Source: Actinomycetota bacterium | Lineage (GTDB): Bacteria > Actinomycetota > UBA4738 > HRBIN12 | DNA: 64,000 nucleotides | Assembly: GCA_035640355.1 (NCBI GenBank) | Contig: DASQWI010000001.1 | Location: forward strand, 1 to 64,000 | Reading direction: 5' to 3' | In this document: one piece after another, positions 1-64,000 of the stretch | Numbering within the stretch: position 1 is the stretch's first letter | How the letters are laid out: every line of letters begins with the position of its first letter | Program-made: the position numbers and the translations under genes | The notes under the pieces: model-generated | What the model was told of the DNA's origin: nothing | Seen by the model: only the letters and a program-made list of their open reading frames with translations | Database searches by the model: none

Positions 1-223
1 CCGCCATCGCCCCGAAGATCGTTCCCCGCATGCCGACCGAAGCAGGGATCAGGACGAGCAGGCCGGGGAGCAGCGACAGCGTGTCGGTGATCGCGCCGAG
101 CGTCAGGCCGGCGACAAACGACGCGACCGTCGACAGGGCGAGCGCGACCAGACCCTGCCGGAGCGTTCGGCGCTCGGCTCGCAGGGACGCCCAGATGTTG
201 CGTGCGCGCGGACGAAAGGCCAT
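1..223 (-). CDS. MgtE/SLC41-type divalent cation transporter, N-terminal fragment
   Basis: The reading frame starts at an ATG at 223 and runs off the left edge, so only about 74 residues are visible. After a short basic N-terminus there are two hydrophobic stretches, at about residues 24-45 and 50-66. The second carries PGLLVLIPASVGMRG followed by TIFGAMA. This resembles the proline-rich helix of the MgtE integral membrane domain, which moves magnesium or other divalent cations across the inner membrane. The N-terminal cytosolic and CBS domains of classical MgtE are absent, so this would be the membrane-only (SLC41-like) form. The assignment rests on this one motif; another polytopic transporter is possible. 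Confidence 0.55.
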   Translation of the reverse strand, partial: MAFRPRARNIWASLRAERRTLRQGLVALALSTVASFVAGLTLGAITDTLSLLPGLLVLIPASVGMRGTIFGAMA

Positions 224-315
224 AAGGGCTCGCTCAAGACGGGATCCTTCACCACGATCATGGTGGACCGCGGGAAGTATGCGGCGGCGCGCAACGCCGG
301 ACAAGGACCGGTTAG

Positions 316-1248
316 TTACGCCTCGTTCACCCAGTCGCGAGTCAGGAACATCCAGAACGCGAGCCCCGCGTACGGTCCATACCGGCGGAACCGCCGCTGT
401 ATCGCCGCGTCCGTCGCCGCCTTGCGGCCCGCCCGCTTCACGTAGGTCGGCCGCGTCCACGAGTCGAGGATCAACCGGTGATACCTGCCGAGGGTCATCA
501 TGATGTGGGCGGCCGCGTACGGACCGACGCCGGGGAGGGCAAGCAGCCGGCGCTCGAGCTCCTCGTCGTCGAGCTCGTCCGCCGACGCGCGGCCGAACCA
601 TTCCACGTCGACCTCGCCGGCGGCGACCGACCGGGCGAGCGACTCGAGGTAGGCGCCGCGATAGCCCGCGCGTGCGACATCGCGGTAGAAGCCCGTGCCG
701 GCCTCGGCCATCGCCTCGGGCGTGGGGAACGCGCGGCCCCAAGGAGTGTTAGGCGGGGCGCCTGGGGCCGGCTCGCCGAGATTGGCGACGATCGCGTGGA
801 CCATGCGAACCGTCGCTGACCACGTGCAGTTCGTCGTGCAGATGGTCTTCACGACGTCCTCGAACACGCTTGCGCTCCGCACCATTCGCCCCGCTCCCGT
901 CGTCACCCACGACAGCTGCTCGTCGTCGGCGGCCGCCGCGTAGAACGAAGAGAGGTCGGCGTCGAGCCGGAGGACGTAGCGGACAGCGTCGGTGACGTCG
1001 TCGGCGACGCCGTTCGACGAGGCCGGCCCGAGGATCGAGAGTCTTGCGTAACCACGACGGCCGGACTCGATGCGGACGCGGCGCGGTTTCCCTCGCCGCG
1101 TCCGCACGGTGAGCTCGGTCGCACGGTAGTTCGGATCCGGCTTCATCGGGGGGAGGTCGACGAAGCCGTGCGAGTTCAGGGTTCGAACGAGATCGACCGG
1201 CTCTCCGCCCGCGCCGACCAGCCGGAGCTCGCGCGTGGTGACACTCAT
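316..1248 (-). CDS. DNA-3-methyladenine glycosylase, HhH-GPD (AlkA/OGG-like) family
   Basis: A 310-residue base-excision repair glycosylase that would remove alkylated or oxidised bases. The C-terminal half has the helix-hairpin-helix LPGVGPYAAAHI (about residues 238-249), followed by the catalytic aspartate in LILDSWTRPTYV (D261). The OGG1-type catalytic lysine of the hairpin is missing, which suggests a monofunctional AlkA-like enzyme rather than a bifunctional lyase. The N-terminal third fits the beta-rich domain of AlkA/OGG proteins. The ATG at 1248 is the best start; a TANNNT box (TAAGCT) lies 18 bases upstream on this strand. Substrate specificity cannot be read from the sequence. Confidence 0.8.
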   Translation of the reverse strand: MSVTTRELRLVGAGGEPVDLVRTLNSHGFVDLPPMKPDPNYRATELTVRTRRGKPRRVRIESGRRGYARLSILGPASSNGVADDVTDAVRYVLRLDADLSSFYAAAADDEQLSWVTTGAGRMVRSASVFEDVVKTICTTNCTWSATVRMVHAIVANLGEPAPGAPPNTPWGRAFPTPEAMAEAGTGFYRDVARAGYRGAYLESLARSVAAGEVDVEWFGRASADELDDEELERRLLALPGVGPYAAAHIMMTLGRYHRLILDSWTRPTYVKRAGRKAATDAAIQRRFRRYGPYAGLAFWMFLTRDWVNEA

Positions 1249-1288
1249 GATCGAAGACGACGGCCGAGCTTACAGGCGCCGCGGTTCG

Positions 1289-1294
1289 TACGAT
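1289..1294 (+). promoter_or_regulatory. -10 box TACGAT for a leaderless GTG start
   Basis: TACGAT is followed by six bases and GTG at 1301. This decides the start of the downstream small gene and avoids an overlap with the divergent glycosylase start. Confidence 0.5.
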
Positions 1295-1300
1295 GACCCG

Positions 1301-1582
1301 GTGCGGCTCGAGTTCACGGCCTGGGCGACGGAGATCCTCCAGCGAACCCACTCGGCGGCCCGTCGGTTCAACCCCCAGGCCACCGTGCGGGTCCACCGCG
1401 GCGCGGACGGCGTCGAGTTCGCGCTGATCGACGAGCGCCACGACGGCGACGAGCTCATCGCCGGCGACGGGTTCGAGCTGTGGGTCGAGCCCGGCCTGGA
1501 GGGAACCGTCGACGTCGTCGAGCCGCACGACCGCCTGATCCTTCGCCCCCCGGGCGATCCCGAGCGAAGCGCTCGCCACTAG
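1301..1582 (+). CDS. Small HesB/IscA-fold-like protein without cysteines
   Basis: A 93-residue protein if started at GTG 1301, which sits six bases after a TACGAT -10 box. Starts at 1235 or 1247 are in frame, but the ATG at 1247 overlaps the start codon of the divergent glycosylase by two bases. The pattern VEFALIDERHDGDELI followed by GFELWVEPGLEGTVDVVEP resembles actinobacterial HesB-like proteins of the IscA fold, but no cysteine is present, so it cannot ligate an Fe-S cluster as IscA does. It precedes cyanophycinase by 52 bases but probably has its own promoter. The family assignment is tentative; the role is unknown. Confidence 0.5.
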   Translation: MRLEFTAWATEILQRTHSAARRFNPQATVRVHRGADGVEFALIDERHDGDELIAGDGFELWVEPGLEGTVDVVEPHDRLILRPPGDPERSARH

Positions 1583-1619
1583 GTTTCGCGCCACCAGCGG
1601 CCCGCGCTGGGACCGGGGC

Positions 1620-1625
1620 TACACT
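1620..1625 (+). promoter_or_regulatory. -10 box TACACT for cphB
   Basis: TACACT lies nine bases before the GTG start of cyanophycinase at 1635, consistent with a leaderless or nearly leaderless transcript. No ribosome binding site is visible in between. Confidence 0.5.
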
Positions 1626-1634
1626 TTCGTCACC

Positions 1635-2501
1635 GTGTCTTCGGATGACGTTCGCGTTCAAGCCATTCGCGCCCTGGGCGGCGCGGGTCCGGTCATGCTG
1701 ATCGGCGGCGCCGAGGACAAGGTACGCGACAAGGTCGTCCTCTCTCGCTTCGCGAACGACGCAGGCGGCGCCCACGGACACGTCGTGGTGGTGTCCACCG
1801 CGTCGTCGCTGGGCGACCTGGCGTCCGAGCGTTACCGGGACCTCTTCGGCGGTCTCGGCATTGGTCGCGTCACCGGCCTTCGGCCCGAGGAGCGCGCGGA
1901 GGCGGACTCGCCGGAGGTCGCCCAGGCGCTCTCGGATGCCACGGCCGTTTTCCTTACCGGCGGCAACCAGCTGCGGCTGTCGTCCGTCGTAGCGGGCACG
2001 CGTCTCGCCGACGCGATCCAGCGCGCGCACGACCGTGGCGCGGTCCTCGCCGGGACGTCCGCGGGCGCGAGCGCGATGGCCGCGCACATGATGGCGTTCG
2101 GTCGCTCGGGTGAAACGCCCAAGACGCGGATGGCACAGCTCGCGGCGGGGCTCGGCATCGTTCAGGGCGTCGTGATCGACCAGCATTTCCAGCAGCGCGG
2201 TCGGTTCGGGCGCCTACTCGCGGTCGTCGCGCAGTCACCGTCGCTCGTCGGCATCGGCCTCGACGAGGACACGTGCGCCATCGTCCACGCCGATCGAACG
2301 ATAGAGGTCATCGGACGCGGCGCCGTGACGCTCATCGACGGCTCGCACGTGGTCACCGACGCGCACCAGGCGAAGGGTCACCGTCCGATCATGGTGTCGG
2401 GGGCCGTCGTGCATTCGCTTCCTGCCGGGACGTGGTTCGATCTGCGGGCGCGACGGCTGCTCGCGGGCGAGCCCGGCGTGGAACGCGAGGCGTCTGAGTG
2501 A
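1635..2501 (+). CDS. cphB: Cyanophycinase
   Basis: A 288-residue serine exopeptidase of family S51 that releases beta-Asp-Arg dipeptides from cyanophycin (multi-L-arginyl-poly-L-aspartate). The nucleophile elbow GTSAGAS places the catalytic serine at about residue 142. The preceding GGNQ (109-112) and the DQHF motif with His184 match the family active site. There is no secretion signal, so it should act on internal polymer. It is the first gene of the operon with cyanophycin synthetase; its TGA stop overlaps a GTG at 2498 that begins a chain of mini-cistrons leading to cphA. Length and motifs fit the family well. Confidence 0.93.
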   Translation: MSSDDVRVQAIRALGGAGPVMLIGGAEDKVRDKVVLSRFANDAGGAHGHVVVVSTASSLGDLASERYRDLFGGLGIGRVTGLRPEERAEADSPEVAQALSDATAVFLTGGNQLRLSSVVAGTRLADAIQRAHDRGAVLAGTSAGASAMAAHMMAFGRSGETPKTRMAQLAAGLGIVQGVVIDQHFQQRGRFGRLLAVVAQSPSLVGIGLDEDTCAIVHADRTIEVIGRGAVTLIDGSHVVTDAHQAKGHRPIMVSGAVVHSLPAGTWFDLRARRLLAGEPGVEREASE

Positions 2502-2530
2502 TCAGGGGGGCGCGGGGGCCCAAGAAGTGA
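2498..2530 (+). CDS. Mini-cistron A (10 codons) between cphB and cphA
   Basis: GTG at 2498 overlaps the cphB stop (GTGA, 2498-2501). The frame reads VIRGARGPKK and stops at 2528-2530, where the TGA overlaps the GTG of mini-cistron B (GTGA, 2527-2530). The lysine-lysine-stop end lies in the first copy of a tandem repeat. It is probably a coupling device rather than a functional peptide; translation is not proven. Confidence 0.35.
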   Translation: MIRGARGPKK

Positions 2531-2555
2531 GCGAGCGGGAGCGAGCGAACGTGGC
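2506..2555 (+). repeat. Tandem repeat copy 1 upstream of cphA
   Basis: A 50-base unit identical to 2568-2617, offset 62 bases. It contains a run of G, the sequence cccaagaagtgagcg, and the core agcgagcgggagcgagcg. The GTGA inside it (2527-2530) corresponds to the cphA start in copy 2. Confidence 0.9.
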
Positions 2556-2592
2556 CCCCGCATCGACGGGGGCGCGGGGGCCCAAGAAGTGA
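2527..2592 (+). CDS. Mini-cistron B (21 codons) between cphB and cphA
   Basis: This begins at the GTG in repeat copy 1 that corresponds to the cphA start in copy 2. It encodes VSERERANVAPAS followed by TGARGPKK, and stops at 2590-2592, where TGA overlaps the cphA GTG start (GTGA, 2589-2592). Its first 12 residues (through PA) equal the cphA N-terminus apart from the initiator codon used. It is most easily explained as a duplicated cphA translation-initiation region; whether the peptide does anything is unknown. Confidence 0.35.
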   Translation: MSERERANVAPASTGARGPKK

Positions 2593-2617
2593 GCGAGCGG
2601 GAGCGAGCGAACGTGGC
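2568..2617 (+). repeat. Tandem repeat copy 2, containing the cphA start
   Basis: Second copy of the 50-base unit. The GTG start of cyanophycin synthetase at 2589 lies inside it, so the first nine codons of cphA are encoded by repeat sequence. Confidence 0.9.
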
Positions 2618-5495
2618 TCCTGCTTCCGGTAGCAAGACCGGTAGCAAGACGGGGACAAGGGCTGATCGGCAGCGGACCAAACGCGAGCCCGTCGCCGACA
2701 AACCGCCCCTCAAGGCCGATCTTCGGATCGTCCAGAAACAGGTCTTCCGCGGTCCGAACTACTGGAGCTACGAGCCCTGCGTCAGGCTCCTCGTCGACCT
2801 CGGCGTCCTGGAAGAGTGGCCCTCGAACACGATCGAGGGGTTCGTCGAGGGTCTGCTGGAGATGCTCCCGGGCGTCGGCGAGCATTCGTGCTCGCTGGGG
2901 CGGCGCGGCGGGTTCCGCGAGCGTCTGGCGGAGGGAACGTGGCTCGGCCATGTCGCCGAGCACGTCGCGATCGAGCTCCAGCGTGAGTCCGGCGCGCATG
3001 TCTATCGAGGCAAGACGCGGAGCGCCGGTGAACCCGGCCGGTACAACGTCATCTACGGGTACTGGGAGGAGCGCGTCGGCGTCGCGTCCGGTGAACTCGC
3101 GGTTCGGATCGTCAACCACCTGGTCGAACCCGAGGACGGGTTCGACTTCCTCGCAGAGCTCGAGAAGCTCATCCTGCTCGCCGAACGTCGCGCGTTCGGG
3201 CCGTCGACACAGGCGATCCTGGACGAAGCGGCCAGTCGACGCATCCCGTTCATCCGACTGAACGAACAGTCCCTCGTGCAGCTCGGATGGGGGAGGTACC
3301 AGCAGCGCATCCGGGCCACGATGACCTCGAAGACCTCCTCGCTCGCCGTCGACATCGCCGGCGACAAGGACATGACGACGCGCCTGCTCGCCGCGGCCGG
3401 TCTTCCGGTCCCGCGCGGCGAGATCGTTCGAACCGAGGACGGTGCCGTCGAGGCGGCGAACCGCATCGGCTTTCCCGCAGTGACGAAGCCGATCGACGGC
3501 AACCACGGTCGCGGCGTCGGCCTCGACCTCCGGACCGAGCACGACGTGCGTGAGGGGTTCGCCCGCGCCATCGAGGAATCACGGCGCGGGGAGGTCGTCG
3601 TCGAGAGCTACGTGACGGGCAACGACTACCGCGTGCTCGTCGTCGGCGGGCGGATGGTCGCCGTGGCACAACGCGTCCCCGCACACGTGATCGGCGACGG
3701 GACTCACACCGTCGATGAGCTCGTCGATGTCACGAACCAGGACCCGCGACGCGGGATCGGTCACGAGAAGGTGCTGACCAGGATCAAGGTCGACTCGCGC
3801 GCGGTCGACCTGGTGCGGAAGCAGGGGTACCAGATGGACGACGTCCCACCCGAGGGCGCCCTGGTCAAGCTGGCGGAGACGGGGAACATGTCGACCGGAG
3901 GGATCTCGATCGACCGCACGTGGGAGGCGCACGAGGAGAACATCGAGATCGCCGAGGAGGCGGCGCGCGTCGTCGGCCTCGACGTCGCCGGGATCGATTT
4001 TCTCGCACCCGACATCACGCAACCGGTCCGGGAGACCGGTGGCGCGATCGTCGAGGTGAACGCCGCACCGGGCTTCCGGATGCACACGCATCCCACCGAG
4101 GGCGAGCCGCAGTACGTCGCGAAGGACGTCGTCGACCTGCTGTTCCCACCCGGAACGCCGGCCCGCATCCCGATCGTCGCGGTGACGGGCTCGAACGGCA
4201 AGACCACGACCGTCCGGATGATCGCGCACATCTACAAGGGCATGGGACGTTCCGTCGGGTTCACCACGACCGATGGGATCTACATCGACGAGCGTCTCGT
4301 GAAGCGAGCCGACGCGTCGGGTCCGAAGTCCGCGCAGATGGTGCTGCAGAACCCGCGGGTCGATTTCGCCGTGTTCGAGACGGCGCGTGGTGGCATCCTC
4401 CGCGAGGGTCTGGGATACGGCGAGAACGACGTGGCGGTCGTGTTGAACGTGACCGGCGACCATCTCGGGCTCGGCGGGATCGAGACGATCGAGCAGCTCG
4501 CCGCCGTGAAGCAGGTGATCGTCGAGGCGGTTCCGAAGACCGGGTGGGCGGTGCTGAACGCAGATGATCCGCTCGTCGCCGAGATGCGCAAGGCGTGCAG
4601 CGGCAGCGTGATCCTGTTCTCGATGCAGGACGAGAACGAGCTCGTCGAGCGGTGGGTGCGACGGGGGCGCAAAGCGATCGTCCTGGAGAGAGGACCGCTC
4701 GGCGAGAAGATGGTGATCCGCGAGGGTCGGCGCACGATGCCCATCGCATGGGTCCACACGCTGCCGGCGACGTTCGAGGGCCGCGCGCGGATGATGGTGC
4801 AGAACGCGATGGCCGCGGCGGCGGCCGCGCACGCGGCAGGTGCGCACCTGCACGACATCCGACAGGGCCTGCGTTCGTTCACGACGTCGATCTACCAGGC
4901 GCCGGGGCGGCTGAACCTGTTCGACCTCGACGGGGTGAAGGTGTTGATCGACTACGCGCATAACGCGGCTGGGCTCGAGAAGCTCGGCGAGTTCGTCGAA
5001 CGTCTCACCTCGGACCCGAAACCGGGCCCCCGCGCCGGAGCGCCGTCGTGGAACGCGAACCTGCGCGTCGCCGTCGTGGCCACGGCGGGGGACCGGCGCG
5101 ACGAGGACATGCGCGAGCTCGGGCGGGTCGCCGGCCGGTACTTCGACGACATCATCGTGCGCGAGGACCGGAACACGCGCGGCCGGGCTCGCGGCGTGAC
5201 CGCCGAGCTGATCGTCGAGGGCGTTCGCGACGCCATGACTCAAGGCGCCCGCGCGGGCAACGTCGAGGTCGTCCCGGACGAGATGGACGCGACCCGCCGC
5301 GCGCTCGATCGCTCGCGTCCCGGTGACCTGGTCGTCCTGTGCGTCGACTACGCGACCGACGTGTACAAGGAGCTGGAGCGGAGGCGCTCGCTCGCGGCGC
5401 CGACCGTCATGCGCGCCGGCAACGGGCAGGACGGGTGGCAGGTGGCGGGGGGCGACCCTGATCTCGTCACCATCGTCGACGAGACCGGCCTTTGA
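2589..5495 (+). CDS. cphA: Cyanophycin synthetase
   Basis: A 968-residue polymerase that makes cyanophycin, a nitrogen and carbon store, by alternately adding Asp to the backbone and Arg to its side chain using ATP. The CphA N-domain (about 44-215) has the signature RGPNYWS. An ATP-grasp domain follows (about 255-520, GFPAVTKPIDGNHGRG). The Mur-ligase-like domain has its P-loop GSNGKTTT at about 534-541 and DYAHN near 788. Classical CphA is about 870-900 residues; the excess is a low-complexity N-terminal extension (residues 1-43, with GSKTG repeated) that begins inside a tandem repeat. The start GTG at 2589 overlaps the stop of mini-cistron B. Its own stop overlaps TTG 5492 of the next gene. 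Confidence 0.95.
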   Translation: MSERERANVAPASGSKTGSKTGTRADRQRTKREPVADKPPLKADLRIVQKQVFRGPNYWSYEPCVRLLVDLGVLEEWPSNTIEGFVEGLLEMLPGVGEHSCSLGRRGGFRERLAEGTWLGHVAEHVAIELQRESGAHVYRGKTRSAGEPGRYNVIYGYWEERVGVASGELAVRIVNHLVEPEDGFDFLAELEKLILLAERRAFGPSTQAILDEAASRRIPFIRLNEQSLVQLGWGRYQQRIRATMTSKTSSLAVDIAGDKDMTTRLLAAAGLPVPRGEIVRTEDGAVEAANRIGFPAVTKPIDGNHGRGVGLDLRTEHDVREGFARAIEESRRGEVVVESYVTGNDYRVLVVGGRMVAVAQRVPAHVIGDGTHTVDELVDVTNQDPRRGIGHEKVLTRIKVDSRAVDLVRKQGYQMDDVPPEGALVKLAETGNMSTGGISIDRTWEAHEENIEIAEEAARVVGLDVAGIDFLAPDITQPVRETGGAIVEVNAAPGFRMHTHPTEGEPQYVAKDVVDLLFPPGTPARIPIVAVTGSNGKTTTVRMIAHIYKGMGRSVGFTTTDGIYIDERLVKRADASGPKSAQMVLQNPRVDFAVFETARGGILREGLGYGENDVAVVLNVTGDHLGLGGIETIEQLAAVKQVIVEAVPKTGWAVLNADDPLVAEMRKACSGSVILFSMQDENELVERWVRRGRKAIVLERGPLGEKMVIREGRRTMPIAWVHTLPATFEGRARMMVQNAMAAAAAAHAAGAHLHDIRQGLRSFTTSIYQAPGRLNLFDLDGVKVLIDYAHNAAGLEKLGEFVERLTSDPKPGPRAGAPSWNANLRVAVVATAGDRRDEDMRELGRVAGRYFDDIIVREDRNTRGRARGVTAELIVEGVRDAMTQGARAGNVEVVPDEMDATRRALDRSRPGDLVVLCVDYATDVYKELERRRSLAAPTVMRAGNGQDGWQVAGGDPDLVTIVDETGL

Positions 5496-6031
5496 ACGAG
5501 CGTGGGTTCGGGCGAATGACGCGCCCGCGTTCGATCCTCGCCGGGATGCTGATGCTCGCGCTCACGGCGGTGTTCGTCGTGATCGGAATCGACGCCGTCC
5601 TCGACGCGTTCGTGACCGGGCGGCTCGATCGGGACACCTACCTCACCGCCGTCGGCTTCGGCCTCAACGTCGAGGAGATGAAGAACTTCCTCGCCATCGT
5701 CGGCATCGTGATCCTGGCGCTGTGCGTGGTGACCACGATCGAGGCGATCGGCGTGCTCGGAAGCCGCGAGGGCGTTCGTCACGCGGCCGTCGGAACCTTC
5801 CTCGTCTTCGCCGCGGTCACGTTGATCCTGTCGATCGCGGAGCTGATGTCCGAAGAGGTCGAGCGCAGCGTCGCCGTCGCGATCGTCATCGGCGTGGTCG
5901 ACGCGCTGATCGTCTACCTGCTTGTCCATGAACGCACGACCGCGGAGTTCGAACTGGCCGAGCGCGCACGCGACCGCGCGCGGTCGGTTCGCGTCGCGGA
6001 GCGTGCCGCGCGAAGGACCTCTCGAGCGTAG
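5492..6031 (+). CDS. Four-helix integral membrane protein, third gene of the cph operon
   Basis: A 179-residue protein with four hydrophobic helices (roughly residues 15-38, 64-88, 97-118 and 127-147 from the TTG start) and a basic, alanine/arginine-rich C-terminal tail predicted to be cytoplasmic. I do not recognise a named family. The TTG at 5492 overlaps the cphA stop (TTGA), suggesting translational coupling; ATG 5516 is the alternative start and would remove eight residues. Its position immediately behind cphA suggests a role connected to cyanophycin metabolism or its energy/solute supply, but no functional motif is visible. Confidence 0.65.
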   Translation: MNERGFGRMTRPRSILAGMLMLALTAVFVVIGIDAVLDAFVTGRLDRDTYLTAVGFGLNVEEMKNFLAIVGIVILALCVVTTIEAIGVLGSREGVRHAAVGTFLVFAAVTLILSIAELMSEEVERSVAVAIVIGVVDALIVYLLVHERTTAEFELAERARDRARSVRVAERAARRTSRA

Positions 6032-6066
6032 CGAGATCTACTGCGGATCGTTGCCATCGTCTTCCA

Positions 6067-6106
6067 GGGGTACGCACAACGCTCGCTCCGCTCGCTGTGC
6101 TACCCC
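6067..6106. terminator. Hairpin between the two convergent cph-region operons
   Basis: ggggtacgcaca (6067-6078) pairs with tgtgctacccc (6096-6106) with one bulged base. The loop holds a GC-rich gctcgctccgctcgc stretch. It lies between the plus-strand operon end (6031) and contains the stop codon of the minus-strand redoxin (6100-6102). No U-tract is evident; a bidirectional terminator or transcript-end stabiliser is likely. Confidence 0.55.
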
Positions 6107-6666
6107 CCGGACCCCGGCTTCCACTTGATGCTGCAGCCGACGCTCGGTCGCTGGTCGGGTGGCACTTCCCGTCCCTCGAGCACGGCGTCGATCGCGGCGC
6201 GCAGATGCTCTCCCGTCACGGGGATCCCGTTGCGGGGCCGGCTGTCGTCGAGCTGCCCCCGGTACACGAGTTCCCGCGCCGGGCCGTACAGGAAGAAGTC
6301 GGGCGTACAGGCGGCGCCGAACGCCTTGGCCACCTCTTGCGATTCGTCGAAGAGGTACGGGAACCGGTAGCCCGCGAGCCGGGCTTCCTCGGCGAGGCTC
6401 TCCGGCGCGTCCTCGGGGTAGGTCTCCGGATCGTTCGCGCTGATCGCGACGAAGGCTACGTCCGCGTCCGAATAGTCGACGGCGAGGCGCGCGAGCTCCT
6501 CCCGAACGTGCGCGACGTACGGGCAGTGCCGACAGATGAACATGACGAGCAGGGCGCTGCTTCCGCCGACGTCGGCGTCGCTCACCGTCCTTCCGGTCGT
6601 CACGTCGGGTAACGCGAATGAAGGCAGCTGGCTGCCGAGCTCCGACATCGTGGAAGTCGCGGCCAT
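6100..6666 (-). CDS. Thioredoxin-fold peroxiredoxin-like (redoxin/AhpC-TSA) protein
   Basis: A 188-residue cytosolic thiol oxidoreductase. After the LPSFALPDV entry strand there is VMFICRHCPYV, a CxxC active site at C45/C48. Further family features are TPDFFLY (the cis-proline loop region) and a conserved C-terminal PSVGCSIKWKPG with C179. This matches the thioredoxin family in which the CxxC is followed by PYV and a third cysteine lies near the end. The start ATG has AAGGAG nine bases upstream. It lies 52 bases behind the CphA-like Mur ligase and is probably the last gene of that operon. No transmembrane anchor is present. The reductant and substrate are unknown. Confidence 0.82.
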   Translation of the reverse strand: MAATSTMSELGSQLPSFALPDVTTGRTVSDADVGGSSALLVMFICRHCPYVAHVREELARLAVDYSDADVAFVAISANDPETYPEDAPESLAEEARLAGYRFPYLFDESQEVAKAFGAACTPDFFLYGPARELVYRGQLDDSRPRNGIPVTGEHLRAAIDAVLEGREVPPDQRPSVGCSIKWKPGSGG

Positions 6667-6718
6667 TCGATTCTCGCTCCTTGCTCGAACCTTCGTCTGT
6701 TGGACGTCAACGTCGATG

Positions 6719-8428
6719 CTACTTGGCGGCGCGTGAACGACGGGCCGCCGCCACGTGCCGCCGAACCATGGCAGGGGTGAGGCGCACGCCGCCGTTCTCC
6801 CCGAGCCATGCGAACACCTCCGGCCGCATTCCGAGCGCCGTCACCGCGACGACGTCGCCGCGGCGCGAGCGCTGCAGCATCGCCCGGAGTGCCGAGAGCT
6901 CGTCCGGATGGACGTCCACATCGTCCGCTCCAGCGTCGATCGCGCCGGCTCGAAGCCCGTCGATCACGTCCTCGCGTTCGCGACCGCGCAGGTAACGCAA
7001 CAGCTCCGCGATCACTACGTGGTCCGCGCCGCGAGCCGCGCGATACCCGACCCGATGCAAGATCTCGTCCGTTCGGTCACCGGCGGCGCAGATCGCCAGC
7101 CAGATCTCGGCGCCTGCGGGCCGGAGCCCGTCGCACAGCTCCAGGAGGCCCCGCATGCCGGCTTCGTTGTGCGCGTAGTCGACGACGACCGCGCGACCGT
7201 CGAGCTCGAACAGGTTCGCCCGTCCGGGATTCCGCTCGGGATCGAGGACGAACGAGCGGAGCCCCTGCACGACGGCCCGCTCGGGGAGCCCGATCCCGAG
7301 CGCGGCCGACGCCGCCTGCATCGCGTTCATCAGGTTCATGCTCGAGATGCCGGCGATCGTCACGGGGACGTCGACGAGCGGCACGAGCGCGCGCGAGTGC
7401 GAGCGTTCCAGCACCGTCATCCACCCGTCGAGCGGGACCGTGGCGCGTCCGCCCTCCACGAGCGTCTCGCGCACCGCGGGGTGATCGGGATCGAGCGAAC
7501 ACATCCAGATGCGGCCGCTCGCACCGCGCCGCATCGCGAGCACGCGCGGGTCGTCGGCGTTCAGGACGTCCCATCCCTCGGATCGCGTGATCTTCGTGAT
7601 CGTCGCCTTCACTTCGGCGAGCTGGTCGAGCGTTCGGATGCCGAGCAGTCCTAGATGATCGGCCGACACGTTCGTCACGATCGCCGCGTCGTTGTGCAAC
7701 ACCCCGATCCCGCGGAGCAGGATGCCGCCACGCGCCGTCTCCAGTACGGCAACGTCCGGCCGCTGTTCGAGGGCCTTCGCCGCGCCGCCGAACCCCGAGT
7801 AGTCGCCCTCCTCGATGAGCTCGTCGTCGCGGTACACGCCGTCGGTCGACGAATACGCGACGCGCTTGCCGGCCGACCGCACGAGGTGAGCCAGCAAGCG
7901 CACCGTCGTCGTCTTGCCGTTCGTCCCGGTGACCGACACGACCGGGATCATCGGGTCGGGCACGCTCGGTTCCTCGCCAGGTTCCGCGGCGGCGACCCGC
8001 TCGGCGACTTCGGCGAGCGTTCGGTCGAGTGACCGGCGTGCGTCGAACGTCGACAGCAGGCGCGCGATCTCGTTCCCGGCAGCCTCAGCCGTACCACGGC
8101 GTCGCCAGGGGAACGACACGACGATCTCGTCGGCCCCGGGCCCCGGCCGGCCTCGCACGGCCAGGCGGACGTTGCCCTCAGTGGCCAGCCGGCGCGCGAG
8201 CGTCGCCGCGAACCGGGCCACCGCGCGACGACGTTCCTCGGTATTCGGCCGGCCCGCCCGGCCGCGCGCCCGCGCAACCTCCAACGCTCGCACGAACCGA
8301 TCCTCGCGCACTGAAAGCCACGGGCCGACGCGCAGCTGCACTTTGATCGCGGGCCGTGGAAAGTACAGGTTCGGGCCCTCCAGCACCCGGAGCTCGACGA
8401 GCTCCGCGCGAGGCGTGGCCATCGTCAT
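6719..8428 (-). CDS. CphA-like Mur ligase lacking the ATP-grasp domain
   Basis: A 569-residue protein. Residues 10-150 look like a diverged CphA N-domain: VLEGPNLYFPRP parallels RGPNYWS of CphA, and a later GPGADEIVVSFPWRRRG parallels the equivalent stretch in the neighbouring cphA. The rest is the Mur-ligase module: P-loop GTNGKTTT (168-175), ETARGGIL, NVSADHLGLLGI, LNADDPRV and VDYAHNEAG (near residue 416), all closely matching cphA at 2589-5495. The ATP-grasp domain, which in CphA adds backbone Asp, is absent. Family knowledge therefore predicts an ATP-dependent amide ligase that could modify side chains but not polymerise. ATG 8428 overlaps the stop of the MFS gene (ATGA). Substrate unknown; a MurC/MurT-like role is a less likely alternative. 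Confidence 0.8.
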   Translation of the reverse strand: MTMATPRAELVELRVLEGPNLYFPRPAIKVQLRVGPWLSVREDRFVRALEVARARGRAGRPNTEERRRAVARFAATLARRLATEGNVRLAVRGRPGPGADEIVVSFPWRRRGTAEAAGNEIARLLSTFDARRSLDRTLAEVAERVAAAEPGEEPSVPDPMIPVVSVTGTNGKTTTVRLLAHLVRSAGKRVAYSSTDGVYRDDELIEEGDYSGFGGAAKALEQRPDVAVLETARGGILLRGIGVLHNDAAIVTNVSADHLGLLGIRTLDQLAEVKATITKITRSEGWDVLNADDPRVLAMRRGASGRIWMCSLDPDHPAVRETLVEGGRATVPLDGWMTVLERSHSRALVPLVDVPVTIAGISSMNLMNAMQAASAALGIGLPERAVVQGLRSFVLDPERNPGRANLFELDGRAVVVDYAHNEAGMRGLLELCDGLRPAGAEIWLAICAAGDRTDEILHRVGYRAARGADHVVIAELLRYLRGREREDVIDGLRAGAIDAGADDVDVHPDELSALRAMLQRSRRGDVVAVTALGMRPEVFAWLGENGGVRLTPAMVRRHVAAARRSRAAK

Positions 8429-9729
8429 GCGGTCTCGCCCGCCCGGTAGCGGCGAAACGACGGAACGAGCCACGCCAGGAGGCCGGCACCGACGATGCAC
8501 ATGAGTCCGCCGGAGACGACGGAAACCGTCGGCGAGAACGCCGACGCCACCAGCCCAGCCTCGAGGTCGCCGAGACGCGGACCGCCCGTGACGACCAAGA
8601 TGTGGATGCTCGACAGACGCCCGCGGAGCGAGTCCGGGACCGACAGCTGAAGGATGGTCGAGCGGAACACCGCCGAGATGACGTCGGCGGCGCCGGCGAG
8701 CGCCAGGAAGAACAGGCCGAGCCAGAGGTTCGCGCCGATGAGACCGAACGCGGCGATGCCCGCACCCCACAGCAAGACGGCCCACACGACCGCCATACCC
8801 TGGCGACGTACGTGCTTGACCCAGCCCGTAGTGAGCGCGCCGATCAGCGCGCCGACGGCAGGCGCTGCGAACAGCAGCCCGACGACGGCCGCTCTGCGAT
8901 GGAAGTGCGTTACGGCGAGGATGGGGAAGAGCGCCCGCGGCATGCCGAACACCATCGCCACGACGTCGATCACGAACGTGGACTGGAGGACGGGCCGCCG
9001 GCGCAGGTAGGCGAACCCCTCGACGACGGCGCGCCAACCCGTCGCGACCGTCTCGCCGCGTTCGGGCGGTATGGGATGGATCGAAACCGCCGCGGCCAGG
9101 ATCGCGAGGTACGTCACGAGGTCGATCGCGTACGCCCACGCGAGGCCGAACCTGCCGCCGGCCGCGATCACCACTCCCGCGAGCGCCGGACCGAGCAACG
9201 CCGTCGCGTTCCATGCGACCTGGTTCAGCGCCAGCGCTGAGGGAAGGAGGTCCCGACCTACCAGGCGCGGTGTCATGGCCGAACGGGTCGGAGAGTCGAT
9301 CGCGGAGAGCATGGCGATCAGGGCGATCGCCCCGTACACCAGGACTACGGGAGGCCGACCGGCGAGTGCGCCGATCAACAGGGTCGCCGACGCGACCATG
9401 AACCCCAACTGAGCGCCGATCAGGATCTTCCTGCGGTCGAATGCGTCGACGAAGGCGCCGGCGGCGAGCGTTCCGACGGCGAGCGCCGTCACGCCGACGA
9501 GCCCCGTGAGACCCACGGCCGCGGGCGACCGGGTGAGCCTGAAGACCTGGATGAACGTCGCGACGACGGTGAACTGATAGCCGACCTCGGAGATCGCCAG
9601 CCCGAACCAGAGTCGTCGGAAGTCGGCCGAGGTACGGAGCGGCGAGATGTCGACGGCGACTCGGCGAACGGTTCGCCTCACTCGGGACCGTCTCGTCGAC
9701 GCGATCGGTTCGGGCGCCTCGGTCGACAT
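8425..9729 (-). CDS. MFS transporter, first gene of the Mur-ligase operon
   Basis: A 434-residue major facilitator with about twelve hydrophobic helices and a soluble N-terminal stretch of about 25 residues. Typical loops are visible: GAFVDAFDRRKILIGAQ between helices 2 and 3 (the DRR motif) and DSPTRSAMTPRLVGRD before the central loop. It resembles DHA3/enterobactin-exporter-like efflux carriers (MFS_3), but the substrate cannot be read. The gene starts at ATG 9729, six bases after TAGCGT on this strand, and its stop overlaps the start of the CphA-like Mur ligase. The coupling suggests that transport of a precursor or product of that ligase is its task; this is inference. Confidence 0.85.
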   Translation of the reverse strand: MSTEAPEPIASTRRSRVRRTVRRVAVDISPLRTSADFRRLWFGLAISEVGYQFTVVATFIQVFRLTRSPAAVGLTGLVGVTALAVGTLAAGAFVDAFDRRKILIGAQLGFMVASATLLIGALAGRPPVVLVYGAIALIAMLSAIDSPTRSAMTPRLVGRDLLPSALALNQVAWNATALLGPALAGVVIAAGGRFGLAWAYAIDLVTYLAILAAAVSIHPIPPERGETVATGWRAVVEGFAYLRRRPVLQSTFVIDVVAMVFGMPRALFPILAVTHFHRRAAVVGLLFAAPAVGALIGALTTGWVKHVRRQGMAVVWAVLLWGAGIAAFGLIGANLWLGLFFLALAGAADVISAVFRSTILQLSVPDSLRGRLSSIHILVVTGGPRLGDLEAGLVASAFSPTVSVVSGGLMCIVGAGLLAWLVPSFRRYRAGETA

Positions 9730-9735
9730 GATGCG

Positions 9736-9741
9736 ACGCTA
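9736..9741 (-). promoter_or_regulatory. -10 box TAGCGT, leaderless start of the MFS gene
   Basis: Read on the minus strand, TAGCGT is followed by six bases and ATG 9729; no Shine-Dalgarno sequence fits. Confidence 0.55.
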
Positions 9742-9771
9742 GCAGCGCGGCCGACGGCGGCGGTCTCAGCG

Positions 9772-12700
9772 CTAGAGCGCCGCGAGCGCAGCCGTCGTGC
9801 GTTCGATGAGCGGCATGACGCCCTTCGCCTCGTGCAGGGCGAGGGCGCGCGCGTACGAGGCGGCTGCCTCTGGCCGACGGCCTGCCGCGGCCAGTGCGTC
9901 GCCAAGGGAGCGGTGCGCCTCGCCTTCCTGCCAATCGCTGCGGCCTGCCAGATACGCAACGGCCTCGCTCGCGAGGCGCACGGCGTCGTCGTGCTGCCCC
10001 GCTGCGGAGAGCACGATCGACTCAGCGATTCGTACCAGCGATTGCGTGTCCTCGTCGTCGGGCGCGCCGGTTTTGCCTCCGATCCGTACGAACTCGAGCG
10101 CGTCCTCGCCTCTACCCTGGACCGCGAGGGCGGTAGCGATCAAACCAGCGAGCGTCGACAGGCGGTTCGTCTCGCCCATGGACTCAAACATCTCGTATCC
10201 CTCTCGCCACCGGATCTCTGCCTGGTCCACGTCGCCGGCGAGCCATCCGACGTAGCCGCCTACGAAGAACGGGTGGGCGCGGTTGCGAATGCCGAGCTCG
10301 AGCAGGAGCGACCGGGCTCGGGACACATCGGCGCGACCCCCTTCGAAGTCGCCAAACATCGCGCGCAGCCCACCGCGGGTCGCCAGGACCAACGATTCGG
10401 CGCATCGGTCGGGAAGGCCCGCGGCAAGCATCGCCTCGCATCGAGGCAGGGCGTCGGCCGCTGTGGTTCGACCCCAGAACAGGTCGATGGCCTCGTACCC
10501 CAGCGCGTCTGCCTCGACGCGAGCGTCCCCAGCGGCACGCGCGTATTCAGTTGCGCGTCGAAGCAACCCGAGGTCGGATCGGGGCGTGAGCCATTGGACC
10601 TCGATCAGCGCCTGAGCCGCTCCGCGGTGATCACCCAGCGCCTCGAACTCGCGTGCGAACGCCTGCGCGGCTTCTCGCTGCTGTTGCACCGTCGCGGAGG
10701 GGTCCGTCCGGGATCGGATGACGCTTCGGATGAATCCAGCACGCAGCGCCGCGAATCGGTTGCCGCTGCGCTGCGCCGCTTCTTCGATCTCGGCGGCGAG
10801 CTTCGCCGCCCGGGCCATCGACCCTTCGACGTGATACGCCTCGACCAGCTCGAGCCGGACGTCGTCGTCGTCCGGCATGAGCGACGCGGAACGTACGAGG
10901 AGGGAAATCGCCGTCGAGGCGTCCGAGCGAGAAAGCGCTGCCGTGCCGGCGGACGCGTACCGCCTCCCGGCGATCCGCGCGAGTTCCCGTTCGCGCTCCC
11001 CCGCGCCGCCGAGCTCCGTGCGATACCGGTACGCCCGCTCATAGTGGTGCGCGAGGATCGCGTCGAGCCCTCCGGGCGCGGCCGCGACCCGTAAGGCCAA
11101 CAACTCCGCGAAGCGTTCGTGGAGCTCGGCCCGCGTTTCCTTGGGCATGGACTCGTACGCGGCGTCTCGGATAAGCACGTGCCTGAACCGGAACGCGTCG
11201 TCGCCGGCGAACTCGGCGCGATCCGGACGGATGAATTCCTTCCGGACAAGCGATATCAGGCAGCGCCCAACGCTCGTTCGCATCTCCTGAGGAGCAAGCG
11301 CGGTCACGGTGCCGGTGTGGAACAGCCTTCCCTCCACCGCGCCGCGCTCGATGACTGTGCGCTCTTCCGAACCGAGGCGATCCAGACGCGCCGCGATTAG
11401 CGCTTGGATCGTCGACGGCACCGTGATGTCGGACACGTCGCCGGTCGCGACCCACCGGCCGTCGTCGCGGAGGAGCACACCGTCGTCGATCAGCACGCCG
11501 AGCATCTCCTCGACGAACAGTGGGTTGCCCTCGGCGGCCGTGGTGATCCGGTCGCGCATACCCGCCGCGAGCTCCGCGCTGCCGAGCAGGTTGTCGACCA
11601 GCAGGTCGGAGTCTGCCGATGCGAGCGGCTCGAGGGAGATCGACGTCGCATTGGGCCTACCGCTTCCCCACGTCGGCCGGGCGTCTAGAAGTTCGGGCCT
11701 CGCCGTACAGAGAAAGACGATCGACGCCGCCCTGGACCAATCGACCACCTGCTCGATCAAGTCGAGCATCGTCGGCTCGGCCCAATGGATATCGTCGATC
11801 ACCAGCGCGAGAGGACGCTCCGCGGCGACGCGCTCGAACAGCTTTCGGACGGCCCAGAACGCATCGGTGAGAGCGACTGGTCCTGGCGACAGGCCGAGTA
11901 GCCCCGCGACCCGTGCGAGGACGACGTCGGCCTCGTCCGCTCCCACGAGCGCGGCGCGAAGGCCTGCCACGATCATGTCGCTCGGGGCCCCCTCCGGCAC
12001 CTGTGCGATCGACCGCGCGATCTCGCTCAGCGGCCAGAACGTCATGCCCTCGCCGTAGGAGAGACAACGGCCGACGTGTGTCGAGGCCCGATCCGAGATC
12101 TCTCGAGCGAACTCCCGAACCAATCGCGACTTGCCCACTCCTGGCGACGCGATGACGGTCACGAGGGAGCACGTCCGCTCCTGCACCGACGTGTTGAACG
12201 CATCGAGGAGCATCCGGAGATGCCGTTCCCGACCGACCATCGGCGACTCGAGGGATCGCTCGCGTCCGGCGGCACCGGCGCGAACGCCCATCAGCCGGTG
12301 GGCCCGCACCGGCTCGGACTTGCCCTTCAGCTCCAACGCCTCGAGCAGCTCCGCCTCGACCGCGTCCCGGACGAGCGCGTGCGTCGACGCGCCGATCAGG
12401 ATCTCGCCGGGATCCGCCGACTGCTCGAGACGGGCGGCGACGTTCACGGTGTCGCCGGTCACGAGCCGCTCGCCCGAGGATGCGTCACCGCTCGCGACGA
12501 CCTCGCCGGTCGCGATGCCGGTGCGCGTAAGGATCGTGACGCCACGATCCCGCTCGAGCTCCGCGTTCAGCGCCTCGAGGGCACTGCGCATCTCGGCGGC
12601 AGCGCGCACCGCGCGAAGGGCGTCGTCCTCGTGCACCTGCGGGATGCCGAATACGGCCATTACCGCGTCACCGATGAACTTCTCGACTACGCCTCCGTGG

Positions 12701-12930
12701 CGCTCGATCACCACACGCATGGCGTCGAAGTACCGCGCCATCACGCGTCGAAGCGTCTCCGGATCCAGGCGCTCGCCGAGGCTCGTGGAGCCCGTTACGT
12801 CGGTGAAGACGACGGTGACGATCTTCCGCGTCTCATGGACCGGTTCCGCCTCGCCGAGCGGCGTCGCGCAGAACTGGCAGAAGCGAGCCTCGTCGGAGTT
12901 CTCGCGGCCGCAGCTCGGACAGGCGCGCAC
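9772..12930 (-). CDS. Adenylate/guanylate cyclase with zinc ribbon, AAA ATPase and TPR-like repeats
   Basis: A 1052-residue multi-domain regulator. It starts with a zinc ribbon (CPSCG at residues 4-8 and CQFC about a dozen residues later). Then comes a class III nucleotidyl cyclase domain (about 37-215) with VVFTDVTGSTSL and VEKFIGDAVMAVFG, which carry both metal-binding aspartates. A STAND-type ATPase module follows: Walker A ASPGVGKSRLV near residue 265 and Walker B LALVIDDIHWAEP near 375. The C-terminal 450 residues are alpha-helical TPR-like repeats. There is no LuxR-type DNA-binding domain at the end, so it is probably a signalling cyclase gated by ATP or protein binding rather than a transcription factor. 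GTG 12930 is chosen because TACACT lies six bases upstream. Confidence 0.87.
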   Translation of the reverse strand: MRACPSCGRENSDEARFCQFCATPLGEAEPVHETRKIVTVVFTDVTGSTSLGERLDPETLRRVMARYFDAMRVVIERHGGVVEKFIGDAVMAVFGIPQVHEDDALRAVRAAAEMRSALEALNAELERDRGVTILTRTGIATGEVVASGDASSGERLVTGDTVNVAARLEQSADPGEILIGASTHALVRDAVEAELLEALELKGKSEPVRAHRLMGVRAGAAGRERSLESPMVGRERHLRMLLDAFNTSVQERTCSLVTVIASPGVGKSRLVREFAREISDRASTHVGRCLSYGEGMTFWPLSEIARSIAQVPEGAPSDMIVAGLRAALVGADEADVVLARVAGLLGLSPGPVALTDAFWAVRKLFERVAAERPLALVIDDIHWAEPTMLDLIEQVVDWSRAASIVFLCTARPELLDARPTWGSGRPNATSISLEPLASADSDLLVDNLLGSAELAAGMRDRITTAAEGNPLFVEEMLGVLIDDGVLLRDDGRWVATGDVSDITVPSTIQALIAARLDRLGSEERTVIERGAVEGRLFHTGTVTALAPQEMRTSVGRCLISLVRKEFIRPDRAEFAGDDAFRFRHVLIRDAAYESMPKETRAELHERFAELLALRVAAAPGGLDAILAHHYERAYRYRTELGGAGERERELARIAGRRYASAGTAALSRSDASTAISLLVRSASLMPDDDDVRLELVEAYHVEGSMARAAKLAAEIEEAAQRSGNRFAALRAGFIRSVIRSRTDPSATVQQQREAAQAFAREFEALGDHRGAAQALIEVQWLTPRSDLGLLRRATEYARAAGDARVEADALGYEAIDLFWGRTTAADALPRCEAMLAAGLPDRCAESLVLATRGGLRAMFGDFEGGRADVSRARSLLLELGIRNRAHPFFVGGYVGWLAGDVDQAEIRWREGYEMFESMGETNRLSTLAGLIATALAVQGRGEDALEFVRIGGKTGAPDDEDTQSLVRIAESIVLSAAGQHDDAVRLASEAVAYLAGRSDWQEGEAHRSLGDALAAAGRRPEAAASYARALALHEAKGVMPLIERTTAALAAL

Positions 12931-12936
12931 GGCGCG

Positions 12937-12942
12937 AGTGTA
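12937..12942 (-). promoter_or_regulatory. -10 box TACACT, leaderless start of the cyclase/AAA gene
   Basis: On the minus strand TACACT is followed by six bases and GTG 12930. This decides the start; the frame stays open upstream of it. Confidence 0.55.
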
Positions 12943-12976
12943 GGCCGAGGCGGACAGCCGAACGAGGGGACGAGTC

Positions 12977-14314
12977 TTACGCGACCGAGCCGAACGCCTC
13001 GTCGAGGATGTCCAGCCCCTCATCGAGCAGCGACTCCTCGATCGTGAGCGGTGGGAGCAGTCGGATCACGTTGTCGTACGTGCCCGCCTTGAGGATGACC
13101 ACGCCGTTCTCCAGGCAGGTCCGGACGATCGCGTTGCCGGTCTCGGCGTCGATCGGCTCTTTCGACTGCTGGTCTTTGACGAGCTCCATCGCCGTCATCA
13201 TCGCGCGGCCGCGAACGTCTCCGATCACGGTGTGACGCTCCTGCATCTGGCGGAGCCTCGAGAGCACGCGATCGCCGAGGGTCCTCGAGCGCTCGAGCAG
13301 GTTCTCGCGCTCGATCTGATCGAGCACCGCCAGCGAGGCAGCGGCCGCGACGGGGTTCCCGCCGTACGTGCCGCCGAGGCCGCCGACGTGCACGCTGTCC
13401 ATCGCGTCGGCGCGTCCGGTCACCGCACTGATCGGAAGTCCGCTGCCCAGCGACTTCGCGCTGGTGATGAGGTCCGGGACGACGTCCTCGTCCTCGATGG
13501 CGAACCATCGGCCGGCACGACCCATCCCGCTCTGGATCTCGTCGGAGATGAACAGGATGCCGTGCTGTGCGCAGATCTCGGCGAGACCTTTGAGAAACCC
13601 GGGCGCCGGGAACACGAACCCGCCCTCGCCCTGGACCGGTTCGACGATGACGGCGGCGATGTTCTCCTCGCCGATCACCTTGTGCATCTCGTCACGCGCG
13701 TAGGCGAGCGCCTCGCGCGCCGCGTTCTCCGGACCGGTGGGCCAGCGATAGGGGTAGGCGAACGGCAGACGGTAGATCTCGGGCGCGAACGGTCCCATGC
13801 CCTGCTTGTACGGCATGGACTTCGCGGTCAGGGACATCGCGAGCAACGTTCGCCCGTGGAACGCGTGGTCGAACGTCACGATGGCCTGCCGGCCGGTGAA
13901 CTTCCGGGCGATCTTCACCGCGTTCTCGACGGCCTCGGCCCCGGAGTTGGCGAACATCGTCTTCTTCTCGAAGTCGCCTGGCGCGAGCGCGTTCAGGCGT
14001 TCGGCGAGCTCGATGTAGGGCTCGTTCGCCGTGACGTGGAAGCACGTGTGCGTGTCTCGCTCGAGCTGCTCCTGCGCTGCGCGGACGACCTCCGGCGGCG
14101 TGTGTCCCACGTTCAGGACGGAGATGCCGGTGGCGAAGTCGATCAGCCGGTTGCCGTCGACGTCCTCGATGATGGCGCCCGACGCTCGCGCCGTGACGAT
14201 CGGATGGATGTTGAACACCGCCTGTGGCACGGCGGCCTTTCGTCGTTCGAACCACTCGCGCGACTTGGGTCCCGGGATCTCGGTGACGACCTTGCGCTCC
14301 TGCAGGATGTCCAC
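12977..14314 (-). CDS. gabT: 4-aminobutyrate aminotransferase (class III, PLP)
   Basis: A 445-residue PLP enzyme that transfers the amino group of GABA to 2-oxoglutarate, giving succinate semialdehyde and glutamate. Class III features are seen: NSGAEAVENAVKIAR (cofactor phosphate loop), FHGRTLLAMSLT, LFISDEIQSGMGR with the cofactor aspartate, and the Schiff-base lysine in TSAKSLGSGLP (about K287). The GTG start at 14314 has a strong GAGGAGGAGG ribosome site. The two aldehyde dehydrogenase genes that could take its product lie divergently about 660 bases away. Related omega-amine aminotransferases (5-aminovalerate, putrescine) cannot be excluded. Confidence 0.88.
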   Translation of the reverse strand: MDILQERKVVTEIPGPKSREWFERRKAAVPQAVFNIHPIVTARASGAIIEDVDGNRLIDFATGISVLNVGHTPPEVVRAAQEQLERDTHTCFHVTANEPYIELAERLNALAPGDFEKKTMFANSGAEAVENAVKIARKFTGRQAIVTFDHAFHGRTLLAMSLTAKSMPYKQGMGPFAPEIYRLPFAYPYRWPTGPENAAREALAYARDEMHKVIGEENIAAVIVEPVQGEGGFVFPAPGFLKGLAEICAQHGILFISDEIQSGMGRAGRWFAIEDEDVVPDLITSAKSLGSGLPISAVTGRADAMDSVHVGGLGGTYGGNPVAAAASLAVLDQIERENLLERSRTLGDRVLSRLRQMQERHTVIGDVRGRAMMTAMELVKDQQSKEPIDAETGNAIVRTCLENGVVILKAGTYDNVIRLLPPLTIEESLLDEGLDILDEAFGSVA

Positions 14315-14372
14315 GCCTGCCTCCTCCTCGCGAAGGACCTAGTCTGGCACGAAGCGACGAGACGTGGCCGGG

Positions 14373-14804
14373 CTAGCGCCTCGACGTGCCGGCGCGCTCG
14401 GGATCGCCGACGACGTGGATGACCTCCAGACCGAAGGCGGACTCGACGCGTCGCGGCAGGTCGACCTTGAGCCATCGCGACAGCCGCGGTGGAAGCGTCG
14501 ACAGCACGATCGCGTCGAACGGACCGTCGTCTCGGATCGCGTCTTCGATCGCGAGCATCGGGCTCTCGTCCCCGGCGCTCCCATCGGCCTCGATGCCGAC
14601 CCGTCGCAGACGCTGGAGAGCGGCGTCGAGACGGTCGGTCGCCACTGCCCGAGCCTCACCCTCCGTCCAGACGTGGTCTCGAGGCGGAGTGACGGGGACG
14701 ACGATGCGGAACGCGGACGGCCCCGACCGGTGAAGGCGTTGGATCGTCGTGAGGAGCGGGTCGCCGCCGAGGGTCTGGTTGGCCACGACCAGGTACCGGC
14801 GCAC
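14373..14804 (-). CDS. Universal-stress-like small protein
   Basis: A 143-residue protein beginning [17 protein letters not shown], with an alternating strand/helix pattern and a C-terminal [21 protein letters not shown] and EVIHVV strand. Actinobacteria carry many homologues of this type with an alpha/beta (Rossmann-like, universal-stress-like) fold; no catalytic residues are apparent. The start GTG 14804 has GGGAGG eight bases upstream. In-frame GTGs at 14810 and 14813 are alternatives. It lies upstream of gabT on the same strand with a 58-base gap and may be cotranscribed. Function is unknown beyond a likely nucleotide or stress link. Confidence 0.65.
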
Positions 14805-14973
14805 GGGCACCACCTCCCTCGTGTCGATGGTACGACCGGCAGATGTGTCGCGCGAGGCAGCGGCGCCGAGGCATGAGCGACCTCCGCTGGTCACGTTCCC
14901 GCCGGGACGGGCATACTTCCTTTCTACGCCGCTGCTCACCGCGGCCGAGCCGACCGAGCGAGGGGGTCGCACG

Positions 14974-16422
14974 ATGGCGGACGTGAAGTCCTGCAAGATG
15001 TTCATCGGCGGAGAGTGGGTCGACGCCTCCGACGGCAAGACCAGGAAGATCGAGAGTCCAGCCACCGGAGATGTGATCGCCGAGGTGCCGGAGGCCACCG
15101 CCGAGGACGTCGACAAGGCCGTCCGAGCGGCCAAGACCACGTTCGACGAGACCTGGTCCGACGCCACGCCCGGCGAACGGTCTCGAGCACTTCTGAAGAT
15201 GGCCGACCTGGTGGAGGAACACGGCGATGAGATCGGCCGCCTCGAGTCGGAGAACGTCGGCAAGGTCCTCGCTCTGACGATGTCCGAAGAGGTGCCGGTG
15301 ATCGCGGACCAGTTCCGTTTCTTCGCCGCCGGCGCCCGCGTCCTCGAGGGCCTCGCGGCGGGCGAGTACATGAAGGGGTACACGAGCATGCTGCGGCGCG
15401 AGCCGATCGGCGTTGCGGGGTTGATCGCGCCGTGGAACTACCCGCTGTACATGGCGGCGTGGAAGCTCGGACCCGCGCTTGCGGCCGGCAACACGATCGT
15501 CATCAAGCCCGCGGAGAACACCCCGCTCACCCTGCTTCGGTTCGCGCAGTACATCGCGGAGGCTGAGATCTTCCCGCCCGGCGTGTTCAATGTGGTCACC
15601 GGTGACGGCGAGCCGGTGGGTGACGCGATCGTCAAGCACAAGGACGTGGGCATCGTCTCCCTGACCGGCGAGACGACGACCGGCAAGCTGATCGCGCGGA
15701 ACGCTTCCGAGACGCTGAAGCGCGTGCATCTGGAGCTCGGCGGAAAGGCGCCGGTCATCGTGTTCGACGACGCCGACATCTCCACCGCGGCCGAGTGGAT
15801 CCAGATCGCCGGCTACTTCAACTCCGGACAGGACTGCACCGCCGCCACACGCGTGCTCGCCGGTCCGCGCGTGTACGAGAACCTGGTGTCCGAGGTGACC
15901 TCGAAGGTCTCCGAGATGAAGGTCGGGGATATCTTCGACGACGAGGCGGCGATGGGTTCGCTCGTCTCGCGTGCTCAGCTCGAGCGCGTGACCGGGTTCG
16001 TCGACCGTGCCCGGGAGCGGGGCGCGACGGTCAACATCGGGGGCGAGGTCATCGACCAACCCGGTTCCTGGTACTCGCCAACGCTCGTCACGGACGTGAA
16101 GCAGGACGACGAGATCGTCCAGAACGAGGTGTTCGGTCCGGTCGTCACCGTTCAGCGGTACGACGACGAGGAGCAGGCGCTGGCGTGGGCGAACGGCGTC
16201 GATTACGGCCTCGCCGCATCGGTGTGGACCCGCGACGTCGGCCGTGCCCTCCGGATGTCGCGCAAGCTCCAGTTCGGGACGGTATGGATCAACACGCATA
16301 TCCCCCTCACGCCGGAGATGCCGCACGGCGGTTACAAGCAGTCCGGCTACGGCAAGGACATGTCGATCTACTCGATCGAGGAGTACACGAACGTCAAGCA
16401 CGTGATGGCATCGCTCGACTGA
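14974..16422 (+). CDS. Aldehyde dehydrogenase (betaine/aminobutyraldehyde type)
   Basis: A 482-residue NAD(P)-dependent aldehyde dehydrogenase. The general base E254 lies in [11 protein letters not shown] and the nucleophile C288 in [10 protein letters not shown]. The cofactor-binding [12 protein letters not shown] and [12 protein letters not shown] loops are present. The SGQDC form of the active site, the second aldehyde dehydrogenase behind it and the GABA aminotransferase opposite suggest oxidation of 4-aminobutyraldehyde or another omega-amino aldehyde from polyamines. Betaine aldehyde is an alternative substrate. ATG 14974 is preceded by a GAGGGGG ribosome site. No signal peptide; cytosolic. 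A second aldehyde dehydrogenase follows 29 bases downstream with its own ribosome site. Confidence 0.88.
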
Positions 16423-16451
16423 CAGACAACGTCCCACAGGAGGCGATCTCG

Positions 16452-17879
16452 GTGACGGTGCGGCCGTACCTCGTGAACGGAGAGTGGCGAACGGGCGACG
16501 GCTCGTTCGAGGTTCGGAGTCCCTACGACGACTCCGTTGTGGCCGAGATCGGCACGCCCACCGGCGCCGACGTCGAGGAGGCGGTCGCGACCGCCGCCTC
16601 AACGTTCGAGGAGTCGCGACGGCTCCCCGTCCACGCGCGATCGGAGGCGCTCGACCACATCTCTGCCCGGCTGAAGGAGTCCGTGAACGAGAACGCCGAG
16701 ATGATCGCCAGGGAGGGCGGAAAGCCGCTCAAGTGGGCGACCGTCGAGGCCACCCGAGCCGTGTCGACGTTCCGCTGGGCGTCCGAGGTGATCCGGCACG
16801 GCGACGACGAGCTCATGCGGCTCGACACAGAAGCGTCGCTGGGTTCGCGCATCGGATTGCTGCGGCGGTTCACCATCGGACCCGTCCTCGGGATCACGCC
16901 GTTCAACTTCCCGCTCAATCTCGTCGCGCACAAGGTCGCGCCGGCGCTCGCCGTTGGCGCGCCGATCGTCATCAAGCCCGCGTCGGCGACGCCGATCGGC
17001 GCGCTCCGCCTCGCCGAACTGTTCAAGGAGACCGACCTGCCGAAGGGCATGCTTCAGGTGCTGCCTGTCTCCAGCTCGGTCGCCGACACGATGGCTCGCG
17101 ACGACCGGTTCCGGAAGATCTCGTTCACCGGTTCGTCCGAGATCGGCTGGTACCTGAAGGGGCTCGATCCAAAGAAGCGAGTGACGCTCGAGCTCGGCGG
17201 CAACGCCGGCGTGATCGTGCACTCGGACGCGGATCTCGACCTCGCGGCGCAGCGCGTCGCGTTCGGCGGGTACTACCAGGCGGGCCAGAGCTGCATCAGC
17301 GTCCAACGCGTGCTGGTGCAGTCCGAGGTGTACGAGGCCTTCGCCAACCGGCTGGTCAAGCAGGTCGAGAGCCTGAAGGTCGGCGACCCCATGGACCCGA
17401 TGGTCGACGTCGGTCCGGTGATCCAGCGCAAGGAGGTCGACCGGATCGATGGGTGGGTCAAGGAGGCCGTATCGGAGGGCGCAACCGTGCTGACGGGTGG
17501 CGAGGGCGACCCGCCCTTTTACCAGCCGACGCTGATCGCGGACGTCCGGCCGGAGATGAAGGTGTGCCGCGAGGAGATATTCGGCCCGGTCGTCACCATC
17601 AGCCCGTACCAGACGTTCGACGAAGCGATCGCGGCGGTCAACGACTCGCGCTTCGGTCTGCAGGCCGGCGTGTTCACGAACGACATCAACCGCGCGTTCG
17701 AAGCGCATCGCTCGATCGAGGTCGGCGGCGTGATCGTGAACGACGTGTCGGCGTTCCGGGCCGACCAGATGCCGTACGGAGGGTCGAAGGAATCGGGGTT
17801 CGGGCGCGAGGGTCTGCGCTTCGCTATGGAGGAGATGAGCGAGGTTCGGATCATGGTCCTCTCGCACGTGCCGCTGTAG
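16452..17879 (+). CDS. Aldehyde dehydrogenase (succinate-semialdehyde/lactaldehyde type)
   Basis: A 475-residue aldehyde dehydrogenase with base E247 in LELGGNAGVIV and nucleophile C281 in AGQSCISVQRV. The TPFNFPLNLVAHKV cofactor loop is of the broad-range semialdehyde/glyceraldehyde/lactaldehyde clade. With gabT opposite and an aminoaldehyde-type dehydrogenase in front, oxidation of succinate semialdehyde to succinate is the natural proposal, but the sequence alone does not prove the substrate. The start GTG 16452 follows an AGGAGG site. No other start fits as well. The two dehydrogenases are only distantly similar, so they are not a recent duplication. Confidence 0.85.
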   Translation: MTVRPYLVNGEWRTGDGSFEVRSPYDDSVVAEIGTPTGADVEEAVATAASTFEESRRLPVHARSEALDHISARLKESVNENAEMIAREGGKPLKWATVEATRAVSTFRWASEVIRHGDDELMRLDTEASLGSRIGLLRRFTIGPVLGITPFNFPLNLVAHKVAPALAVGAPIVIKPASATPIGALRLAELFKETDLPKGMLQVLPVSSSVADTMARDDRFRKISFTGSSEIGWYLKGLDPKKRVTLELGGNAGVIVHSDADLDLAAQRVAFGGYYQAGQSCISVQRVLVQSEVYEAFANRLVKQVESLKVGDPMDPMVDVGPVIQRKEVDRIDGWVKEAVSEGATVLTGGEGDPPFYQPTLIADVRPEMKVCREEIFGPVVTISPYQTFDEAIAAVNDSRFGLQAGVFTNDINRAFEAHRSIEVGGVIVNDVSAFRADQMPYGGSKESGFGREGLRFAMEEMSEVRIMVLSHVPL

Positions 17880-17915
17880 ACGATCCTCCTCCGCAGCCCG
17901 CGGGGCCCGGGCGGG

Positions 17916-17921
17916 TACGCT
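17916..17921 (+). promoter_or_regulatory. -10 box TACGCT, leaderless promoter
   Basis: TACGCT, six bases, then ATG 17928. A new transcription unit starts here after the aldehyde dehydrogenases. Confidence 0.6.
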
Positions 17922-17927
17922 GGCTTC

Positions 17928-18182
17928 ATGGGGACGCTCGCGCTGATCCTGATCCCGGCGGCGTTGTTCGCGAGTGCCGTCGTGGCGTTCCTCGCCATTC
18001 GTGAGCGAACCGAGCTCCGTGAGCGGCCGTGGTGGGGCGCGGTGCCGACGTGGCTGATCGTCTGCGGCGTCCTGCTCGTGCTCGGCCTCGTCGTCGCGCC
18101 GCGCTTGCTCGGGTTCACGTTCTTGCTGCTGCCGTTCATCTGGGTCGGGGGTCTTGGGCGGCGCCGCGAGCGCCGCGACTAG
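17928..18182 (+). CDS. Small two-helix membrane protein
   Basis: An 84-residue protein with two hydrophobic helices (about 3-24 and 42-76, the latter long enough to be split) separated by a charged RERTELRERPWW loop, and ending in an arginine-rich tail. No family recognised. The leaderless promoter directly before the ATG and the three-base gap to the following LLM oxidoreductase indicate that it heads that small operon, perhaps as a membrane partner or simply as a leader cistron. Confidence 0.6.
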   Translation: MGTLALILIPAALFASAVVAFLAIRERTELRERPWWGAVPTWLIVCGVLLVLGLVVAPRLLGFTFLLLPFIWVGGLGRRRERRD

Positions 18183-18185
18183 CCG

Positions 18186-19112
18186 GTGCGAGTGGGCACG
18201 GCGGGATTCGCCCTGCGCGACCCGTTGCCGTGGAGCGATCTCTCCGCGATCGTCCGTGCCGCCGAGACGGCGGGATATGGCACGCTCTGGCTCCCGCAGG
18301 TCACCGCTCGTGATCCGTTCGTCGCGCTCGGCGCTCTCGCGGGAGAGACGCGAGACCTGTTGCTCGCGACGGGCGTGGTGCCCATGCGTTCGCGCACGGC
18401 GATGGCCACGGCGATGGCAGCCGCGACCGTCCACGAGCGCTCGGATGGGCGGCTGGTTCTCGGCATCGGAACGGGTGGCGCCGGCCGAGGAGCGCTCGAC
18501 GAGCTTCATCGCTACGTCGACACCGTTCGATCGCTGTTCTCGGGAGAGATCGACGAGCGCGCTGGCCGGCCGGTGCGGCTGTCGCTCGCGCTACCGAGCC
18601 CCCCTCCGATCTGGATCTCGGCGCTCGGGCCGAGATCGATGCGTCTCGCCGGTGAGATCGCCGACGGCGCGCTGCTGAACTGGTGTCCCCCTGAACGCGT
18701 GGCGTTCGCGCGGGCGCGGATCGCGGAGGGCGCGAAGGCCGCGGGACGCGACGCTGCCCAGGTCGCGATCGCCGTCTACGTGCGCTCGTGGGTCGGTGAT
18801 GATCCAGCGGGCGGCATGAGCGCAATGCGCGCCGCAGCGGCGGAGTACGCCTCATACCCCGCGTACGCGCGTCAGTTCGAGCAGGTCGGTCTGGGCACCG
18901 AGGCCGCCGCGGCCGCGGAGGCGCACCGCGCCGGCCGGCCGGATGACGTCCCCGAAGGGCTGGTCAGCGCCGTCACCGCGTTCGGAGATGACGCGGCGAC
19001 ACGGGTCTCGGACTTCGCCGAGGCGGGAGCCCATCCCGTCATCTATCCCGTGGCCGTCGACGGATCGGCTGCTTCGATCGAGGCGACGCTCCTGGCCCTT
19101 GCGCCGATCTGA
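18186..19112 (+). CDS. LLM-class F420-dependent oxidoreductase
   Basis: A 308-residue TIM-barrel oxidoreductase of the bacterial luciferase superfamily. Recognisable segments are the opening VGTAGFALRD strand, GRLVLGIGTGG (flavin phosphate site) and PPPIWISALGPRSMRLAGEIADG, the usual strand-helix near the middle of LLM proteins. Such actinobacterial enzymes mostly use coenzyme F420 for hydride transfer to an unknown substrate, sometimes FMN. GTG 18186 begins three bases after the upstream stop, with no clear ribosome site, so translation is probably coupled. A second LLM protein is at 58954. Confidence 0.82.
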   Translation: MRVGTAGFALRDPLPWSDLSAIVRAAETAGYGTLWLPQVTARDPFVALGALAGETRDLLLATGVVPMRSRTAMATAMAAATVHERSDGRLVLGIGTGGAGRGALDELHRYVDTVRSLFSGEIDERAGRPVRLSLALPSPPPIWISALGPRSMRLAGEIADGALLNWCPPERVAFARARIAEGAKAAGRDAAQVAIAVYVRSWVGDDPAGGMSAMRAAAAEYASYPAYARQFEQVGLGTEAAAAAEAHRAGRPDDVPEGLVSAVTAFGDDAATRVSDFAEAGAHPVIYPVAVDGSAASIEATLLALAPI

Positions 19113-19129
19113 CGAGCACAGAACGGGTA

Positions 19130-19135
19130 TAAACT
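19130..19135 (+). promoter_or_regulatory. -10-like TATAAACT region upstream of ferredoxin
   Basis: The AT-rich tataaact (19128-19135) contains TAAACT, matching TANNNT. It would give an untranslated leader of about 80 bases before the ferredoxin ATG, long compared with the leaderless promoters elsewhere in the window. Confidence 0.4.
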
Positions 19136-19220
19136 CACAGCCGGGATTTCCAAGGTCCGCACCGTCGAAACGGGGAAAACGGCAAGGTATGGGCGAACGG
19201 ACACGCCAAAGGGGACGGAC

Positions 19221-19550
19221 ATGACGTACACGATCTGCGAGCCGTGCATCGACGTGAAGGACCGGGCCTGCGTGGACGAGTGCCCGGTCGACTGCATCTA
19301 CGAGGGTGGGCGGATGCTCTATATCCACCCCGACGAGTGCGTCGACTGCGGGGCGTGCGAGCCGGTCTGCCCCGTGACCGCGATCTTCTACGAGGACGAC
19401 GTGCCCGCGGAGTGGAAGCAGTTCACGCCCGTCAACGCCGAGTTCTTCGCCGAGAACGTCAGCGCGATCGGTTCACCGGGCGGGGCCGCCCAGGTGGGGC
19501 CCGTTGCGGTCGATCACCCGGTCGTCGCGGGCTGGGCGTCCGTCGGCTGA
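19221..19550 (+). CDS. fdxA: Seven-iron ferredoxin (3Fe-4S/4Fe-4S)
   Basis: A 109-residue ferredoxin of the FdxA type. Nine cysteines lie in the first 50 residues: C6, C9, C17, C21 and C25 in the first half, and the canonical [12 protein letters not shown] (C40, C43, C46, C50) in the second. The spacing of the first half ([13 protein letters not shown]) is that of actinobacterial ferredoxins with one 3Fe-4S and one 4Fe-4S cluster. It is a soluble low-potential electron carrier. The ribosome site AAAGGGG lies seven bases before ATG 19221. Its 3' end overlaps the convergent FrhB-like gene by 37 bases, and a shared electron pathway with that protein is plausible. Confidence 0.9.
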
Positions 19551-20683
19551 CCGTTCGCGGGCGCGTCGCCGTTCGGCGGGAGCTCGCCCGGCCCGGCGAA
19601 CGCCGCGTCATCCGGCCACCTCTCCCGTGATTTCGCCGCGAGCTTGGCCATGAGCGCCACCGCGGCGGGATCCTCCGAGGACGGTCGCCACTCCACGACG
19701 CCATCGGCGACCGCCCGCTCCCACAGGTCGGCACCCTTCTCGGTCCTGATGACGGTCAGCGTCCAGCCGTCGCTCTGACCCAGCCCTCCGAACGAGATAT
19801 CCGCGTGCTCCGCCGCGAAGTCGGGGCACTTCATGCACCCGGGGCGCGTGAACTCGTGCGCTTTCTTCAGCGAGTACGTGATCTCCTCGCCGTCGCGCGT
19901 GTAGAACAAGAGCTTGCCCTTCACGTTCACCCGGGCCAGGTCGTCGAGCTTGAGTCCCAGCCGCCGCTGCGCGATCTCGACCATCAAACCGTCGTACGTG
20001 AACGACTTCGAGCACAGAAGTCCGAACGTCCACGCGATCTTTCGCGCCCATTTGTTGACGCGACGCGCACTCAGCGCACCGGTCACGCTCGCCTGGCACG
20101 ACATCCCCACGAGCGCGAGCTTCGACAGACCCATCTCGGCGGCCTTGGTCAGTGCCAGCGGGTTCGCCGAGTACGTATAGCGCGAGCCGGCCGTCTCGAG
20201 GACGCCGCGCTCGTCGGTGACCACCGTTGGCTCGGCGTCCCAAGGACGGTCCTCGGACAGCTTCGACGTGAGTGCCCCGTCGATCTCGCCGTTCTTCATG
20301 CCCCAGATCAGCAGTGCCGACACGACACCACCGTCCTGGCCCTGCATCAACGCCTCGGCCGACGCGGCGCGGGCAAGGACGATCTCGCGGTGCTGGCCGA
20401 TCACGTCCTCGGGGCCGCGGGTGCGGCCGAACAAGCGGAGGTCGATCTCGCCCTCCCATTCGCGGAACCGAGGGCACGCCCGCGTACAGATGTCGCAGCC
20501 TCGATCGCCGTGAGTGCACGCGGCCGGGCCGTCCTCCTGCAACTGCACGGGTTCGTCGTTCGCGTAGCCGAGCACGTGGAACGGACAGGCGACGATGCAC
20601 GCCGTACAGCCGGTGCACAGTCCGGTGAGGACGACCTCGTCGTACAGGTCGCGCCACTGCGTCTTGTCGGCGGTGGAGGCCAT
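19514..20683 (-). CDS. Coenzyme F420 hydrogenase/dehydrogenase beta-subunit family protein
   Basis: A 389-residue FrhB-like flavoprotein. An N-terminal 2[4Fe-4S] ferredoxin module carries [12 protein letters not shown] and later [11 protein letters not shown]. The central FrhB domain (about 95-300) includes [23 protein letters not shown] and [15 protein letters not shown], which bind FAD and F420 and provide a further cluster. Such proteins move electrons between F420H2 and ferredoxin or a partner enzyme. ATG 20683 is preferred over the upstream ATG (20710) because TATACT lies ten bases upstream of it. No hydrogenase large subunit is nearby, so the physiological partner is probably the overlapping ferredoxin or another oxidoreductase. 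Confidence 0.85.
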
Positions 20684-20693
20684 CCGCGAGGCA

Positions 20694-20699
20694 AGTATA
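20694..20699 (-). promoter_or_regulatory. -10 box TATACT for the FrhB-like gene
   Basis: A near-consensus TATACT on the minus strand, ten bases before ATG 20683. A very short or absent leader is expected. Confidence 0.55.
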
Positions 20700-20746
20700 G
20701 GCGGAGCCATCCGACGCCCTCAGTGCCTCGTAGTACCCCCGTCCAT

Positions 20747-20752
20747 TAGGCT
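20747..20752 (+). promoter_or_regulatory. -10 box TAGGCT for the cupredoxin lipoprotein
   Basis: TAGGCT lies 28 bases before ATG 20781. An aaaaggag ribosome site follows at 20767-20774, so this gene has a short conventional leader. Confidence 0.45.
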
Positions 20753-20780
20753 CGACCGGCAGCGAGAAAAGGAGCGATCG

Positions 20781-21173
20781 ATGCGTTCGACGACGTGGGT
20801 CCGTCTGGTGGCTGGGGTCTTCGCGCTCTCACTGATCCTCACTGCGTGCGGCGGGGACGACGAGGGGAACGGTGGAGCGACCGGAGCGACGAACGGCGGT
20901 GCGACAGGCGAGACCACGGCCGGTGGCGGCGAGAACGAGATCGTGATCCAGGGCTTCACGTTCCAGCCCTCGACGATCACCGTGTCGGGCCCCACCGACG
21001 TCACCGTGACGAACGAGGACTCCACACCGCATACGTTCACGCTCGAAGACGAGAGCGTCGACCTGGAGCTCGCCGGAGGGGAGAGCGGTACGGCAACGAT
21101 CGACGTGTCCGAGTCGACCGGGTTCTTCTGCAGGATCCACCCGCAGATGACCGGTACGGTCGAGGTCGCCTAA
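20781..21173 (+). CDS. Cupredoxin (type I copper) lipoprotein
   Basis: A 130-residue secreted lipoprotein. The signal peptide ends in the lipobox LTAC (C23 lipidated). It is followed by a Gly/Thr-rich linker to about residue 50 and then an eight-stranded cupredoxin domain. Type I copper ligands are visible: H84 in STPHTF, C117, H120 and M123 in FFCRIHPQM. It should be an electron carrier tethered to the outer face of the membrane, serving a terminal oxidase or reductase. It is related in kind to, but distinct from, the C-terminally anchored cupredoxin at 49646. It is monocistronic between the divergent FrhB-like gene and the convergent ErpA gene. Confidence 0.88.
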   Translation: MRSTTWVRLVAGVFALSLILTACGGDDEGNGGATGATNGGATGETTAGGGENEIVIQGFTFQPSTITVSGPTDVTVTNEDSTPHTFTLEDESVDLELAGGESGTATIDVSESTGFFCRIHPQMTGTVEVA

Positions 21174-21236
21174 CCGCCGACGGGGACGATCCGGTCGCGG
21201 CAAGCGAAGCGCCGCCGACCAATCAGATCGAGCCGA

Positions 21237-21252
21237 GGCCGCGGTGGCGGCC
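21237..21252 (-). terminator. Short GC hairpin downstream of erpA
   Basis: ggccgc (21237-21242) and gcggcc (21247-21252) form a six-pair stem with a four-base loop, three bases beyond the erpA stop. There is no U-tract; a weak candidate terminator or 3'-end stabiliser. Confidence 0.3.
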
Positions 21253-21254
21253 GG

Positions 21255-21593
21255 TCAGATCGAAAACGACTCGCCGCACGCGCACTCGTGCACCGCGCGC
21301 GGGTTCAGCATCTTCAGACCGCCGCCGAGGAGCGCGTCGTTGAACTCGAGGGTCGAGCCCTCGACGATCGGCGCGCTCTTCTCGTCGACCAGAACGCGTA
21401 CACCGCCGGCGGCCGGTACGACGTGATCGCTCCCGGTCTGCATGTCGAACGACAGGTCGTAGGAGAAGCCGGAGCAACCGCCGGCGACGACGCGAACGCG
21501 AAGCACGGGCTCGGCGCCCTGTTTCTCCGCGAGCTGGCGGATCTTGGTCGCCGCCTTGTCGGTGACCTCGATCACGGTGGCGGTGCGCTCCAT
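21255..21593 (-). CDS. erpA: Iron-sulfur cluster insertion protein (ErpA/IscA, HesB family)
   Basis: A 112-residue A-type Fe-S carrier. The three cluster cysteines are in place: C40 in GGCSGFSYDL, and C104 and C106 in ECACGESF near the C-terminus. Length and the NDALLGGGLKMLNPRA segment are typical. It receives a cluster from the SUF/ISC scaffold and passes it to apo-proteins in the cytosol. Nearby potential clients are the ferredoxin and the FrhB-like protein. Start ATG 21593; no other candidate is near. Confidence 0.92.
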   Translation of the reverse strand: MERTATVIEVTDKAATKIRQLAEKQGAEPVLRVRVVAGGCSGFSYDLSFDMQTGSDHVVPAAGGVRVLVDEKSAPIVEGSTLEFNDALLGGGLKMLNPRAVHECACGESFSI

Positions 21594-21637
21594 GGATCCA
21601 GGATAGCGCCCCAGACGGCCGAAACCCGCGGCTGCTC

Positions 21638-21643
21638 TACCAT
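21638..21643 (+). promoter_or_regulatory. -10 box TACCAT, leaderless promoter of the Nudix gene
   Basis: TACCAT is followed by four bases to GTG 21648 and seven to ATG 21651; the latter spacing matches the other leaderless promoters and decides the start. Confidence 0.55.
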
Positions 21644-21650
21644 GGCCGTG

Positions 21651-22214
21651 ATGGCCTCCACGGCGCTGCTCGCCGGTCTTTCAACCGCGCTCGACCAGGA
21701 TCCTCGGCACGAGCCGGCTCCAGGCGACCGCCTGGCATCCGTCCTCGTCCCGATCGTGGACGCTGCGTCCATCGTGTTCACGCGACGAACCGAAGAGCTC
21801 CCGCGGCATCCCGGCGAGATCTCGTTCCCCGGAGGGATCCGGCACCAGGACGACGCGTCCCCGCTCGACACGGCGCTCCGCGAGACCGAGGAAGAGCTGG
21901 GTATCGCGCCGTCGAGCGTCGACGTGCTCGGTGCGCTCCCGCCGGTGGCCACGTTCGTCTCGCGGATCTTGATCGTTCCGTTCGTCGGTGTCCTCCAGGC
22001 CGGTCGGAGGTTCCACCCGAACCCGGGCGAGATCGCCGAGGTGCTCACCTACCGCGTCGACGAGCTCATGGCGGCAGAGACGCAGGTCGAATGGCGCCGC
22101 GGCAAGGGGGTCTATGTGGGGCAGGCCTACGAGATGGGGGACCACACGATCTGGGGAGCGACGGCGAAGATCCTTGGGAGTCTCCTCGAGGTCGTCCGGC
22201 GGGTGGACGCATGA
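21651..22214 (+). CDS. Nudix hydrolase, CoA pyrophosphatase type
   Basis: A 187-residue Nudix protein that would hydrolyse a pyrophosphate bond, most likely in coenzyme A or its derivatives. It has the CoA-type signature LPRHPGEISFPGG just before the Nudix box GGIRHQDDASPLDTALRE followed by TEEELGI (about residues 60-86). The glutamates for metal binding are intact. The ATG at 21651 is chosen by its distance from the TACCAT box; the frame stays open far upstream in shadow sequence. Its stop overlaps the start of the CoA-binding protein gene (ATGA at 22211), a fitting functional pair. Confidence 0.9.
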   Translation: MASTALLAGLSTALDQDPRHEPAPGDRLASVLVPIVDAASIVFTRRTEELPRHPGEISFPGGIRHQDDASPLDTALRETEEELGIAPSSVDVLGALPPVATFVSRILIVPFVGVLQAGRRFHPNPGEIAEVLTYRVDELMAAETQVEWRRGKGVYVGQAYEMGDHTIWGATAKILGSLLEVVRRVDA

Positions 22215-22654
22215 GCCAATCGAACACGAAGCCCGACGCCCCCTCGGACGACGAGCTTCGCGAGATCCTGTCCGAGGCGAAGACGATCGCCGTCGTGGGC
22301 CTGTCGTCCAAGCCGGATCGGCCGTCGTACGAGGTGTCCGAGTTCTTGCAGCAACGCGGGTACCGCATCGTCCCGATCAACCCGAACGAGACCGAGATCC
22401 TCGGCGAGCGTGCGTATCCGACGCTGCTCGATGTTCCGGACGACGTCGCGATCGATGTCGTCGACGTGTTCCGTCGCCCGGAGCACACGCCGCCAATCGC
22501 CGAGCATGCCGTCGCCCGACGCGCGAAGATGCTCTGGTTGCAGGACGGCATCGCGAATGACGAAGCGCGCCGGATCGCAGAGGACGCGGGCCTGAGGGTC
22601 GTGATGGACGACTGCATCAAGAGGGAAGTGAGGCGGCTGCTGCCGCCTGCGTAA
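22211..22654 (+). CDS. CoA-binding domain protein (YccU/succinyl-CoA-synthetase-like)
   Basis: A 147-residue Rossmann-fold protein with the CoA_binding_2 signature: TIAVVGLSSKPDRPSYEVSE (about 28-47), YRIVPINPNE, DVVDVFRRPEHTPPI and LWLQDGIANDEA. Proteins of this kind bind CoA and are often linked to repair of CoA or protein CoAlation stress, but no reaction is established. It begins at the ATGA overlap with the Nudix CoA pyrophosphatase, supporting a shared role in CoA metabolism. Length is normal for the family. Confidence 0.85.
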   Translation: MSQSNTKPDAPSDDELREILSEAKTIAVVGLSSKPDRPSYEVSEFLQQRGYRIVPINPNETEILGERAYPTLLDVPDDVAIDVVDVFRRPEHTPPIAEHAVARRAKMLWLQDGIANDEARRIAEDAGLRVVMDDCIKREVRRLLPPA

Positions 22655-22690
22655 AGAGTCCGGCCGTCGTTATCGAGGGGGACGCGAAGC

Positions 22691-22855
22691 ATGCAGAAGT
22701 GGGAGTACTTCGTGGCGCCGCTGCTCGAGCACAATCCCGGCGACATCTTGAACACGTTCGGCGAGGACGGTTGGGAGCTCGTGGGCGTCGCACAGATCAC
22801 CAACCCGATGGGCGGCCAGTCGCTCGTCGCCTACCTGAAGCGGCCGCGCGCGTAG
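22691..22855 (+). CDS. DUF4177-like small protein
   Basis: A 54-residue ORF, ATG 22691 to TAG 22855. It reads MQKWEYFVAPLLEHNPGD, then a short helix, EDGWELVGVAQI and a final YLKRPRA. The W-E-Y start, the central GWELV and the terminal K-R-P are the pattern of DUF4177 proteins, of unknown function. The 36-base gap behind the CoA-binding gene contains gagggggacg as a possible ribosome site. Codon use is typical of the neighbourhood, so it is probably real. Confidence 0.75.
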   Translation: MQKWEYFVAPLLEHNPGDILNTFGEDGWELVGVAQITNPMGGQSLVAYLKRPRA

Positions 22856-22871
22856 GCGGTCGGCCCTGACG

Positions 22872-22877
22872 TACGCT
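22872..22877 (+). promoter_or_regulatory. -10 box TACGCT, leaderless promoter of the VOC gene
   Basis: TACGCT, eight bases, then GTG 22886. Confidence 0.5.
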
Positions 22878-22885
22878 CCTGCGTC

Positions 22886-23509
22886 GTGCTCCGGATCGAC
22901 CACGTCGTCTTTGCCGTACCTGACCTCGACGCCGCCGCCGATCGTTTCCGTCGCGAACACGGTCTCGACTCGGCGCCCGGAGGGCGCCATCCAGGGTGGG
23001 GAACGGCAAACCGCATCGTTCCCCTGGGCGACGAGTACGTCGAGCTGATCGCGGTCGAAGACGAGGCCGTCGCGGCGGGAACGCGGTTCGGACGAGCGGT
23101 GGACGAGCGAGCGCAGCGGGGCGGCGGGTGGCTCGCCATTTCCGTATCGACGGACGACCTCGATGCCGTGGCCGGGAGACTTGGGCTCGACGTGACCGCA
23201 GGCGCGCGCGAACGTCCCGACGGGACCGAGGTCAGATGGCGGAGCGCCGGTCTGGAGGATCCGCGCCGCGAGGCGTTCCTGCCGTTCTTCATCTCCTGGG
23301 AGGGAGCGGGTGCATCTCACCCAGGCCGCCTTCGCGCCGGTCATGGCGTTCAGGCCACGGGGATCGCGCGGATCGACGTTCAGGGCGACGAGCGTTCGTT
23401 GCGCTCGTGGCTCGGTGGCGATGATCTCCCCATCCGCGTGACGGATGCTGGCGCGCGGATCATCTCCGTCGCGCTCGCGACGCACGACGGTCAGCTCGTG
23501 ATCAGCTGA
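22886..23509 (+). CDS. VOC/glyoxalase-like protein
   Basis: A 207-residue protein with a first vicinal-oxygen-chelate half (LRIDHVVFAVPDLDAAADRF at the start, YVELIAVEDEA later) and a second, more degenerate half (AISVSTDDLDAVAGRL, then TGIARIDVQG). It looks like the large glyoxalase-like (Glyoxalase_3) group; possible metal ligands are H6 and a glutamate in VELIAVE. The substrate is unknown. GTG 22886 is chosen from the TACGCT box eight bases upstream. The 3' end overlaps the convergent MetB-like gene by eight bases. Confidence 0.75.
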   Translation: MLRIDHVVFAVPDLDAAADRFRREHGLDSAPGGRHPGWGTANRIVPLGDEYVELIAVEDEAVAAGTRFGRAVDERAQRGGGWLAISVSTDDLDAVAGRLGLDVTAGARERPDGTEVRWRSAGLEDPRREAFLPFFISWEGAGASHPGRLRAGHGVQATGIARIDVQGDERSLRSWLGGDDLPIRVTDAGARIISVALATHDGQLVIS

Positions 23510-24626
23510 GCGCCTGTTCCAGGTCGGCGACGAGGTCGTCGGGGTGCTCGATCCCCACCGAGACCCGCACGAGCGACTCGGGAACCTCGAGCGGCGAGCC
23601 GGCCACGCTGGCGTGGGTCATCGGCCCGGGAACCTCGATCAGCGACTCGACGCCGCCGAGCGACTCCGCGAGGAAGAAGATCCTCGTGCGTTCGGCCACG
23701 GCGATCGCGTCGTCGCGCGAGCGGGTCTCGAAGCTCAGCATGCCTCCGAACCGTCGCATCTGCCGCGCGGCGACATCGTGGCCGGGGTGATCCGGCAGCC
23801 CCGGGTAATGGACCCGGGCCACCTTTGGATGGCCGGCGAGGAACCCGGCGACGCGCTCGGCGCCCGTGCAGTGCGCCTCCATCCGGATGGCCAGGGTCTT
23901 CACTCCCCGTAACGCGAGGAAACAGTCCATCGGTCCCGGAACCGCCCCCGCCGCGTTCTGCAGGAACGTGAGCCGTTCGATCAGCTCGTCGTCGCTCGTG
24001 ACGATCGCGCCGCCGATCAGATCGGAGTGGCCGCCGAGGTACTTCGTCACCGAATGGACGACGACGTCGGCGCCGAGCTCGAGAGGCCGCTGGAGGTATG
24101 GCGTGGCGAAGGTGTTGTCGACGACGCACATCGCGCCCGCTTCGCGCGAGATCGCGGCGACGCGCTCGATGTCGACGATCTTCATCAACGGGTTGGTCGG
24201 CGTCTCGAGCCACACGATCCGCGTTCGATCACGGATCGTCGAGCGGAGTGACACCTCATCGGCCAGATTGACCGTGTCGAACTCGACGCCCCACCCGTTC
24301 ATCACTCGGGCGAGCAGCCGGTACGTCCCGCCGTAGACGTCGTCGCCGAGCACGACGTGGTCGCCGGGGCGGAGCGTCAGCAGGAGTGTCGTCGTCGCCC
24401 CCAGACCGCTCGAGAACGACAGCGCGCGCGTTCCACCCTCGAGGGAGGCGAGGACCTCCTGCAGCGCCTCTCTCGTGGGATTTCCGCTGCGGGCATAGTC
24501 GTACGCCTTCGGCTTGGCGACCGCCGGTTGCGCGTACGTCGAGGTCTGATAGATCGGGACGCTGACCGCGCCGAACTCGGCGTCAGGGTCCTGCCCGACG
24601 TGGATGGCCCGGGTCTCGAACCGCAT
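23502..24626 (-). CDS. metB: Cystathionine gamma-synthase/gamma-lyase (PLP)
   Basis: A 374-residue Cys/Met-metabolism PLP enzyme. Visible are YARSGNPTREALQ (substrate/PLP phosphate contact), SSGLGATTTLLL, the aspartate strand CVVDNTFATPYLQRP and the Schiff-base lysine in VVHSVTKYLGGHSD (about K195). It either builds cystathionine from an activated homoserine and cysteine or splits it to cysteine. Its place 46 bases behind a cystathionine beta-synthase argues for the lyase direction (methionine to cysteine), although MetB-type activity is equally possible by sequence. Cytosolic tetramer in the family. Confidence 0.88.
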   Translation of the reverse strand: MRFETRAIHVGQDPDAEFGAVSVPIYQTSTYAQPAVAKPKAYDYARSGNPTREALQEVLASLEGGTRALSFSSGLGATTTLLLTLRPGDHVVLGDDVYGGTYRLLARVMNGWGVEFDTVNLADEVSLRSTIRDRTRIVWLETPTNPLMKIVDIERVAAISREAGAMCVVDNTFATPYLQRPLELGADVVVHSVTKYLGGHSDLIGGAIVTSDDELIERLTFLQNAAGAVPGPMDCFLALRGVKTLAIRMEAHCTGAERVAGFLAGHPKVARVHYPGLPDHPGHDVAARQMRRFGGMLSFETRSRDDAIAVAERTRIFFLAESLGGVESLIEVPGPMTHASVAGSPLEVPESLVRVSVGIEHPDDLVADLEQALS

Positions 24627-24672
24627 GCCCGCCGGCTCGTCGCGCGGAGCTATCGGGGACCGTCCCGTTCCA

Positions 24673-26040
24673 TCAGTCGCGGGGCCGGTGCGCGAGGTAC
24701 TCCAGGAAGTCGCTCCGCGTCAGCACGCCGAGCGCTTGGCCGGCCTTGACGACGAGGACAGCCGGCCCGTGCTGGAGCCCCTCGAACGCCACGTCGACCG
24801 GCTCGTCGAACTCGACCATCGTGATCGGAGGCCCCATGACCTCCGCCACGTCGGCCTGCAGCGCATCGGGATCGCGGAAGATCCGGTCGAGCAGCTCTCG
24901 CTCGCGGATCGAGCCGACGAACTGCGCGACGTCCATGGAATCCTCGCGTACCACCGGCGCCTGGGAGATCGAATATCGCTGAAGCACGTCGATGGCCTGC
25001 CGAACCTTGTCGCGAGCGTTCACCGTCACGAGCGGTGGCACCTCGCCGTGGCGGCCCCCCAGCACCTCCTCGACGCGGACCACCTCGGGCCGTTCGGTCA
25101 GCCCGTACTGGAGCAGCCACGCGTCCGAGTACAGCTTCGACAAGTAGTTCCGACCGGTGTCAGGAAGGATCACGACCACGACGTCGTCCGGGCCGAGCTC
25201 GCGCGCGACCTCTACCGCCGCGACGACGGCCGTTCCGGACGAGCCGCCGACGAGGATGCCCTCCTCGCGCGTTATCCGTCGTGCCATTCGGAACGCATCG
25301 CGGTCGGTGACCCGCACGTACCGATCGACGGTCGACGGGTCGAACGTCCGCGGCCAGAAGTCTTCGCCGATACCTTCGGTGAGGTACGGGTGGACGTCGC
25401 CGGAGAAGATGGACCCCTCGGGGTCGGCTCCGACGACCAGGATGTCCGGGTTCTGCTTCTTGAGGTATCTGGCGACGCCGGTGATCGTGCCACCGGTGCC
25501 GACGCCGGCGATGAACGCCGTGACCCGCCCGTCGGTCTGCCGCCAGATCTCCGGACCCGTCGTCGCCTCGTGGGCAGCCGGGTTGTCTTCGTTGAAGTAC
25601 TGGTTCGGTTGGAACGCGCCGGGGATCTCCTCCGTGAGGCGGTCCGCCACGCGGTAGTACGACTCGGGCGACTCGGGCGCGACGGCCGTCGGGGTGATCA
25701 CGACCTCGGCGCCGTACGCGCGCAGGAGCGAGATCTTCTCCTGACTCATCTTGTCCGGCATCACGAAGATGCACTTGTAGTCGCGGATCGCCGCCGCGAT
25801 GGCCAGCCCGTGGCCCGTGTTGCCGGATGTCGGCTCGACGATCGTGCCGCCCGGCTTCAGCAGGCCGGCCCGCTCGGCGGCCTCGATCATCCGAAGGCCT
25901 ATCCGGTCCTTGACGCTCCCGCCGGGGTTCAGCATCTCGAGCTTCGCCAGGACGGTCGGGCGAAGGCCGCGGGAGATCTTGTTCAGGCGGACGAGAGGCG
26001 TATCGCCCACGGCATCCAGGAACGAGTCGAGAACCTCCAA
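24673..26040 (-). CDS. cbs: Cystathionine beta-synthase
   Basis: A 455-residue PLP enzyme that condenses serine or O-acetylserine with homocysteine. The catalytic half begins with GDTPLVRLNKI, has the PLP lysine in GGSVKDRIG (K44), EPTSGNTGHGLA, and the cofactor glycine loop VGTGGTITGVARYL. The C-terminal 120 residues are a CBS-domain pair, as in the eukaryotic and actinobacterial enzyme. No N-terminal heme domain is present. The start is TTG 26040, preceded by GAAGGAAGGGG; no ATG or GTG fits. It is first in a two-gene transsulfuration operon with the MetB-like enzyme. Confidence 0.92.
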   Translation of the reverse strand: MEVLDSFLDAVGDTPLVRLNKISRGLRPTVLAKLEMLNPGGSVKDRIGLRMIEAAERAGLLKPGGTIVEPTSGNTGHGLAIAAAIRDYKCIFVMPDKMSQEKISLLRAYGAEVVITPTAVAPESPESYYRVADRLTEEIPGAFQPNQYFNEDNPAAHEATTGPEIWRQTDGRVTAFIAGVGTGGTITGVARYLKKQNPDILVVGADPEGSIFSGDVHPYLTEGIGEDFWPRTFDPSTVDRYVRVTDRDAFRMARRITREEGILVGGSSGTAVVAAVEVARELGPDDVVVVILPDTGRNYLSKLYSDAWLLQYGLTERPEVVRVEEVLGGRHGEVPPLVTVNARDKVRQAIDVLQRYSISQAPVVREDSMDVAQFVGSIRERELLDRIFRDPDALQADVAEVMGPPITMVEFDEPVDVAFEGLQHGPAVLVVKAGQALGVLTRSDFLEYLAHRPRD

Positions 26041-26238
26041 TGCACCCCTTCCTTCAGCGAGAAACTCGCAAAGCAGTCGCTCGCTGTGCTATCCCTCCGG
26101 CGGTCGGCGCTTCCTATCGTCCCATGAACCCGGCGCCACCAACGGCTCTCGGAAACGACGACGCTGACCGATTCATGGGGGACGCCGGTTGAGCGCGGTG
26201 ACCGGGGCCAGAGAGACCAGGGAAGGGAGTCGAACGAC

Positions 26239-27192
26239 GTGAGCGACGAGGCCGCCGTCGCAGGCGGCGGTTCGGTGCTCGTGGTGGACGACGACCCGTT
26301 CATCGCCCGGCTCCTCGAGATCGAGCTGAAGGCGTCCGGGTACGACGTCCGGGTGGCGAGTGACGGCGCTCGCGCGCTGGAGATGGCCAGGGAGAACTGC
26401 CCGGAGCTGGTCCTTGCCGACGTGATGATGCCGAACATGGACGGTTTGGAGCTCACGAGACAGCTCCGGCGGGACAGCCGAACGGCTTCGGTCAGCGTGA
26501 TCATGCTCACCACGCGAGGTCTCTCCGAGGACAAGCTCCAGGGGTTTGCGGCTGGTGCGGACGACTACATCGTCAAGCCCTTCGACACGCCGGAGCTCCT
26601 CGCCCGGATCCGTGGCGTCCTCCGGCGGGCGAAGGAGATGCGCCAACAGTCGCCGCTCACGGGCCTTCCCGGCAACGTTCGGATCGAGGAGGAGATCGAG
26701 CAGCGCGTCCAGAAGGGTGCCGAGTTCGCGATCCTGTACGCCGACCTCGACCACTTCAAGGCGTTCAACGACCACTACGGCTTCCTGCGGGGAGATCAGG
26801 CGATCCAGGTCACGGCCCGACTGATCCAGACCACGGCGAGCGATCGCGGCGGTCCCAACACGTTCGTCGGGCACATCGGTGGCGACGATTTCGTCGTCCT
26901 ATGCGACGCCGGTGAGGCCGAGGAGATCGCCGAGCTTCTCGTGCAGCGGTTCGATGTGGCGGTTCCCGATCTGTACGACGACGACGATCGCGAGCGCGGT
27001 TGTATCGAGGTGACGAACCGCCGTGGTGAGGTGCAGCAGTTCCCGTTCCTGTCGATCTCCATCGGCGTGGCGACCACGGCGCACCGGTCCTTCGAGCACT
27101 TTGCCGAGGCCGTTGCGATCGCCACGGAGATGAAGATGTACACGAAGTTGACGCCCGGCTCATCGTGGGCCGTAGACCGTCGGAGCTCTTAG
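26239..27192 (+). CDS. Response regulator with GGDEF (diguanylate cyclase) output domain
   Basis: A 317-residue protein. The receiver domain (about 11-130) has the acidic pocket VVDDDPF and phospho-acceptor D61 in LVLADVMMPNMDG, with K near VKPFDTPELL. The GGDEF domain (about 135-310) opens with SPLTGLPGN, contains LYADLDHFKAFND and the signature GGDDF (about 214-218) in place of GGDEF. Acidic residues at both metal positions suggest activity is possible. It would make c-di-GMP in response to phosphorylation by an unidentified kinase; no histidine kinase is adjacent. GTG 26239 has GGAAGGGAG upstream. Its stop overlaps that of the convergent EAL regulator. Confidence 0.9.
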   Translation: MSDEAAVAGGGSVLVVDDDPFIARLLEIELKASGYDVRVASDGARALEMARENCPELVLADVMMPNMDGLELTRQLRRDSRTASVSVIMLTTRGLSEDKLQGFAAGADDYIVKPFDTPELLARIRGVLRRAKEMRQQSPLTGLPGNVRIEEEIEQRVQKGAEFAILYADLDHFKAFNDHYGFLRGDQAIQVTARLIQTTASDRGGPNTFVGHIGGDDFVVLCDAGEAEEIAELLVQRFDVAVPDLYDDDDRERGCIEVTNRRGEVQQFPFLSISIGVATTAHRSFEHFAEAVAIATEMKMYTKLTPGSSWAVDRRSS

Positions 27193-28364
27193 CTCGGTTT
27201 CGGTAGCGGGGCGGGCCGTCCCATGAAGTAGCCTTGCCCGAGCCGCACGCCGAGCTCGATCAGCGTGTCTTGTTCCTCCTGCCGTTCCACCCCCTCGGCG
27301 ATCACGGACATGCCGAGCTCGTCGGCGAACGAGACGAGCGCCGCCGCGAGGGCACGCTGGGGGCGATGAGTGTGCACGTCTCTCGTCAGGCTGATGTCGA
27401 GCTTGATGATGTCGGGTTCGATGCGAAGGATGTGCCTGAGGCTGGCGAACCCCGCCCCGGCGTCATCGATGGCCACGCGTGTCCCCCGATCGCGGACCCG
27501 GGCAACGGCCGCCATCAGCCGGTCATAGTCCTCGACGGCTTCGTGTTCGGTGAGCTCGACGACGACCCGGTCCGCCTCGACCGCGTCGAGGAGCTCGAGC
27601 AACCCTTCCGACTCCGCCGCGCGGTGGGACAGGTTCACGGAGACGAACCGGTCGAGCGGGATCATGTCGAGGTCGGACAGCGCCGTTCGTGCACACGCGA
27701 GCTCCAGCTCGGCGCCGAGCCCGATCTCCGCTGCCACGGCGAACCATCGATCGACGGTCCAATCAGACTCGGTGTCGTTGAATCGGGAGAGCGCCTCCAT
27801 CCCGACGACGCTGTGGTCCTCGAGCTCGACGATCGGCTGGTACACGATCGAACGCCCGTCGCCCTCCATCGCCGCGGTGATCAGGGCGGTTCGCGCCTGC
27901 AGTTCGATCGACTCGGTCTCCTCGCGCTGGAGCTGTTCGGCCAGACCCTTCACCAGGCCGGTCATCACGTCCGGCGAGATGCTCGGCTGGCCGCGCGCGG
28001 CGCGCACGATCGACGCCACGATCTCCGTCGGCGCCGTTCCCTTCACCAGGTAGCCGACGGCCCCGCTCTCGAGCATGTGAACGACGGTCGTGCGATCGGC
28101 GGCCACGGTGAGCGCGAGCACCCGCGTCTTCGGCAGGCTCGAGTGGACGACCTCCGCCACTCGCATCCCACCGCCACCCGGCATCCGGACGTCGACGAGA
28201 GCAACGTCGGGGTGCGTCGCCTCGGCGACGGCGATGGCCTCATCGGCGTTCCGAGCGGAGCCGACGAGCTCGAGCGCCGGATCTGAGGCGACCAGCTCGG
28301 CGAGCGTGTCTCGAATGACCGCTTCATCGTCGGCGACCATCACCCGGATCGGCGCGTCGGCCAC
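27189..28364 (-). CDS. Response regulator with EAL (c-di-GMP phosphodiesterase) output domain
   Basis: A 391-residue protein. The receiver domain (about 5-125) has [10 protein letters not shown] and D58 in [13 protein letters not shown], in the style of NarL-type receivers. A linker helix leads into an EAL domain (about 170-388) with EAL at 190-192 ([10 protein letters not shown]), [33 protein letters not shown] and GQGYFMGRP. The catalytic glutamates and aspartates appear intact, so c-di-GMP hydrolysis is expected. GTG 28364 is chosen because TACCGT lies seven bases upstream; the frame is open further. It is tail-to-tail with the GGDEF regulator, sharing four bases. Confidence 0.9.
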
Positions 28365-28371
28365 GGCCGCG

Positions 28372-28377
28372 ACGGTA
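28372..28377 (-). promoter_or_regulatory. -10 box TACCGT, leaderless start of the EAL regulator
   Basis: Minus-strand TACCGT, seven bases, then GTG 28364. Confidence 0.5.
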
Positions 28378-28477
28378 TGGCAGGGTGCCCCGGCAAGCAA
28401 CGACCCGGCACCCACACCCGCAGAGCGGTTGGCGCCGCCGCCGCGCTCGGCCGTCGGCTGCGTCTGGAACGGCGACC

Positions 28478-28483
28478 TATCAT
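28478..28483 (+). promoter_or_regulatory. -10 box TATCAT for hutU
   Basis: TATCAT lies ten bases before ATG 28494, whose protein start matches the usual N-terminus of urocanases. Confidence 0.5.
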
Positions 28484-28493
28484 CCCGAGCGAG

Positions 28494-30152
28494 ATGTCGT
28501 CTCGCGAGATCCGGGCTCCACGCGGCAACCAGCTGACGTGCAAAGCGTGGCCGCAGGAGGGGGCGCTCCGGATGTTGATGAACAACCTGGACCCGGACGT
28601 CGCCGAGCGGCCCGAAGACCTGGTCGTCTACGGCGGAACCGGACGCGCGGCGAGGTCCTGGGAGGCGTTCGACGCCATCGTCCGGACCCTCCGAGATCTG
28701 GAGAGCGACGAGACGCTGCTCGTGCAATCGGGAAAGCCGGTCGCCGTGTTTCGAACGCATCCGATGGCGCCGCGCGTGTTGATCTCGAACGCGATGCTCG
28801 TGCCGAAGTGGGCCGATTGGGACACATTCCGCGAGTTGGAGGCCGCCGGGCTCACGATGTACGGCCAGATGACCGCGGGCTCGTGGATCTACATCGGCTC
28901 GCAAGGCATCTTGCAAGGAACGTTCGAGACGTTCGCCGAAGCTGCGTCGCAGAGCTTCGACGGCTCGCTGCGCGGGACGATCACGCTGACCGGCGGGCTC
29001 GGCGGCATGGGCGGCGCGCAGCCGCTCGCGGTGACGATGAACGAGGGCGTCGCGCTGTGCGTCGATGTCGATCCGGCGAGGATCGAACGTCGGATCAAGA
29101 CCAGATACCTCGACCGCGAGACGGCTGATCTCGACGAAGCCGTTCGATGGGCTTCTGAAGCGAGGGAAGCCGGCGAGGCGGTCTCGATCGGAGTCGTCGG
29201 CAACTGCGCAGAGGTGTTACCGGAGCTCGTGCGGCGTGGGTTCGGGCCAGACCTGGTGACCGATCAAACGAGCGCGCACGATCCGCTCGGCGGGTACGTC
29301 CCCGCCGGCGTGTCGCCGGAGGAAGCCGATTCGCTCCGCTCGTCCGATCCGCAGGAGTACGAACGTCGCGCATACGAGTCAATGGCTCGTCACGTCGAGG
29401 CGATGGTCGCCTTTCAGGACGGCGGCGCGGTCGTGTTCGACTACGGGAACAACCTCCGAGCGGGCGCCGCCGCCGGGGGGCTCTTGCGCGATCGCGCCTA
29501 CGCGTACCCGGGGTTCGTTCCCGCGTTCGTGCGCCCGATGTTCTTCGAGGGCAAGGGACCGTTCCGGTGGGTCGCGCTCTCAGGCGACCCCGAGGACATC
29601 CACAAGACGGACGTCGCGGTCGCCCAGCTGTTCCCCGACAACGAACGGCTCCGACGGTGGTTGGACATGGCCGAGGAGCGCGTCACGTTCCAGGGGTTGC
29701 CGGCGCGGATCTGCTGGCTCGGTTACGGGGAGCGTGCGAAAGCCGGGCTCCGGTTCAACGAGATGGTTCGGTCCGGCGAGCTGTCCGCACCGATCGTGAT
29801 CGGACGTGACCACCTCGACTCGGGAAGTGTGGCGAGCCCGTACCGCGAAACCGAGGCGATGAAAGATGGCTCGGACGCCATCGCCGACTGGCCGATCCTG
29901 AACGCGTTGGTGAACACCGCCGCCGGGGCGCACTGGGTGAGCGTGCACCACGGCGGCGGCGTCGGCATCGGCTACTCGATCCACGCCGGCATGGTGGTCG
30001 TCGCCGACGGAACGGACGACGCTGCTGAGCGCCTCGCGCGCGTGCTCACATCGGACCCCGGGACGGGCGTGGTTCGTCATGCCGATGCCGGCTACGAGGA
30101 GGCGCTGGCCGTCGCGGCCGAGCGCGGCGTCCGCCTTCCCTGGCGCGAGTAG
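28494..30152 (+). CDS. hutU: Urocanate hydratase
   Basis: A 552-residue NAD-dependent enzyme converting urocanate to imidazolonepropionate, step two of histidine degradation. Typical segments are [17 protein letters not shown] at the start, [66 protein letters not shown] and the catalytic loop [14 protein letters not shown]. The length equals that of the family. ATG 28494 ([11 protein letters not shown]) is chosen over upstream in-frame ATG because it fits homologue starts and the TATCAT box. hutH and hutI lie 0.6 and 5 kb away, not in one operon. It ends three bases from the convergent DUF983 gene. Confidence 0.95.
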
Positions 30153-30155
30153 CGA

Positions 30156-30701
30156 CTAGGCGCGGCCGCCGTTGCCGCTCGCGCGGTCGGCCGCTTCCCG
30201 TGACGCGTACTCCGGATCGGTTCGGTAGACGAGGTAGTCGACGGCCGCCCAGGTCGTCTTCGAAAACGGCCAGAACAGCAGAGGGACGGCGATGGCCACG
30301 CCGATCGACGCGAGGGTGAGCCACAGGACGTGGACGTCTGGCAGGTCGACGACCAACCAAAAGATCAGGACGATCAGCCAGACGGCCGCCGTGACCGCAT
30401 AGTTGATCGTCATCGCGCCGAGGAACCCGCCCTCCTCTCGTTCCAGGCGGAGGCCGCAGCGCGGGCATCGGCGTTTGATCCTGAACCACGTCTCGAACAG
30501 GCGCCCACCGCCGCACCGCGGACAACGCCGAATCGCTCCGCGGGAGAAGGCCGTCACCGCTCCTGGCTCGTCCGCGGATCGGCGTCGTTGCGATGTCCGT
30601 GAGTTGTCGCGCGACGTCGTCGCCGGTCCGGATAGCGCGGTCGACGGGACGATCTCCCCGCGGGGGTCGTCGGGATCGAGATCGTCGAAGGGTCCGAGCA
30701 T
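30156..30701 (-). CDS. DUF983-like membrane protein with zinc-ribbon motifs
   Basis: A 181-residue protein. A disordered N-terminal 50 residues precede two CPRCG motifs (IRRCPRCGGGRLFETWFRIK and RRCPRCGLRLE) that should form a zinc ribbon. Two transmembrane helices follow (about 100-122 and 127-148), then a short cytoplasmic tail. This is the arrangement of DUF983 proteins, whose function is unknown. ATG 30701 is preferred; TACGCT lies ten bases upstream. It is divergent from hutH, with 59 bases between the start codons. Confidence 0.78.
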   Translation of the reverse strand: MLGPFDDLDPDDPRGEIVPSTALSGPATTSRDNSRTSQRRRSADEPGAVTAFSRGAIRRCPRCGGGRLFETWFRIKRRCPRCGLRLEREEGGFLGAMTINYAVTAAVWLIVLIFWLVVDLPDVHVLWLTLASIGVAIAVPLLFWPFSKTTWAAVDYLVYRTDPEYASREAADRASGNGGRA

Positions 30702-30711
30702 CGTCTGTCCC

Positions 30712-30717
30712 AGCGTA
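30712..30717 (-). promoter_or_regulatory. -10 box TACGCT for the DUF983 gene
   Basis: Minus-strand TACGCT, ten bases before ATG 30701; back to back with the hutH promoter. Confidence 0.5.
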
Positions 30718-30747
30718 CGGCGGTTGCCCGGCCACGCGCCGCGACCG

Positions 30748-30753
30748 TAGCCT
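30748..30753 (+). promoter_or_regulatory. -10 box TAGCCT, leaderless promoter of hutH
   Basis: TAGCCT, seven bases, then GTG 30761, which fixes the start of histidine ammonia-lyase. Confidence 0.55.
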
Positions 30754-30760
30754 TGCCGCC

Positions 30761-32287
30761 GTGCCTGTCCGTGTCGGCGAGCGGCTTTCATTGCACGACG
30801 TCGTCGAGGTCGCGCACGGCGAGACGGTGGAGCTTTCGGACGCCGCCGCCGACCGGATCCGAGCCGCCCGCTCGGTGATCGAGTCTGCGATCGAGTCGAA
30901 CGCGACCGTCTACGGCGTCACGACCGGCTTCGGCAGCCTGGCGAACGTTCGGATCGAACCCCAACGGGCGGACGCGCTCCAGCAGCACATCGTCCGCTCG
31001 CACGCGACCTCGGTGGGCCGGCCGCTCTCCCGCGAGGAGGCGCGCGCGATGCTGCTGCTCCGGGCACACGTCCTCGCGCTCGGGCACTCGGGCGTCCGCG
31101 TCGAGCTCGTCGAGCGGATGGTCGAGATGCTCAACCGGGACCTCGTTCCCGTCGTTCCGGAGCAGGGATCGCTCGGTGCGTCGGGCGACCTCGCGCCGCT
31201 GGCGAACCTGTCACTCACGTTGCTCGGCCGCGGCGAGATCGTTCGGGACGGCACACGCCTCTCGGCACGTGATGCCCTTGCCGCCGCGGGCCTCGAGCCG
31301 CTCGAGCTCAGCGCCAAGGAAGGGCTGGCGCTGGTGAACGGCACACAGGGCATGTTGGCCGTCGGGATCCTCGCCGCCGATCGCGTCGAGCGGCTCGTGA
31401 AGACGAGCGACGTCGTCGCGGCGATGACCATCGAAGCCGCACTCGGGTCGGATCGCGTCTTCGACGAACGACTCGCCGCGTTGCGACCACATCCGGGCGT
31501 CGTGGCGTCCACGTCGAACCTGCGGCGACTGCTCGATGGCAGCGCCATCGTCGCCTCACACCGCGACAGTCCGCACCTCGTTCAGGACGCGTACTCGATC
31601 CGGTGCGCACCACAGGTGAACGGGGCCACGCGCGAGGCGCTCCGGTTCACGACCTCGATCCTCGACGTCGAGGCGAACGCGGTCTCGGACAATCCGATCG
31701 TCCTGCCCGACGCCGGCGAGGTTCTCTCCGGCGGGAACTTCCACGGCCAGCCCGTCGCCGTTGCGCTCGACACCCTCGCCACGGCGATCGTCCCTCTCGC
31801 GAGTGTTGCCGAACGGCGCCTGTACCGGCTGCTCGACCCGGCACGCAACAACGGCCTCCCTGCGTTCCTGGTCGAGGACACCGGCCTGAACTCTGGGTTC
31901 ATGCTCGTGCAGTACACAGCCGCATCGCTCGTCTCCGAGTGCAAGACGCTCGCCCATCCCGCGTCCGTCGATTCGATCCCGTCCTCGGCCGGTCAGGAAG
32001 ATCACGTCAGCATGGGTATGACGTCGGCGAGACACGCTCGGGAGGTGGTGACGAACGCCGAGATCGTCATCGCGCTCGAGGCGTTCGCCGCGGCACAAGC
32101 GCTGGATCTGCGCGCGGCGCTGGAGTCTGCGGCAGGAACGCGTGCGGCGAGAGAAGCGATCCGCGCTCGCGTCGCGTTCCTCGACGAGGACCGTGAGCTG
32201 GGCGACGACATCGCCGCGGTTACCGAGCTCGTTCGCTCGGGAGCCTTGCTCGACGCGGCCGAGGGAGCGGTCGGCCCGCTGGATTAG
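30761..32287 (+). CDS. hutH: Histidine ammonia-lyase
   Basis: A 508-residue lyase that deaminates histidine to urocanate. The Ala-Ser-Gly triplet that cyclises to the MIO prosthetic group is at residues 140-142 in GSLGASGDLAPLAN. VYGVTTGFGSLAN, NGTQGMLA, QDAYSIRCAPQVNG and the late segment VSMGMTSARHAREV are all present, as in HutH. The GTG at 30761 (VPVRVGERLSLHDV) is chosen from the promoter spacing; the open frame upstream is shadow sequence. Homotetramer, cytosolic. It is followed after 56 bases by the Mth938-like gene. Confidence 0.95.
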   Translation: MPVRVGERLSLHDVVEVAHGETVELSDAAADRIRAARSVIESAIESNATVYGVTTGFGSLANVRIEPQRADALQQHIVRSHATSVGRPLSREEARAMLLLRAHVLALGHSGVRVELVERMVEMLNRDLVPVVPEQGSLGASGDLAPLANLSLTLLGRGEIVRDGTRLSARDALAAAGLEPLELSAKEGLALVNGTQGMLAVGILAADRVERLVKTSDVVAAMTIEAALGSDRVFDERLAALRPHPGVVASTSNLRRLLDGSAIVASHRDSPHLVQDAYSIRCAPQVNGATREALRFTTSILDVEANAVSDNPIVLPDAGEVLSGGNFHGQPVAVALDTLATAIVPLASVAERRLYRLLDPARNNGLPAFLVEDTGLNSGFMLVQYTAASLVSECKTLAHPASVDSIPSSAGQEDHVSMGMTSARHAREVVTNAEIVIALEAFAAAQALDLRAALESAAGTRAAREAIRARVAFLDEDRELGDDIAAVTELVRSGALLDAAEGAVGPLD

Positions 32288-32343
32288 CGACCCGCTCATC
32301 GGAGTGGGTTTCGTCGCTGCGCGGTTCGGGGGACCATACGGTC

Positions 32344-32685
32344 ATGGGTCGGATCAGCGGCTACCGGTTTGGGCACGTCCTCGTGGACGGAGAGTCACAC
32401 GCCCGTGATGTGATCGTCCTACCAGGGCGTGTCGTCGCGAGCTGGTGGCGGCGAGACGGTCACGCGTTGGCGCTCGACGATCTGGACGACGTCCTCGATG
32501 AGCTTCCGGAGCGGCTCGTCGTCGGGTGTGGAGCCGCGTCGCGGATGCGTCCGGACTCGGCAGCGCTCGCCGAGCTCCGCCGGCGTGGGATCGACGTCGA
32601 GACCTACCCGACAGAGGAGGCCGTACGACGATTCGCGGCCTGCGACCCCGCAAAGACCGCGGCGGCCCTTCACCTCACCTGCTGA
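32344..32685 (+). CDS. Mth938-like (AAMDC/DUF498 family) protein
   Basis: A 113-residue protein matching the Mth938-like pattern: YRFGHVLVDGESHARDVIVL, VVASWWRRDGHALALDDLDD, LVVGCGAASRM, an E-L-R-R-R-G-I helix, TYPTEEAVRRF and the terminal LHLTC. Members are small alpha/beta proteins of unknown biochemical role; bacterial ones occur near respiratory and translation genes. The start ATG 32344 has no good ribosome site. It ends one base before the convergent L,D-transpeptidase gene. Confidence 0.82.
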   Translation: MGRISGYRFGHVLVDGESHARDVIVLPGRVVASWWRRDGHALALDDLDDVLDELPERLVVGCGAASRMRPDSAALAELRRRGIDVETYPTEEAVRRFAACDPAKTAAALHLTC

Positions 32686-32686
32686 G

Positions 32687-33853
32687 CTAGTGGTAGACGA
32701 CGACGGGGGTTCCGTACTCCGCCTGGCGGTACGTCCAGATCGCGTTCCAATAGGGGATCCGAACGCAGCCGTGACTGGCGGCGTACGTCGGGACCTCGGT
32801 CCATCCGTGGAGCGCACGCAGTCCGTCGAAGTAGCTCGGGTAGTACAGACGGTTCTCGCTGTGGCCGGCGAGCTTGCGGAACACCTGGAACGAGCCGTCG
32901 CGCGTCGCGCCGTTCGCGCCCGTCGAGACGTGCAGGATGTTGGTGACCTCGCCGTCGCGAACCGTGTAGAGGACCTGACGCGTCTGGTCGACCTCGATGT
33001 GGAACCCGGACCAGTCGCGTTCGGGTCGCGGACGGATCGGGTGGGCCAGGGCGCGCCACGTCGCCGAGCTTACTGAGAACACTCGGCTCATCCGCTGCAC
33101 TTTGTGGAACGCGACGACCGCGTCGGCCGTTCGAAAGTCGTAGTGACCGTCCCCGGCGTCGGCGAGGCGGTAGTTCAGCTCGACCAGTCGCTCCTCCAGG
33201 AGCCGGACGAACACGCCGCGCGAGCCCGAGCTGAGTGACGGCAACGGCGGGGTGTCGGCGGCGGAGAGTGCCGTTGCGCGAACCAGATCGTCCGCGACGA
33301 ACGACGCACGCGCGCGAACCGTTCCCGGCGTCATGACGCGAAGGCGCGTCTCGAACCCGCCGGCTGACCCGATCTCGACGCGCCGGTCCTCCGAGACGCG
33401 ACCGTTCGCGATGAGCGCAACGTCGACGCGGCTGCCGGGTCGAGCGGGCTTGACGGTTCCGCGGACGACCACCTCGTCGAACAGGCGTGCCTCGGTCATC
33501 TGAACGGTGACGATCGCGGCGACCCGGACGGTGACGCCGGCACTCGTCGCGGACCCCCACACCGCGCGATACGTTTCGGAGCCGTTAGGGCGAACCGTCA
33601 GCGAGAAGTTGCCCGCCGCTCCCGTCCTCACCGAGTCGACAACGGCGTCGGACGAGTCTCGGATCTCGATCGTCTCGCCTCCGGTGGCGGGCGAGATCGA
33701 GCCGGAGAGCCGAACGTCGCGGCCGAACAGGATCTTCGTGGCAGACGCCTCGAGCGTGACGCCTTGGTTCGTCGCCTGAGCACCCGCCGCGGCGGCGAAG
33801 ACGACGACCAACAGGAACGAGCCGGCAATCGCCGCCAGCGACCGAAGCCTCAT
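32687..33853 (-). CDS. L,D-transpeptidase (YkuD) with signal peptide and peptidoglycan-binding region
   Basis: A 388-residue exported enzyme. Residues 1-28 form a signal peptide ending AGAQA. Two immunoglobulin-like strand-rich repeats follow (about 30-215). A peptidoglycan-binding-type segment comes next (VRLLEERLVELNYRLADAG). The YkuD catalytic domain carries SHGCVRIP, with nucleophile C363. It would form 3-3 cross-links in peptidoglycan outside the cell membrane. Its ATG overlaps the hutI stop (ATGA at 33850-33853), so it is translated from the imidazolonepropionase message, an unexpected pairing. An N-terminal longer start is excluded by the signal peptide position. Confidence 0.9.
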   Translation of the reverse strand: MRLRSLAAIAGSFLLVVVFAAAAGAQATNQGVTLEASATKILFGRDVRLSGSISPATGGETIEIRDSSDAVVDSVRTGAAGNFSLTVRPNGSETYRAVWGSATSAGVTVRVAAIVTVQMTEARLFDEVVVRGTVKPARPGSRVDVALIANGRVSEDRRVEIGSAGGFETRLRVMTPGTVRARASFVADDLVRATALSAADTPPLPSLSSGSRGVFVRLLEERLVELNYRLADAGDGHYDFRTADAVVAFHKVQRMSRVFSVSSATWRALAHPIRPRPERDWSGFHIEVDQTRQVLYTVRDGEVTNILHVSTGANGATRDGSFQVFRKLAGHSENRLYYPSYFDGLRALHGWTEVPTYAASHGCVRIPYWNAIWTYRQAEYGTPVVVYH

Positions 33854-35118
33854 CCCGTTCCCCCGACCCTGGTTCCGCCTACGTACGTGTGCCGCACGGG
33901 ATTGTGCCCCGGGCGGTACGGGACGTGACGGAACGCCTCCCCTTCGAGGATCACCAGGTCGGCCCGCCGTCCGGGCGCCAACGTACCCCGCGTCCCACTC
34001 AAGCCGAGAACCCACGAGGGATTCATCGTCGCTGCCGCGAGCGCCTTGAGCGGCGTCATCCGGTACAGCGAACACGCGGTCGCGATCGCCTCGGGCATCG
34101 AGACGACGGGCGAGGTTCCAGGGTTGCAGTCCGTGGCGATCGCGATAGCGGTGCCCGCCGCGTCGAGCGCGGGAACGTCGGGCGGGGGCGAGCCGAGCAT
34201 CAACGTCGACGTCGGTAGGAGCACTGCCGCCGTCGCTTCGGCAGCCCCGAGTGACTCGATGCCGGTGGGAGAGACGTGGTTCAGGTGATCGGCGCTTCGC
34301 GCTCCAAGCTCGACGGCCGCCTCCGCGGCGCCCGATGGTCCGAGCTGGTCGGCGTGGACGCGCAGCGGCAACCGATACGCTCTCGCGGCTTCTGCGACGG
34401 CTCGCAGGTCTTCGAGCGAGAACGCGATGTCTTCGACATAGACGTCCACTGCGTCGGAGAGCCCTTCGCCCACGGCGGCGGGGATGAGCTCCTCGCAGGC
34501 AATGCGAACCCACTCTGTTCGATCCATTTCGTCGGGTACGGCGTGGGCCGCGAGCAGCGTGACGACGCAGGTCTGCGGCGCGATCTCCGCGAGGCGGCGT
34601 GCCAACCGCGCCTGCCGAAGCTCGGCCTCGACCGAGAGGCCGTAGCCCGTCTTCAGCTCGAGCGCTGTCGTGCCGTGGTCGGCCATCTCGCGAACGATCG
34701 GCTCGCAGAAGGCGAGCACGCCGTCGTCCGTCGCCTGGGCGAGCATGCGCGCGCTCCGGCGGATCCCGCCCTCGCCGTGCAGGTCACGGTAGGTGACGCC
34801 GGACAGGCGCGCCTCGAACTCGTCGGCGCGCCAGCCGATGAACGGCAGGTGCGTGTGGCAGTCGACGAACCCGGGGGCGATCGTGCAACCCTCGAACCAT
34901 TCCGGCTCGATGCCGGTGAGCTCATCCGCCGGTCCGACGAACGTGATGACGCCGCCGTCGTCCCACGCCACCGCCGTGGGGGCGCCGGTCTCGCGCGTGC
35001 CACCGACGTCGTTGCCGCGAACCACCGGGGTCTGCTCTCCACTGCCTTGCGTCGCCGCGTCGCCCGTGGCCGTGACCAGGTTCGAGGCCGCGACGGCGCC
35101 ACGCGAAGGCTCAGTCAT
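33850..35118 (-). CDS. hutI: Imidazolonepropionase
   Basis: A 422-residue amidohydrolase that opens imidazolonepropionate to N-formimino-glutamate, step three of histidine degradation. The metal site CHTHLPF, the family segment GGIRRSARML, LELKTGYGL, LRVHADQLGPSG, DHLNHVSP and ATDCNPGTSPVVSMPEAI are present. The N-terminal 45 residues are poorer in family features and rich in Gly/Thr; the start at ATG 35118 is therefore less certain. The usual fourth enzyme (hutG or hutF/hutG pair) is not in the window. The coupled downstream gene encodes an L,D-transpeptidase. Confidence 0.93.
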   Translation of the reverse strand: MTEPSRGAVAASNLVTATGDAATQGSGEQTPVVRGNDVGGTRETGAPTAVAWDDGGVITFVGPADELTGIEPEWFEGCTIAPGFVDCHTHLPFIGWRADEFEARLSGVTYRDLHGEGGIRRSARMLAQATDDGVLAFCEPIVREMADHGTTALELKTGYGLSVEAELRQARLARRLAEIAPQTCVVTLLAAHAVPDEMDRTEWVRIACEELIPAAVGEGLSDAVDVYVEDIAFSLEDLRAVAEAARAYRLPLRVHADQLGPSGAAEAAVELGARSADHLNHVSPTGIESLGAAEATAAVLLPTSTLMLGSPPPDVPALDAAGTAIAIATDCNPGTSPVVSMPEAIATACSLYRMTPLKALAAATMNPSWVLGLSGTRGTLAPGRRADLVILEGEAFRHVPYRPGHNPVRHTYVGGTRVGGTG

Positions 35119-35221
35119 CGCGTCATCGAACCGTCCGAATGCCTCCCGCGCAAGTGATGGCGCCGTGCGCCTGTCAACGACCGCGGCGGCATCATTATCG
35201 GGTGGACGCGGGCGTTCTCAG

Positions 35222-36411
35222 CTACGGCGGCGCGCGACTGCCCGCCGTGAGCACGGAGCCGTCCGCTCGGTAGAACCGCGGCTGTCCGCCAGCGATCTCA
35301 ACAACGAACTTCCGATGATGGATCAGCCGGTGATGTCGCCGACACAGCAGTACGAGGTTGTGCAGGGCCGTGGACCCACCCCTTGTCCAGTGGACAACAT
35401 GGTGGGCGTCGCACCAGCTTTGGGGTCGCAACCGGGAAAGCGGCAGTGACGATCGCGAACGACCACCGCACGACGCAGCGAAGCCGGCACGGCCGGCGTC
35501 CGTCTGCCGACGTCGAGCGGCTCGGAGCGTCCGGAAAGCACGACCCGTGCCACCGAACAGTCGCAGAGCAGCATCTCTGCCGTTTCTCTCGCCATGGGAC
35601 CTGTGTGCTCGAGCTCGCACGTGGAATCCTTCAGCCCCTTCAGCGTTTCCACGCCCACGGTGAGCGTGACGTGTGGTCGCTCCGCTGCCACGACCGGCCT
35701 GTCGGCGAGGTCGAGCCACTGGCGACAGATCTCGCCCAGTGCATCGGCACGACGCTCGGCCGGGGAGCGGTCGTCGCCATTTCGAGAGCGAGCCTCAGCC
35801 GACAGTACGGCGTTCAGCGCGGTCAGCAACAGCTCGCCGGTCTCGGCGTTGAGATCCGCATCGGCTCGGACCCGGCCCATGAATGTCTTCGACGCGTACA
35901 GCGTCTGGCGCCGAGCATCATCCGCGTCGTGGTCGCTCCGTGCTCGCTCTTGGACCGCAACGTCGCGCCAGTGCGACGCGACGCGCGCTAGGTCTCCTAC
36001 CGTGTGCATCCGTGCCGCATCCACAAGCGTGGGCTCAGCGCGGGCGAAGGCCTCAGGATCGGCATCGCGCGCGCTCGCCAGTACCCGCACAGACGAGAGT
36101 GAGACTTCGCCGTCGTCGACCGCCGCACGAGCCGACGGCATCTGCTCGAGCGCCTTCGCCAACCGGACGTGCTCGCGGGCGACCCCCCAGGCGACCTTGA
36201 ACGCCGACACCAACCACGACGCCGTCGATAGATGCCCATCGCGCTCGAACAGCTTTCGACGATCGATCTCGGCCAGCCTGCGTAGCCGTTCGACCTCGAG
36301 CTGCTCGACCGCTCGATGCAGTTCGCCGAAGTCGTCTTCGATCCGCGCGTCGGGCAACTCCGCGAGCGACTCCGACCGCAGCATCTCGACGGCGGAACGC
36401 AGTTCGCTCAT
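35222..36411 (-). pseudogene. DUF222/HNH endonuclease (13E12-like), frameshifted
   Basis: The N-terminal part (from ATG 36411) is a DUF222 protein of about 330 residues, with a helical region and TLTVGVETLKGLKD. It reaches the HNH zinc knuckle at RDRHCRFPGCD and then reads out of frame. The expected continuation SWCDAHHVVHWTRGGST, LCRRHHRLIHH, and the end at 35222 lie in the neighbouring frame. One base appears to be missing at about 35421-35430 in the run ttggggtc. The HNH nuclease domain is therefore split: a broken gene or a sequencing error. Members are common actinobacterial repeat-type endonucleases, often in many copies. A leaderless 11-codon cistron overlaps its start. Confidence 0.85.
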
Positions 36412-36443
36412 GTCGAGTTGCGATCGGTGATGTGTTCGAACAT
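36408..36443 (-). CDS. Leaderless 11-codon mini-cistron overlapping the DUF222/HNH start
   Basis: ATG 36443 lies seven bases after TAGCGT and opens MFEHITDRNST, with TGA at 36410-36408 overlapping the HNH gene start in ATGA. This would let ribosomes loaded on a leaderless message reinitiate at the nuclease gene, which has no clear ribosome site. Translation is inferred from architecture only. Confidence 0.35.
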   Translation of the reverse strand: MFEHITDRNST

Positions 36444-36450
36444 GCGTGCG

Positions 36451-36456
36451 ACGCTA
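36451..36456 (-). promoter_or_regulatory. -10 box TAGCGT upstream of the mini-cistron and HNH gene
   Basis: Minus-strand TAGCGT, seven bases before ATG 36443. The HNH ATG itself is 39 bases from the box. Confidence 0.5.
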
Positions 36457-36552
36457 CACCGAGCCACTGACACTCAATCGAACCAACGAACGCCGACGAG
36501 TCCCTCGAAGTGAACGCGCCGACTTCGCGGACGGCGATCGGTGCACCATCTC

Positions 36553-36558
36553 TACACT
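36553..36558 (+). promoter_or_regulatory. -10 box TACACT, leaderless promoter of the MFS gene
   Basis: TACACT, six bases, then ATG 36565. This favours that ATG over the GTG at 36541. Confidence 0.55.
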
Positions 36559-36564
36559 GACTCG

Positions 36565-37776
36565 ATGCCCGACGGCGATCCCGGGTTCCGCGACGTCCTC
36601 AAGATTCGCGAAGTCAGAGCCACGCTTGTCGGCACGTTCGTGATCATGCTCGGGTTCGGGATCCTGTTGCCGGTCCTCCCCGCCTACGCCAGAACCTTCG
36701 ACGTCGGCTACGACGCGGTTGGACTGCTGATCGCTGGATTCAATCTGACGCGACTCGTCGCCGATCCGTTCGTCGGGCGGTTCATCGACCGGTACGGCGA
36801 GCGGGGAACGACCGCGGCAGGGGCGATCATCGTCGGCGCCAGCTCGATCGCGGCGGGGGTGGCGCCTACGTTCCCCTTGCTCGTCGTGTTCAGGTCGGTC
36901 GGGGGGATCGGCTCGTCGCTGTTCTTCGCCGCGTTGCTCTCCTTCCTCCTGCGAACGATCCCGTCGGAGCGTTCCGGACGCGTGATGAGCGTGTACTACG
37001 GCTCGTTCAACGTCGGATTCATCGCGGGGGGTCCGCTCGGCGGCGTCGTCGCGCGACTGTTCGGCCTGGCAAGCCCGCTCCATGTGTACGGGATCGCGTG
37101 CTTCGCGGCGGCGGCCTTGTTCTGGCGCACCATCCACAACCCCGCGAGGCACGCCGAGGAGACGCGCAAAGGCGCGCTCCGCCGGCTCCCGTGGACGCGC
37201 CCGTTCGTCGCCGTGCTCGTCTCCAACGGCGCCTATGCGTGGATGATCGGCGCGCTGTTCTCCACGCTGATCCCGCTGTTCGGGGTCGAGGAGGTCGGCC
37301 TGACCCTCGGTGGTGTCGGCCTCGCCCTGGCCATCGTCACCGCGACGGAGCTCGCGTCGCTGTTCCCGGCAGGCAAGGCAACGGACCGTCGAGGGCGCCG
37401 CGCCGTGCTCGTTCCGTCACTCGCGGCGCTCGCCGCGATGACCGCGGTCCTGGGGCTCGCGTCCTCGCCGACGCCGTTCTTCATCGCGATGGCGGTGCTC
37501 GGTGTTGCCAGCGGATACGCCGGGGTTCCACCGGCGCCGATGCTGTCGGATGTCACACCGGACGAGCTGAAAGGAACGGCCGTCGCGGTGTTCCGCTTCG
37601 TGGGCGACCTGGGGTTCGTTCTCGGTCCGCTCGTCGCCGGGTGGGCTGCCGATGCGTTCGGGTTCGGGACGTCGTTCGTCATCAATGCCGCGCCCACGCT
37701 CGTCGCGTTGGCGCTGGTGCTCTCGATCCGTGAGACGATGCCCTCGATGCGGGTTCGACGCGAGGTCGGTTTATAA
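36565..37776 (+). CDS. MFS transporter (drug/sugar efflux type)
   Basis: A 403-residue twelve-helix major facilitator. The motif-A loop between helices 2 and 3 is DPFVGRFIDRYGERGT, and its repeat after helix 8 is ATDRRGRRAVLVPS. Helix 5 has FNVGFIAGGPLGG. It resembles DHA1-type exporters; the substrate is not predictable. ATG 36565 is chosen by its distance from the TACACT box. The SRPBCC gene starts four bases behind its stop, so the two form an operon. Confidence 0.85.
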   Translation: MPDGDPGFRDVLKIREVRATLVGTFVIMLGFGILLPVLPAYARTFDVGYDAVGLLIAGFNLTRLVADPFVGRFIDRYGERGTTAAGAIIVGASSIAAGVAPTFPLLVVFRSVGGIGSSLFFAALLSFLLRTIPSERSGRVMSVYYGSFNVGFIAGGPLGGVVARLFGLASPLHVYGIACFAAAALFWRTIHNPARHAEETRKGALRRLPWTRPFVAVLVSNGAYAWMIGALFSTLIPLFGVEEVGLTLGGVGLALAIVTATELASLFPAGKATDRRGRRAVLVPSLAALAAMTAVLGLASSPTPFFIAMAVLGVASGYAGVPPAPMLSDVTPDELKGTAVAVFRFVGDLGFVLGPLVAGWAADAFGFGTSFVINAAPTLVALALVLSIRETMPSMRVRREVGL

Positions 37777-37780
37777 CGAG

Positions 37781-38218
37781 GTGCGCGTCGAGACGTCCAC
37801 GCATCTCCCCGTTCCGCCGGAGGACGCGTGGCGGACGCTGCTCCGCTGGGAGGAGCAGTCGGAGTGGATCCGCGACGCCGATTCCGTTCGCGTGCTGACC
37901 GACAACCGCGAGGGGCTCGGCGTGCGGATCGCCGTGAGGAACCGCGTGTTCAACGTCCCGATATTCACGGAAGAGCTCGAGGTCACCGGCTGGGACCCGC
38001 CGCGCCGTCTGCAGATGACGCACATGAGCTTCATCCATGGCACCGGCACGTGGGAGCTCGACCCAGAGGCGGAGGGGACACACTTCCGGTGGGTCGAGGA
38101 CGTCTCGCTGCCGATCCCCGTGCTCGGCGAGGTCGCCTTGTGGGTGTACCGGCCGTTCCTGCTGCACCTCATGCGCGGCGCGATGCGCAACCTTCGCGCG
38201 TTCGTCGTCCCGACTTGA
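37781..38218 (+). CDS. SRPBCC-family (polyketide cyclase/START-like) protein
   Basis: A 145-residue single-domain protein: VRVETSTHLPVPPEDAW at the start, WEEQSEWIRDADSV, then beta strands (ITVTGWDPPRRLQM-like) and a C-terminal helix LLHLMRGAMRNLRAF. This is the helix-grip fold that binds lipids or other hydrophobic ligands. GTG 37781 lies four bases after the MFS stop, and TATAACGAGG precedes it. The ligand is unknown; cotranscription with the MFS suggests the two handle the same compound, as inference. Confidence 0.75.
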   Translation: MRVETSTHLPVPPEDAWRTLLRWEEQSEWIRDADSVRVLTDNREGLGVRIAVRNRVFNVPIFTEELEVTGWDPPRRLQMTHMSFIHGTGTWELDPEAEGTHFRWVEDVSLPIPVLGEVALWVYRPFLLHLMRGAMRNLRAFVVPT

Positions 38219-38228
38219 GCGCTGACAG

Positions 38229-39620
38229 ATGGCGAGCGTGAGCGAGCGCATCGAACGCGTTCTCGAGCGCGAGGCACCGGCCTGGGGGATCCGTTCGATC
38301 CCCACCGAACGCCGAATCCTGAACGGCCTCGACCTGGCGGTGCTGTGGGGCGATCTGTCGGTCGGTCTGCTGGTGATGGTGACCGGCGCGCTGCTCGTAC
38401 CGGCGCTGGGGCTTTCCCAAGCGCTCCTGGCGATCGCCGTCGGCAGCGTGATCGGGTGCGCGCCGCTCGCGCTCGTCGCGCTCGCCGGCCAGCGCGAGGG
38501 CGTGCCCACGATGGTGCTGTTCCGGCCGGTCCTCGGAGAGCGCGGCTCCTTCCTTCCCACTGCCCTCAACGTCCTGCAGCTCGTCGGGTGGACGGCCGTC
38601 GAGTTCTGGGCGATCGGCGAGGTGGCGAACGTCGCGTCGGATCGTCTGTTCGGTTTCGACGCGCGCGAGTTCTGGGTCGCCGCCGTCGCGGTGGTCTGCA
38701 CGGCGCTCGCCCTCGGCGGTCCGATCCTCGTCGTCCGCCGGTGGCTCGAGCGGTTCGGGATCTACGTGCTGATCGCGACGGCAGTGTGGATCACCGTGGG
38801 GGTGCTCGGGGAGACCGATCTCGGACGGCTGTGGGGTAGAGCCGGAGATGGTGGGCTGCCGTTCTGGCTCGCGGTCGACCTCGTGATCGTCATGCCCATC
38901 TCATGGCTGCCCCTCGCCGCCGACTACACGCGGTTCGCCAAGCCCGGATCACGTGCCGTCGCCGGCACGTACGTCGGCTACCTGATCGGGAACGTCTGGT
39001 TCTACGCGCTCGGCGTTCTGATCGCGCTTGCGGCCGGCGAGACGCCCGACGTGGCCGGGATCGGAACGTCGATCGTCATCCTCGCCGGCGGCGGCGTGGT
39101 CCTGCTCGCGCTCCTCGTCGGCGAGAGCGACAACGCATTCGCCGATATCTATTCCGCGGCCGTGTCAACGCAGAACGCTGCGCCGAACGTCTCGCAGCGC
39201 GCGCTCGTCGGGATCGTCGGCGCGATCTCCTTCATCCTCGCGCTCGCCTTCACGATGGAACGGTACGAGTTCTTCCTGTTCCTGATCGGCTCGGTGTTCG
39301 TGCCGTTGTTCGGCGTGTTCGCCGCCGATTACTTCGTTCGTGCGCGCGGTCGATACGGCGAAGCGACTTTGTTCGAGCGCACCGGCGTCCACGCCAGGGC
39401 GCTCGTCCCGTGGATCGCCGGGTTCGTTCTGTTCCACTGGTGCGTTCCCACCGGACCGCAAGCCTGGACGGACGCAGTGGAGACCGTCTTCGCCGAATGG
39501 CTCTCGCTGCCGTTCCCGCTGTTCGACTCGCGCCTCGGCGCCAGCCTCCCGAGCTTCGCCGTCGCGTTCGCCCTCGCCCTTGCCCTTGCACTCCCGAACC
39601 GCAGGCCCGCTACTCGATGA
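38229..39620 (+). CDS. NCS1-family purine/cytosine/thiamine-precursor permease
   Basis: A 463-residue twelve-helix transporter of the nucleobase:cation symporter-1 family. The N-terminal RSIPTERRILNGLDLAVLWG, the helix-1 segment VGLLVMVTGALLVPALGL, and SWLPLAADYTRFAKPGSRA (the typical NCS1 loop) identify it. Helix 8 and the late ADYFVRARGRYGEATLF fit as well. Substrates in the family include cytosine, allantoin, hydantoins and hydroxymethylpyrimidine; none can be chosen. It begins ten bases behind the SRPBCC gene and probably belongs to that operon. The 3' end overlaps the convergent cupin gene by eleven bases. Confidence 0.83.
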   Translation: MASVSERIERVLEREAPAWGIRSIPTERRILNGLDLAVLWGDLSVGLLVMVTGALLVPALGLSQALLAIAVGSVIGCAPLALVALAGQREGVPTMVLFRPVLGERGSFLPTALNVLQLVGWTAVEFWAIGEVANVASDRLFGFDAREFWVAAVAVVCTALALGGPILVVRRWLERFGIYVLIATAVWITVGVLGETDLGRLWGRAGDGGLPFWLAVDLVIVMPISWLPLAADYTRFAKPGSRAVAGTYVGYLIGNVWFYALGVLIALAAGETPDVAGIGTSIVILAGGGVVLLALLVGESDNAFADIYSAAVSTQNAAPNVSQRALVGIVGAISFILALAFTMERYEFFLFLIGSVFVPLFGVFAADYFVRARGRYGEATLFERTGVHARALVPWIAGFVLFHWCVPTGPQAWTDAVETVFAEWLSLPFPLFDSRLGASLPSFAVAFALALALALPNRRPATR

Positions 39621-39948
39621 CCGCTCGCCTCGGCGGGGGCGGAGCCGCGACCAGCAACACGACCGCCGGATCATCGGTGGCGTTCGTGACCGAGAGCTCG
39701 GATCCGGCCGGCACGAGCGCGGCCTCCCATTGTTCGCGCCGCTTCCGTCCACGGTCCACCTGAACGACGACCTTGCCCGTCACGACGACGAGGATCGCGT
39801 CCGAGTCGCGATCGGCGATCGGGCCGAGCGCCTGACTCCGCTCCAGGCAGACGACCTCGGACCAGATCCGTTCGGTCTCGAACAACGACTCGTGCCGCGG
39901 GCCGTCCTCGTCGAAATGAACCAGGTCTCGAAGGTCTCGCGCGTCCAT
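39610..39948 (-). CDS. Small cupin-fold protein
   Basis: A 112-residue protein with a single cupin-like barrel: LGPIADRDSDAILVVVTGKV and later AALVPAGSELSVTNATDDPAVVLLVAAP. The usual metal-binding His residues of the two cupin motifs are not obvious, so it may be a non-metal binding member. The start at ATG 39948 is preferred. It overlaps the permease gene tail-to-tail by eleven bases and is divergent from the aminopeptidase. The function is not known. Confidence 0.65.
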   Translation of the reverse strand: MDARDLRDLVHFDEDGPRHESLFETERIWSEVVCLERSQALGPIADRDSDAILVVVTGKVVVQVDRGRKRREQWEAALVPAGSELSVTNATDDPAVVLLVAAPPPPRRAVIE

Positions 39949-40038
39949 CGCGCCGAAGGGTACTCGGCGCGCCCGAGCAGGAACGCCTCGCTAGACTGAC
40001 GCACCGTTCAGCCGGATGTCGAAGACAAGGAGTGACGG

Positions 40039-41535
40039 GTGCCGAACTTCACCTTCTCGACGAAGCCGCCGCAGTCCGTGCGTGCGGACGTCCTCGTTCT
40101 TCCGATCTTCGAGGGGCTCGAGCCGGGTCCAGGTGTTCGCCAGCTGCGCGGTGTCGATCTCGTTGCGCTGTACGAGGCGGCAGGCAACAAGGGCAAGCGC
40201 GGTGAGTACCTCCTCGTGCCCAACACCGGACTCGACGGCGTGGAGGCGTTGGCGATCCTCCTTCTCGGCGTCGGCAAGCGGGACGAGGCCGGACCGGACG
40301 CGTGCCGCCGCGGGATCGGCAAGGTCGCGCGACAGCTGTCGAAGCGGGCGCGGGTCGCCACGACGTTGCCGCAGATCGTCTCCGGTCGAGCGTTCGACGA
40401 GGCGGTCCAGGCGACCGTCGAAGGGATCCTCCTCGGGGCCTACCGGTTCGATCGCTACAAGTCGAACTCGAACGGCGACACGCCGAAGCTGCGCGAGGTG
40501 GCGATCATCGGCGGTTCGCGCGCCGATGCGCGTTCGGCGAGAGCGGCAATCAATCGGGGGCAGGTGATCGCCGAGTCGCAGATGTGGGCGCGGGACCTCG
40601 TGAACACGCCCGCTCTCGACCTCCCCCCGACCGAGCTGGCCCGCGAGGCGCAGAAGATGGCGCGCCAGGTTGGCCTCAAGGCGAAGATCTGGAGCGAGGC
40701 CGAGCTGAAACGCGGCGGCTTCGGCGGCATCCTGGGCGTCGGGCAGGGGAGCGTTCGGCCGCCGCGGATGATCGAGCTCCGCTACGAGAACGGCTCGGGC
40801 GCGCCGATCGCGCTCACCGGCAAGGGGATCGCGTTCGACTCCGGTGGGCTGTCGATCAAGCCGGCCGACGGGATGGAGTGGATGAAGAGCGACATGGGCG
40901 GCGCCGCGTCGATCCTCGGCGCAATGCGCGCGATCGCGCTGCTCGAACCTCGCGTGAACGTGATCGCGGCGATTCCCTCGAGCGAGAACATGCCGAGCGG
41001 CTCGGCGATCCGTCCCGGCGACGTACTGACGCACCGCGGCGGCAAGACCTCGGAAGTGCTGAACACCGATGCCGAGGGACGATTGGTGCTCGCGGACGCA
41101 CTCGCGTACCTGACGGAGCAAGAACCGCGCGCGATCATCGACACCGCGACGCTCACCGGCGCATGCATGGTCGCGCTCGGCGACGAAGTGTGGGGCGCGA
41201 TGGGCAACGACCGTCAGCTGATCCGCGACGTGCTCGCGGCCGGCGATGCCGTCGGGGAGCCGGGCTGGGAGCTCCCGTTGTACGAGCCGTACCGCAAACT
41301 GATCGACTCGGAGATCGCCGACATCAAGAACATCGGCAAGCGCTACGGCGGGGCGATCACCGCGGCGTTCTTCCTCCGCGAGTTCGTCGGCGACATCCCC
41401 TGGGTTCACCTCGACATCGCTGGCCCCGCGTTCTCGGATCGCGTTGGTGACTACTGGCCGAAGGGCGCGACCGGCGTCCCGGTCAGGACGCTCGTGAGGT
41501 ACGTGCTCTCGCAGGCGGCCAGTCGACGGCGTTAG
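40039..41535 (+). CDS. pepA: Leucyl aminopeptidase (M17)
   Basis: A 498-residue cytosolic aminopeptidase using two metal ions to trim N-terminal residues from peptides. The M17 metal motifs are intact: GKGIAFDSGGLSIKP, EWMKSDMGGAASILGAM, and the signature NTDAEGRLVLAD (N342 onward). The N-terminal macro-like domain (to about 170) precedes it. The start GTG 40039 has AAGGAG nine bases upstream, and TAGACT near 39991 may be its -10 box. Release of amino acids from dipeptides produced by cyanophycinase could be one duty, but beta-Asp-Arg is normally cut by isoaspartyl dipeptidase, which is not seen here. Confidence 0.93.
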   Translation: MPNFTFSTKPPQSVRADVLVLPIFEGLEPGPGVRQLRGVDLVALYEAAGNKGKRGEYLLVPNTGLDGVEALAILLLGVGKRDEAGPDACRRGIGKVARQLSKRARVATTLPQIVSGRAFDEAVQATVEGILLGAYRFDRYKSNSNGDTPKLREVAIIGGSRADARSARAAINRGQVIAESQMWARDLVNTPALDLPPTELAREAQKMARQVGLKAKIWSEAELKRGGFGGILGVGQGSVRPPRMIELRYENGSGAPIALTGKGIAFDSGGLSIKPADGMEWMKSDMGGAASILGAMRAIALLEPRVNVIAAIPSSENMPSGSAIRPGDVLTHRGGKTSEVLNTDAEGRLVLADALAYLTEQEPRAIIDTATLTGACMVALGDEVWGAMGNDRQLIRDVLAAGDAVGEPGWELPLYEPYRKLIDSEIADIKNIGKRYGGAITAAFFLREFVGDIPWVHLDIAGPAFSDRVGDYWPKGATGVPVRTLVRYVLSQAASRRR

Positions 41536-41548
41536 ACGCTGCTCGTCG

Positions 41549-42340
41549 TCAAGGCTTCACGCCGGTGACGAACACGACGTCCCGGAAGTCGTTGACGGGG
41601 TCGGCGAACCGTTCGGCGAACGTCCTTTGGGCTCGGTCGAGGAACGAGCCGAAGCCCGACGGTCCGAGCATCGAACGGACGAGGCGGCCCGTGGCCCACG
41701 TGCTCATCCCCTCGACGTACTCGTGGAGCGCGTACTGGAACTGATAGGTCCGTAGCTCGGTTCGCACGCTCCGAAGGCCGGAGTCGGTGAGCGCCTCCTG
41801 AAGCGCGTCAGGCTCGCGGAAGCGCTCACGCCAGGGGAGCGCCTCGCCGAGCGATGACCGCAGCACCGGGCGCGGGACCACGCCCTCCACGAGCTCGAGC
41901 CACGCCCGCGTGAGGTCGTCGTCGACGTCGGCCCAGGCGCTGAGCGTCATCCGGCCGCCCGAGCGCAGGACCCGAGTCATGTCGAACAGCGCCGTCTGGT
42001 ACTTCGTGAAATGCGCGATGACGAAGTTGGCGATCACTGCGTCAAAGGCACCGTCGCGGAATGGCAGGTCGATCGCCTCGGCCGCCGCGGTGTGCACGTT
42101 CGGCCGTGCCGTTCGGCCCACTCGAAGCATGCCGAGCGACTCGTCGATCCCCACGGCGTCGGCCCCTCGACCGATCGCTGCCTCCGCGGCGACGCCGGTT
42201 CCCGTACCCACGTCGAGCACACGCGTCCCCGTCGTCGCGCCGGTGATCTCGACCAGGTCGCGCGCCGGCTGCGCGAGGCGTGGAGCGTGGATCCGCTCGT
42301 ACGTCTCCGCGATGTCGTCGTAGGTGCGCCAGTCGTTCAC
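41549..42340 (-). CDS. SAM-dependent methyltransferase (class I)
   Basis: A 263-residue Rossmann-fold methyltransferase. Motif I VLDVGTGTGVAAEAA, AVGIDESLGMLRV (post I), FDAVIANFVIAHF (motif II region) and VLRSGGRMTLSAW (motif III) are visible. It resembles the UbiE/small-molecule type; the C-terminal half may bind the substrate. GTG 42340 is fixed by TAGGCT eight bases upstream; the longer frame extends into the divergent gene's promoter. The substrate is unknown. Confidence 0.83.
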   Translation of the reverse strand: MNDWRTYDDIAETYERIHAPRLAQPARDLVEITGATTGTRVLDVGTGTGVAAEAAIGRGADAVGIDESLGMLRVGRTARPNVHTAAAEAIDLPFRDGAFDAVIANFVIAHFTKYQTALFDMTRVLRSGGRMTLSAWADVDDDLTRAWLELVEGVVPRPVLRSSLGEALPWRERFREPDALQEALTDSGLRSVRTELRTYQFQYALHEYVEGMSTWATGRLVRSMLGPSGFGSFLDRAQRTFAERFADPVNDFRDVVFVTGVKP

Positions 42341-42348
42341 GGTTGCCC

Positions 42349-42354
42349 AGCCTA
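42349..42354 (-). promoter_or_regulatory. -10 box TAGGCT, leaderless promoter of the methyltransferase
   Basis: Minus-strand TAGGCT, eight bases, then GTG 42340. An identical TAGGCT faces the other way 38 bases downstream. Confidence 0.55.
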
Positions 42355-42392
42355 CCGGGGCGTCCGGTTGCGAAGCTCCGCACCGCTCGCCG

Positions 42393-42398
42393 TAGGCT
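42393..42398 (+). promoter_or_regulatory. -10 box TAGGCT of the four-gene membrane operon
   Basis: TAGGCT is followed by GTG 42404 (five bases) and ATG 42407 (eight bases), which begin a tiny cistron ending at the ATGA of the first operon gene. Confidence 0.5.
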
Positions 42399-42403
42399 GG
42401 CGC

Positions 42404-42424
42404 GTGATGGGTGAGAGCGCATGA
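42404..42424 (+). CDS. Leaderless mini-cistron (VMGESA) in front of the membrane operon
   Basis: GTG 42404 or ATG 42407 begins an ORF of five or six codons whose TGA (42422-42424) overlaps ATG 42421 of the next gene (ATGA). The same stretch contains gggtgag, which may serve as a ribosome site for the ATG. Translation is inferred from the position after the -10 box. Confidence 0.3.
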   Translation: MMGESA

Positions 42425-43197
42425 GCGGGCCCGCGGGCGTGACCGCGCTGGTGCTGGCCGAGACCGTCGCCGGCGGCCTCGCACTGGTCTTCGTCACACC
42501 GCTGTGGAACGAGGTCCGCCGCGGGTTCTTCGTCCTCACGTGCTCGATCCTCGCTCTGTTCTCGGCCGCGGTGTGGGGATCGGTCTCTGCCGGACGCGTC
42601 ACCGGCGACGACGCAGGGACGTGGTCGCTTCGTCTGGCATCCGCCCTCACGTTCGTCCTCCTCGCCGTGGTCGTGCTGCTCGTCGTTCGACGCGCGACGT
42701 GGGCGCGGTTCGTCGGGTACGCCGCGGCGCCGCTCGCCGTGGGGTTGCTCGGTGCGATGGCCGGAACCGCAGATGGTTCGTGGCTCGTCGCGTTCCTCCA
42801 GCTCCTCGCCGGAGCCGCGTTCCTCGGCGCGGTCCTCGACGGCCTGCTGCTCGGCCACTGGTACCTGACCGATCGGGGGCTCACACGGGCGCCGATCAAC
42901 CGGTACACGAACCTGCTCCTGGTAGGCGTCGCGCTCGAGGCAAGCGCGCTCGTCCTTGGCGGGTTCGGGCCGACGGAGGCGACGCCCGAGTTCAATCCAC
43001 TGCTCACGTCCGCCGGTCTGGCGTCGTGGATCGCGCTGGGCATGGTCGCTGCGACCGCGCTGATCGGCGTGATGATCCGGATCACGTTGCGTGGGCCACG
43101 GGCGTCCGCCGTTCAGGCCGCGACGGGGTTCTTCTACCTGGCCGTCATCACGGCGACGACGGCGGAGTTCGCCGCGAAGGTCGGGTTCCTCGGCTGA
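42421..43197 (+). CDS. Polytopic membrane protein of unknown function
   Basis: A 258-residue protein with about eight hydrophobic helices spread over its whole length. The loop LLLGHWYLTDRGLTRAPINR in the middle has conserved-looking His and Arg residues. No family is recognised. It is the first of four genes that overlap or nearly touch (42421-45220), followed by a CPBP-type protease three bases later. It could be a membrane partner or substrate of that protease; there is no direct evidence. Confidence 0.65.
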   Translation: MSGPAGVTALVLAETVAGGLALVFVTPLWNEVRRGFFVLTCSILALFSAAVWGSVSAGRVTGDDAGTWSLRLASALTFVLLAVVVLLVVRRATWARFVGYAAAPLAVGLLGAMAGTADGSWLVAFLQLLAGAAFLGAVLDGLLLGHWYLTDRGLTRAPINRYTNLLLVGVALEASALVLGGFGPTEATPEFNPLLTSAGLASWIALGMVAATALIGVMIRITLRGPRASAVQAATGFFYLAVITATTAEFAAKVGFLG

Positions 43198-43200
43198 GCG

Positions 43201-43824
43201 ATGGAGGAGACGGTCGTCGCCGTAGGAGTCGTGGCCGAGGCGACGGCGTGGTGGTTCGTTTCGGCACGGGGGTCCGAAGTGTGGCGCGTTGTCACGCCCG
43301 TGCTCGTGGCGTTGGCCGTCGCCGCGTTCGTGTTCGGTCCGCCGGTGTGGTCGTCCGAGGCGAGCCCGGTCGTCGCGGCGGCCGTGGGGATCGGCGCGGG
43401 CGTCGCGTTCTACGGTGCCACGCGTGCATTCGTGGCCGTCACTCGGTCGTGGCATGCGTTCCGTCGGCACACGGCGGAGCTCTACGCGTTGCGAGGCGAC
43501 CTCTCGCTCGCCGCGGCGCTCGTGCTCTCGGTCGGAGTGACGGTGACGGCGGAGGAGGTGTTCTGGCGCGGGTTCGCGCAGCCCGAGCTGGCGCGGACGT
43601 TCGAGCCGTCGGTCGGGGCAGTCGTCGCCTGGGCGGCCTTCGTCGCGGCGAATGCCCCGAGCCGCAACCTGGCCGTCCTCGCCAGCGCGGTCGTCGGCGG
43701 GCTCGTGTGGAGTGCGCTGGGGTGGTGGAGCGGCGGCGCACTCGCGCCGCTCGGTTGCCACGTCGTGTGGACCGGACTGATGCTCTCGTTCCCCGTCGTG
43801 TCGCGCGAGGCCGTCTCGTTGTGA
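43201..43824 (+). CDS. CPBP-family intramembrane metalloprotease (Abi-like)
   Basis: A 207-residue membrane protein with about five helices. The CPBP active-site motif EExxxR is seen in VTAEEVFWRGFAQPEL (about residues 116-131), and a later membrane His lies in LAPLGCHVVWTG near the C-terminus; together they would bind the zinc of a glutamic-type intramembrane protease. Family members process prenylated proteins or bacteriocin-like peptides or regulate anti-sigma factors. The ATG is 43201; the stop overlaps the next start (GTGA at 43821). Confidence 0.8.
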   Translation: MEETVVAVGVVAEATAWWFVSARGSEVWRVVTPVLVALAVAAFVFGPPVWSSEASPVVAAAVGIGAGVAFYGATRAFVAVTRSWHAFRRHTAELYALRGDLSLAAALVLSVGVTVTAEEVFWRGFAQPELARTFEPSVGAVVAWAAFVAANAPSRNLAVLASAVVGGLVWSALGWWSGGALAPLGCHVVWTGLMLSFPVVSREAVSL

Positions 43825-44768
43825 CCGAGATCCCGCTCCCGGCCGGACGGCTCCTCGACGCGGGCGAGCTGTGCTACGTCGCCGCACCGGCAGCCGTTCC
43901 CCACGTCACGCCGATGGTGTTCGCGTTCGCTGAAGGGCGACTGTGGGTGACGACGTCTCGTCGTTCGCTCAAGGCGCGCTTCTGGCGGACCGATCCTCGG
44001 TACTCCGGCCTCGTCCGTGCAGGGAGCACCGCGCTGATCATCACCGGTACGGCCACAACGCACGATGCCCTCGATCCGCGATCCTGGCGCCGTTCGCTGA
44101 GCGGCGCGCCGCTGCTCGCCATGGCCTCTGCGCGGTTCACGCGGAAGAACGCGCGGTTCTTCGCCGGATACGCGTTCGACGCGCACAAGGTTCCGTTTGC
44201 ATGGACGCCCCCGGGTCGCGTGTTCGTCGAGCTCGCGATCGAACGTTCAGCATTGGTCGAAGGAGACGGCGTCCAGAGATGGGGGGAGTGGCACGATCGA
44301 GTGGATAGTCGAGATCGATTCCGCGCGTCGCGGACCGGCCGAGCCGCGTTCGAGGCGATCCCTCGGTCGGTCAGAGATGCGGTGGGAACGATGGGAGCCG
44401 GCGCGCTTGCCGTCGACGGTGGGAGCGGACCCGTCGTTCTGCCGGCGCGGTGGACGGTCGACGGCGCAGCGATCTACGCGGTCGTGCCGGAAGGGACCCT
44501 GTCACTCGCCGACGTGACGACGGCGAGCGTTCCCGTCGCGCTCTGCATCGACCGACCGTCGACGTGGCGCGCGAGAGAGATGGTCGGCGCGATGGCCCGG
44601 GGCGAGGGCGAGATCCACGTCGTCGATCGGCTTCAGAGCGGCGCGACGTCGGCGCGCGCGGTGGTGCGCGCGGCCGGGGCCGAAGGCGACTCGGTCGTCG
44701 TTCGCATCCGTGCATCCCAATTCGTGTGGTGGCACGGATGGGACAGCGGAACGGTGTCCGCGGCATGA
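43821..44768 (+). CDS. FMN-binding split-barrel (pyridoxamine-oxidase-like) protein
   Basis: A 315-residue protein. The first 110 residues look like a split barrel: LDAGELCYVAAPAAVPHVTP, VFAFAEGRLWVTTSRRSLKA and STALIITGTATTHD match the flavin-nucleotide-binding fold. A second, similar half may follow (GGSGPVVLPARWTVDGAAIY and VPVALCIDRPSTWRAREMVG). Flavin or F420 binding is expected by family; no activity is known. It starts with GTGA overlap behind the CPBP protease and overlaps the SRPBCC gene (ATGA at 44765), so it is part of that operon. Confidence 0.7.
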   Translation: MTEIPLPAGRLLDAGELCYVAAPAAVPHVTPMVFAFAEGRLWVTTSRRSLKARFWRTDPRYSGLVRAGSTALIITGTATTHDALDPRSWRRSLSGAPLLAMASARFTRKNARFFAGYAFDAHKVPFAWTPPGRVFVELAIERSALVEGDGVQRWGEWHDRVDSRDRFRASRTGRAAFEAIPRSVRDAVGTMGAGALAVDGGSGPVVLPARWTVDGAAIYAVVPEGTLSLADVTTASVPVALCIDRPSTWRAREMVGAMARGEGEIHVVDRLQSGATSARAVVRAAGAEGDSVVVRIRASQFVWWHGWDSGTVSAA

Positions 44769-45220
44769 CCCAGGTGTCGGTCGCCGTCGAGATCGACGCC
44801 CCACCCGAACGCGTGTGGGAGGTCATCTCGGCTCCGAAGAACCTGCCGCACTGGCAGCGACACATCTCGCGGGTGATCGGCGCGCCGCGGAACGGCCTTC
44901 GGCAGGGCACGACCTACGCGATCGAGCTCCGGTTCCTCACGGTTCGGGCCAAGGTGCGCGCCCGCATTCTGGAATGGGAACCCCCGCGCCGAGTGTCGGT
45001 GGAGCTCCGCGGCGTGATCGACGGGAGCGTCACGTCGACCGTCGAGCCGATCGGTCGGGGGCGGAGCCGTCTGGAGCACGTCGTCGACTACCGATTTCGC
45101 GGGGGTCCGCTCGGTTCGGTCGCGGCGGGGAGCCTTCGAACGGTCGGCGGCGCGCGCTACGTCCTTCGCCACGGGACGCTCGCGCAGAAGCGAGAGATCG
45201 AGACCGGCCGATCCGGCTAG
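44765..45220 (+). CDS. SRPBCC-family protein, last gene of the membrane operon
   Basis: A 151-residue helix-grip protein: VAVEIDAPPERVWEVISAPK, LPHWQRHISRV, then strands (TYAIELRFLTVRAKVRARI), SRLEHVVDYRF and a C-terminal helix. It resembles ligand-binding SRPBCC proteins such as actinobacterial polyketide cyclase-like proteins. ATG 44765 overlaps the preceding stop. The stop TAG (45218-45220) shares bases with the stop of the convergent LapA-like gene. Ligand unknown. Confidence 0.78.
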   Translation: MTQVSVAVEIDAPPERVWEVISAPKNLPHWQRHISRVIGAPRNGLRQGTTYAIELRFLTVRAKVRARILEWEPPRRVSVELRGVIDGSVTSTVEPIGRGRSRLEHVVDYRFRGGPLGSVAAGSLRTVGGARYVLRHGTLAQKREIETGRSG

Positions 45221-45534
45221 TCGGTCTGGTCTTCCTCGCGTTTTCGCAGCCACTTTCGTTGAAGCCGCGTCGGCCGCCCCGTGAAGTAGCCGATGACGAA
45301 CCCGAGCGCAGCGGCGACCACGATGACGGTGACCACACGCGCCCGCGTCTCGTACAGCAGGAAGCTCACGCGTACGGGTACGAAGTTGGCGATGGCGAAC
45401 GCGATGAGGACGATGGCAAAAAGGACGATGACCACGTGCCGAGGCCGGATGCCATCGCGTTTCGGTTCGGGCGGCTGCGCGCCCTCGATGCGGCGGTCAC
45501 GATCGTCGGGCTCGAGGTCGTCGCTTCGTCGCAT
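45217..45534 (-). CDS. LapA/DUF1049-like small membrane protein
   Basis: A 105-residue protein with an acidic/basic N-terminal 30 residues, two transmembrane helices (HVVIVLFAIVLIAFAIANFV and VVTVIVVAAALGFVIGYFTG) and a short basic tail ending RKREEDQTD. The FVPVRVSFLLYE segment between the helices is the usual LapA-type pattern. Such proteins are small envelope or LPS-assembly-like components of unclear role in actinobacteria. ATG 45534 is the best start. Confidence 0.72.
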   Translation of the reverse strand: MRRSDDLEPDDRDRRIEGAQPPEPKRDGIRPRHVVIVLFAIVLIAFAIANFVPVRVSFLLYETRARVVTVIVVAAALGFVIGYFTGRPTRLQRKWLRKREEDQTD

Positions 45535-45606
45535 CCGCCGATCCCTTCTCGTCGCGCCGGCTTCGCCGGCGGTTCCTCGAGCGGCTGCCGCCGCTCGACC
45601 GTCGCA

Positions 45607-45612
45607 TATCAT
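45607..45612 (+). promoter_or_regulatory. -10 box TATCAT, leaderless promoter of the PAP2 gene
   Basis: TATCAT, seven bases, then GTG 45620. Confidence 0.55.
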
Positions 45613-45619
45613 CGCGCAC

Positions 45620-46198
45620 GTGAAGGCGCGCAACGCGTTCCAGGCCATCGCACTCACCGGGGCCGCTCTCGGCGTGGCCGCGTGGACGTCGTCGCCGAAG
45701 GGCCGCGAGCTCGACCTGCGGGCGTTCAAGGAGCTGAACCGCGATCGCGGTCCCGCCGCCGACGCTCTGTTCGGCGGCATCACAGAGCTCGGATCGATCT
45801 GGGCATCGGCCGGCGCTGCCGCGGTGCTCGCTGTCGGGGGGCGTCGTCGCGCAGCCGCCCGCGGTCTCGCCGCTGCCGGCGTCGCGTGGCTCGCCGGTCA
45901 GGGACTGAAGCGAGTCGTCGGCCGCGCGCGCCCGTACCTCGACGATCGCGAAGGTACTCGACTGCTCATCGGAGAACCTCGCGCAACGTCGTGGCCGAGC
46001 AGTCATCCGGCGGTGTTGGTCGCGTTCGTCACCGTCGCCGGGCGAGAGTTCCGCGTCGGCGCTCTCGGCCGAACGGGTCTAGCGGCGATCGCGGGGCTCG
46101 TCGGCGTGTCACGCTCGTACCTGGGCGTGCATTACCCGTCCGACGTGGTCGGGGGGTTGCTGCTCGGCCGTGCTGTCGGCGTCGCGCTGAGCGACTGA
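45620..46198 (+). CDS. PAP2-family phosphatase (undecaprenyl/phosphatidate type)
   Basis: A 192-residue membrane phosphatase. The three-part PAP2 signature is present: KRVVGRARP, a WPSSHP (histidine) motif and SRSYLGVHYPSDVVGG with the nucleophile histidine. It has fewer and less hydrophobic helices than large PAP2 proteins. It would dephosphorylate a lipid phosphate, such as undecaprenyl diphosphate or phosphatidate. GTG 45620 is chosen by the TATCAT spacing. Confidence 0.87.
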   Translation: MKARNAFQAIALTGAALGVAAWTSSPKGRELDLRAFKELNRDRGPAADALFGGITELGSIWASAGAAAVLAVGGRRRAAARGLAAAGVAWLAGQGLKRVVGRARPYLDDREGTRLLIGEPRATSWPSSHPAVLVAFVTVAGREFRVGALGRTGLAAIAGLVGVSRSYLGVHYPSDVVGGLLLGRAVGVALSD

Positions 46199-46210
46199 CG
46201 GTTCGTTCGT

Positions 46211-46216
46211 TACAGT
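46211..46216 (+). promoter_or_regulatory. -10 box TACAGT, leaderless promoter of the VOC gene
   Basis: TACAGT, seven bases, then ATG 46224. Confidence 0.55.
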
Positions 46217-46223
46217 CGGCTCG

Positions 46224-46583
46224 ATGCTTCGTGTTGGCTCGATCGTAATCCGCGTCGACGACCTTGTGCGGCAGACGACCTTCTGGTCGGCCGCGCTCGA
46301 CTACGTTCCTCGCGACGACCCGACGACGGACGACTTCGTCCTGCTTCGCCCGCGAGACGGCATCGGACCGAACTTGTCGTTGGACCGCGTCCGTTCGGAA
46401 GTGCACATCCCGCCGAGGATCCATCTCGACCTCTACGCGGAGGATCAAGCAGCGGAGATCGAACGGCTGAAAGCACTCGGCGCTACGGAGGTGCACTGGG
46501 ACAAGTTGCCGCCGGACGCGGACTACGTGATCCTCGCCGACCCCGAGGGCAACCGCTTCTGCGTCGTGTATGCCGGCGACTAG
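46224..46583 (+). CDS. VOC-family protein (glyoxalase-like)
   Basis: A 119-residue single VOC module pair: LRVGSIVIRVDDLVRQTTFW, PNLSLDRVRSEVHIPPRIHL, DLYAEDQAAEIERLKALGA and YVILADPEGNRFCVV. The DPEGNxFCVV ending is the usual signature of the glyoxalase/bleomycin-resistance superfamily. Candidate ligands include H in RIHLDL and the E in DPEG. The biochemical role is unknown. It is monocistronic, in front of lgt, which has its own promoter. Confidence 0.8.
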   Translation: MLRVGSIVIRVDDLVRQTTFWSAALDYVPRDDPTTDDFVLLRPRDGIGPNLSLDRVRSEVHIPPRIHLDLYAEDQAAEIERLKALGATEVHWDKLPPDADYVILADPEGNRFCVVYAGD

Positions 46584-46617
46584 CGACCGTCGCGGCGGTC
46601 GCTACATCGGCCGGGGA

Positions 46618-46623
46618 TAGACT
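46618..46623 (+). promoter_or_regulatory. -10 box TAGACT, leaderless promoter of lgt
   Basis: TAGACT, eight bases, then ATG 46632. Confidence 0.55.
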
Positions 46624-46631
46624 CGCGCGCG

Positions 46632-47567
46632 ATGGATGCCGTCCTTGGCGCGATCGGGTGGCCGGTGATCGACCGATTCCAGCTGTTCGGCGACCTGGCG
46701 ATCAGCCCGCACGGGATCGGAATCGCCGTCGGGTACCTGTTCGGCGCGTGGATCCTGTCGCACGAGGGGCCGAAACGCGGCCTGTCGGTCGACCACATCA
46801 ACTCGATGGTGTTCTGGTCGCTCGTCGGCACGATCATCGGCGCCCGACTGTTCTACGTGATCGGCCACTTCTCGGAGTTCGACTCGGTCGGCGAGGCGCT
46901 CGCGCTTTGGCGCGGCGGCCTGACGCTTCTCGGCGGGATCGCTGGCGCCGTGCTCATCAACGTCCCGTTGATGCGCCGATACGGCTACTCGTTCTTCCAG
47001 GTGTTGGACGGCGCGGTGATCGGTCTGTCGTTCGGCATCGCGTTCGGGCGCATCGGCGACCTGATCATCGGGGACCACCTCGGCAAGCCCACGTCGTGGG
47101 CCCTCGCATGGCAGTACCAGGGCGGCGACCTGGCCGGATTCGGGTGCGTCGCGGACGTATGCCGGGCCACGCTCGAAGGCGGACAGCTGCTCGAGATCAC
47201 CCGGAACGGAGCAACGCTCACGTCCGCCAGCGGCGAGCTTCTCAGTTCGGGTGTGGGTGTTCACCAGACCGCGCTGTACGACATGTTCAGCGCGACGCTG
47301 CTGTTCCTGTTGCTCTACGCGTTGTCCAGGACGCCGAGGCGCCTGGGCGTCCTCACGCTCACGTTCGGGGCGTGGTACGGCGCGTCGCGCGTGATCGAGG
47401 ATTTCTTGCGGGTGGACAAGCTGTGGTTCGGCTTGACGGGAAGCCAGTGGACGGGTCTGACCGTGTCGCTGATCTGCATCGCCTCGCTGATCGTGTGGTC
47501 CGTTCGGGGTTCGCCACACGATGAAGACGAACCGATCGCCGAGGAGTCGATCGTCGACGAACGATGA
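46632..47567 (+). CDS. lgt: Prolipoprotein diacylglyceryl transferase
   Basis: A 311-residue membrane enzyme that attaches diacylglycerol to the lipobox cysteine of prolipoproteins (the cupredoxin at 20781 is one candidate client). It has seven or more helices. The Lgt signature GRIGDLIIGDHLGKPTSWAL is present, together with ISPHGIGIAVGYL at the start and HQTALYDMFSATLLF near the C-terminus. The C-terminus is a charged cytoplasmic tail. The stop codon lies inside a hairpin that probably ends the transcript. Confidence 0.93.
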   Translation: MDAVLGAIGWPVIDRFQLFGDLAISPHGIGIAVGYLFGAWILSHEGPKRGLSVDHINSMVFWSLVGTIIGARLFYVIGHFSEFDSVGEALALWRGGLTLLGGIAGAVLINVPLMRRYGYSFFQVLDGAVIGLSFGIAFGRIGDLIIGDHLGKPTSWALAWQYQGGDLAGFGCVADVCRATLEGGQLLEITRNGATLTSASGELLSSGVGVHQTALYDMFSATLLFLLLYALSRTPRRLGVLTLTFGAWYGASRVIEDFLRVDKLWFGLTGSQWTGLTVSLICIASLIVWSVRGSPHDEDEPIAEESIVDER

Positions 47568-47589
47568 GGCGATGAGAGTCGCTTCGTCG
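47562..47589 (+). terminator. Hairpin at the end of lgt
   Basis: cgatgaggcga (47562-47572) pairs with tcgcttcgtcg (47579-47589) over 11 positions if two G-U pairs are allowed, with a six-base loop. The lgt stop lies in the stem. On the opposite strand the wobble pairs become mismatches, so it should favour plus-strand transcripts. Confidence 0.45.
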
Positions 47590-47611
47590 GGTGCGAGGGT
47601 CGAGGACCGCG

Positions 47612-48781
47612 CTAGTGCGCGTGCCCGTGGTGGCCTCCGGCGGCGACTGCGCCGGGGCTGGCCATGAGCGGAAGCGGCCTGCCGACCTTCGAACGCGTGG
47701 CTCGCGCCAGCTCTCGTCCAGCGGTCCGAAGCGCTTCACCCGCGGGCGAGTCGGGGTCGGTGACGACGATCGGGGCGCCGACGTCGCCGCCGTGACGGAC
47801 GTCGGGAACCAGCGGAACCTGGGCGAGGAGCGGAACGCCGAGCGTGTCTGCCGCTTCCTGACCACCGCCCTCGCCGAAGATGCGCTCGCGCTCGCCGCAG
47901 TGCGGACAGACGAACCACGACATGTTCTCGATCACGCCGATGGGGCGGAGCTGTGTGCGCTCGGCCATCTTGCCCGCTCGCTCGGCGACCTTCCGCGCCG
48001 CTTCCTGTGGCGTGGTGACCACGAGCATCGACGCGCCCGGCAGGAACGACGCGAGGGAGATGGACACGTCGCCGGTCCCGGGCGGCAGGTCGCAGAGCAG
48101 GAACTCGAGGTCGCCCCAATACACGTCGCCGAGGAACTGCTCGATGGCCTTGTGGAGCATCGGGCCGCGCCAGATGACCGGGGTCTCCTCGGGAACGAAG
48201 AACCCCATCGAGATGACCTTCACGCCGTGCGACTCGAGTGGGAGGATCATCTCGTTGAACCCCACGGGTTGGCCCGAGACGCCCATCATGCGAGGCACGC
48301 TGAAACCCCATACGTCCGCGTCGAGGATGCCGACGCGGTATCCGTCGGCCGCGAGCGCGCACGCGAGGTTCACCGTGACGCTCGACTTTCCGACGCCGCC
48401 CTTCCCCGACGCGACGGCGATGACGGACGTCTCGCCGTCGGTGAAGAAGGTTCGTTGCTGCTGAGGCGCAGCTGCTGCGCCACCACGGAGCTTCGAGACG
48501 AGCTCGGCCCGCTGCTGCTCGCTCATCGGGGACAGCGAGACGTCGACGCTACGCACGCCTTCGAGCGGCGCGAGCGCCTGTGTGACGTCGCTCGTGATGC
48601 GGTCTTTGAGCGGACACCCCTCGATCGTGATCAGGACGTCGACCCGGACATTTCCGTCGTCGACGTGGATGCCGGAGAGCATGCCGATGTCCTCGATCGG
48701 ACGGCCGATCTCGGGATCGAGCACGTTCCGGAGCGCCTGCCGGACCTGCTCCTCGCTGACGGGCTGAACGTCGACTGACAA
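47612..48781 (-). CDS. mrp: Mrp/ApbC-type P-loop Fe-S cluster carrier ATPase
   Basis: A 389-residue protein. An N-terminal DUF59/MIP18 domain (about 1-95, LRNVLDPEIGRPIEDIGML) precedes a deviant Walker A ASGKGGVGKSSVTVNLA (about 127-143) of the Mrp/Nbp35 family. LDADVWGFSVPRMMG and LLCDLPPGTGDVSISLA follow, and a CPHCGE motif near residue 287 provides the cluster-binding cysteines. It would bind and deliver Fe-S clusters in the cytosol. The start is TTG 48781 with GAGAGGG upstream. A histidine-rich end (HHGHAH) is also seen. It is divergent from a putative Fe-S-type HTH regulator. Confidence 0.92.
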   Translation of the reverse strand: MSVDVQPVSEEQVRQALRNVLDPEIGRPIEDIGMLSGIHVDDGNVRVDVLITIEGCPLKDRITSDVTQALAPLEGVRSVDVSLSPMSEQQRAELVSKLRGGAAAAPQQQRTFFTDGETSVIAVASGKGGVGKSSVTVNLACALAADGYRVGILDADVWGFSVPRMMGVSGQPVGFNEMILPLESHGVKVISMGFFVPEETPVIWRGPMLHKAIEQFLGDVYWGDLEFLLCDLPPGTGDVSISLASFLPGASMLVVTTPQEAARKVAERAGKMAERTQLRPIGVIENMSWFVCPHCGERERIFGEGGGQEAADTLGVPLLAQVPLVPDVRHGGDVGAPIVVTDPDSPAGEALRTAGRELARATRSKVGRPLPLMASPGAVAAGGHHGHAH

Positions 48782-48793
48782 CAGGGGACCCTC

Positions 48794-48827
48794 TCGGACT
48801 TATCCTGATTCGGACGGTGCTGACCGT
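48794..48827. promoter_or_regulatory. Candidate operator between mrp and the HTH regulator
   Basis: The divergent intergenic region holds a direct repeat tcggac (48794-48799 and 48810-48815) and an inverted repeat acggt-gctg-accgt (48814-48827). No protein is known to bind here; this is the obvious place for autoregulation by the HTH gene. Confidence 0.3.
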
Positions 48828-48861
48828 GCTTAGTCCCATGGTACGTCGGGCTGCCGGGGGC

Positions 48862-48888
48862 GTCGACGCCGCCGAAGGTGGCGTCGAC
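48862..48888 (+). promoter_or_regulatory. Perfect hairpin in the 5' leader of the HTH regulator gene
   Basis: gtcgacgcc (48862-48870) and ggcgtcgac (48880-48888) form a nine-pair stem with a nine-base loop; outer gggct/agccc could extend it with a bulge. It ends eight bases before the GGAGG ribosome site at 48897-48901, close enough to affect initiation. Function is not known. Confidence 0.45.
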
Positions 48889-48907
48889 AGCCCGGCGGAG
48901 GTTGCCG

Positions 48908-49594
48908 ATGCCGACGCATGAGGCGGAATCGCTCGCCGTGCACAAGGCCCTCGCCGACGACACGCGGTTCCGGCTGTTCCGGTATCTGGGGCTCTCCGGC
49001 CGTCCCGTGTCCGTACGCGAGCTCTCGACCCGGCTCTCGCTGCACCCCAACACGCTCCGGCCGCACCTACGGCGCCTCGAAGAGGCGGGACTCGTCCGCC
49101 GTGAGACCCGAAAGGGTGCAACGACGGTCGGCCGGCCGCAGACGCTGTACGTGGCCGTCGACCGGGACGACCACGAAGGCCGTGACTACCGCCTGCTCGC
49201 CGAGATCCTCACCGGCCTGGCAACCGGCACGAAAGCGCGTGGTCGTGCCCAGGACCTTGCCCGTGACTGGGGCCGGTATCTCGCCGTTCAAGGTGGCCCC
49301 AAGCCCGGCACTCGCCTGTCGGCGCGTGGAAACCTTGCCGTGCTCCAGGGCGCGATGGCGCGTGCGGGGTTCGACCCGCGCTTCCGCCGAGCGGGCCGCG
49401 GGGCGGTCGAGGTCTCACTCCGCGACTGCCCGTTTCGAGATCTGCTCGACGATCATCGAGATCTGGTGTGTGTGATCCATCGCGGGCTGGTCGAGGGAAT
49501 GCTCGAGGCACTCCAGCCGAGGCTCGAGCTCGCCTCGTTCGAGCCGTTCGCGGAGCGAACGATCTGTCGGTTCGTCGCCCGAGGCGAGGGCTGA
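48908..49594 (+). CDS. ArsR/SufR-like helix-turn-helix regulator
   Basis: A 228-residue protein with an N-terminal winged helix (about 10-90: HKALADDTRFRLFRYLGLSG, LSTRLSLHPNTLRPHLRRLE) and a C-terminal ligand domain. The segment RDCPFRDLLDDHRDLVCVIH has Cys and His spaced as in SufR-like Fe-S-sensing regulators, and a further Cys lies in TICRFVARGE at the end. An Fe-S cofactor is therefore plausible, but the exact ligand set is not certain. It is divergent from mrp, an Fe-S carrier gene, which suggests autoregulated control of cluster metabolism. ATG 48908 with GGAGG six bases upstream is the start. Confidence 0.78.
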   Translation: MPTHEAESLAVHKALADDTRFRLFRYLGLSGRPVSVRELSTRLSLHPNTLRPHLRRLEEAGLVRRETRKGATTVGRPQTLYVAVDRDDHEGRDYRLLAEILTGLATGTKARGRAQDLARDWGRYLAVQGGPKPGTRLSARGNLAVLQGAMARAGFDPRFRRAGRGAVEVSLRDCPFRDLLDDHRDLVCVIHRGLVEGMLEALQPRLELASFEPFAERTICRFVARGEG

Positions 49595-49595
49595 C

Positions 49596-49631
49596 GGTCC
49601 GTCGAGGCCGCCGTCGCGGCCTCGACGGACC
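49596..49631. terminator. Perfect 14-bp bidirectional terminator hairpin
   Basis: ggtccgtcgaggcc (49596-49609) pairs perfectly with ggcctcgacggacc (49618-49631) around an eight-base loop. It sits between the convergent HTH regulator and cupredoxin genes and should stop transcription in both directions. No T-run follows on either side. Confidence 0.75.
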
Positions 49632-49645
49632 GCCGACTGCGACCC

Positions 49646-50212
49646 TCAGGCGTCCCGCTGCTTGGCCCGTCGTGTGATCAGTCCGATCGCCAGGCCGGCC
49701 GCGACGCCGATCGCGCCGCCCGCAAGCCATCCCGTCGTGGCACTCGTCGATGATGACTCCGTCGTCGACGCGGCCGCGACCTCGGTGCTCGTATCAGCGG
49801 TGCTCGTGTCGGTCTCGGAAACGACCGGAGTTCCGCCCGCAAGCGCCTTTCCGTTCCCCACCACGATCGCGCCGACCATCCCCGGGTGGTACTGGCACGC
49901 GAACGGGTACACGCCGGCCTCGGCGAACGTCGTCTGGAACGAGTCGCCTTGGTTCAGGTCGTTGAGGTGTCCCCACGTCACGGCGGAGACGTTGTGGGCG
50001 TAGGGGTCGAGGTTGACGAACGTCACCGTGTCACCGGGGTCGACCTCCAGCGTCGTCGGGCCGAAGCACCCGTCGGCGATCTCCACGGTGTCTCCCTCGC
50101 CGGTCGTGGCGTCACCGTGACAGCCACCTCCACCGGCGACCGCAGGGGCGGCGGGGGCCGCGAGTGCCGCAACCGCGGTCGCGGCGATGACGAACAGCAT
50201 GCGACGTCGCAT
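49646..50212 (-). CDS. Secreted cupredoxin with C-terminal membrane anchor
   Basis: A 188-residue protein: signal peptide (1-26, ending APAVA), a cupredoxin domain with type I copper ligands H73 in PYAHN and C106, H109 and M112 in FACQYHPGM, a Thr/Ser-rich linker (about 128-158), then a C-terminal membrane helix TGWLAGGAIGVAAGLAIGLI followed by RRAK. A disulfide between C31 and C49 is possible. It should be a membrane-tethered, outward-facing plastocyanin-like electron carrier. The anchor is not the usual lipid anchor. Confidence 0.85.
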   Translation of the reverse strand: MRRRMLFVIAATAVAALAAPAAPAVAGGGGCHGDATTGEGDTVEIADGCFGPTTLEVDPGDTVTFVNLDPYAHNVSAVTWGHLNDLNQGDSFQTTFAEAGVYPFACQYHPGMVGAIVVGNGKALAGGTPVVSETDTSTADTSTEVAAASTTESSSTSATTGWLAGGAIGVAAGLAIGLITRRAKQRDA

Positions 50213-50277
50213 GGCGTCTCCTCTCGGGTGAGGTCGTGCCGTCTACACCGGATGTGGCCGTCGGGTTCCCGGGACGT

Positions 50278-51039
50278 TCAGTGGACGGTCTCGGCGAGGG
50301 CGATCGCCCCTGTCAGGCCGAGCGTCGTCTCGAGCCGGTACGTCACGCCGTCCTCGGCCCAGATCAGCACGTTCGCGCGGATCAGGAACGTCTCCGCGCC
50401 CTCGTCGGTCAGCACGATCAGCTCGTGCGGCGAGTCGATCCAGAACGCGTCCCGGCCGTCGACCCCGACCATGAGCGAGTCTTCGGACGCCCCTACGTCC
50501 TTGACCAGCGTTCGCTCGTCGCCTCGAACCTGAATCAACATCATCCGCCACGGCGTGCCGGGCAACGCGACCTGGTCGTCCCCTGCGTTCCACGCCAGGA
50601 GCGCGGCTCGACGACCGGAGTCGGTTCGGAAGAGGTACGCCTCGTCCGGGACCGGAGCGGCCGGCGCGCGCACGTCGAAGCGCACGGCGTCGTCGATCTG
50701 CGGAACCGGAATCGGGGATCCGAGTCCCATCGGCCCCAGCGGTGCACCCGACGGAGTGATCTCCTCCCGCAGGCGGATCTCGGCCGCCCCGAGCGTGAGC
50801 CGCGCCGCGAACGCCAGCGCCAGCACCGCGGCGATCCCGACGATCACCAATACGAGCGCGCGTCGTCGGTTCCAAAGCGCCAGCGACGGGAAGGGCGGCC
50901 TGATGTGTGCCTCGCGTTCCTCGTGCAGGCGCGTGACGACCGCCGGTGCGATCGAGGGCGTTCGCGGGAACGCGACGTCTTCCGACATCGCGCTCAGCGC
51001 GAGACCGAGCACCTCGTCCGACAGGCGCGGGTCACTCAT
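50278..51039 (-). CDS. Putative anti-sigma factor / sigma-linked membrane protein
   Basis: A 253-residue protein with a soluble N-terminal segment of about 60 residues, a single transmembrane helix (ALVLVIVGIAAVLALAFAA) and an outside domain of about 170 residues. No zinc-binding anti-sigma motif is visible in the N-terminus, so it is not of the ZAS type. Its ATG at 51039 lies within the 3' end of the upstream sigma-factor gene (overlap of eight bases), which is the arrangement of anti-sigma genes. GTG 51045 is an alternative start. The function as a regulator of the sigma factor is inferred from position and topology. Confidence 0.65.
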   Translation of the reverse strand: MSDPRLSDEVLGLALSAMSEDVAFPRTPSIAPAVVTRLHEEREAHIRPPFPSLALWNRRRALVLVIVGIAAVLALAFAARLTLGAAEIRLREEITPSGAPLGPMGLGSPIPVPQIDDAVRFDVRAPAAPVPDEAYLFRTDSGRRAALLAWNAGDDQVALPGTPWRMMLIQVRGDERTLVKDVGASEDSLMVGVDGRDAFWIDSPHELIVLTDEGAETFLIRANVLIWAEDGVTYRLETTLGLTGAIALAETVH

Positions 51040-51613
51040 CCGCACCCTCCGGCAGCGACAACCCCGGCGGCAGCGCTTCGCGCAGCCGGCCGAGCGCTCG
51101 CGACAGCCTCGACTTCACCGTCCCCGCCCGAACCCCGAGGACTCGCGCGGTCTCGGCCTCCGACAGGTCGAGCAGGTACCGATAGCCGATGACCACACGG
51201 TCTCGTTCGGGCAGCGATTCCAGCGCGGCGAGCAAGGCCGACCGCCTCTCGAGCGCGATGGCCGCGGCGTCGGGGGATGGGGTCGCATCCCCCGGGCCGC
51301 GGAGCTCTGCCTCCCGAAGCACCAACCGGTCGCGACGGCCCGCGGCACGGCGGCGGTTCCGGGCCTCGTTCGAGACGATGCTGAGGATCCACGGGCGGAA
51401 CGGATCTCCGCGACGGAACCGGTCGAGGGCGTAGTAGGCCTTCACGAATGCGTCCTGCGCAGCGTCCTCCGCATCGGCGGCGTTCCGCGCGATGAGGTAG
51501 GCCGCCCGGAACGCCACCTCCCGATACCGTTCGACCAACTCTCCGTACGCGCGGACATCGCCCTCTTGTGCGAGCTCGACGAGCTCGCGCTCTTGCCGTG
51601 GACGACCCTCCAC
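51032..51613 (-). CDS. ECF RNA polymerase sigma factor
   Basis: A 193-residue sigma-70 family protein with region 2 (about 22-90: LVERYREVAFRAAYLIARN and DAEDAAQDAFVKAYYAL) and region 4 (about 128-180: LPERDRVVIGYRYLLDLSE and VRAGTVKSRLSRAL). It would direct RNA polymerase to a small regulon in response to an envelope signal. The start GTG 51613 is weakly supported. It overlaps the putative anti-sigma gene downstream. The signal and regulon are unknown. Confidence 0.9.
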   Translation of the reverse strand: MEGRPRQERELVELAQEGDVRAYGELVERYREVAFRAAYLIARNAADAEDAAQDAFVKAYYALDRFRRGDPFRPWILSIVSNEARNRRRAAGRRDRLVLREAELRGPGDATPSPDAAAIALERRSALLAALESLPERDRVVIGYRYLLDLSEAETARVLGVRAGTVKSRLSRALGRLREALPPGLSLPEGADE

Positions 51614-51689
51614 TACGCCAGGCCTACACCGCCCGACACCGGCCGGTTCCGGCGAGGGCCACGCCCCTCACGGCGGTCGAACGATCGCG

Positions 51690-52577
51690 CTACGTCCCCT
51701 TCGCGCCGTCGCCATCGGCGAACGTCCGCTCGGCGAAACCGCTGATGCCCGCGAGCAGGTTGGTGAACTCCATGGGGATGACGAACTTCGTTGACGGTGA
51801 CGCTCCGATCTGCTTGAGCGCCTCGAGGTACTGCAGGCTCATCGTCTTCGCGTCCACCCGTTGGGCCGAGCTGAAGATCTCGGTGAGAGCGAGCGCGAAG
51901 CCCTCCGCGCGAAGGATCGCGGCCTGCCGGTCGCCCTCGGCGGTCAGGATCGCCGACTGCTTCGTGCCCTCCGCGACGGTGATCGCGGCCTGCTTGGCGC
52001 CGTCGGCCTCGGTCACCACGGCGCGCCGCGTGCGCTCGGCCGACATCTGTCGGGTCATGGCCTCCTGCACCGCGGGCGGCGGGATGATCTCGCGGATCTC
52101 GACGTTCGTGACCTTCACACCCCAGCGCTCGGTGACCTCGTCGAGCTTCACACGCAGGATCTCGTTCATCTGTTCACGCTTGGCGAGCACGTCGTCGAGC
52201 GACATGTCCCCGACTACGGACCGGAGCGTCGTGGCGGCGATGTTCTGCGCCGCGCCGGCGAAGTTCCCCACCTCGATGATCGACATCACCGCGTCGATCA
52301 CGCGGTAGAAGACGATGAAGTCGATCGAGATCGATGCGTTGTCCTCGGTGATGGCAGTCTGGTGCGGGATCTCCAGGTAGAGCTCGCGAAGGTCGACGTA
52401 CACCCCCTTGTCGATGAACGGGATCAGGATCACCAGGCCAGGTCCCTTCGCGCCCAGCGCGCGCCCCAGTCGAAACACCATGATCCGCTGGTACTCGCGC
52501 ACGATGCGGATCGCCTGGGGCAGCAGGATGATGAGCACAAACACCACGACGCCGACGCCGATCGCCAGCGGGATCAC
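51690..52577 (-). CDS. SPFH/slipin (stomatin-like) membrane protein
   Basis: A 295-residue Band 7 protein: an N-terminal hairpin helix (IPLAIGVGVVVFVLIILLP), then the PHB/SPFH domain (FRLGRALGAKGPGLVILIPF, VDLRELYLEIPHQTAITEDN, WGVKVTNVEIREIIPPPAVQ) and a helical C-terminal region of AEG repeats that forms oligomers (EGTKQSAILTAEGDRQAAIL). It resembles slipins that pair with NfeD proteases. GTG 52577 overlaps the stop of the NfeD gene (GTGA). It should assemble membrane microdomains. Confidence 0.92.
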   Translation of the reverse strand: MIPLAIGVGVVVFVLIILLPQAIRIVREYQRIMVFRLGRALGAKGPGLVILIPFIDKGVYVDLRELYLEIPHQTAITEDNASISIDFIVFYRVIDAVMSIIEVGNFAGAAQNIAATTLRSVVGDMSLDDVLAKREQMNEILRVKLDEVTERWGVKVTNVEIREIIPPPAVQEAMTRQMSAERTRRAVVTEADGAKQAAITVAEGTKQSAILTAEGDRQAAILRAEGFALALTEIFSSAQRVDAKTMSLQYLEALKQIGASPSTKFVIPMEFTNLLAGISGFAERTFADGDGAKGT

Positions 52578-53917
52578 GTCTGCCTCCCTTCCACGGGAGC
52601 GGGCGCCGTGGGCGCCGTCTCCTCGATGGGCTCGACCATCAGCTTCAACCCCTCCATCGCGACCACGCGAACCCGATCTCCGCGCGGGGCGGTGCCGCCG
52701 ACGCTCTCGGCCGACCACTCCTCCGCGGCTATGCGCACGACACCGTTCGGCTCCAGATCGCGCACCACCGTTCCCTCCGTGCCGACGAGCTTGTCGCTCC
52801 TCGATACGACGTGCCGCGTTCGGAGCTTCATCGCCGCCCGAACGACGATCAGGAAGAAGAACGCTGCGAAAGCGGCAACCGGAGCGATGACGAGCGGGGA
52901 GACGCGCACGTCCGGAACCGACGAATCGAACAGGAACCACCCGCCGAGCACGAGCGTCACCACGCCGCCGATGGCCGGCGCGCCGATGCCCGGATGCAGG
53001 ATCTCGAGCGCGAAGAACACGACCGAGGCGAGCAGCAACGCCACGCCGATCAGCTGGACCGGCAGCATCCCGAGCGCGACGAGAGAAAGCACCAGCGACA
53101 GACCGCCGATCGTTCCGGCGATGCCACCGGGCACGAAGAACTCGATCGCGATCAGCGCGAGGCCGAGCCAGAAGAAGATGAACGCGAGGTTCGGATCGAG
53201 CAGCGCGTGCAGGATCTGGATGAACGCACCCGGCGGGCGCTCGCGTACCGTGGCCCCGGCGAGTTCGAGTGTGACCTCGCCCCCACCGGCGACATCGACG
53301 ACCGTCCCGTCGATCTCCCGGAACAAGGCCGACTGGCTTTCCGCGATCACGTCGATCACGTCGAGCTCGAACGCCTCCTCGGCGGACGCGCTCGACGACT
53401 CGCGGACGGCGGACTCGGCCCACTCAGCGTTTCGGTCGCGCCGTTCGGCGATGGCGACGATCGATTTCGCCGCGTCGTTCACGGCCTTCTCAGAGGCGAT
53501 CGCGCCGGAGAGCCCGACGGGCTGTGCCGCGCCGACGTTGGTGGCCGGCGCCATCGCCGCGACGTGCGTCGAGAGCAAGATGAATGTTCCCGCCGAGGCC
53601 GCCCGGGCGCCCTCAGGGGAAACGTAGCCGATCACCGGCACGCTCGAGTTCAAGATGGCCTGGGTGATCTGGCGCATCGAGGAAATCAGGCCGCCGGGCG
53701 TATCGATCGTGATGAGGATGGCGGCGGCGCCCTCTTCCTCGGCATCGCCGATCGCGTCCTCGATGTAGTCGGCGACGAACGGGTCGACGACGCCGCGGAG
53801 CTCGAGCTGGACGATCGAACCCCGGAGCTCCTGCTGGGCGCCGGCCGGCGCGGCGACGAACGAACCGGCTGCTGCGGCAAGGCATGCGATTGCGAACGCA
53901 CGCCGAAGCGTTTTCAC
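52574..53917 (-). CDS. NfeD-type membrane serine protease (ClpP-class plus NfeD)
   Basis: A 447-residue protein: signal peptide (1-27, ending AGAQ), then a ClpP-class serine protease domain (about 30-230) with nucleophile S108 in ARAASAGTF and general-base K144 in ASEKAVND, then four or more transmembrane helices (about 230-370) and a C-terminal OB-fold NfeD domain (VGTEGTVVRDLEPNGVVRI). This is the full-length 1510-N type known to cleave stomatin C-termini. It is directly coupled to the slipin gene. GTG 53917 precedes the signal peptide. Confidence 0.9.
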   Translation of the reverse strand: MKTLRRAFAIACLAAAAGSFVAAPAGAQQELRGSIVQLELRGVVDPFVADYIEDAIGDAEEEGAAAILITIDTPGGLISSMRQITQAILNSSVPVIGYVSPEGARAASAGTFILLSTHVAAMAPATNVGAAQPVGLSGAIASEKAVNDAAKSIVAIAERRDRNAEWAESAVRESSSASAEEAFELDVIDVIAESQSALFREIDGTVVDVAGGGEVTLELAGATVRERPPGAFIQILHALLDPNLAFIFFWLGLALIAIEFFVPGGIAGTIGGLSLVLSLVALGMLPVQLIGVALLLASVVFFALEILHPGIGAPAIGGVVTLVLGGWFLFDSSVPDVRVSPLVIAPVAAFAAFFFLIVVRAAMKLRTRHVVSRSDKLVGTEGTVVRDLEPNGVVRIAAEEWSAESVGGTAPRGDRVRVVAMEGLKLMVEPIEETAPTAPAPVEGRQT

Positions 53918-54001
53918 AGCCGCATCATCGCACCGCGTGGGATGATGAGGGCGCGCCCCAAGCTCGCGGCGACCGCCAGTCCGTATACCCGGAGGAGACG
54001 A

Positions 54002-54574
54002 GTGGCCGGACGGCCAGAAGGACCGCTCCTCGCGCGCGAGGAGCAGCAGTTGGTGGAGGGGCTCCTTGCGGGGAACGAGGACGCGGTGCGACAGCTCTAT
54101 GCGCGGTACGCGCGCCCCATCTATACGCTCGGGCTCCGCCTGCTCGGAAGCGCAGAAGCGGCCGAGGAGCTCACCCAGGACGTCTTCCTGGCGGCGTGGC
54201 GCAAAGCCGCCCGGTTCGACCCGACGCGCGGGCGCCTTTCGACGTGGCTCATGACGATCGCACACAACCTCGCGGTCGACCGGCTCCGTAGGGAGACCGG
54301 TGTAACCCGTCCGCACCTCGTTCTGGTGGACGAAGTTCCGGAGCTGCCGACGCCGGGTGAGGACGAGCCGCTCATGGAACGCGATGCCGCGATCCGCGCG
54401 CTTGCGTGTCTGTCGATCGCCGAAAAGCAATTGCTCGCGCGCGCGTACTTCGGCGGGCTCACGGCGCGCGAGATCGCGGAGGCCGACGGGATCCCGCTCG
54501 GAACGGTGAAGACGCGATTGCGAACGGCGCTGATCAAGGTGCGCCGCGCGAATCACGACAAGGAGCGGCCGTGA
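54002..54574 (+). CDS. ECF RNA polymerase sigma factor
   Basis: A 190-residue sigma factor. Region 2 contains LYARYARPIYTLGLRLLGS, AEELTQDVFLAAWRKAARF and STWLMTIAHNLAVDRLRR (about 30-100), and region 4 contains LTAREIAEADGIPLGTVKTR (about 150-170). GTG 54002 has GGAGGAG five bases upstream. It is divergent from the NfeD gene and overlaps the ZAS anti-sigma gene behind it (GTGA at 54571). It resembles SigK-like ECF factors. Confidence 0.9.
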   Translation: MAGRPEGPLLAREEQQLVEGLLAGNEDAVRQLYARYARPIYTLGLRLLGSAEAAEELTQDVFLAAWRKAARFDPTRGRLSTWLMTIAHNLAVDRLRRETGVTRPHLVLVDEVPELPTPGEDEPLMERDAAIRALACLSIAEKQLLARAYFGGLTAREIAEADGIPLGTVKTRLRTALIKVRRANHDKERP

Positions 54575-55347
54575 CCTGTCTCGAGGTCCGGGACCTCCTA
54601 CCGGAGCTCGCGGTCGGGGTCCTTCCCGCTCGCGATCGCGAGGAGGTCGAACGGCACCTGCGCTGGTGCGCCGGCTGCCGCAAGGAGGCGGCCGAGCTCG
54701 GGGACGCGGCGGCGACGGTCGCGTTTGCCCTGCCTCCGGCGGATCTGCCCGATGCGCTTCGGGAGCGCGTGGTTCGTGACGTGAAGGGCGCCGCGGGGGC
54801 CCCACGGAAACCACGGCGCGCCCGCGGCGCAGCCGCCTCCGCCCTCGCCGCAGCTATCGCGTTGGGCAGCCTCGGCTGGGGCGCGGTCATGGCGGACCGG
54901 GCGGGCGAGTTCGAGCAGCGCGCCGCGGAGGCGAATCGCCAACGCACGCAAGCGCTCGAAGCGTTCCAAACGATCCTGGCGAACCCGCTCGTTCCCGAGG
55001 AGGATCTGAACCGCCAGACCCGCCTCGGTCGTTTGACGCCGACCGAGGACGGACTAGGTGGCGGGATGGCGTTGCAACTTCTCTCTCCCAGGATCCTCGA
55101 CTTCTCGCTGGTGATCGTGAACGGCCTCGACCCTCGCGACACCGATCGACTCCCGTACCGCGTCGAGTTCGAGAACGGCGCCGGTGAGGTGGTTCGTGGC
55201 GGCCGCATCGACGAGCTCGACGCGGAAGGTCACGCCGAGGTGTTCCGTCAGTTCGCTAACCGCGACCTGACGGGCTACACGCTCGTGCGCGTCGTCGACG
55301 CCGACGGCGTGGTCGTGCTCGAGGGTCGGGCGGGCGCCGGGATCTAG
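54571..55347 (+). CDS. Zinc-finger (ZAS) anti-sigma factor with RskA-like domain
   Basis: A 258-residue protein. The N-terminal ZAS domain has the HxxxCxxC zinc motif in HLRWCAGC (about residues 28-35). A single membrane helix (about 89-112: ALAAAIALGSLGWGAVMA) follows, then an extracytoplasmic domain with EVVRGGRIDELDAEGHAEVF, typical of RskA-like anti-sigma factors. It should hold the ECF factor encoded upstream inactive until proteolysis; the CPBP or NfeD proteases in this window are possible actors only by inference. Confidence 0.88.
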   Translation: MTCLEVRDLLPELAVGVLPARDREEVERHLRWCAGCRKEAAELGDAAATVAFALPPADLPDALRERVVRDVKGAAGAPRKPRRARGAAASALAAAIALGSLGWGAVMADRAGEFEQRAAEANRQRTQALEAFQTILANPLVPEEDLNRQTRLGRLTPTEDGLGGGMALQLLSPRILDFSLVIVNGLDPRDTDRLPYRVEFENGAGEVVRGGRIDELDAEGHAEVFRQFANRDLTGYTLVRVVDADGVVVLEGRAGAGI

Positions 55348-55366
55348 CCGGCGACCATCCCTCCGA

Positions 55367-56389
55367 TCAGCGCCGCTCGACCGACTGCGTGAAGCTGCCC
55401 GAGAAGTCGATGCCGCCGGAGAACCCCGGGATGCCCTCGAACGTCATCGAGATCTCGAAGTCACCGGCGCCTGTGGTCCGGAGCATCTCCTTCGCGTCGA
55501 GGTCCACGTAGCTCGTCTGGCTGAACTCGCCCTGCCCGCCGTACGAGACCGTCGCGTCCCTGATCGCCCCGATCTCTGCCGGACCCGCGCCAGCGAGCGC
55601 GTCCTCGCCGAGCGCGGAGATCAGCTCGTCGAAGCGCAGCGTGAAGTCCATCGGTACGGTCAACTCGGTGACGATGACGGCCGCCTGCCGGCCATTCACG
55701 TCCTCGTTCCGCTGGTAGGTGCTCGACGCCGTGTACTCGATCGTCCCCTCGCCGAACGGGAACTCCTGGGAGAACTCCTTCTCCCACGAGTCGCCGGGCG
55801 CGACACGGTCGCCCTCGTCGGGCAGGATCGGCGTGAGCTGGCTGGAGCCGGGGAACCCGAAGCCCTGGGTCTGACCGGCACCGCCGAGCGCGAGCCCGCC
55901 GGCGGAGATGACGCGGCCGTCGGGCGCGACCTCGATCTCGATGGGCGGAACCGCGGTCGCCGGCAGCGGGGCGTTGTTCACGACCCCAGACAGCTCGGAG
56001 GTCGTGACCTCGATGGTCGCGACGCCGTCACCGTCGATCGAGCGTACGGTCCACGTCTGCACCTGGCTCATGTCCATCTGCAGTGGCATCTGGCCGAACA
56101 GTTCGGACGACATCTGGCCGTCCATCGTCATGTGGATCGCGTACGTCGCGGTCTGCCCCTGGGTAAACGAGAGCGCGAGAGGTTTGGCGTTCGCCGACTC
56201 GCCGCCCTGCGTCGACACGAGCGCGAACGCGGCAACCCCGAGCGCGAGCACGGCCACGATGGACCCTGCGATGAGTCCTGTCCGGCGCCGGCGCGGCGCC
56301 GGCTGCTCGGGAGGCGCGGGCATCGACCACGACGGCGTCTCCGGTTCAGGCGACGGAACGCTTGGGTTCGTCGGCGTGTACTGGCTCAT
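55367..56389 (-). CDS. Membrane-anchored extracytoplasmic protein of unknown function
   Basis: A 340-residue protein: a proline-rich cytosolic N-terminus (about 1-30, PSVPSPEPETPSW), one transmembrane helix (about 37-58), and an extracellular beta-rich domain of about 270 residues. It contains no cysteine-based motif and resembles actinobacterial DUF6263-like proteins only loosely. ATG 56389 is preferred because GAGGAGGA lies just before it; an ATG at 56425 is in frame. The stop is 19 bases from the convergent anti-sigma gene. Function unknown. Confidence 0.65.
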   Translation of the reverse strand: MSQYTPTNPSVPSPEPETPSWSMPAPPEQPAPRRRRTGLIAGSIVAVLALGVAAFALVSTQGGESANAKPLALSFTQGQTATYAIHMTMDGQMSSELFGQMPLQMDMSQVQTWTVRSIDGDGVATIEVTTSELSGVVNNAPLPATAVPPIEIEVAPDGRVISAGGLALGGAGQTQGFGFPGSSQLTPILPDEGDRVAPGDSWEKEFSQEFPFGEGTIEYTASSTYQRNEDVNGRQAAVIVTELTVPMDFTLRFDELISALGEDALAGAGPAEIGAIRDATVSYGGQGEFSQTSYVDLDAKEMLRTTGAGDFEISMTFEGIPGFSGGIDFSGSFTQSVERR

Positions 56390-56503
56390 CGATTCCTCCT
56401 CGTTGGCGTCCATCGATGGTCCCACAGAGCATCGGCACGCGGGCGTACGGGCCTGAGACGGCCCTCGTCCGCAGACGGCTCCAGATCAGTTCCGGCGACG
56501 TGG

Positions 56504-57526
56504 TCAGGCCGCGAGCGCCTTCGCCAGGAACGCCAACGACCGCGGGTACCGATACTGGATCGACATGTGCCCCGCATCGAACAGCTCGAACGAATGGGAG
56601 ACCCCGATCGCGTCGAGCTCCTTCGAGACGGCGACGGCGCCGTTGTCCAGGTAGTACTCGTCCTTCTTCCCGGCGTCGAGCCAGATCGCTCGCATCGAGC
56701 GAAGCGCATCCGCGTGCAGCGGCACCATCCGAACCGGATCGAGCGCCAGCCAGCGTTCCCACGCCTCCGGGATGAGTCGGCCCGTCGCGACGTCGAACGG
56801 CAGCGTCACCGAACCGTCGGCCTCCGCCGAGTAGCACGCGGCCATGCACCAGTCGTTCAGCAGCGTGCCGTCGTACGGCTTCGTTCCGAACGGCCGGGAT
56901 CGCACGTCCTGCCAGAACCGCTCGTACGAGCCATCGTACTCATCGCGGAGAATCCGCGCGGTCTCGCGAAACTCCGGCAGGTAGCACGCCTCGAACAGCG
57001 CGTCACCGGCGTGCGACGCGAGCGCGCCGAACACGCTCGGCCGCATCATCGGAACGACGAGCGCCCCGTATCCGCCGCTCGACTTCCCCTGGATCCCGCG
57101 GTGGTCGCGGTCGGCGATGGTTCGGAACCGGTCGTCGACGTCCGCGACGACCTCATCGCACAGGAAGTCCTGATACTGACCGGTGCCGGGCGAGTTCAGG
57201 AACTGGCTCCCGCCGAGCGAGGTCCAGCAGTCCACGAGCACCACGATCACGTGGGGTGCGCCGTTCGTCGCGAACAACTCGTCGATCATCTCCGGGTAGC
57301 TCGGACGGAACGCCTCGCGGTTGTTCCACATGTCGACCTGTCCGGTCAGGCCCTGGATCACGTAGACGCACCCGTACCGGCGCTCGGGATCGTCGTCGTA
57401 GCCGGGCGGCGTGTACACCCACAGTGGTCGAACGTGCGGATCGCCGAGCACGTTCCCCTTGAGTGCCTCGCTGTCGAGCTCGAATTGATGGAAACGTCCT
57501 GCGTAGTCGCGACTCCACGGCTGCAC
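56504..57526 (-). CDS. Alpha/beta-hydrolase esterase (Fes/S-formylglutathione-hydrolase-like)
   Basis: A 340-residue putative esterase. The strand RPLWVYTPPGYDDDPERRY is typical of esterase family PF00756. The nucleophile elbow is GKSSGGYGAL (Ser in the first S-S-G), and a DAGHMS motif near the end supplies the His. No signal peptide is seen. GTG 57526 with GAAGGGGGG upstream is preferred over ATG 57586, which would extend into the divergent promoter. Substrates in this family include polar esters, siderophores and mycolates. It is divergent from the sugar nucleotidyltransferase. Confidence 0.78.
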   Translation of the reverse strand: MQPWSRDYAGRFHQFELDSEALKGNVLGDPHVRPLWVYTPPGYDDDPERRYGCVYVIQGLTGQVDMWNNREAFRPSYPEMIDELFATNGAPHVIVVLVDCWTSLGGSQFLNSPGTGQYQDFLCDEVVADVDDRFRTIADRDHRGIQGKSSGGYGALVVPMMRPSVFGALASHAGDALFEACYLPEFRETARILRDEYDGSYERFWQDVRSRPFGTKPYDGTLLNDWCMAACYSAEADGSVTLPFDVATGRLIPEAWERWLALDPVRMVPLHADALRSMRAIWLDAGKKDEYYLDNGAVAVSKELDAIGVSHSFELFDAGHMSIQYRYPRSLAFLAKALAA

Positions 57527-57576
57527 GTGGCCCCCCTTCTCGCTCGTCCGATTTCCTGTTGCCAAACTCGCCCGGC

Positions 57577-57582
57577 TATCAT
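57577..57582 (+). promoter_or_regulatory. -10 box TATCAT, promoter of the nucleotidyltransferase
   Basis: TATCAT, nine bases, then ATG 57592. Confidence 0.5.
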
Positions 57583-57591
57583 CCAAGGCAC

Positions 57592-58941
57592 ATGCCCGGA
57601 GTGTCCGACGTCGTTGGCATCGGCCTGGCGGGCGGGCAGGGTCTCCGAGCCCGGCCGCTCACCCTCAAGGCCCCCGGGTACCTTCGTTCCAAGGCGGCGA
57701 TGTCGTTCCTCGGCCGACGACTGATCCGCTGGGTGATCCAGATCCTGTCGAGCGAAGGGATCAAGGACTACTACGTGATCGCCCACGGTAAGGAGAACCG
57801 TTACCAGATCAAGGTGATGATCGGTTACGGCGAAGGCTTCGGCGTCGACGTGAAGTACTCACCGGTCAAGTACGACGCGCTGTCGACTGGGAGTGCCGAC
57901 TCCACCCTCCGGATGATCGACTACTGGGACATCAACGGTCCGGCACTCGTATTTCCAACTGACTCGATCATCGACTTCGATCTGGCGCCGATGCTGCAGG
58001 CCCACCAGAAGACCGACGCCATCGCCACGATCGCCGCGATGACACGTGAGCCGGACGAGGTGGCCGAGAAGTATGGCGTGATGCTGGCCGACGAGGACCG
58101 GCGGATCTCCGACTTCGTCGAGAAGCCGACACTGGCCGACCTCCGCGAGCACTTCCACGCCGAGAGCGACGAGCAATTCCGCCAGATGCCGCTCATGACC
58201 AACGCCGGTTTCTACCTCGTCGACGCCTCGCGCCTTCGGAAGCTCGCCAGCCATCCGGACATCCAGCGCTTGCGCGAGCGCCGGTTGGACTTCGGCAAGG
58301 ATCTGTTGCCATGGCTCGTCGGGCACGGTCACCGCGTGCACGCGTTCCCGGTTCGGCGGATCGGCGACCTCGGGAACGTGCAGGACTTCATCGAGACTAT
58401 GTTCGAGGTTCTCGACGGGCGGTTCGAATCCGTCGACCGGCTCCTCGGTCCGCCGTACGACGCGGATCGGCACGTTTGGATCGAGCCGGAGACGCTCGCG
58501 ATGCGCGACTCAACGAGCGGCAAGTCACTCGCGGAGAAGCTCAGCGACGGCTCGGTCGAGATCGGACCCGCGGTCCGGATCGGACGGTTCTGCGAGATCC
58601 ATCCCGGCGTGCGCATCTCCGGCTCGAACCTCGACGACGACATCGAAGTGCAGCGGGACGCGGTGATCGAGCGGTCACAGATCCGCGACGGAGCGATCAT
58701 CGGCCCGTCGGCGCGGATCGTCGAGGCCGTCGTCGGTTCGATGACGGAGGTGCGCTCGGAGCCGTTCCACCCCACGACGATCGAGGGTTTCGTGGCGCTC
58801 GGCGACGAGGTCACGGTCTATCCGGGCGTGCGGCTGGCGAACGAGGTGGCGATCTACCCCCGCCTGAAATTGCCTTCGGACATCAGGATCCCCGAGGGCA
58901 CGGACGTCACCGGGCCGGCCGACGTCCTCCGATACCTGTAG
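57592..58941 (+). CDS. NDP-sugar pyrophosphorylase-like nucleotidyltransferase with left-handed helix repeats
   Basis: A 449-residue two-domain enzyme. The N-terminal domain (1-270) has the nucleotide-binding signature LAGGQGLRARPLTLKAPG, then VFPTDSIID (metal/sugar site) and VEKPTLADL. The C-terminal half (about 320-449) has isoleucine/valine-rich hexapeptide repeats typical of left-handed beta-helices. In the canonical signature GGxGTRLxPLT is followed by PKP; here the T is replaced by L and PKP by a longer PGYLRSKAAMSF, so the substrate may differ from glucose-1-phosphate. It is divergent from the esterase. The LLM gene follows 12 bases downstream. Confidence 0.82.
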   Translation: MPGVSDVVGIGLAGGQGLRARPLTLKAPGYLRSKAAMSFLGRRLIRWVIQILSSEGIKDYYVIAHGKENRYQIKVMIGYGEGFGVDVKYSPVKYDALSTGSADSTLRMIDYWDINGPALVFPTDSIIDFDLAPMLQAHQKTDAIATIAAMTREPDEVAEKYGVMLADEDRRISDFVEKPTLADLREHFHAESDEQFRQMPLMTNAGFYLVDASRLRKLASHPDIQRLRERRLDFGKDLLPWLVGHGHRVHAFPVRRIGDLGNVQDFIETMFEVLDGRFESVDRLLGPPYDADRHVWIEPETLAMRDSTSGKSLAEKLSDGSVEIGPAVRIGRFCEIHPGVRISGSNLDDDIEVQRDAVIERSQIRDGAIIGPSARIVEAVVGSMTEVRSEPFHPTTIEGFVALGDEVTVYPGVRLANEVAIYPRLKLPSDIRIPEGTDVTGPADVLRYL

Positions 58942-58944
58942 CGT
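58939..58944 (+). promoter_or_regulatory. -10-like box TAGCGT at the start of the LLM gene
   Basis: TAGCGT includes the TAG stop of the nucleotidyltransferase and lies nine bases before ATG 58954; it could make the LLM gene independently transcribed. Confidence 0.4.
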
Positions 58945-58953
58945 TCGCGTTCG

Positions 58954-59964
58954 ATGCGCGTCGGGCTGACGCTCCCGCAGTACGACTACTCGTTCGGTGA
59001 CGGCTCGGGACCGATCTCGTTCTCTCGAGTGGCCCAGGTGGCCATCGATGCCGAACGGCTGGGGTTCGACTCCGTGTGGGTGTCCGATCACTTCTTCGCC
59101 ACACTCGAGCGGTTCGGCGGAGACGACACGCGGTACGGCGCGCTCGAGCCGCTGACGACGCTTGCCGGACTGGCGTCTCTCACCAAGCGGGTGCGGCTCG
59201 GAACGCTCGTCCTGTCGGCGCCGTTTCGGCACCCGGCGATCCTGGCGAAGTCGGCGACGGCGATCGATCGGTCGTCGGGTGGGCGGTTGGATCTCGGCCT
59301 CGGAGCGGGATGGTTCGAGGACGAGTACGCCGGGTTCGGGTACGAGTTCGGCTCGGTGGGGGAGCGATTCTCGTTGCTCGAGGAGACGCTCGGATACCTC
59401 GGGGCGTTGCTCGATGGCGAGCCCGCGTCGTTCGAGAGCGAACGGTTCCGGTTGCGGGATGCGTTCAACCATCCGCGGCCGTTGCAGGAACCGCGACCGC
59501 CGCTGCTCGTCGGAGGCAAGGGTGGTCCGCGTCTGCTGTCGATCGCGGCGCGGTTCGCGGACGGATGGAACGCGGTGTGGCGATGGACGCCCGAGGGATA
59601 TCGCGAACGCGCGGAAGCCGCGAAGCAAGCGCTCGGACGTGCGGGCCGTGACCCGAGCAGCTTTCGTCTGTCCCTCGGGCTGTTCACGATCGTCGGCGAA
59701 GACGAGGACGACGTTCGACGACGGTACGAGCTGATCGGAGAACGATTGCCGAAGGGCGTCGGCGGGGGGCTTTCGCTCGAGACGCTGCGCGCCGAGTGTC
59801 TGGCGGGAACGCCCGACGAGGTCGTCGAACGCATGACGCGGTTCGCGGAGCTCGGGGTGAGCGAGCTGATCGTGTGTCCGGCACCGCTCTGGTTCGCGAT
59901 GCCGGACGCGTCGATGGTCGAACTGTTCGCCGAGGCCGTCGTCCCGCAGCTACGCGAGCTGTAG
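58954..59964 (+). CDS. LLM-class F420-dependent oxidoreductase
   Basis: A 336-residue luciferase-superfamily TIM barrel. The N-terminal VGLTLPQYDYSFGDGS, FDSVWVSDHFFATLERFG, LTTLAGLASLTKRVRLGTLV and FDLGLGAGWFEDEYAGFG-like GRLDLGLGAGW are classical for F420-linked reductases. The pocket residues after GGKGGPRLLSIAARFADGWN also fit. It could use F420 with a substrate such as a ketone or nitro compound. A HARE-HTH gene starts three bases after its stop. Confidence 0.86.
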   Translation: MRVGLTLPQYDYSFGDGSGPISFSRVAQVAIDAERLGFDSVWVSDHFFATLERFGGDDTRYGALEPLTTLAGLASLTKRVRLGTLVLSAPFRHPAILAKSATAIDRSSGGRLDLGLGAGWFEDEYAGFGYEFGSVGERFSLLEETLGYLGALLDGEPASFESERFRLRDAFNHPRPLQEPRPPLLVGGKGGPRLLSIAARFADGWNAVWRWTPEGYRERAEAAKQALGRAGRDPSSFRLSLGLFTIVGEDEDDVRRRYELIGERLPKGVGGGLSLETLRAECLAGTPDEVVERMTRFAELGVSELIVCPAPLWFAMPDASMVELFAEAVVPQLREL

Positions 59965-59967
59965 GCC

Positions 59968-60180
59968 GTGGACGTTCTCGAGGCGGCGATCGCGGTCTTG
60001 CGTGAGGAGGGCGAACCGCTGCACTGGACGAAGATCCAGGATCTCGCCCTGAGGCATGGCTACATCGATCCCTTTGCGACACCGGATGTTCGGAAGCGGC
60101 TCCTCGTAGCTCTCGCCGACGGTGTCCGCGCCGGCGCGATCGAGAAGACCTCGAGGGGCGTCTATCGGCTTCGCAGCTAG
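59968..60180 (+). CDS. HARE-HTH small protein
   Basis: A 70-residue winged-helix protein: [51 protein letters not shown] and RGVYRL. The P-L-H-W and terminal RGVYRL match the HARE-HTH (ASXL-type) fold seen in RNA polymerase delta and in restriction-modification or chromatin proteins. GTG 59968 starts three bases after the LLM stop. The stop TAG is shared with the stop of the convergent glpX gene. It may be a DNA- or nucleic-acid-binding regulator; the partner is unknown. Confidence 0.72.
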
Positions 60181-61166
60181 CGGCGGTATTCGCGGCCCGT
60201 GAAGATCTCGAGCTTTTCGAAGCTGTGCTGCGCGTCGACGTAGCGGACCGTTCCGGACCTCGAGCGCATCACCATCGAGTACGTGTGCACCCCGTCTTCG
60301 TCGTACGTCACCCCGCGTAACAGGGAGCCGTCAGTGATCCCGGTGGCGGCGAAGAACACGTCGTTGCCCTTCACCAGGTCGTCCGTCGTGAGCACTCGCT
60401 CGACGTCGAACCCGCCGTCGAGCAGCCGCTGCTTCTCCTCGTCGTTCCGTGGGAACAGTCGCCCCTGGATCCCACCGCCGAGGCACTTGAGCGCGGCAGC
60501 GGCCACGACACCTTCCGGAGTTCCACCGATCCCCATGAGCATGTCGATGCCGGTGTTGGGCCGAGCCGCGGCGATCGCCGGCGCGACGTCGCCGTCGGTG
60601 ATCAGGAACACGCGTGCGCCGGCCTCGCGAACGCGGGAGATCATCTCCTCATGCCGGTCGCGGTCGAGGATGACGACCGTGATCTCCTCCGGTCGGACGC
60701 CCTTCGCCTTCGCCACGAGGCGCACGTTCTCCTCGGGCGGCGCAGTGATGTCGAGTCCGTCGGCCGCGTCGGGTCCGGCCGCGACCTTCTCCATGTAGAC
60801 GGCGGCCCCGGGGAAGAACATCGAGCCGCGTGCGGCGAGTGCGATCACCGAGAGCGCGTTCGGCTGGCCTACCGCCGTGAGCCGCGTTCCGTCGATCGGG
60901 TCGACCGCGACGTCGCACTCGGGACCTTCTCCGGTCCCAACGGCCTCGCCGTTGTAGAGCATCGGGGCCTCGTCCTTCTCGCCCTCGCCGATGACGACGA
61001 CGCCGTCCATCGAAACGGTGTCGATCATCGCCCGCATCGCATCGACCGCTGCCTGGTCGGCCGCAGTCTTGTCGCCGCGTCCGACCCACCGCCCGGCCGC
61101 CAGCGACGCCGCCTCGGTGACCCGGACGAGCTCCATGGCCAGGTTGCGATCGGGGCGCTCGGTCAT
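60177..61166 (-). CDS. glpX: Fructose-1,6-bisphosphatase, class II
   Basis: A 329-residue phosphatase of gluconeogenesis, hydrolysing fructose 1,6-bisphosphate to fructose 6-phosphate. The GlpX signatures are visible: [31 protein letters not shown] (residues 61-74), [27 protein letters not shown] and [20 protein letters not shown]. Start ATG 61166, preceded by CGGAGG. Single gene; its stop overlaps that of the HARE-HTH gene. In mycobacteria the same class is the main fructose bisphosphatase. Confidence 0.95.
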
Positions 61167-61207
61167 CGTTACGAACCTCCGTTGCGTTCCGCGGCTCCGA
61201 GGCAATC

Positions 61208-62230
61208 CTATGAAGAGAGCGATTCGTCGCGCTTCGAGCTGGGAGGCACCAGCCCTTGCGCCGCGTACCACGAGAGCGTCCGGTCGAGCGTCTCCAGGAG
61301 CGGCGTGTACCGCAGGCCGAGCTCATGTTCGGCCTTGAGGCCGTCGTAGCGGTGACCCTGCAGGACCGCTCGAACCGCCTCGCCGCAGAACGGCATGTCG
61401 CGACGGAGAACCCAGCCGGCCGCGTCCATCGCGGCGGCCACCGCTCTTGCTGCGAAGGGCGGTATCCACCGAACTCGGCGGGGCAATCCCCAAAGCCTGT
61501 CGACGAGCGCGACCGCCTCGCGAGTGCCGATCGTCGCCCCGTTCAGGATGTAGCGCTCGCCCGGTTCGCCGTTCGACTCCGCAAGGACGTGCCCTCGCGC
61601 GCAGTCCGCAACGTCGACGATCGAGACGACACTGTCGATGAGCAGGGGGAGCTTGCCACCCGCGACGTTGATGATCAGTCGTGCCGATCCGGTGCTCCGG
61701 CCGGGTCCTTGGACCGACGACGGGTTCACGCAGACCACCTCGACGCCGGTCTCTTCGCCGAGCCGAAAGACGGCGCGTTCGGCAAGGTGCTTCGATCGTT
61801 CGTAGGTGGAGAGGTACCACCCGCGGTGCGGCGTGCTCTCACGTCCGATCGCGCCGGCGGGCTCGCCGATGGCGGCGGCCGACGACGTGTGCACCACTCG
61901 CTTCACGCCCTCTGTGGCTGCGGCTCGGATGACGTTCGCCGAACCGTTCACGTTCGTGTCGAGCAGGTGGCGGGGATTGCGCACGCACGTGGCGTTGACC
62001 CCTGCGACGTGGAACACGGTCGTGCACCCCGCGGCCGCCGAGCGGAGTGAGTTCCCGTCGAGCACGTCGCCGCGGACCGGCGTTGCCCCGAGCTCGCTCA
62101 CGTCCCTTGCCGCGGCATCGCTTCGGGCGAGCGCCCGAACAGTTCGACCGTCGGCGATGAGGCGTTCGATGACGCCGCGTCCGACGAAACCGCTTCCGCC
62201 CGTGATGAGGACCGGATCCGACGGAGCCAC
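61208..62230 (-). CDS. NAD-dependent epimerase/dehydratase (extended SDR)
   Basis: A 340-residue extended short-chain dehydrogenase. The nucleotide loop is [15 protein letters not shown] (GxxGxxG). The catalytic YxxxK lies in [23 protein letters not shown] contains the catalytic Ser, and [15 protein letters not shown] follows. It resembles dihydroflavonol reductase-like or hopanoid-associated sugar epimerases. The start GTG shares its G with the stop of pgsA (TAGTG at 62228-62232). Substrate unknown. Confidence 0.85.
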
Positions 62231-62829
62231 TACCGGTCGAGCGTGAGCGCCGCGCGGAACCGCACGAGGTACTCGATCGCGGAGACGACCGTGATCGCGG
62301 CGGCCGCGATCATCACGTACTCGTCGAGGAACAGCGGGCCGGCGCGCTCGGGGAGCCGAACGATGGCCAGGAAAATGGCGAGGAACTGAACGTTCGTCTT
62401 CGCCTTGCCCCAGATCGACGGCCGAACGAGATCGCCGCCGGCCGCGACCGCGCCGCGTAGTCCCATGATGAGGAGCTCGCGCCCGACGATGATCAGCGCG
62501 AGCCAGGGGGAGGCGCGATCGATCGCAACGAGGGCGAGCAACGCGCCGGACACGAGGAGCTTGTCCGCGGTCGTGTCGAGGAAGCTCCCGAGCGTCGATG
62601 CCTTCGCCCATCGTCGCGCGAGGAACCCGTCCACGAAGTCCGTGATCGCCGCGATCGCGAACAGCGCGGCGGCGACGGCGAACGCGTACTTCGTGTCCGG
62701 CCCGGCAAGGACGAGCGCCATAACCACCGGGACGAGGACGATCCGCAGCCACGTAACGGCCGTGAGGAACACGGCGGCGCGTGTGTCGGCTGCGGTGCTC
62801 AGGCGATGAACCTCACTCGTCCGGGTCAC
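62230..62829 (-). CDS. pgsA: CDP-diacylglycerol-glycerol-3-phosphate 3-phosphatidyltransferase
   Basis: A 199-residue CDP-alcohol phosphatidyltransferase with five or six membrane helices. The motif DGx2ARx8Gx3Dx3D is complete: D67 G68, A71 R72, G81, D85, D89. It should make phosphatidylglycerophosphate from CDP-diacylglycerol and glycerol-3-phosphate; phosphatidylinositol-phosphate synthase is a less likely alternative. GTG 62829 lies five bases after TACGAT. The downstream epimerase is coupled to its stop. Confidence 0.87.
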   Translation of the reverse strand: MTRTSEVHRLSTAADTRAAVFLTAVTWLRIVLVPVVMALVLAGPDTKYAFAVAAALFAIAAITDFVDGFLARRWAKASTLGSFLDTTADKLLVSGALLALVAIDRASPWLALIIVGRELLIMGLRGAVAAGGDLVRPSIWGKAKTNVQFLAIFLAIVRLPERAGPLFLDEYVMIAAAAITVVSAIEYLVRFRAALTLDR

Positions 62830-62834
62830 GCGGC

Positions 62835-62840
62835 ATCGTA
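62835..62840 (-). promoter_or_regulatory. -10 box TACGAT upstream of pgsA
   Basis: Minus-strand TACGAT, five bases before GTG 62829, consistent with a leaderless message. Confidence 0.45.
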
Positions 62841-62873
62841 GCCTCGTTCACGCACGACGATCGTCGATGCAGT

Positions 62874-64000
62874 TCAGATGTGGGCGCGCGTGCGCAGGAG
62901 CTCACGAACCTCGGTAGCGGACGAGAGCGAAAGCGCCTCTACGGCGAGAGCGCCGGCGGCGTCGAGATCCGTCTCGCGGACGGCGTGCTTCACGTGAGGG
63001 ATCGCCGGCGCGCTCATTGACAGCTCGCGGACGCCGAGGCCGATTAGGAGGGGCGTCGCGAGTGGGTCGCCGGCCAGCTCGCCGCACACACCCGCCCAGA
63101 TGCCCCCGGCGGCCGCCGCCTGGGCGGTCCGGCGGATCAGCTCGAGGACCGCCGGATGGAGCGCGTCCGCGAGCGACGCCACCCGTTCGTTCCCTCGATC
63201 GGCCGCCAGCACGTATTGCGACAGGTCGTTCGTGCCGAGCGAGAAGAAGTCGACCGCCGGAGCGAGTCGATCGGCGGCGAGGGCGGCCGAGGGGACCTCG
63301 ATCATGGCGCCGACCTCGAGCCGTTCGGCAACGCGAGCGCCGGAGACCACGACGGCGTTCTGGGCGCGGTCGATGGCACCGCGGGCGGCGCGAAGTTCCT
63401 CCAGCGTCGCCACCATCGGGAACATCACGCGAACGGGGTGATCCGCGGCGACCCGGACGAGTGCGCGCAACTGGACGTCGAGCACGTCCGGTCGCATGAG
63501 GCCGAGCCGCAGTCCGCGAACCCCCAGGAAGGGGTTCGGTTCGTCGGGTTCGGCCAGGTAGGGCAGTGGCTTGTCCGCGCCCGCGTCGAGCGTTCGCACG
63601 AGCATCGGTCGGCCGTCGAGGGCGACGGCGGCCGCGCGGTAGGCGGCCTCCTGCTCGGCCTCGGTGGGTGCGTCGTCTCGGTCGAGGAACAGGAACTCGG
63701 TGCGGAACAGACCGACGCCGTCCGCTCCGGCGTCGAGCGCTTGCGCGACGTCGTCGAGCGAACCGACGTTCGCGGCGACCTCGATGACGACGCCATCGCG
63801 GGTGATCGCCTGTTCGGCCGCTCGCTTGCGAGCGGCGCGATCCGTGTCGGCACGAGCGCGACGCCGCGCTTCGAACGCTTCGACCGTATCGGCATCCGGA
63901 TCCGGAACGACGATCCCCGCCTCGCCGTCGAGCGCGACGTTCGTGCCCTCGGCGACGTCGAGAACGTCGGCGCCGAGACCGACGACCGCGGGAATGCCGA
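62874..64000 (-). CDS. ptsI: PTS enzyme I (phosphoenolpyruvate-protein phosphotransferase), C-terminal part
   Basis: The frame runs off the right edge; about 375 C-terminal residues are seen. It begins with GIPAVVGLGAD, the end of the swivelling phosphohistidine domain. The PEP-binding TIM barrel follows: LFRTEFLFLDRDD, RTLDAGADKPLPYL, LGVRGLRLGL, VRVMFPMVAT, SLGTNDLSQYVLAADRGN and VCGELAGDP with the catalytic cysteine. The phospho-accepting histidine itself lies just outside the window. It would transfer phosphate from PEP to HPr in sugar uptake. The end is 44 bases upstream of pgsA. Confidence 0.9.
   Translation of the reverse strand, partial: GIPAVVGLGADVLDVAEGTNVALDGEAGIVVPDPDADTVEAFEARRRARADTDRAARKRAAEQAITRDGVVIEVAANVGSLDDVAQALDAGADGVGLFRTEFLFLDRDDAPTEAEQEAAYRAAAVALDGRPMLVRTLDAGADKPLPYLAEPDEPNPFLGVRGLRLGLMRPDVLDVQLRALVRVAADHPVRVMFPMVATLEELRAARGAIDRAQNAVVVSGARVAERLEVGAMIEVPSAALAADRLAPAVDFFSLGTNDLSQYVLAADRGNERVASLADALHPAVLELIRRTAQAAAAGGIWAGVCGELAGDPLATPLLIGLGVRELSMSAPAIPHVKHAVRETDLDAAGALAVEALSLSSATEVRELLRTRAHI

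Follow-up and report, generated by a model that had tools for sequence, protein, structure and literature searches.

A gene on the minus strand (6719-8428) of the window, the 64,000-nucleotide stretch of actinobacterial DNA analysed here, encodes a stand-alone CphA-like ligase that has the N and Mur ligase (M) domains of cyanophycin synthetase and no ATP-grasp (G) domain, the part with which CphA adds aspartate to the backbone. Its relatives accompany cphA across the sampled Actinomycetota, and the ligase almost certainly serves cyanophycin metabolism. The best explanation overall, to which we assign a probability of about 0.45, is that it is a dedicated second ligase of cyanophycin metabolism with which a modified cyanophycin would be made. 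Cyanophycin is a bacterial nitrogen-storage polymer, and a single enzyme is described as carrying out its synthesis. A second, strictly co-inherited ligase in hundreds of genomes, culturable Nocardioides included, would point to an unrecognised step in this synthesis. The protein would also be a natural CphA-like enzyme cut to its N-M half, complementary to CphA2 with its G activity only, and might be used as a tool to produce cyanophycins of novel composition.

Domain architecture and family assignment

The open reading frame was confirmed from 8428 down to 6719, with a product of 569 residues. A Pfam scan found Mur_ligase_M and Mur_ligase_C above the cut-off and nothing else, without any match to an ATP-grasp domain. 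The M domain spans residues 154-548 (6785-7969, minus strand). The top PDB sequence matches were the M domains of four solved CphA1 enzymes (E 3e-66 to 1e-54), with MurE ranking well behind; residues 154-527 matched the M domain of Synechocystis CphA1 (PDB ID 7LG5) with an E value of 3e-66. The top NCBIfam model was cyanophycin synthetase (TIGR02068), matched with 353.7 bits, below the curated cut-off of 850, and covered only at positions 478-847 of 862. The earlier note had assigned residues 160-569 to the Mur half of CphA on the basis of four motifs, which were all found in order: GTNGKTTT (168-175), ETARGGIL (230-237), ADHLGLLGI (256-264) and VDYAHNEAG (416-424). Its statement that the ATP-grasp domain is missing agrees with both the Pfam scan and the confined NCBIfam match. 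The 569-residue product is a CphA N domain fused straight to a CphA M domain, as judged from Pfam, NCBIfam, PDB sequence matches, profile alignment and Foldseek.

An AlphaFold2 model of the whole ligase had a pLDDT of 93. In a Foldseek search of the PDB, it aligned with full-length cyanobacterial CphA1 over 874-882 columns with a TMq of 0.73-0.78, the G domain appearing as a gap; the best whole-chain overlay ran end to end along 7LGQ (TMq 0.78). The N-M arrangement of CphA is kept in this predicted structure. The ligase gene had a dN/dS of 0.15 relative to its counterpart in a congeneric genome (G001) and is under purifying selection.

Several other identities were rejected. MurT and MurC had been named as established enzymes with which the protein might be placed, but CphA proved to be the closest family in both the NCBIfam and the structure comparison. 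MurT scored 29 bits against a cut-off of 800, and MurC was rejected on its NCBIfam scores. Murein ligases of the MurE type scored 95-98 bits against cut-offs of 257-373, and the protein has a CphA-type N domain and the motif YLRGR. A frameshifted or truncated cphA pseudogene is contradicted by a mean column identity of 62% among 42 homologues, by the intact catalytic residues and by the dN/dS value. A recent duplicate of the adjacent cphA was rejected because the ligase clade is separate from all sampled CphA, including cyanobacterial and proteobacterial ones.

The N domain

Residues 1-153 (7970-8428, minus strand) form the N domain. Pfam PF18921, the CphA N domain, gave no match in this N-terminal region. 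An hhalign comparison of the N domains of 69 ligase relatives with 69 CphA N domains gave a colinear alignment of 142 columns with an E value of 1.8e-7 and a probability of 90%, relative to 0.75 for a reversed profile and 0.03-0.5 for ten column-shuffled profiles. The AlphaFold2 model of residues 1-153 had a pLDDT of 95, and its first 14 Foldseek matches in the PDB were all CphA1 or CphA2 (probability 0.99-1.00), the next match falling to 0.47. The homology to the CphA N domain is weaker than that of the M domain but real, given the profile E value against its controls and the PDB matches of the model. The N-terminal resemblance described in the earlier note is thereby upheld. The sequence GPNLYF (residues 18-23; 8360-8377, minus strand) is the counterpart in the alignment of the CphA GPNYWS loop, which packs against the M domain in CphA1 (PMC9262961).

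The HxxEH zinc peptidase motif is absent from the N domain of the ligase. In CphA, the Cx19HxxEH motif makes primers and is present in 83% of CphA1 (PMC9262961). HxxEH was found in none of the 69 ligase relatives, while Cx19HxxEH was found in all 66 CphA from the same loci. The zinc site C59/H79/E82/H83 of CphA is not conserved in the ligase family, and an invariant arginine (69/69; R72 at 8213-8215, minus strand) stands in place of the zinc ligand H79. Arginines of the primer-cutting cleft are nevertheless retained: R70, R100 and R102 of CphA are present in all 69 relatives as R68, R92 and R94. The N domain carries a mean net charge of +6.6 in the ligases versus -3.8 in the neighbouring CphA. 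The loss of the zinc ligands with retention of these arginines, the charge flip and the M-site changes described below suggest that the chain may be bound without being cut and that the substrate may have changed.

The active site of the M domain

We compared 69 ligase relatives with 70 CphA M domains. The following residues were identical in at least 95% of both groups (CphA/ligase numbering): K499/172, T500/173, T522/195, E558/230, D585/257, H586/258, K602/274, R731/403 and H748/420. The ligase family thus retains the lysine of the P-loop, the threonine and glutamate Mg ligands, the Asp-His pair, the lysine at the K602 site and the PGR arginine, and also R805/R807. The P-loop GTNGKTTT lies at 7904-7927 (minus strand), and its K172 corresponds to the catalytic Lys499 of TeCphA1 (PMC9427784). 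D257-H258 (7655-7660, minus strand) align with D585-H586 of SuCphA1, where the double mutant abolished M-domain activity (PMC9262961). It is very probable from these conserved residues that the ligase is an active ATP-dependent enzyme.

By contrast, several positions that are 97-100% conserved in CphA are replaced in the ligases: R566 by L, S542 by G, E607 by R or K, R715 by V, R778 by T or Q, D781 by L or I and E800 by K or L, while D801 is variable. E607 is among the M-domain residues contacting bound cyanophycin in CphA1 (PMC9262961). When aligned with the MurE of the same genome, the MurE donor motif DNPR corresponds to REDxxxRGR in CphA and to [AG][EH][LK]xxYLRGR in the ligases. The family signature YLRGR (residues 479-483; 6980-6994, minus strand) occupies this site, and its tyrosine and first arginine are invariant or nearly so across the family. 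The replacements at E800/D801 differ between ligase subclades (EL versus HK), and the residues at this site may not contact the donor directly.

Genomic neighbourhood

The canonical cyanophycin synthetase gene cphA (2589-5495, plus strand) encodes N, G and M domains with an intact HxxEH motif and scored 1169 bits against TIGR02068 (cut-off 850). It is preceded by the cyanophycinase gene cphB (1635-2501, plus strand), with 242 bits against TIGR02069 (cut-off 127). The ligase start overlaps (ATGA) an MFS exporter gene (8425-9729, minus strand), and an AhpC/TSA-type redoxin gene (6100-6666, minus strand) lies downstream of the ligase; both were named from Pfam, the exporter also from NCBIfam, and both were placed by locus comparison. 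This MFS-ligase-redoxin operon converges on the cphB-cphA operon, and the neighbourhood is as the earlier note had drawn it.

The same note had included the MFS protein and the redoxin in a possible peptide-export system, which is not supported, since neither gene is conserved beside the ligase in relatives. The MFS gene's place beside the ligase is limited to certain genera within the window's family, and that of the redoxin gene to the window's genus. A GABA aminotransferase and the MFS gene flank the ligase in part of this family; in Nocardioidaceae, the upstream flank holds FabG/FabI-like dehydrogenases (named by eye from translations), and in other relatives unrelated genes. Because they are lineage-specific, the MFS protein and the redoxin probably lie outside the core system.

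Some other features of the locus were observed. The MFS protein has 71% identity with its counterpart in the congeneric genome (dS 0.84), compared with 95% (dS 0.20) for the ligase and 97% (dS 0.15) for the GABA aminotransferase; such divergence between near-identical flanks looks like an allele replacement. A gene for a 1083-residue protein that has matches to zinc ribbon, guanylate cyclase, AAA ATPase and TPR families (9772-13023) lies between the MFS and GABA aminotransferase genes; it is missing in the congeneric genome, where the two are adjacent. A 179-residue protein with several hydrophobic stretches (5492-6031), whose gene overlaps the end of cphA, was seen only within the genus of the window. 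Upstream of cphB (316-1582) are genes for an OGG-like DNA glycosylase and for a 115-residue uncharacterised protein, and further genera of this family (L032, L048) have them at the same place.

Co-occurrence with cphA

A scan of genome contigs found 275 stretches encoding a relative of the ligase. The best 80 of these came mainly from Nocardioides, Marmoricola, Knoellia and uncultured Actinomycetota, with some records labelled Chloroflexi. In nearly all loci that were long enough, the ligase gene faces the cphA-cphB genes tail to tail, either abutting them or lying up to a few kb apart, and this position is constant despite unrelated flanks.

Among 397 genomes of the phylum, the ligase profile matched 16, and among 165 Nocardioidaceae it matched 93. 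A query built from the N and G parts of CphA alone, which is blind to the ligase, gave the same counts and the same listed genomes in both sets. The co-occurrence of ligase and cphA was therefore 16/16 and 93/93 (one of the latter being a divergent pair), although these counts are not phylogenetically independent, and shared descent contributes both to them and to the distance correlation given below. The best ligase-profile E value was far below the level reached by CphA alone in all matched genomes but one (G445). The CphA of that genome is 51% identical to that of the window, and a divergent 599-residue ligase with GANLYF, GDYSGP and YLRGR is encoded downstream on the same strand. Two genera (g255 and g261) contain a mix of genomes with both genes and genomes with neither, which implies that the pair was gained or lost together. 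In two cases in which the genes are not adjacent (G569 and G573), the genome still carries both. The earlier note had asked whether the gene would be absent beside cphA in relatives; instead, it adjoins or co-occurs with cphA. Chance adjacency is ruled out by this co-occurrence. Because the two genes are present together or not at all in the sampled actinobacterial genomes, the second ligase probably makes or handles cyanophycin.

Two other genes, named from translations, recur in Nocardioidaceae. In 17 loci, a gene for a cupin-like protein separates the ligase gene from cphA (e.g., L078, 10741-11106), and in about 46 loci, a SerB-like ACT/HAD phosphatase is encoded on the far side of cphB (e.g., L078, 15469-16740). 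A serB gene near cphA has likewise been reported for Tetrasphaera (PMC10687191).

Proposed function and alternative explanations

The N-M unit of the ligase is the part between which CphA1 holds the end of the chain. In our proposal, the dead N domain would act as a clamp that binds the polymer or a piece of it, and the M domain would use ATP to phosphorylate a chain carboxylate and then link that carboxylate to an amino acid through an isopeptide or amide bond. The ligase may add an amino acid other than arginine, or use a different carboxylate, and so yield a modified cyanophycin. Tentatively, we favour a chain-directed activity whose donor or site is not that of CphA, since four CphA residues near the presumed amino-acid site (E800, D801, D781 and R778; SuCphA1 numbers) have been exchanged, as has the chain contact E607, and the charge of the N domain has shifted from about -4 to +7. 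The donor assignment comes from alignment to MurE and CphA together with conservation. The earlier note had suggested that the protein adds arginine or another amino acid to cyanophycin or another acidic peptide: the CphA origin, the probable activity and the tie to cyanophycin stood, but arginine as the donor is disfavoured by the residue changes. Cyanophycin synthesis does not generally require the ligase, since the solved cyanobacterial and Acinetobacter CphA1 work alone and many plasmid-borne cphA genes have no partner on the same record. It is doubtful, yet conceivable, that Nocardioides, Knoellia, uncultured Actinomycetota and some Alphaproteobacteria, a large set of soil and sludge bacteria, store cyanophycin only in a form to which this ligase has added a further amino acid, so that two enzymes would make up the pathway; if so, this polymer would be a new natural biopolymer.

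Alternatively, the ligase might duplicate the chemistry of the CphA M domain, loading arginine (or lysine or ornithine) onto aspartate side chains as an auxiliary or repair enzyme for bare-aspartate chains. It shares the acceptor-side DxSG, ETARGG and DHLG and the PGR and RGR arginines with CphA, and some CphA enzymes are relaxed for the side-chain amino acid (PMC8050183). We consider this unlikely, however, because seven positions that are 97-100% conserved in the 70 CphA (R566, S542, E607, R778, D781, E800 and D801) are replaced and the neighbouring canonical CphA already has an intact M domain. Somewhat less likely still is a small-molecule ligase that, for example, makes or extends a beta-Asp dipeptide, which would either prime CphA or derive from beta-Asp-Arg, the product of cyanophycinase. 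In the window genome, which is 97% complete, we found no IaaA (PF01112) and no IadA above the cut-off, so the last step of cyanophycin breakdown, which would consume beta-Asp-Arg, lacks a standard enzyme there, as would suit such a ligase. However, the N domain is kept and conserved, and its known roles are chain binding and primer cutting; moreover, no primer enzyme is needed where all 66 CphA have Cx19HxxEH.

A mainly structural or regulatory role, with binding to CphA or to the granule, would also account for the N-M unit, the strict co-occurrence with CphA and the correlated distances. A scaffold would need none of the ATP, Mg and catalytic positions conserved throughout the family, and we regard this role as improbable. 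In the window, the ligase and MFS genes overlap (ATGA), and in the congeneric genome they are tightly coupled, which could be read as a peptide ligase with its own exporter, unrelated to cyanophycin and beside cphA by accident. Most relatives lack the MFS gene while cphA is always present, and the co-occurrence contradicts an accident, so this reading is very improbable. A dedicated second ligase that would modify cyanophycin remains our preferred explanation.

Other phyla and evolution

The actinobacterial ligases form a single clade with a support of 100, apart from CphA. The M-domain distances of ligase and CphA correlated with r 0.97 over 61 loci, in part because both track the species. 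In a plasmid collection, the alphaproteobacterial Ruegeria and Shinella carry co-directional cphB, cphA and a gene for a 'Mur ligase family protein', the gap from cphA to this third gene being 12-14 bases. This third protein scored higher with the window's ligase family than with CphA and shares the signature motifs, and it joined the actinobacterial ligases in the tree with modest support (84/52). Its N domain matched that of the actinobacterial ligases with an E value of 7e-5, versus 0.35 with CphA directly; we are less sure of CphA N-domain homology for this proteobacterial version. The cphA genes of Rhizobium, Mesorhizobium, Sphingobium, Deinococcus, Legionella and others in the same collection had no full-length partner on the same record.

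One record labelled Spirochaetaceae (L129) fell inside Actinomycetota in both the CphA and the ligase parts of the tree and is probably a mis-binned contig. 'Mur ligase family' genes of Deinococcus were rejected as family members, as their N part is long and CphA-like and their M motifs are of the CphA type; those on two plasmids (L152, 3684-6183; L153, 4023-6197) look like broken or G-domain-degenerate CphA. One such Deinococcus gene adjoins cphA, an isoaspartyl peptidase gene and cphB. In 2013, Adames et al. reportedly described a Ralstonia cphA', a second cphA still holding part of the ATP-grasp region; we weighed it as a possible instance of this gene and set it aside.

Comparison with known systems

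The ligase is homologous to CphA1 (TIGR02068; PDB IDs 7LG5/7LGQ and 7WAE) over the whole length of its N and M domains, in the same order, and shares the M-site residues for ATP, Mg and catalysis. It differs in lacking the G domain and the zinc site, in having [AG][EH][LK]xxYLRGR instead of REDxxxRGR, and in an N-domain charge of about +7 versus -4. Of the properties of CphA1, it has the N fold and the intact M domain, whereas it lacks the G domain and Cx19HxxEH and scores below the TIGR02068 cut-off. By sequence, it would resemble the M half of CphA1 in its working. CphA2 (PDB IDs 8FXH/8FXI) is likewise a reduced CphA paralogue with an N domain without HxxEH (PMC9262961). It is the mirror image of the ligase: in CphA2 the G domain is active but the P-loop and lid of the M site have been lost (PMC9427784), whereas the ligase lacks the G domain and keeps M intact. 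MurE shares the Mur ligase fold and chemistry (TMq 0.54 for the ligase model to 1E8C). However, MurE has its own N-terminal domain and DNPR, as opposed to the CphA-type N domain and YLRGR of the ligase, which scored 95-98 bits with MurE, below the curated cut-off, versus 354 with CphA.

No description of an N-M architecture without G was found in the open-access literature covered. Metagenome-assembled genomes of Tetrasphaera from sludge, also Actinomycetota, contain two cphA copies near cphB, in a neighbourhood with serB, of which the shorter was expressed less than the longer (PMC10687191). That paper treats the shorter gene as a cphA copy and leaves its domains undescribed. It may be the ligase gene, and Knoellia (Intrasporangiaceae) carries the pair (L079, L094).
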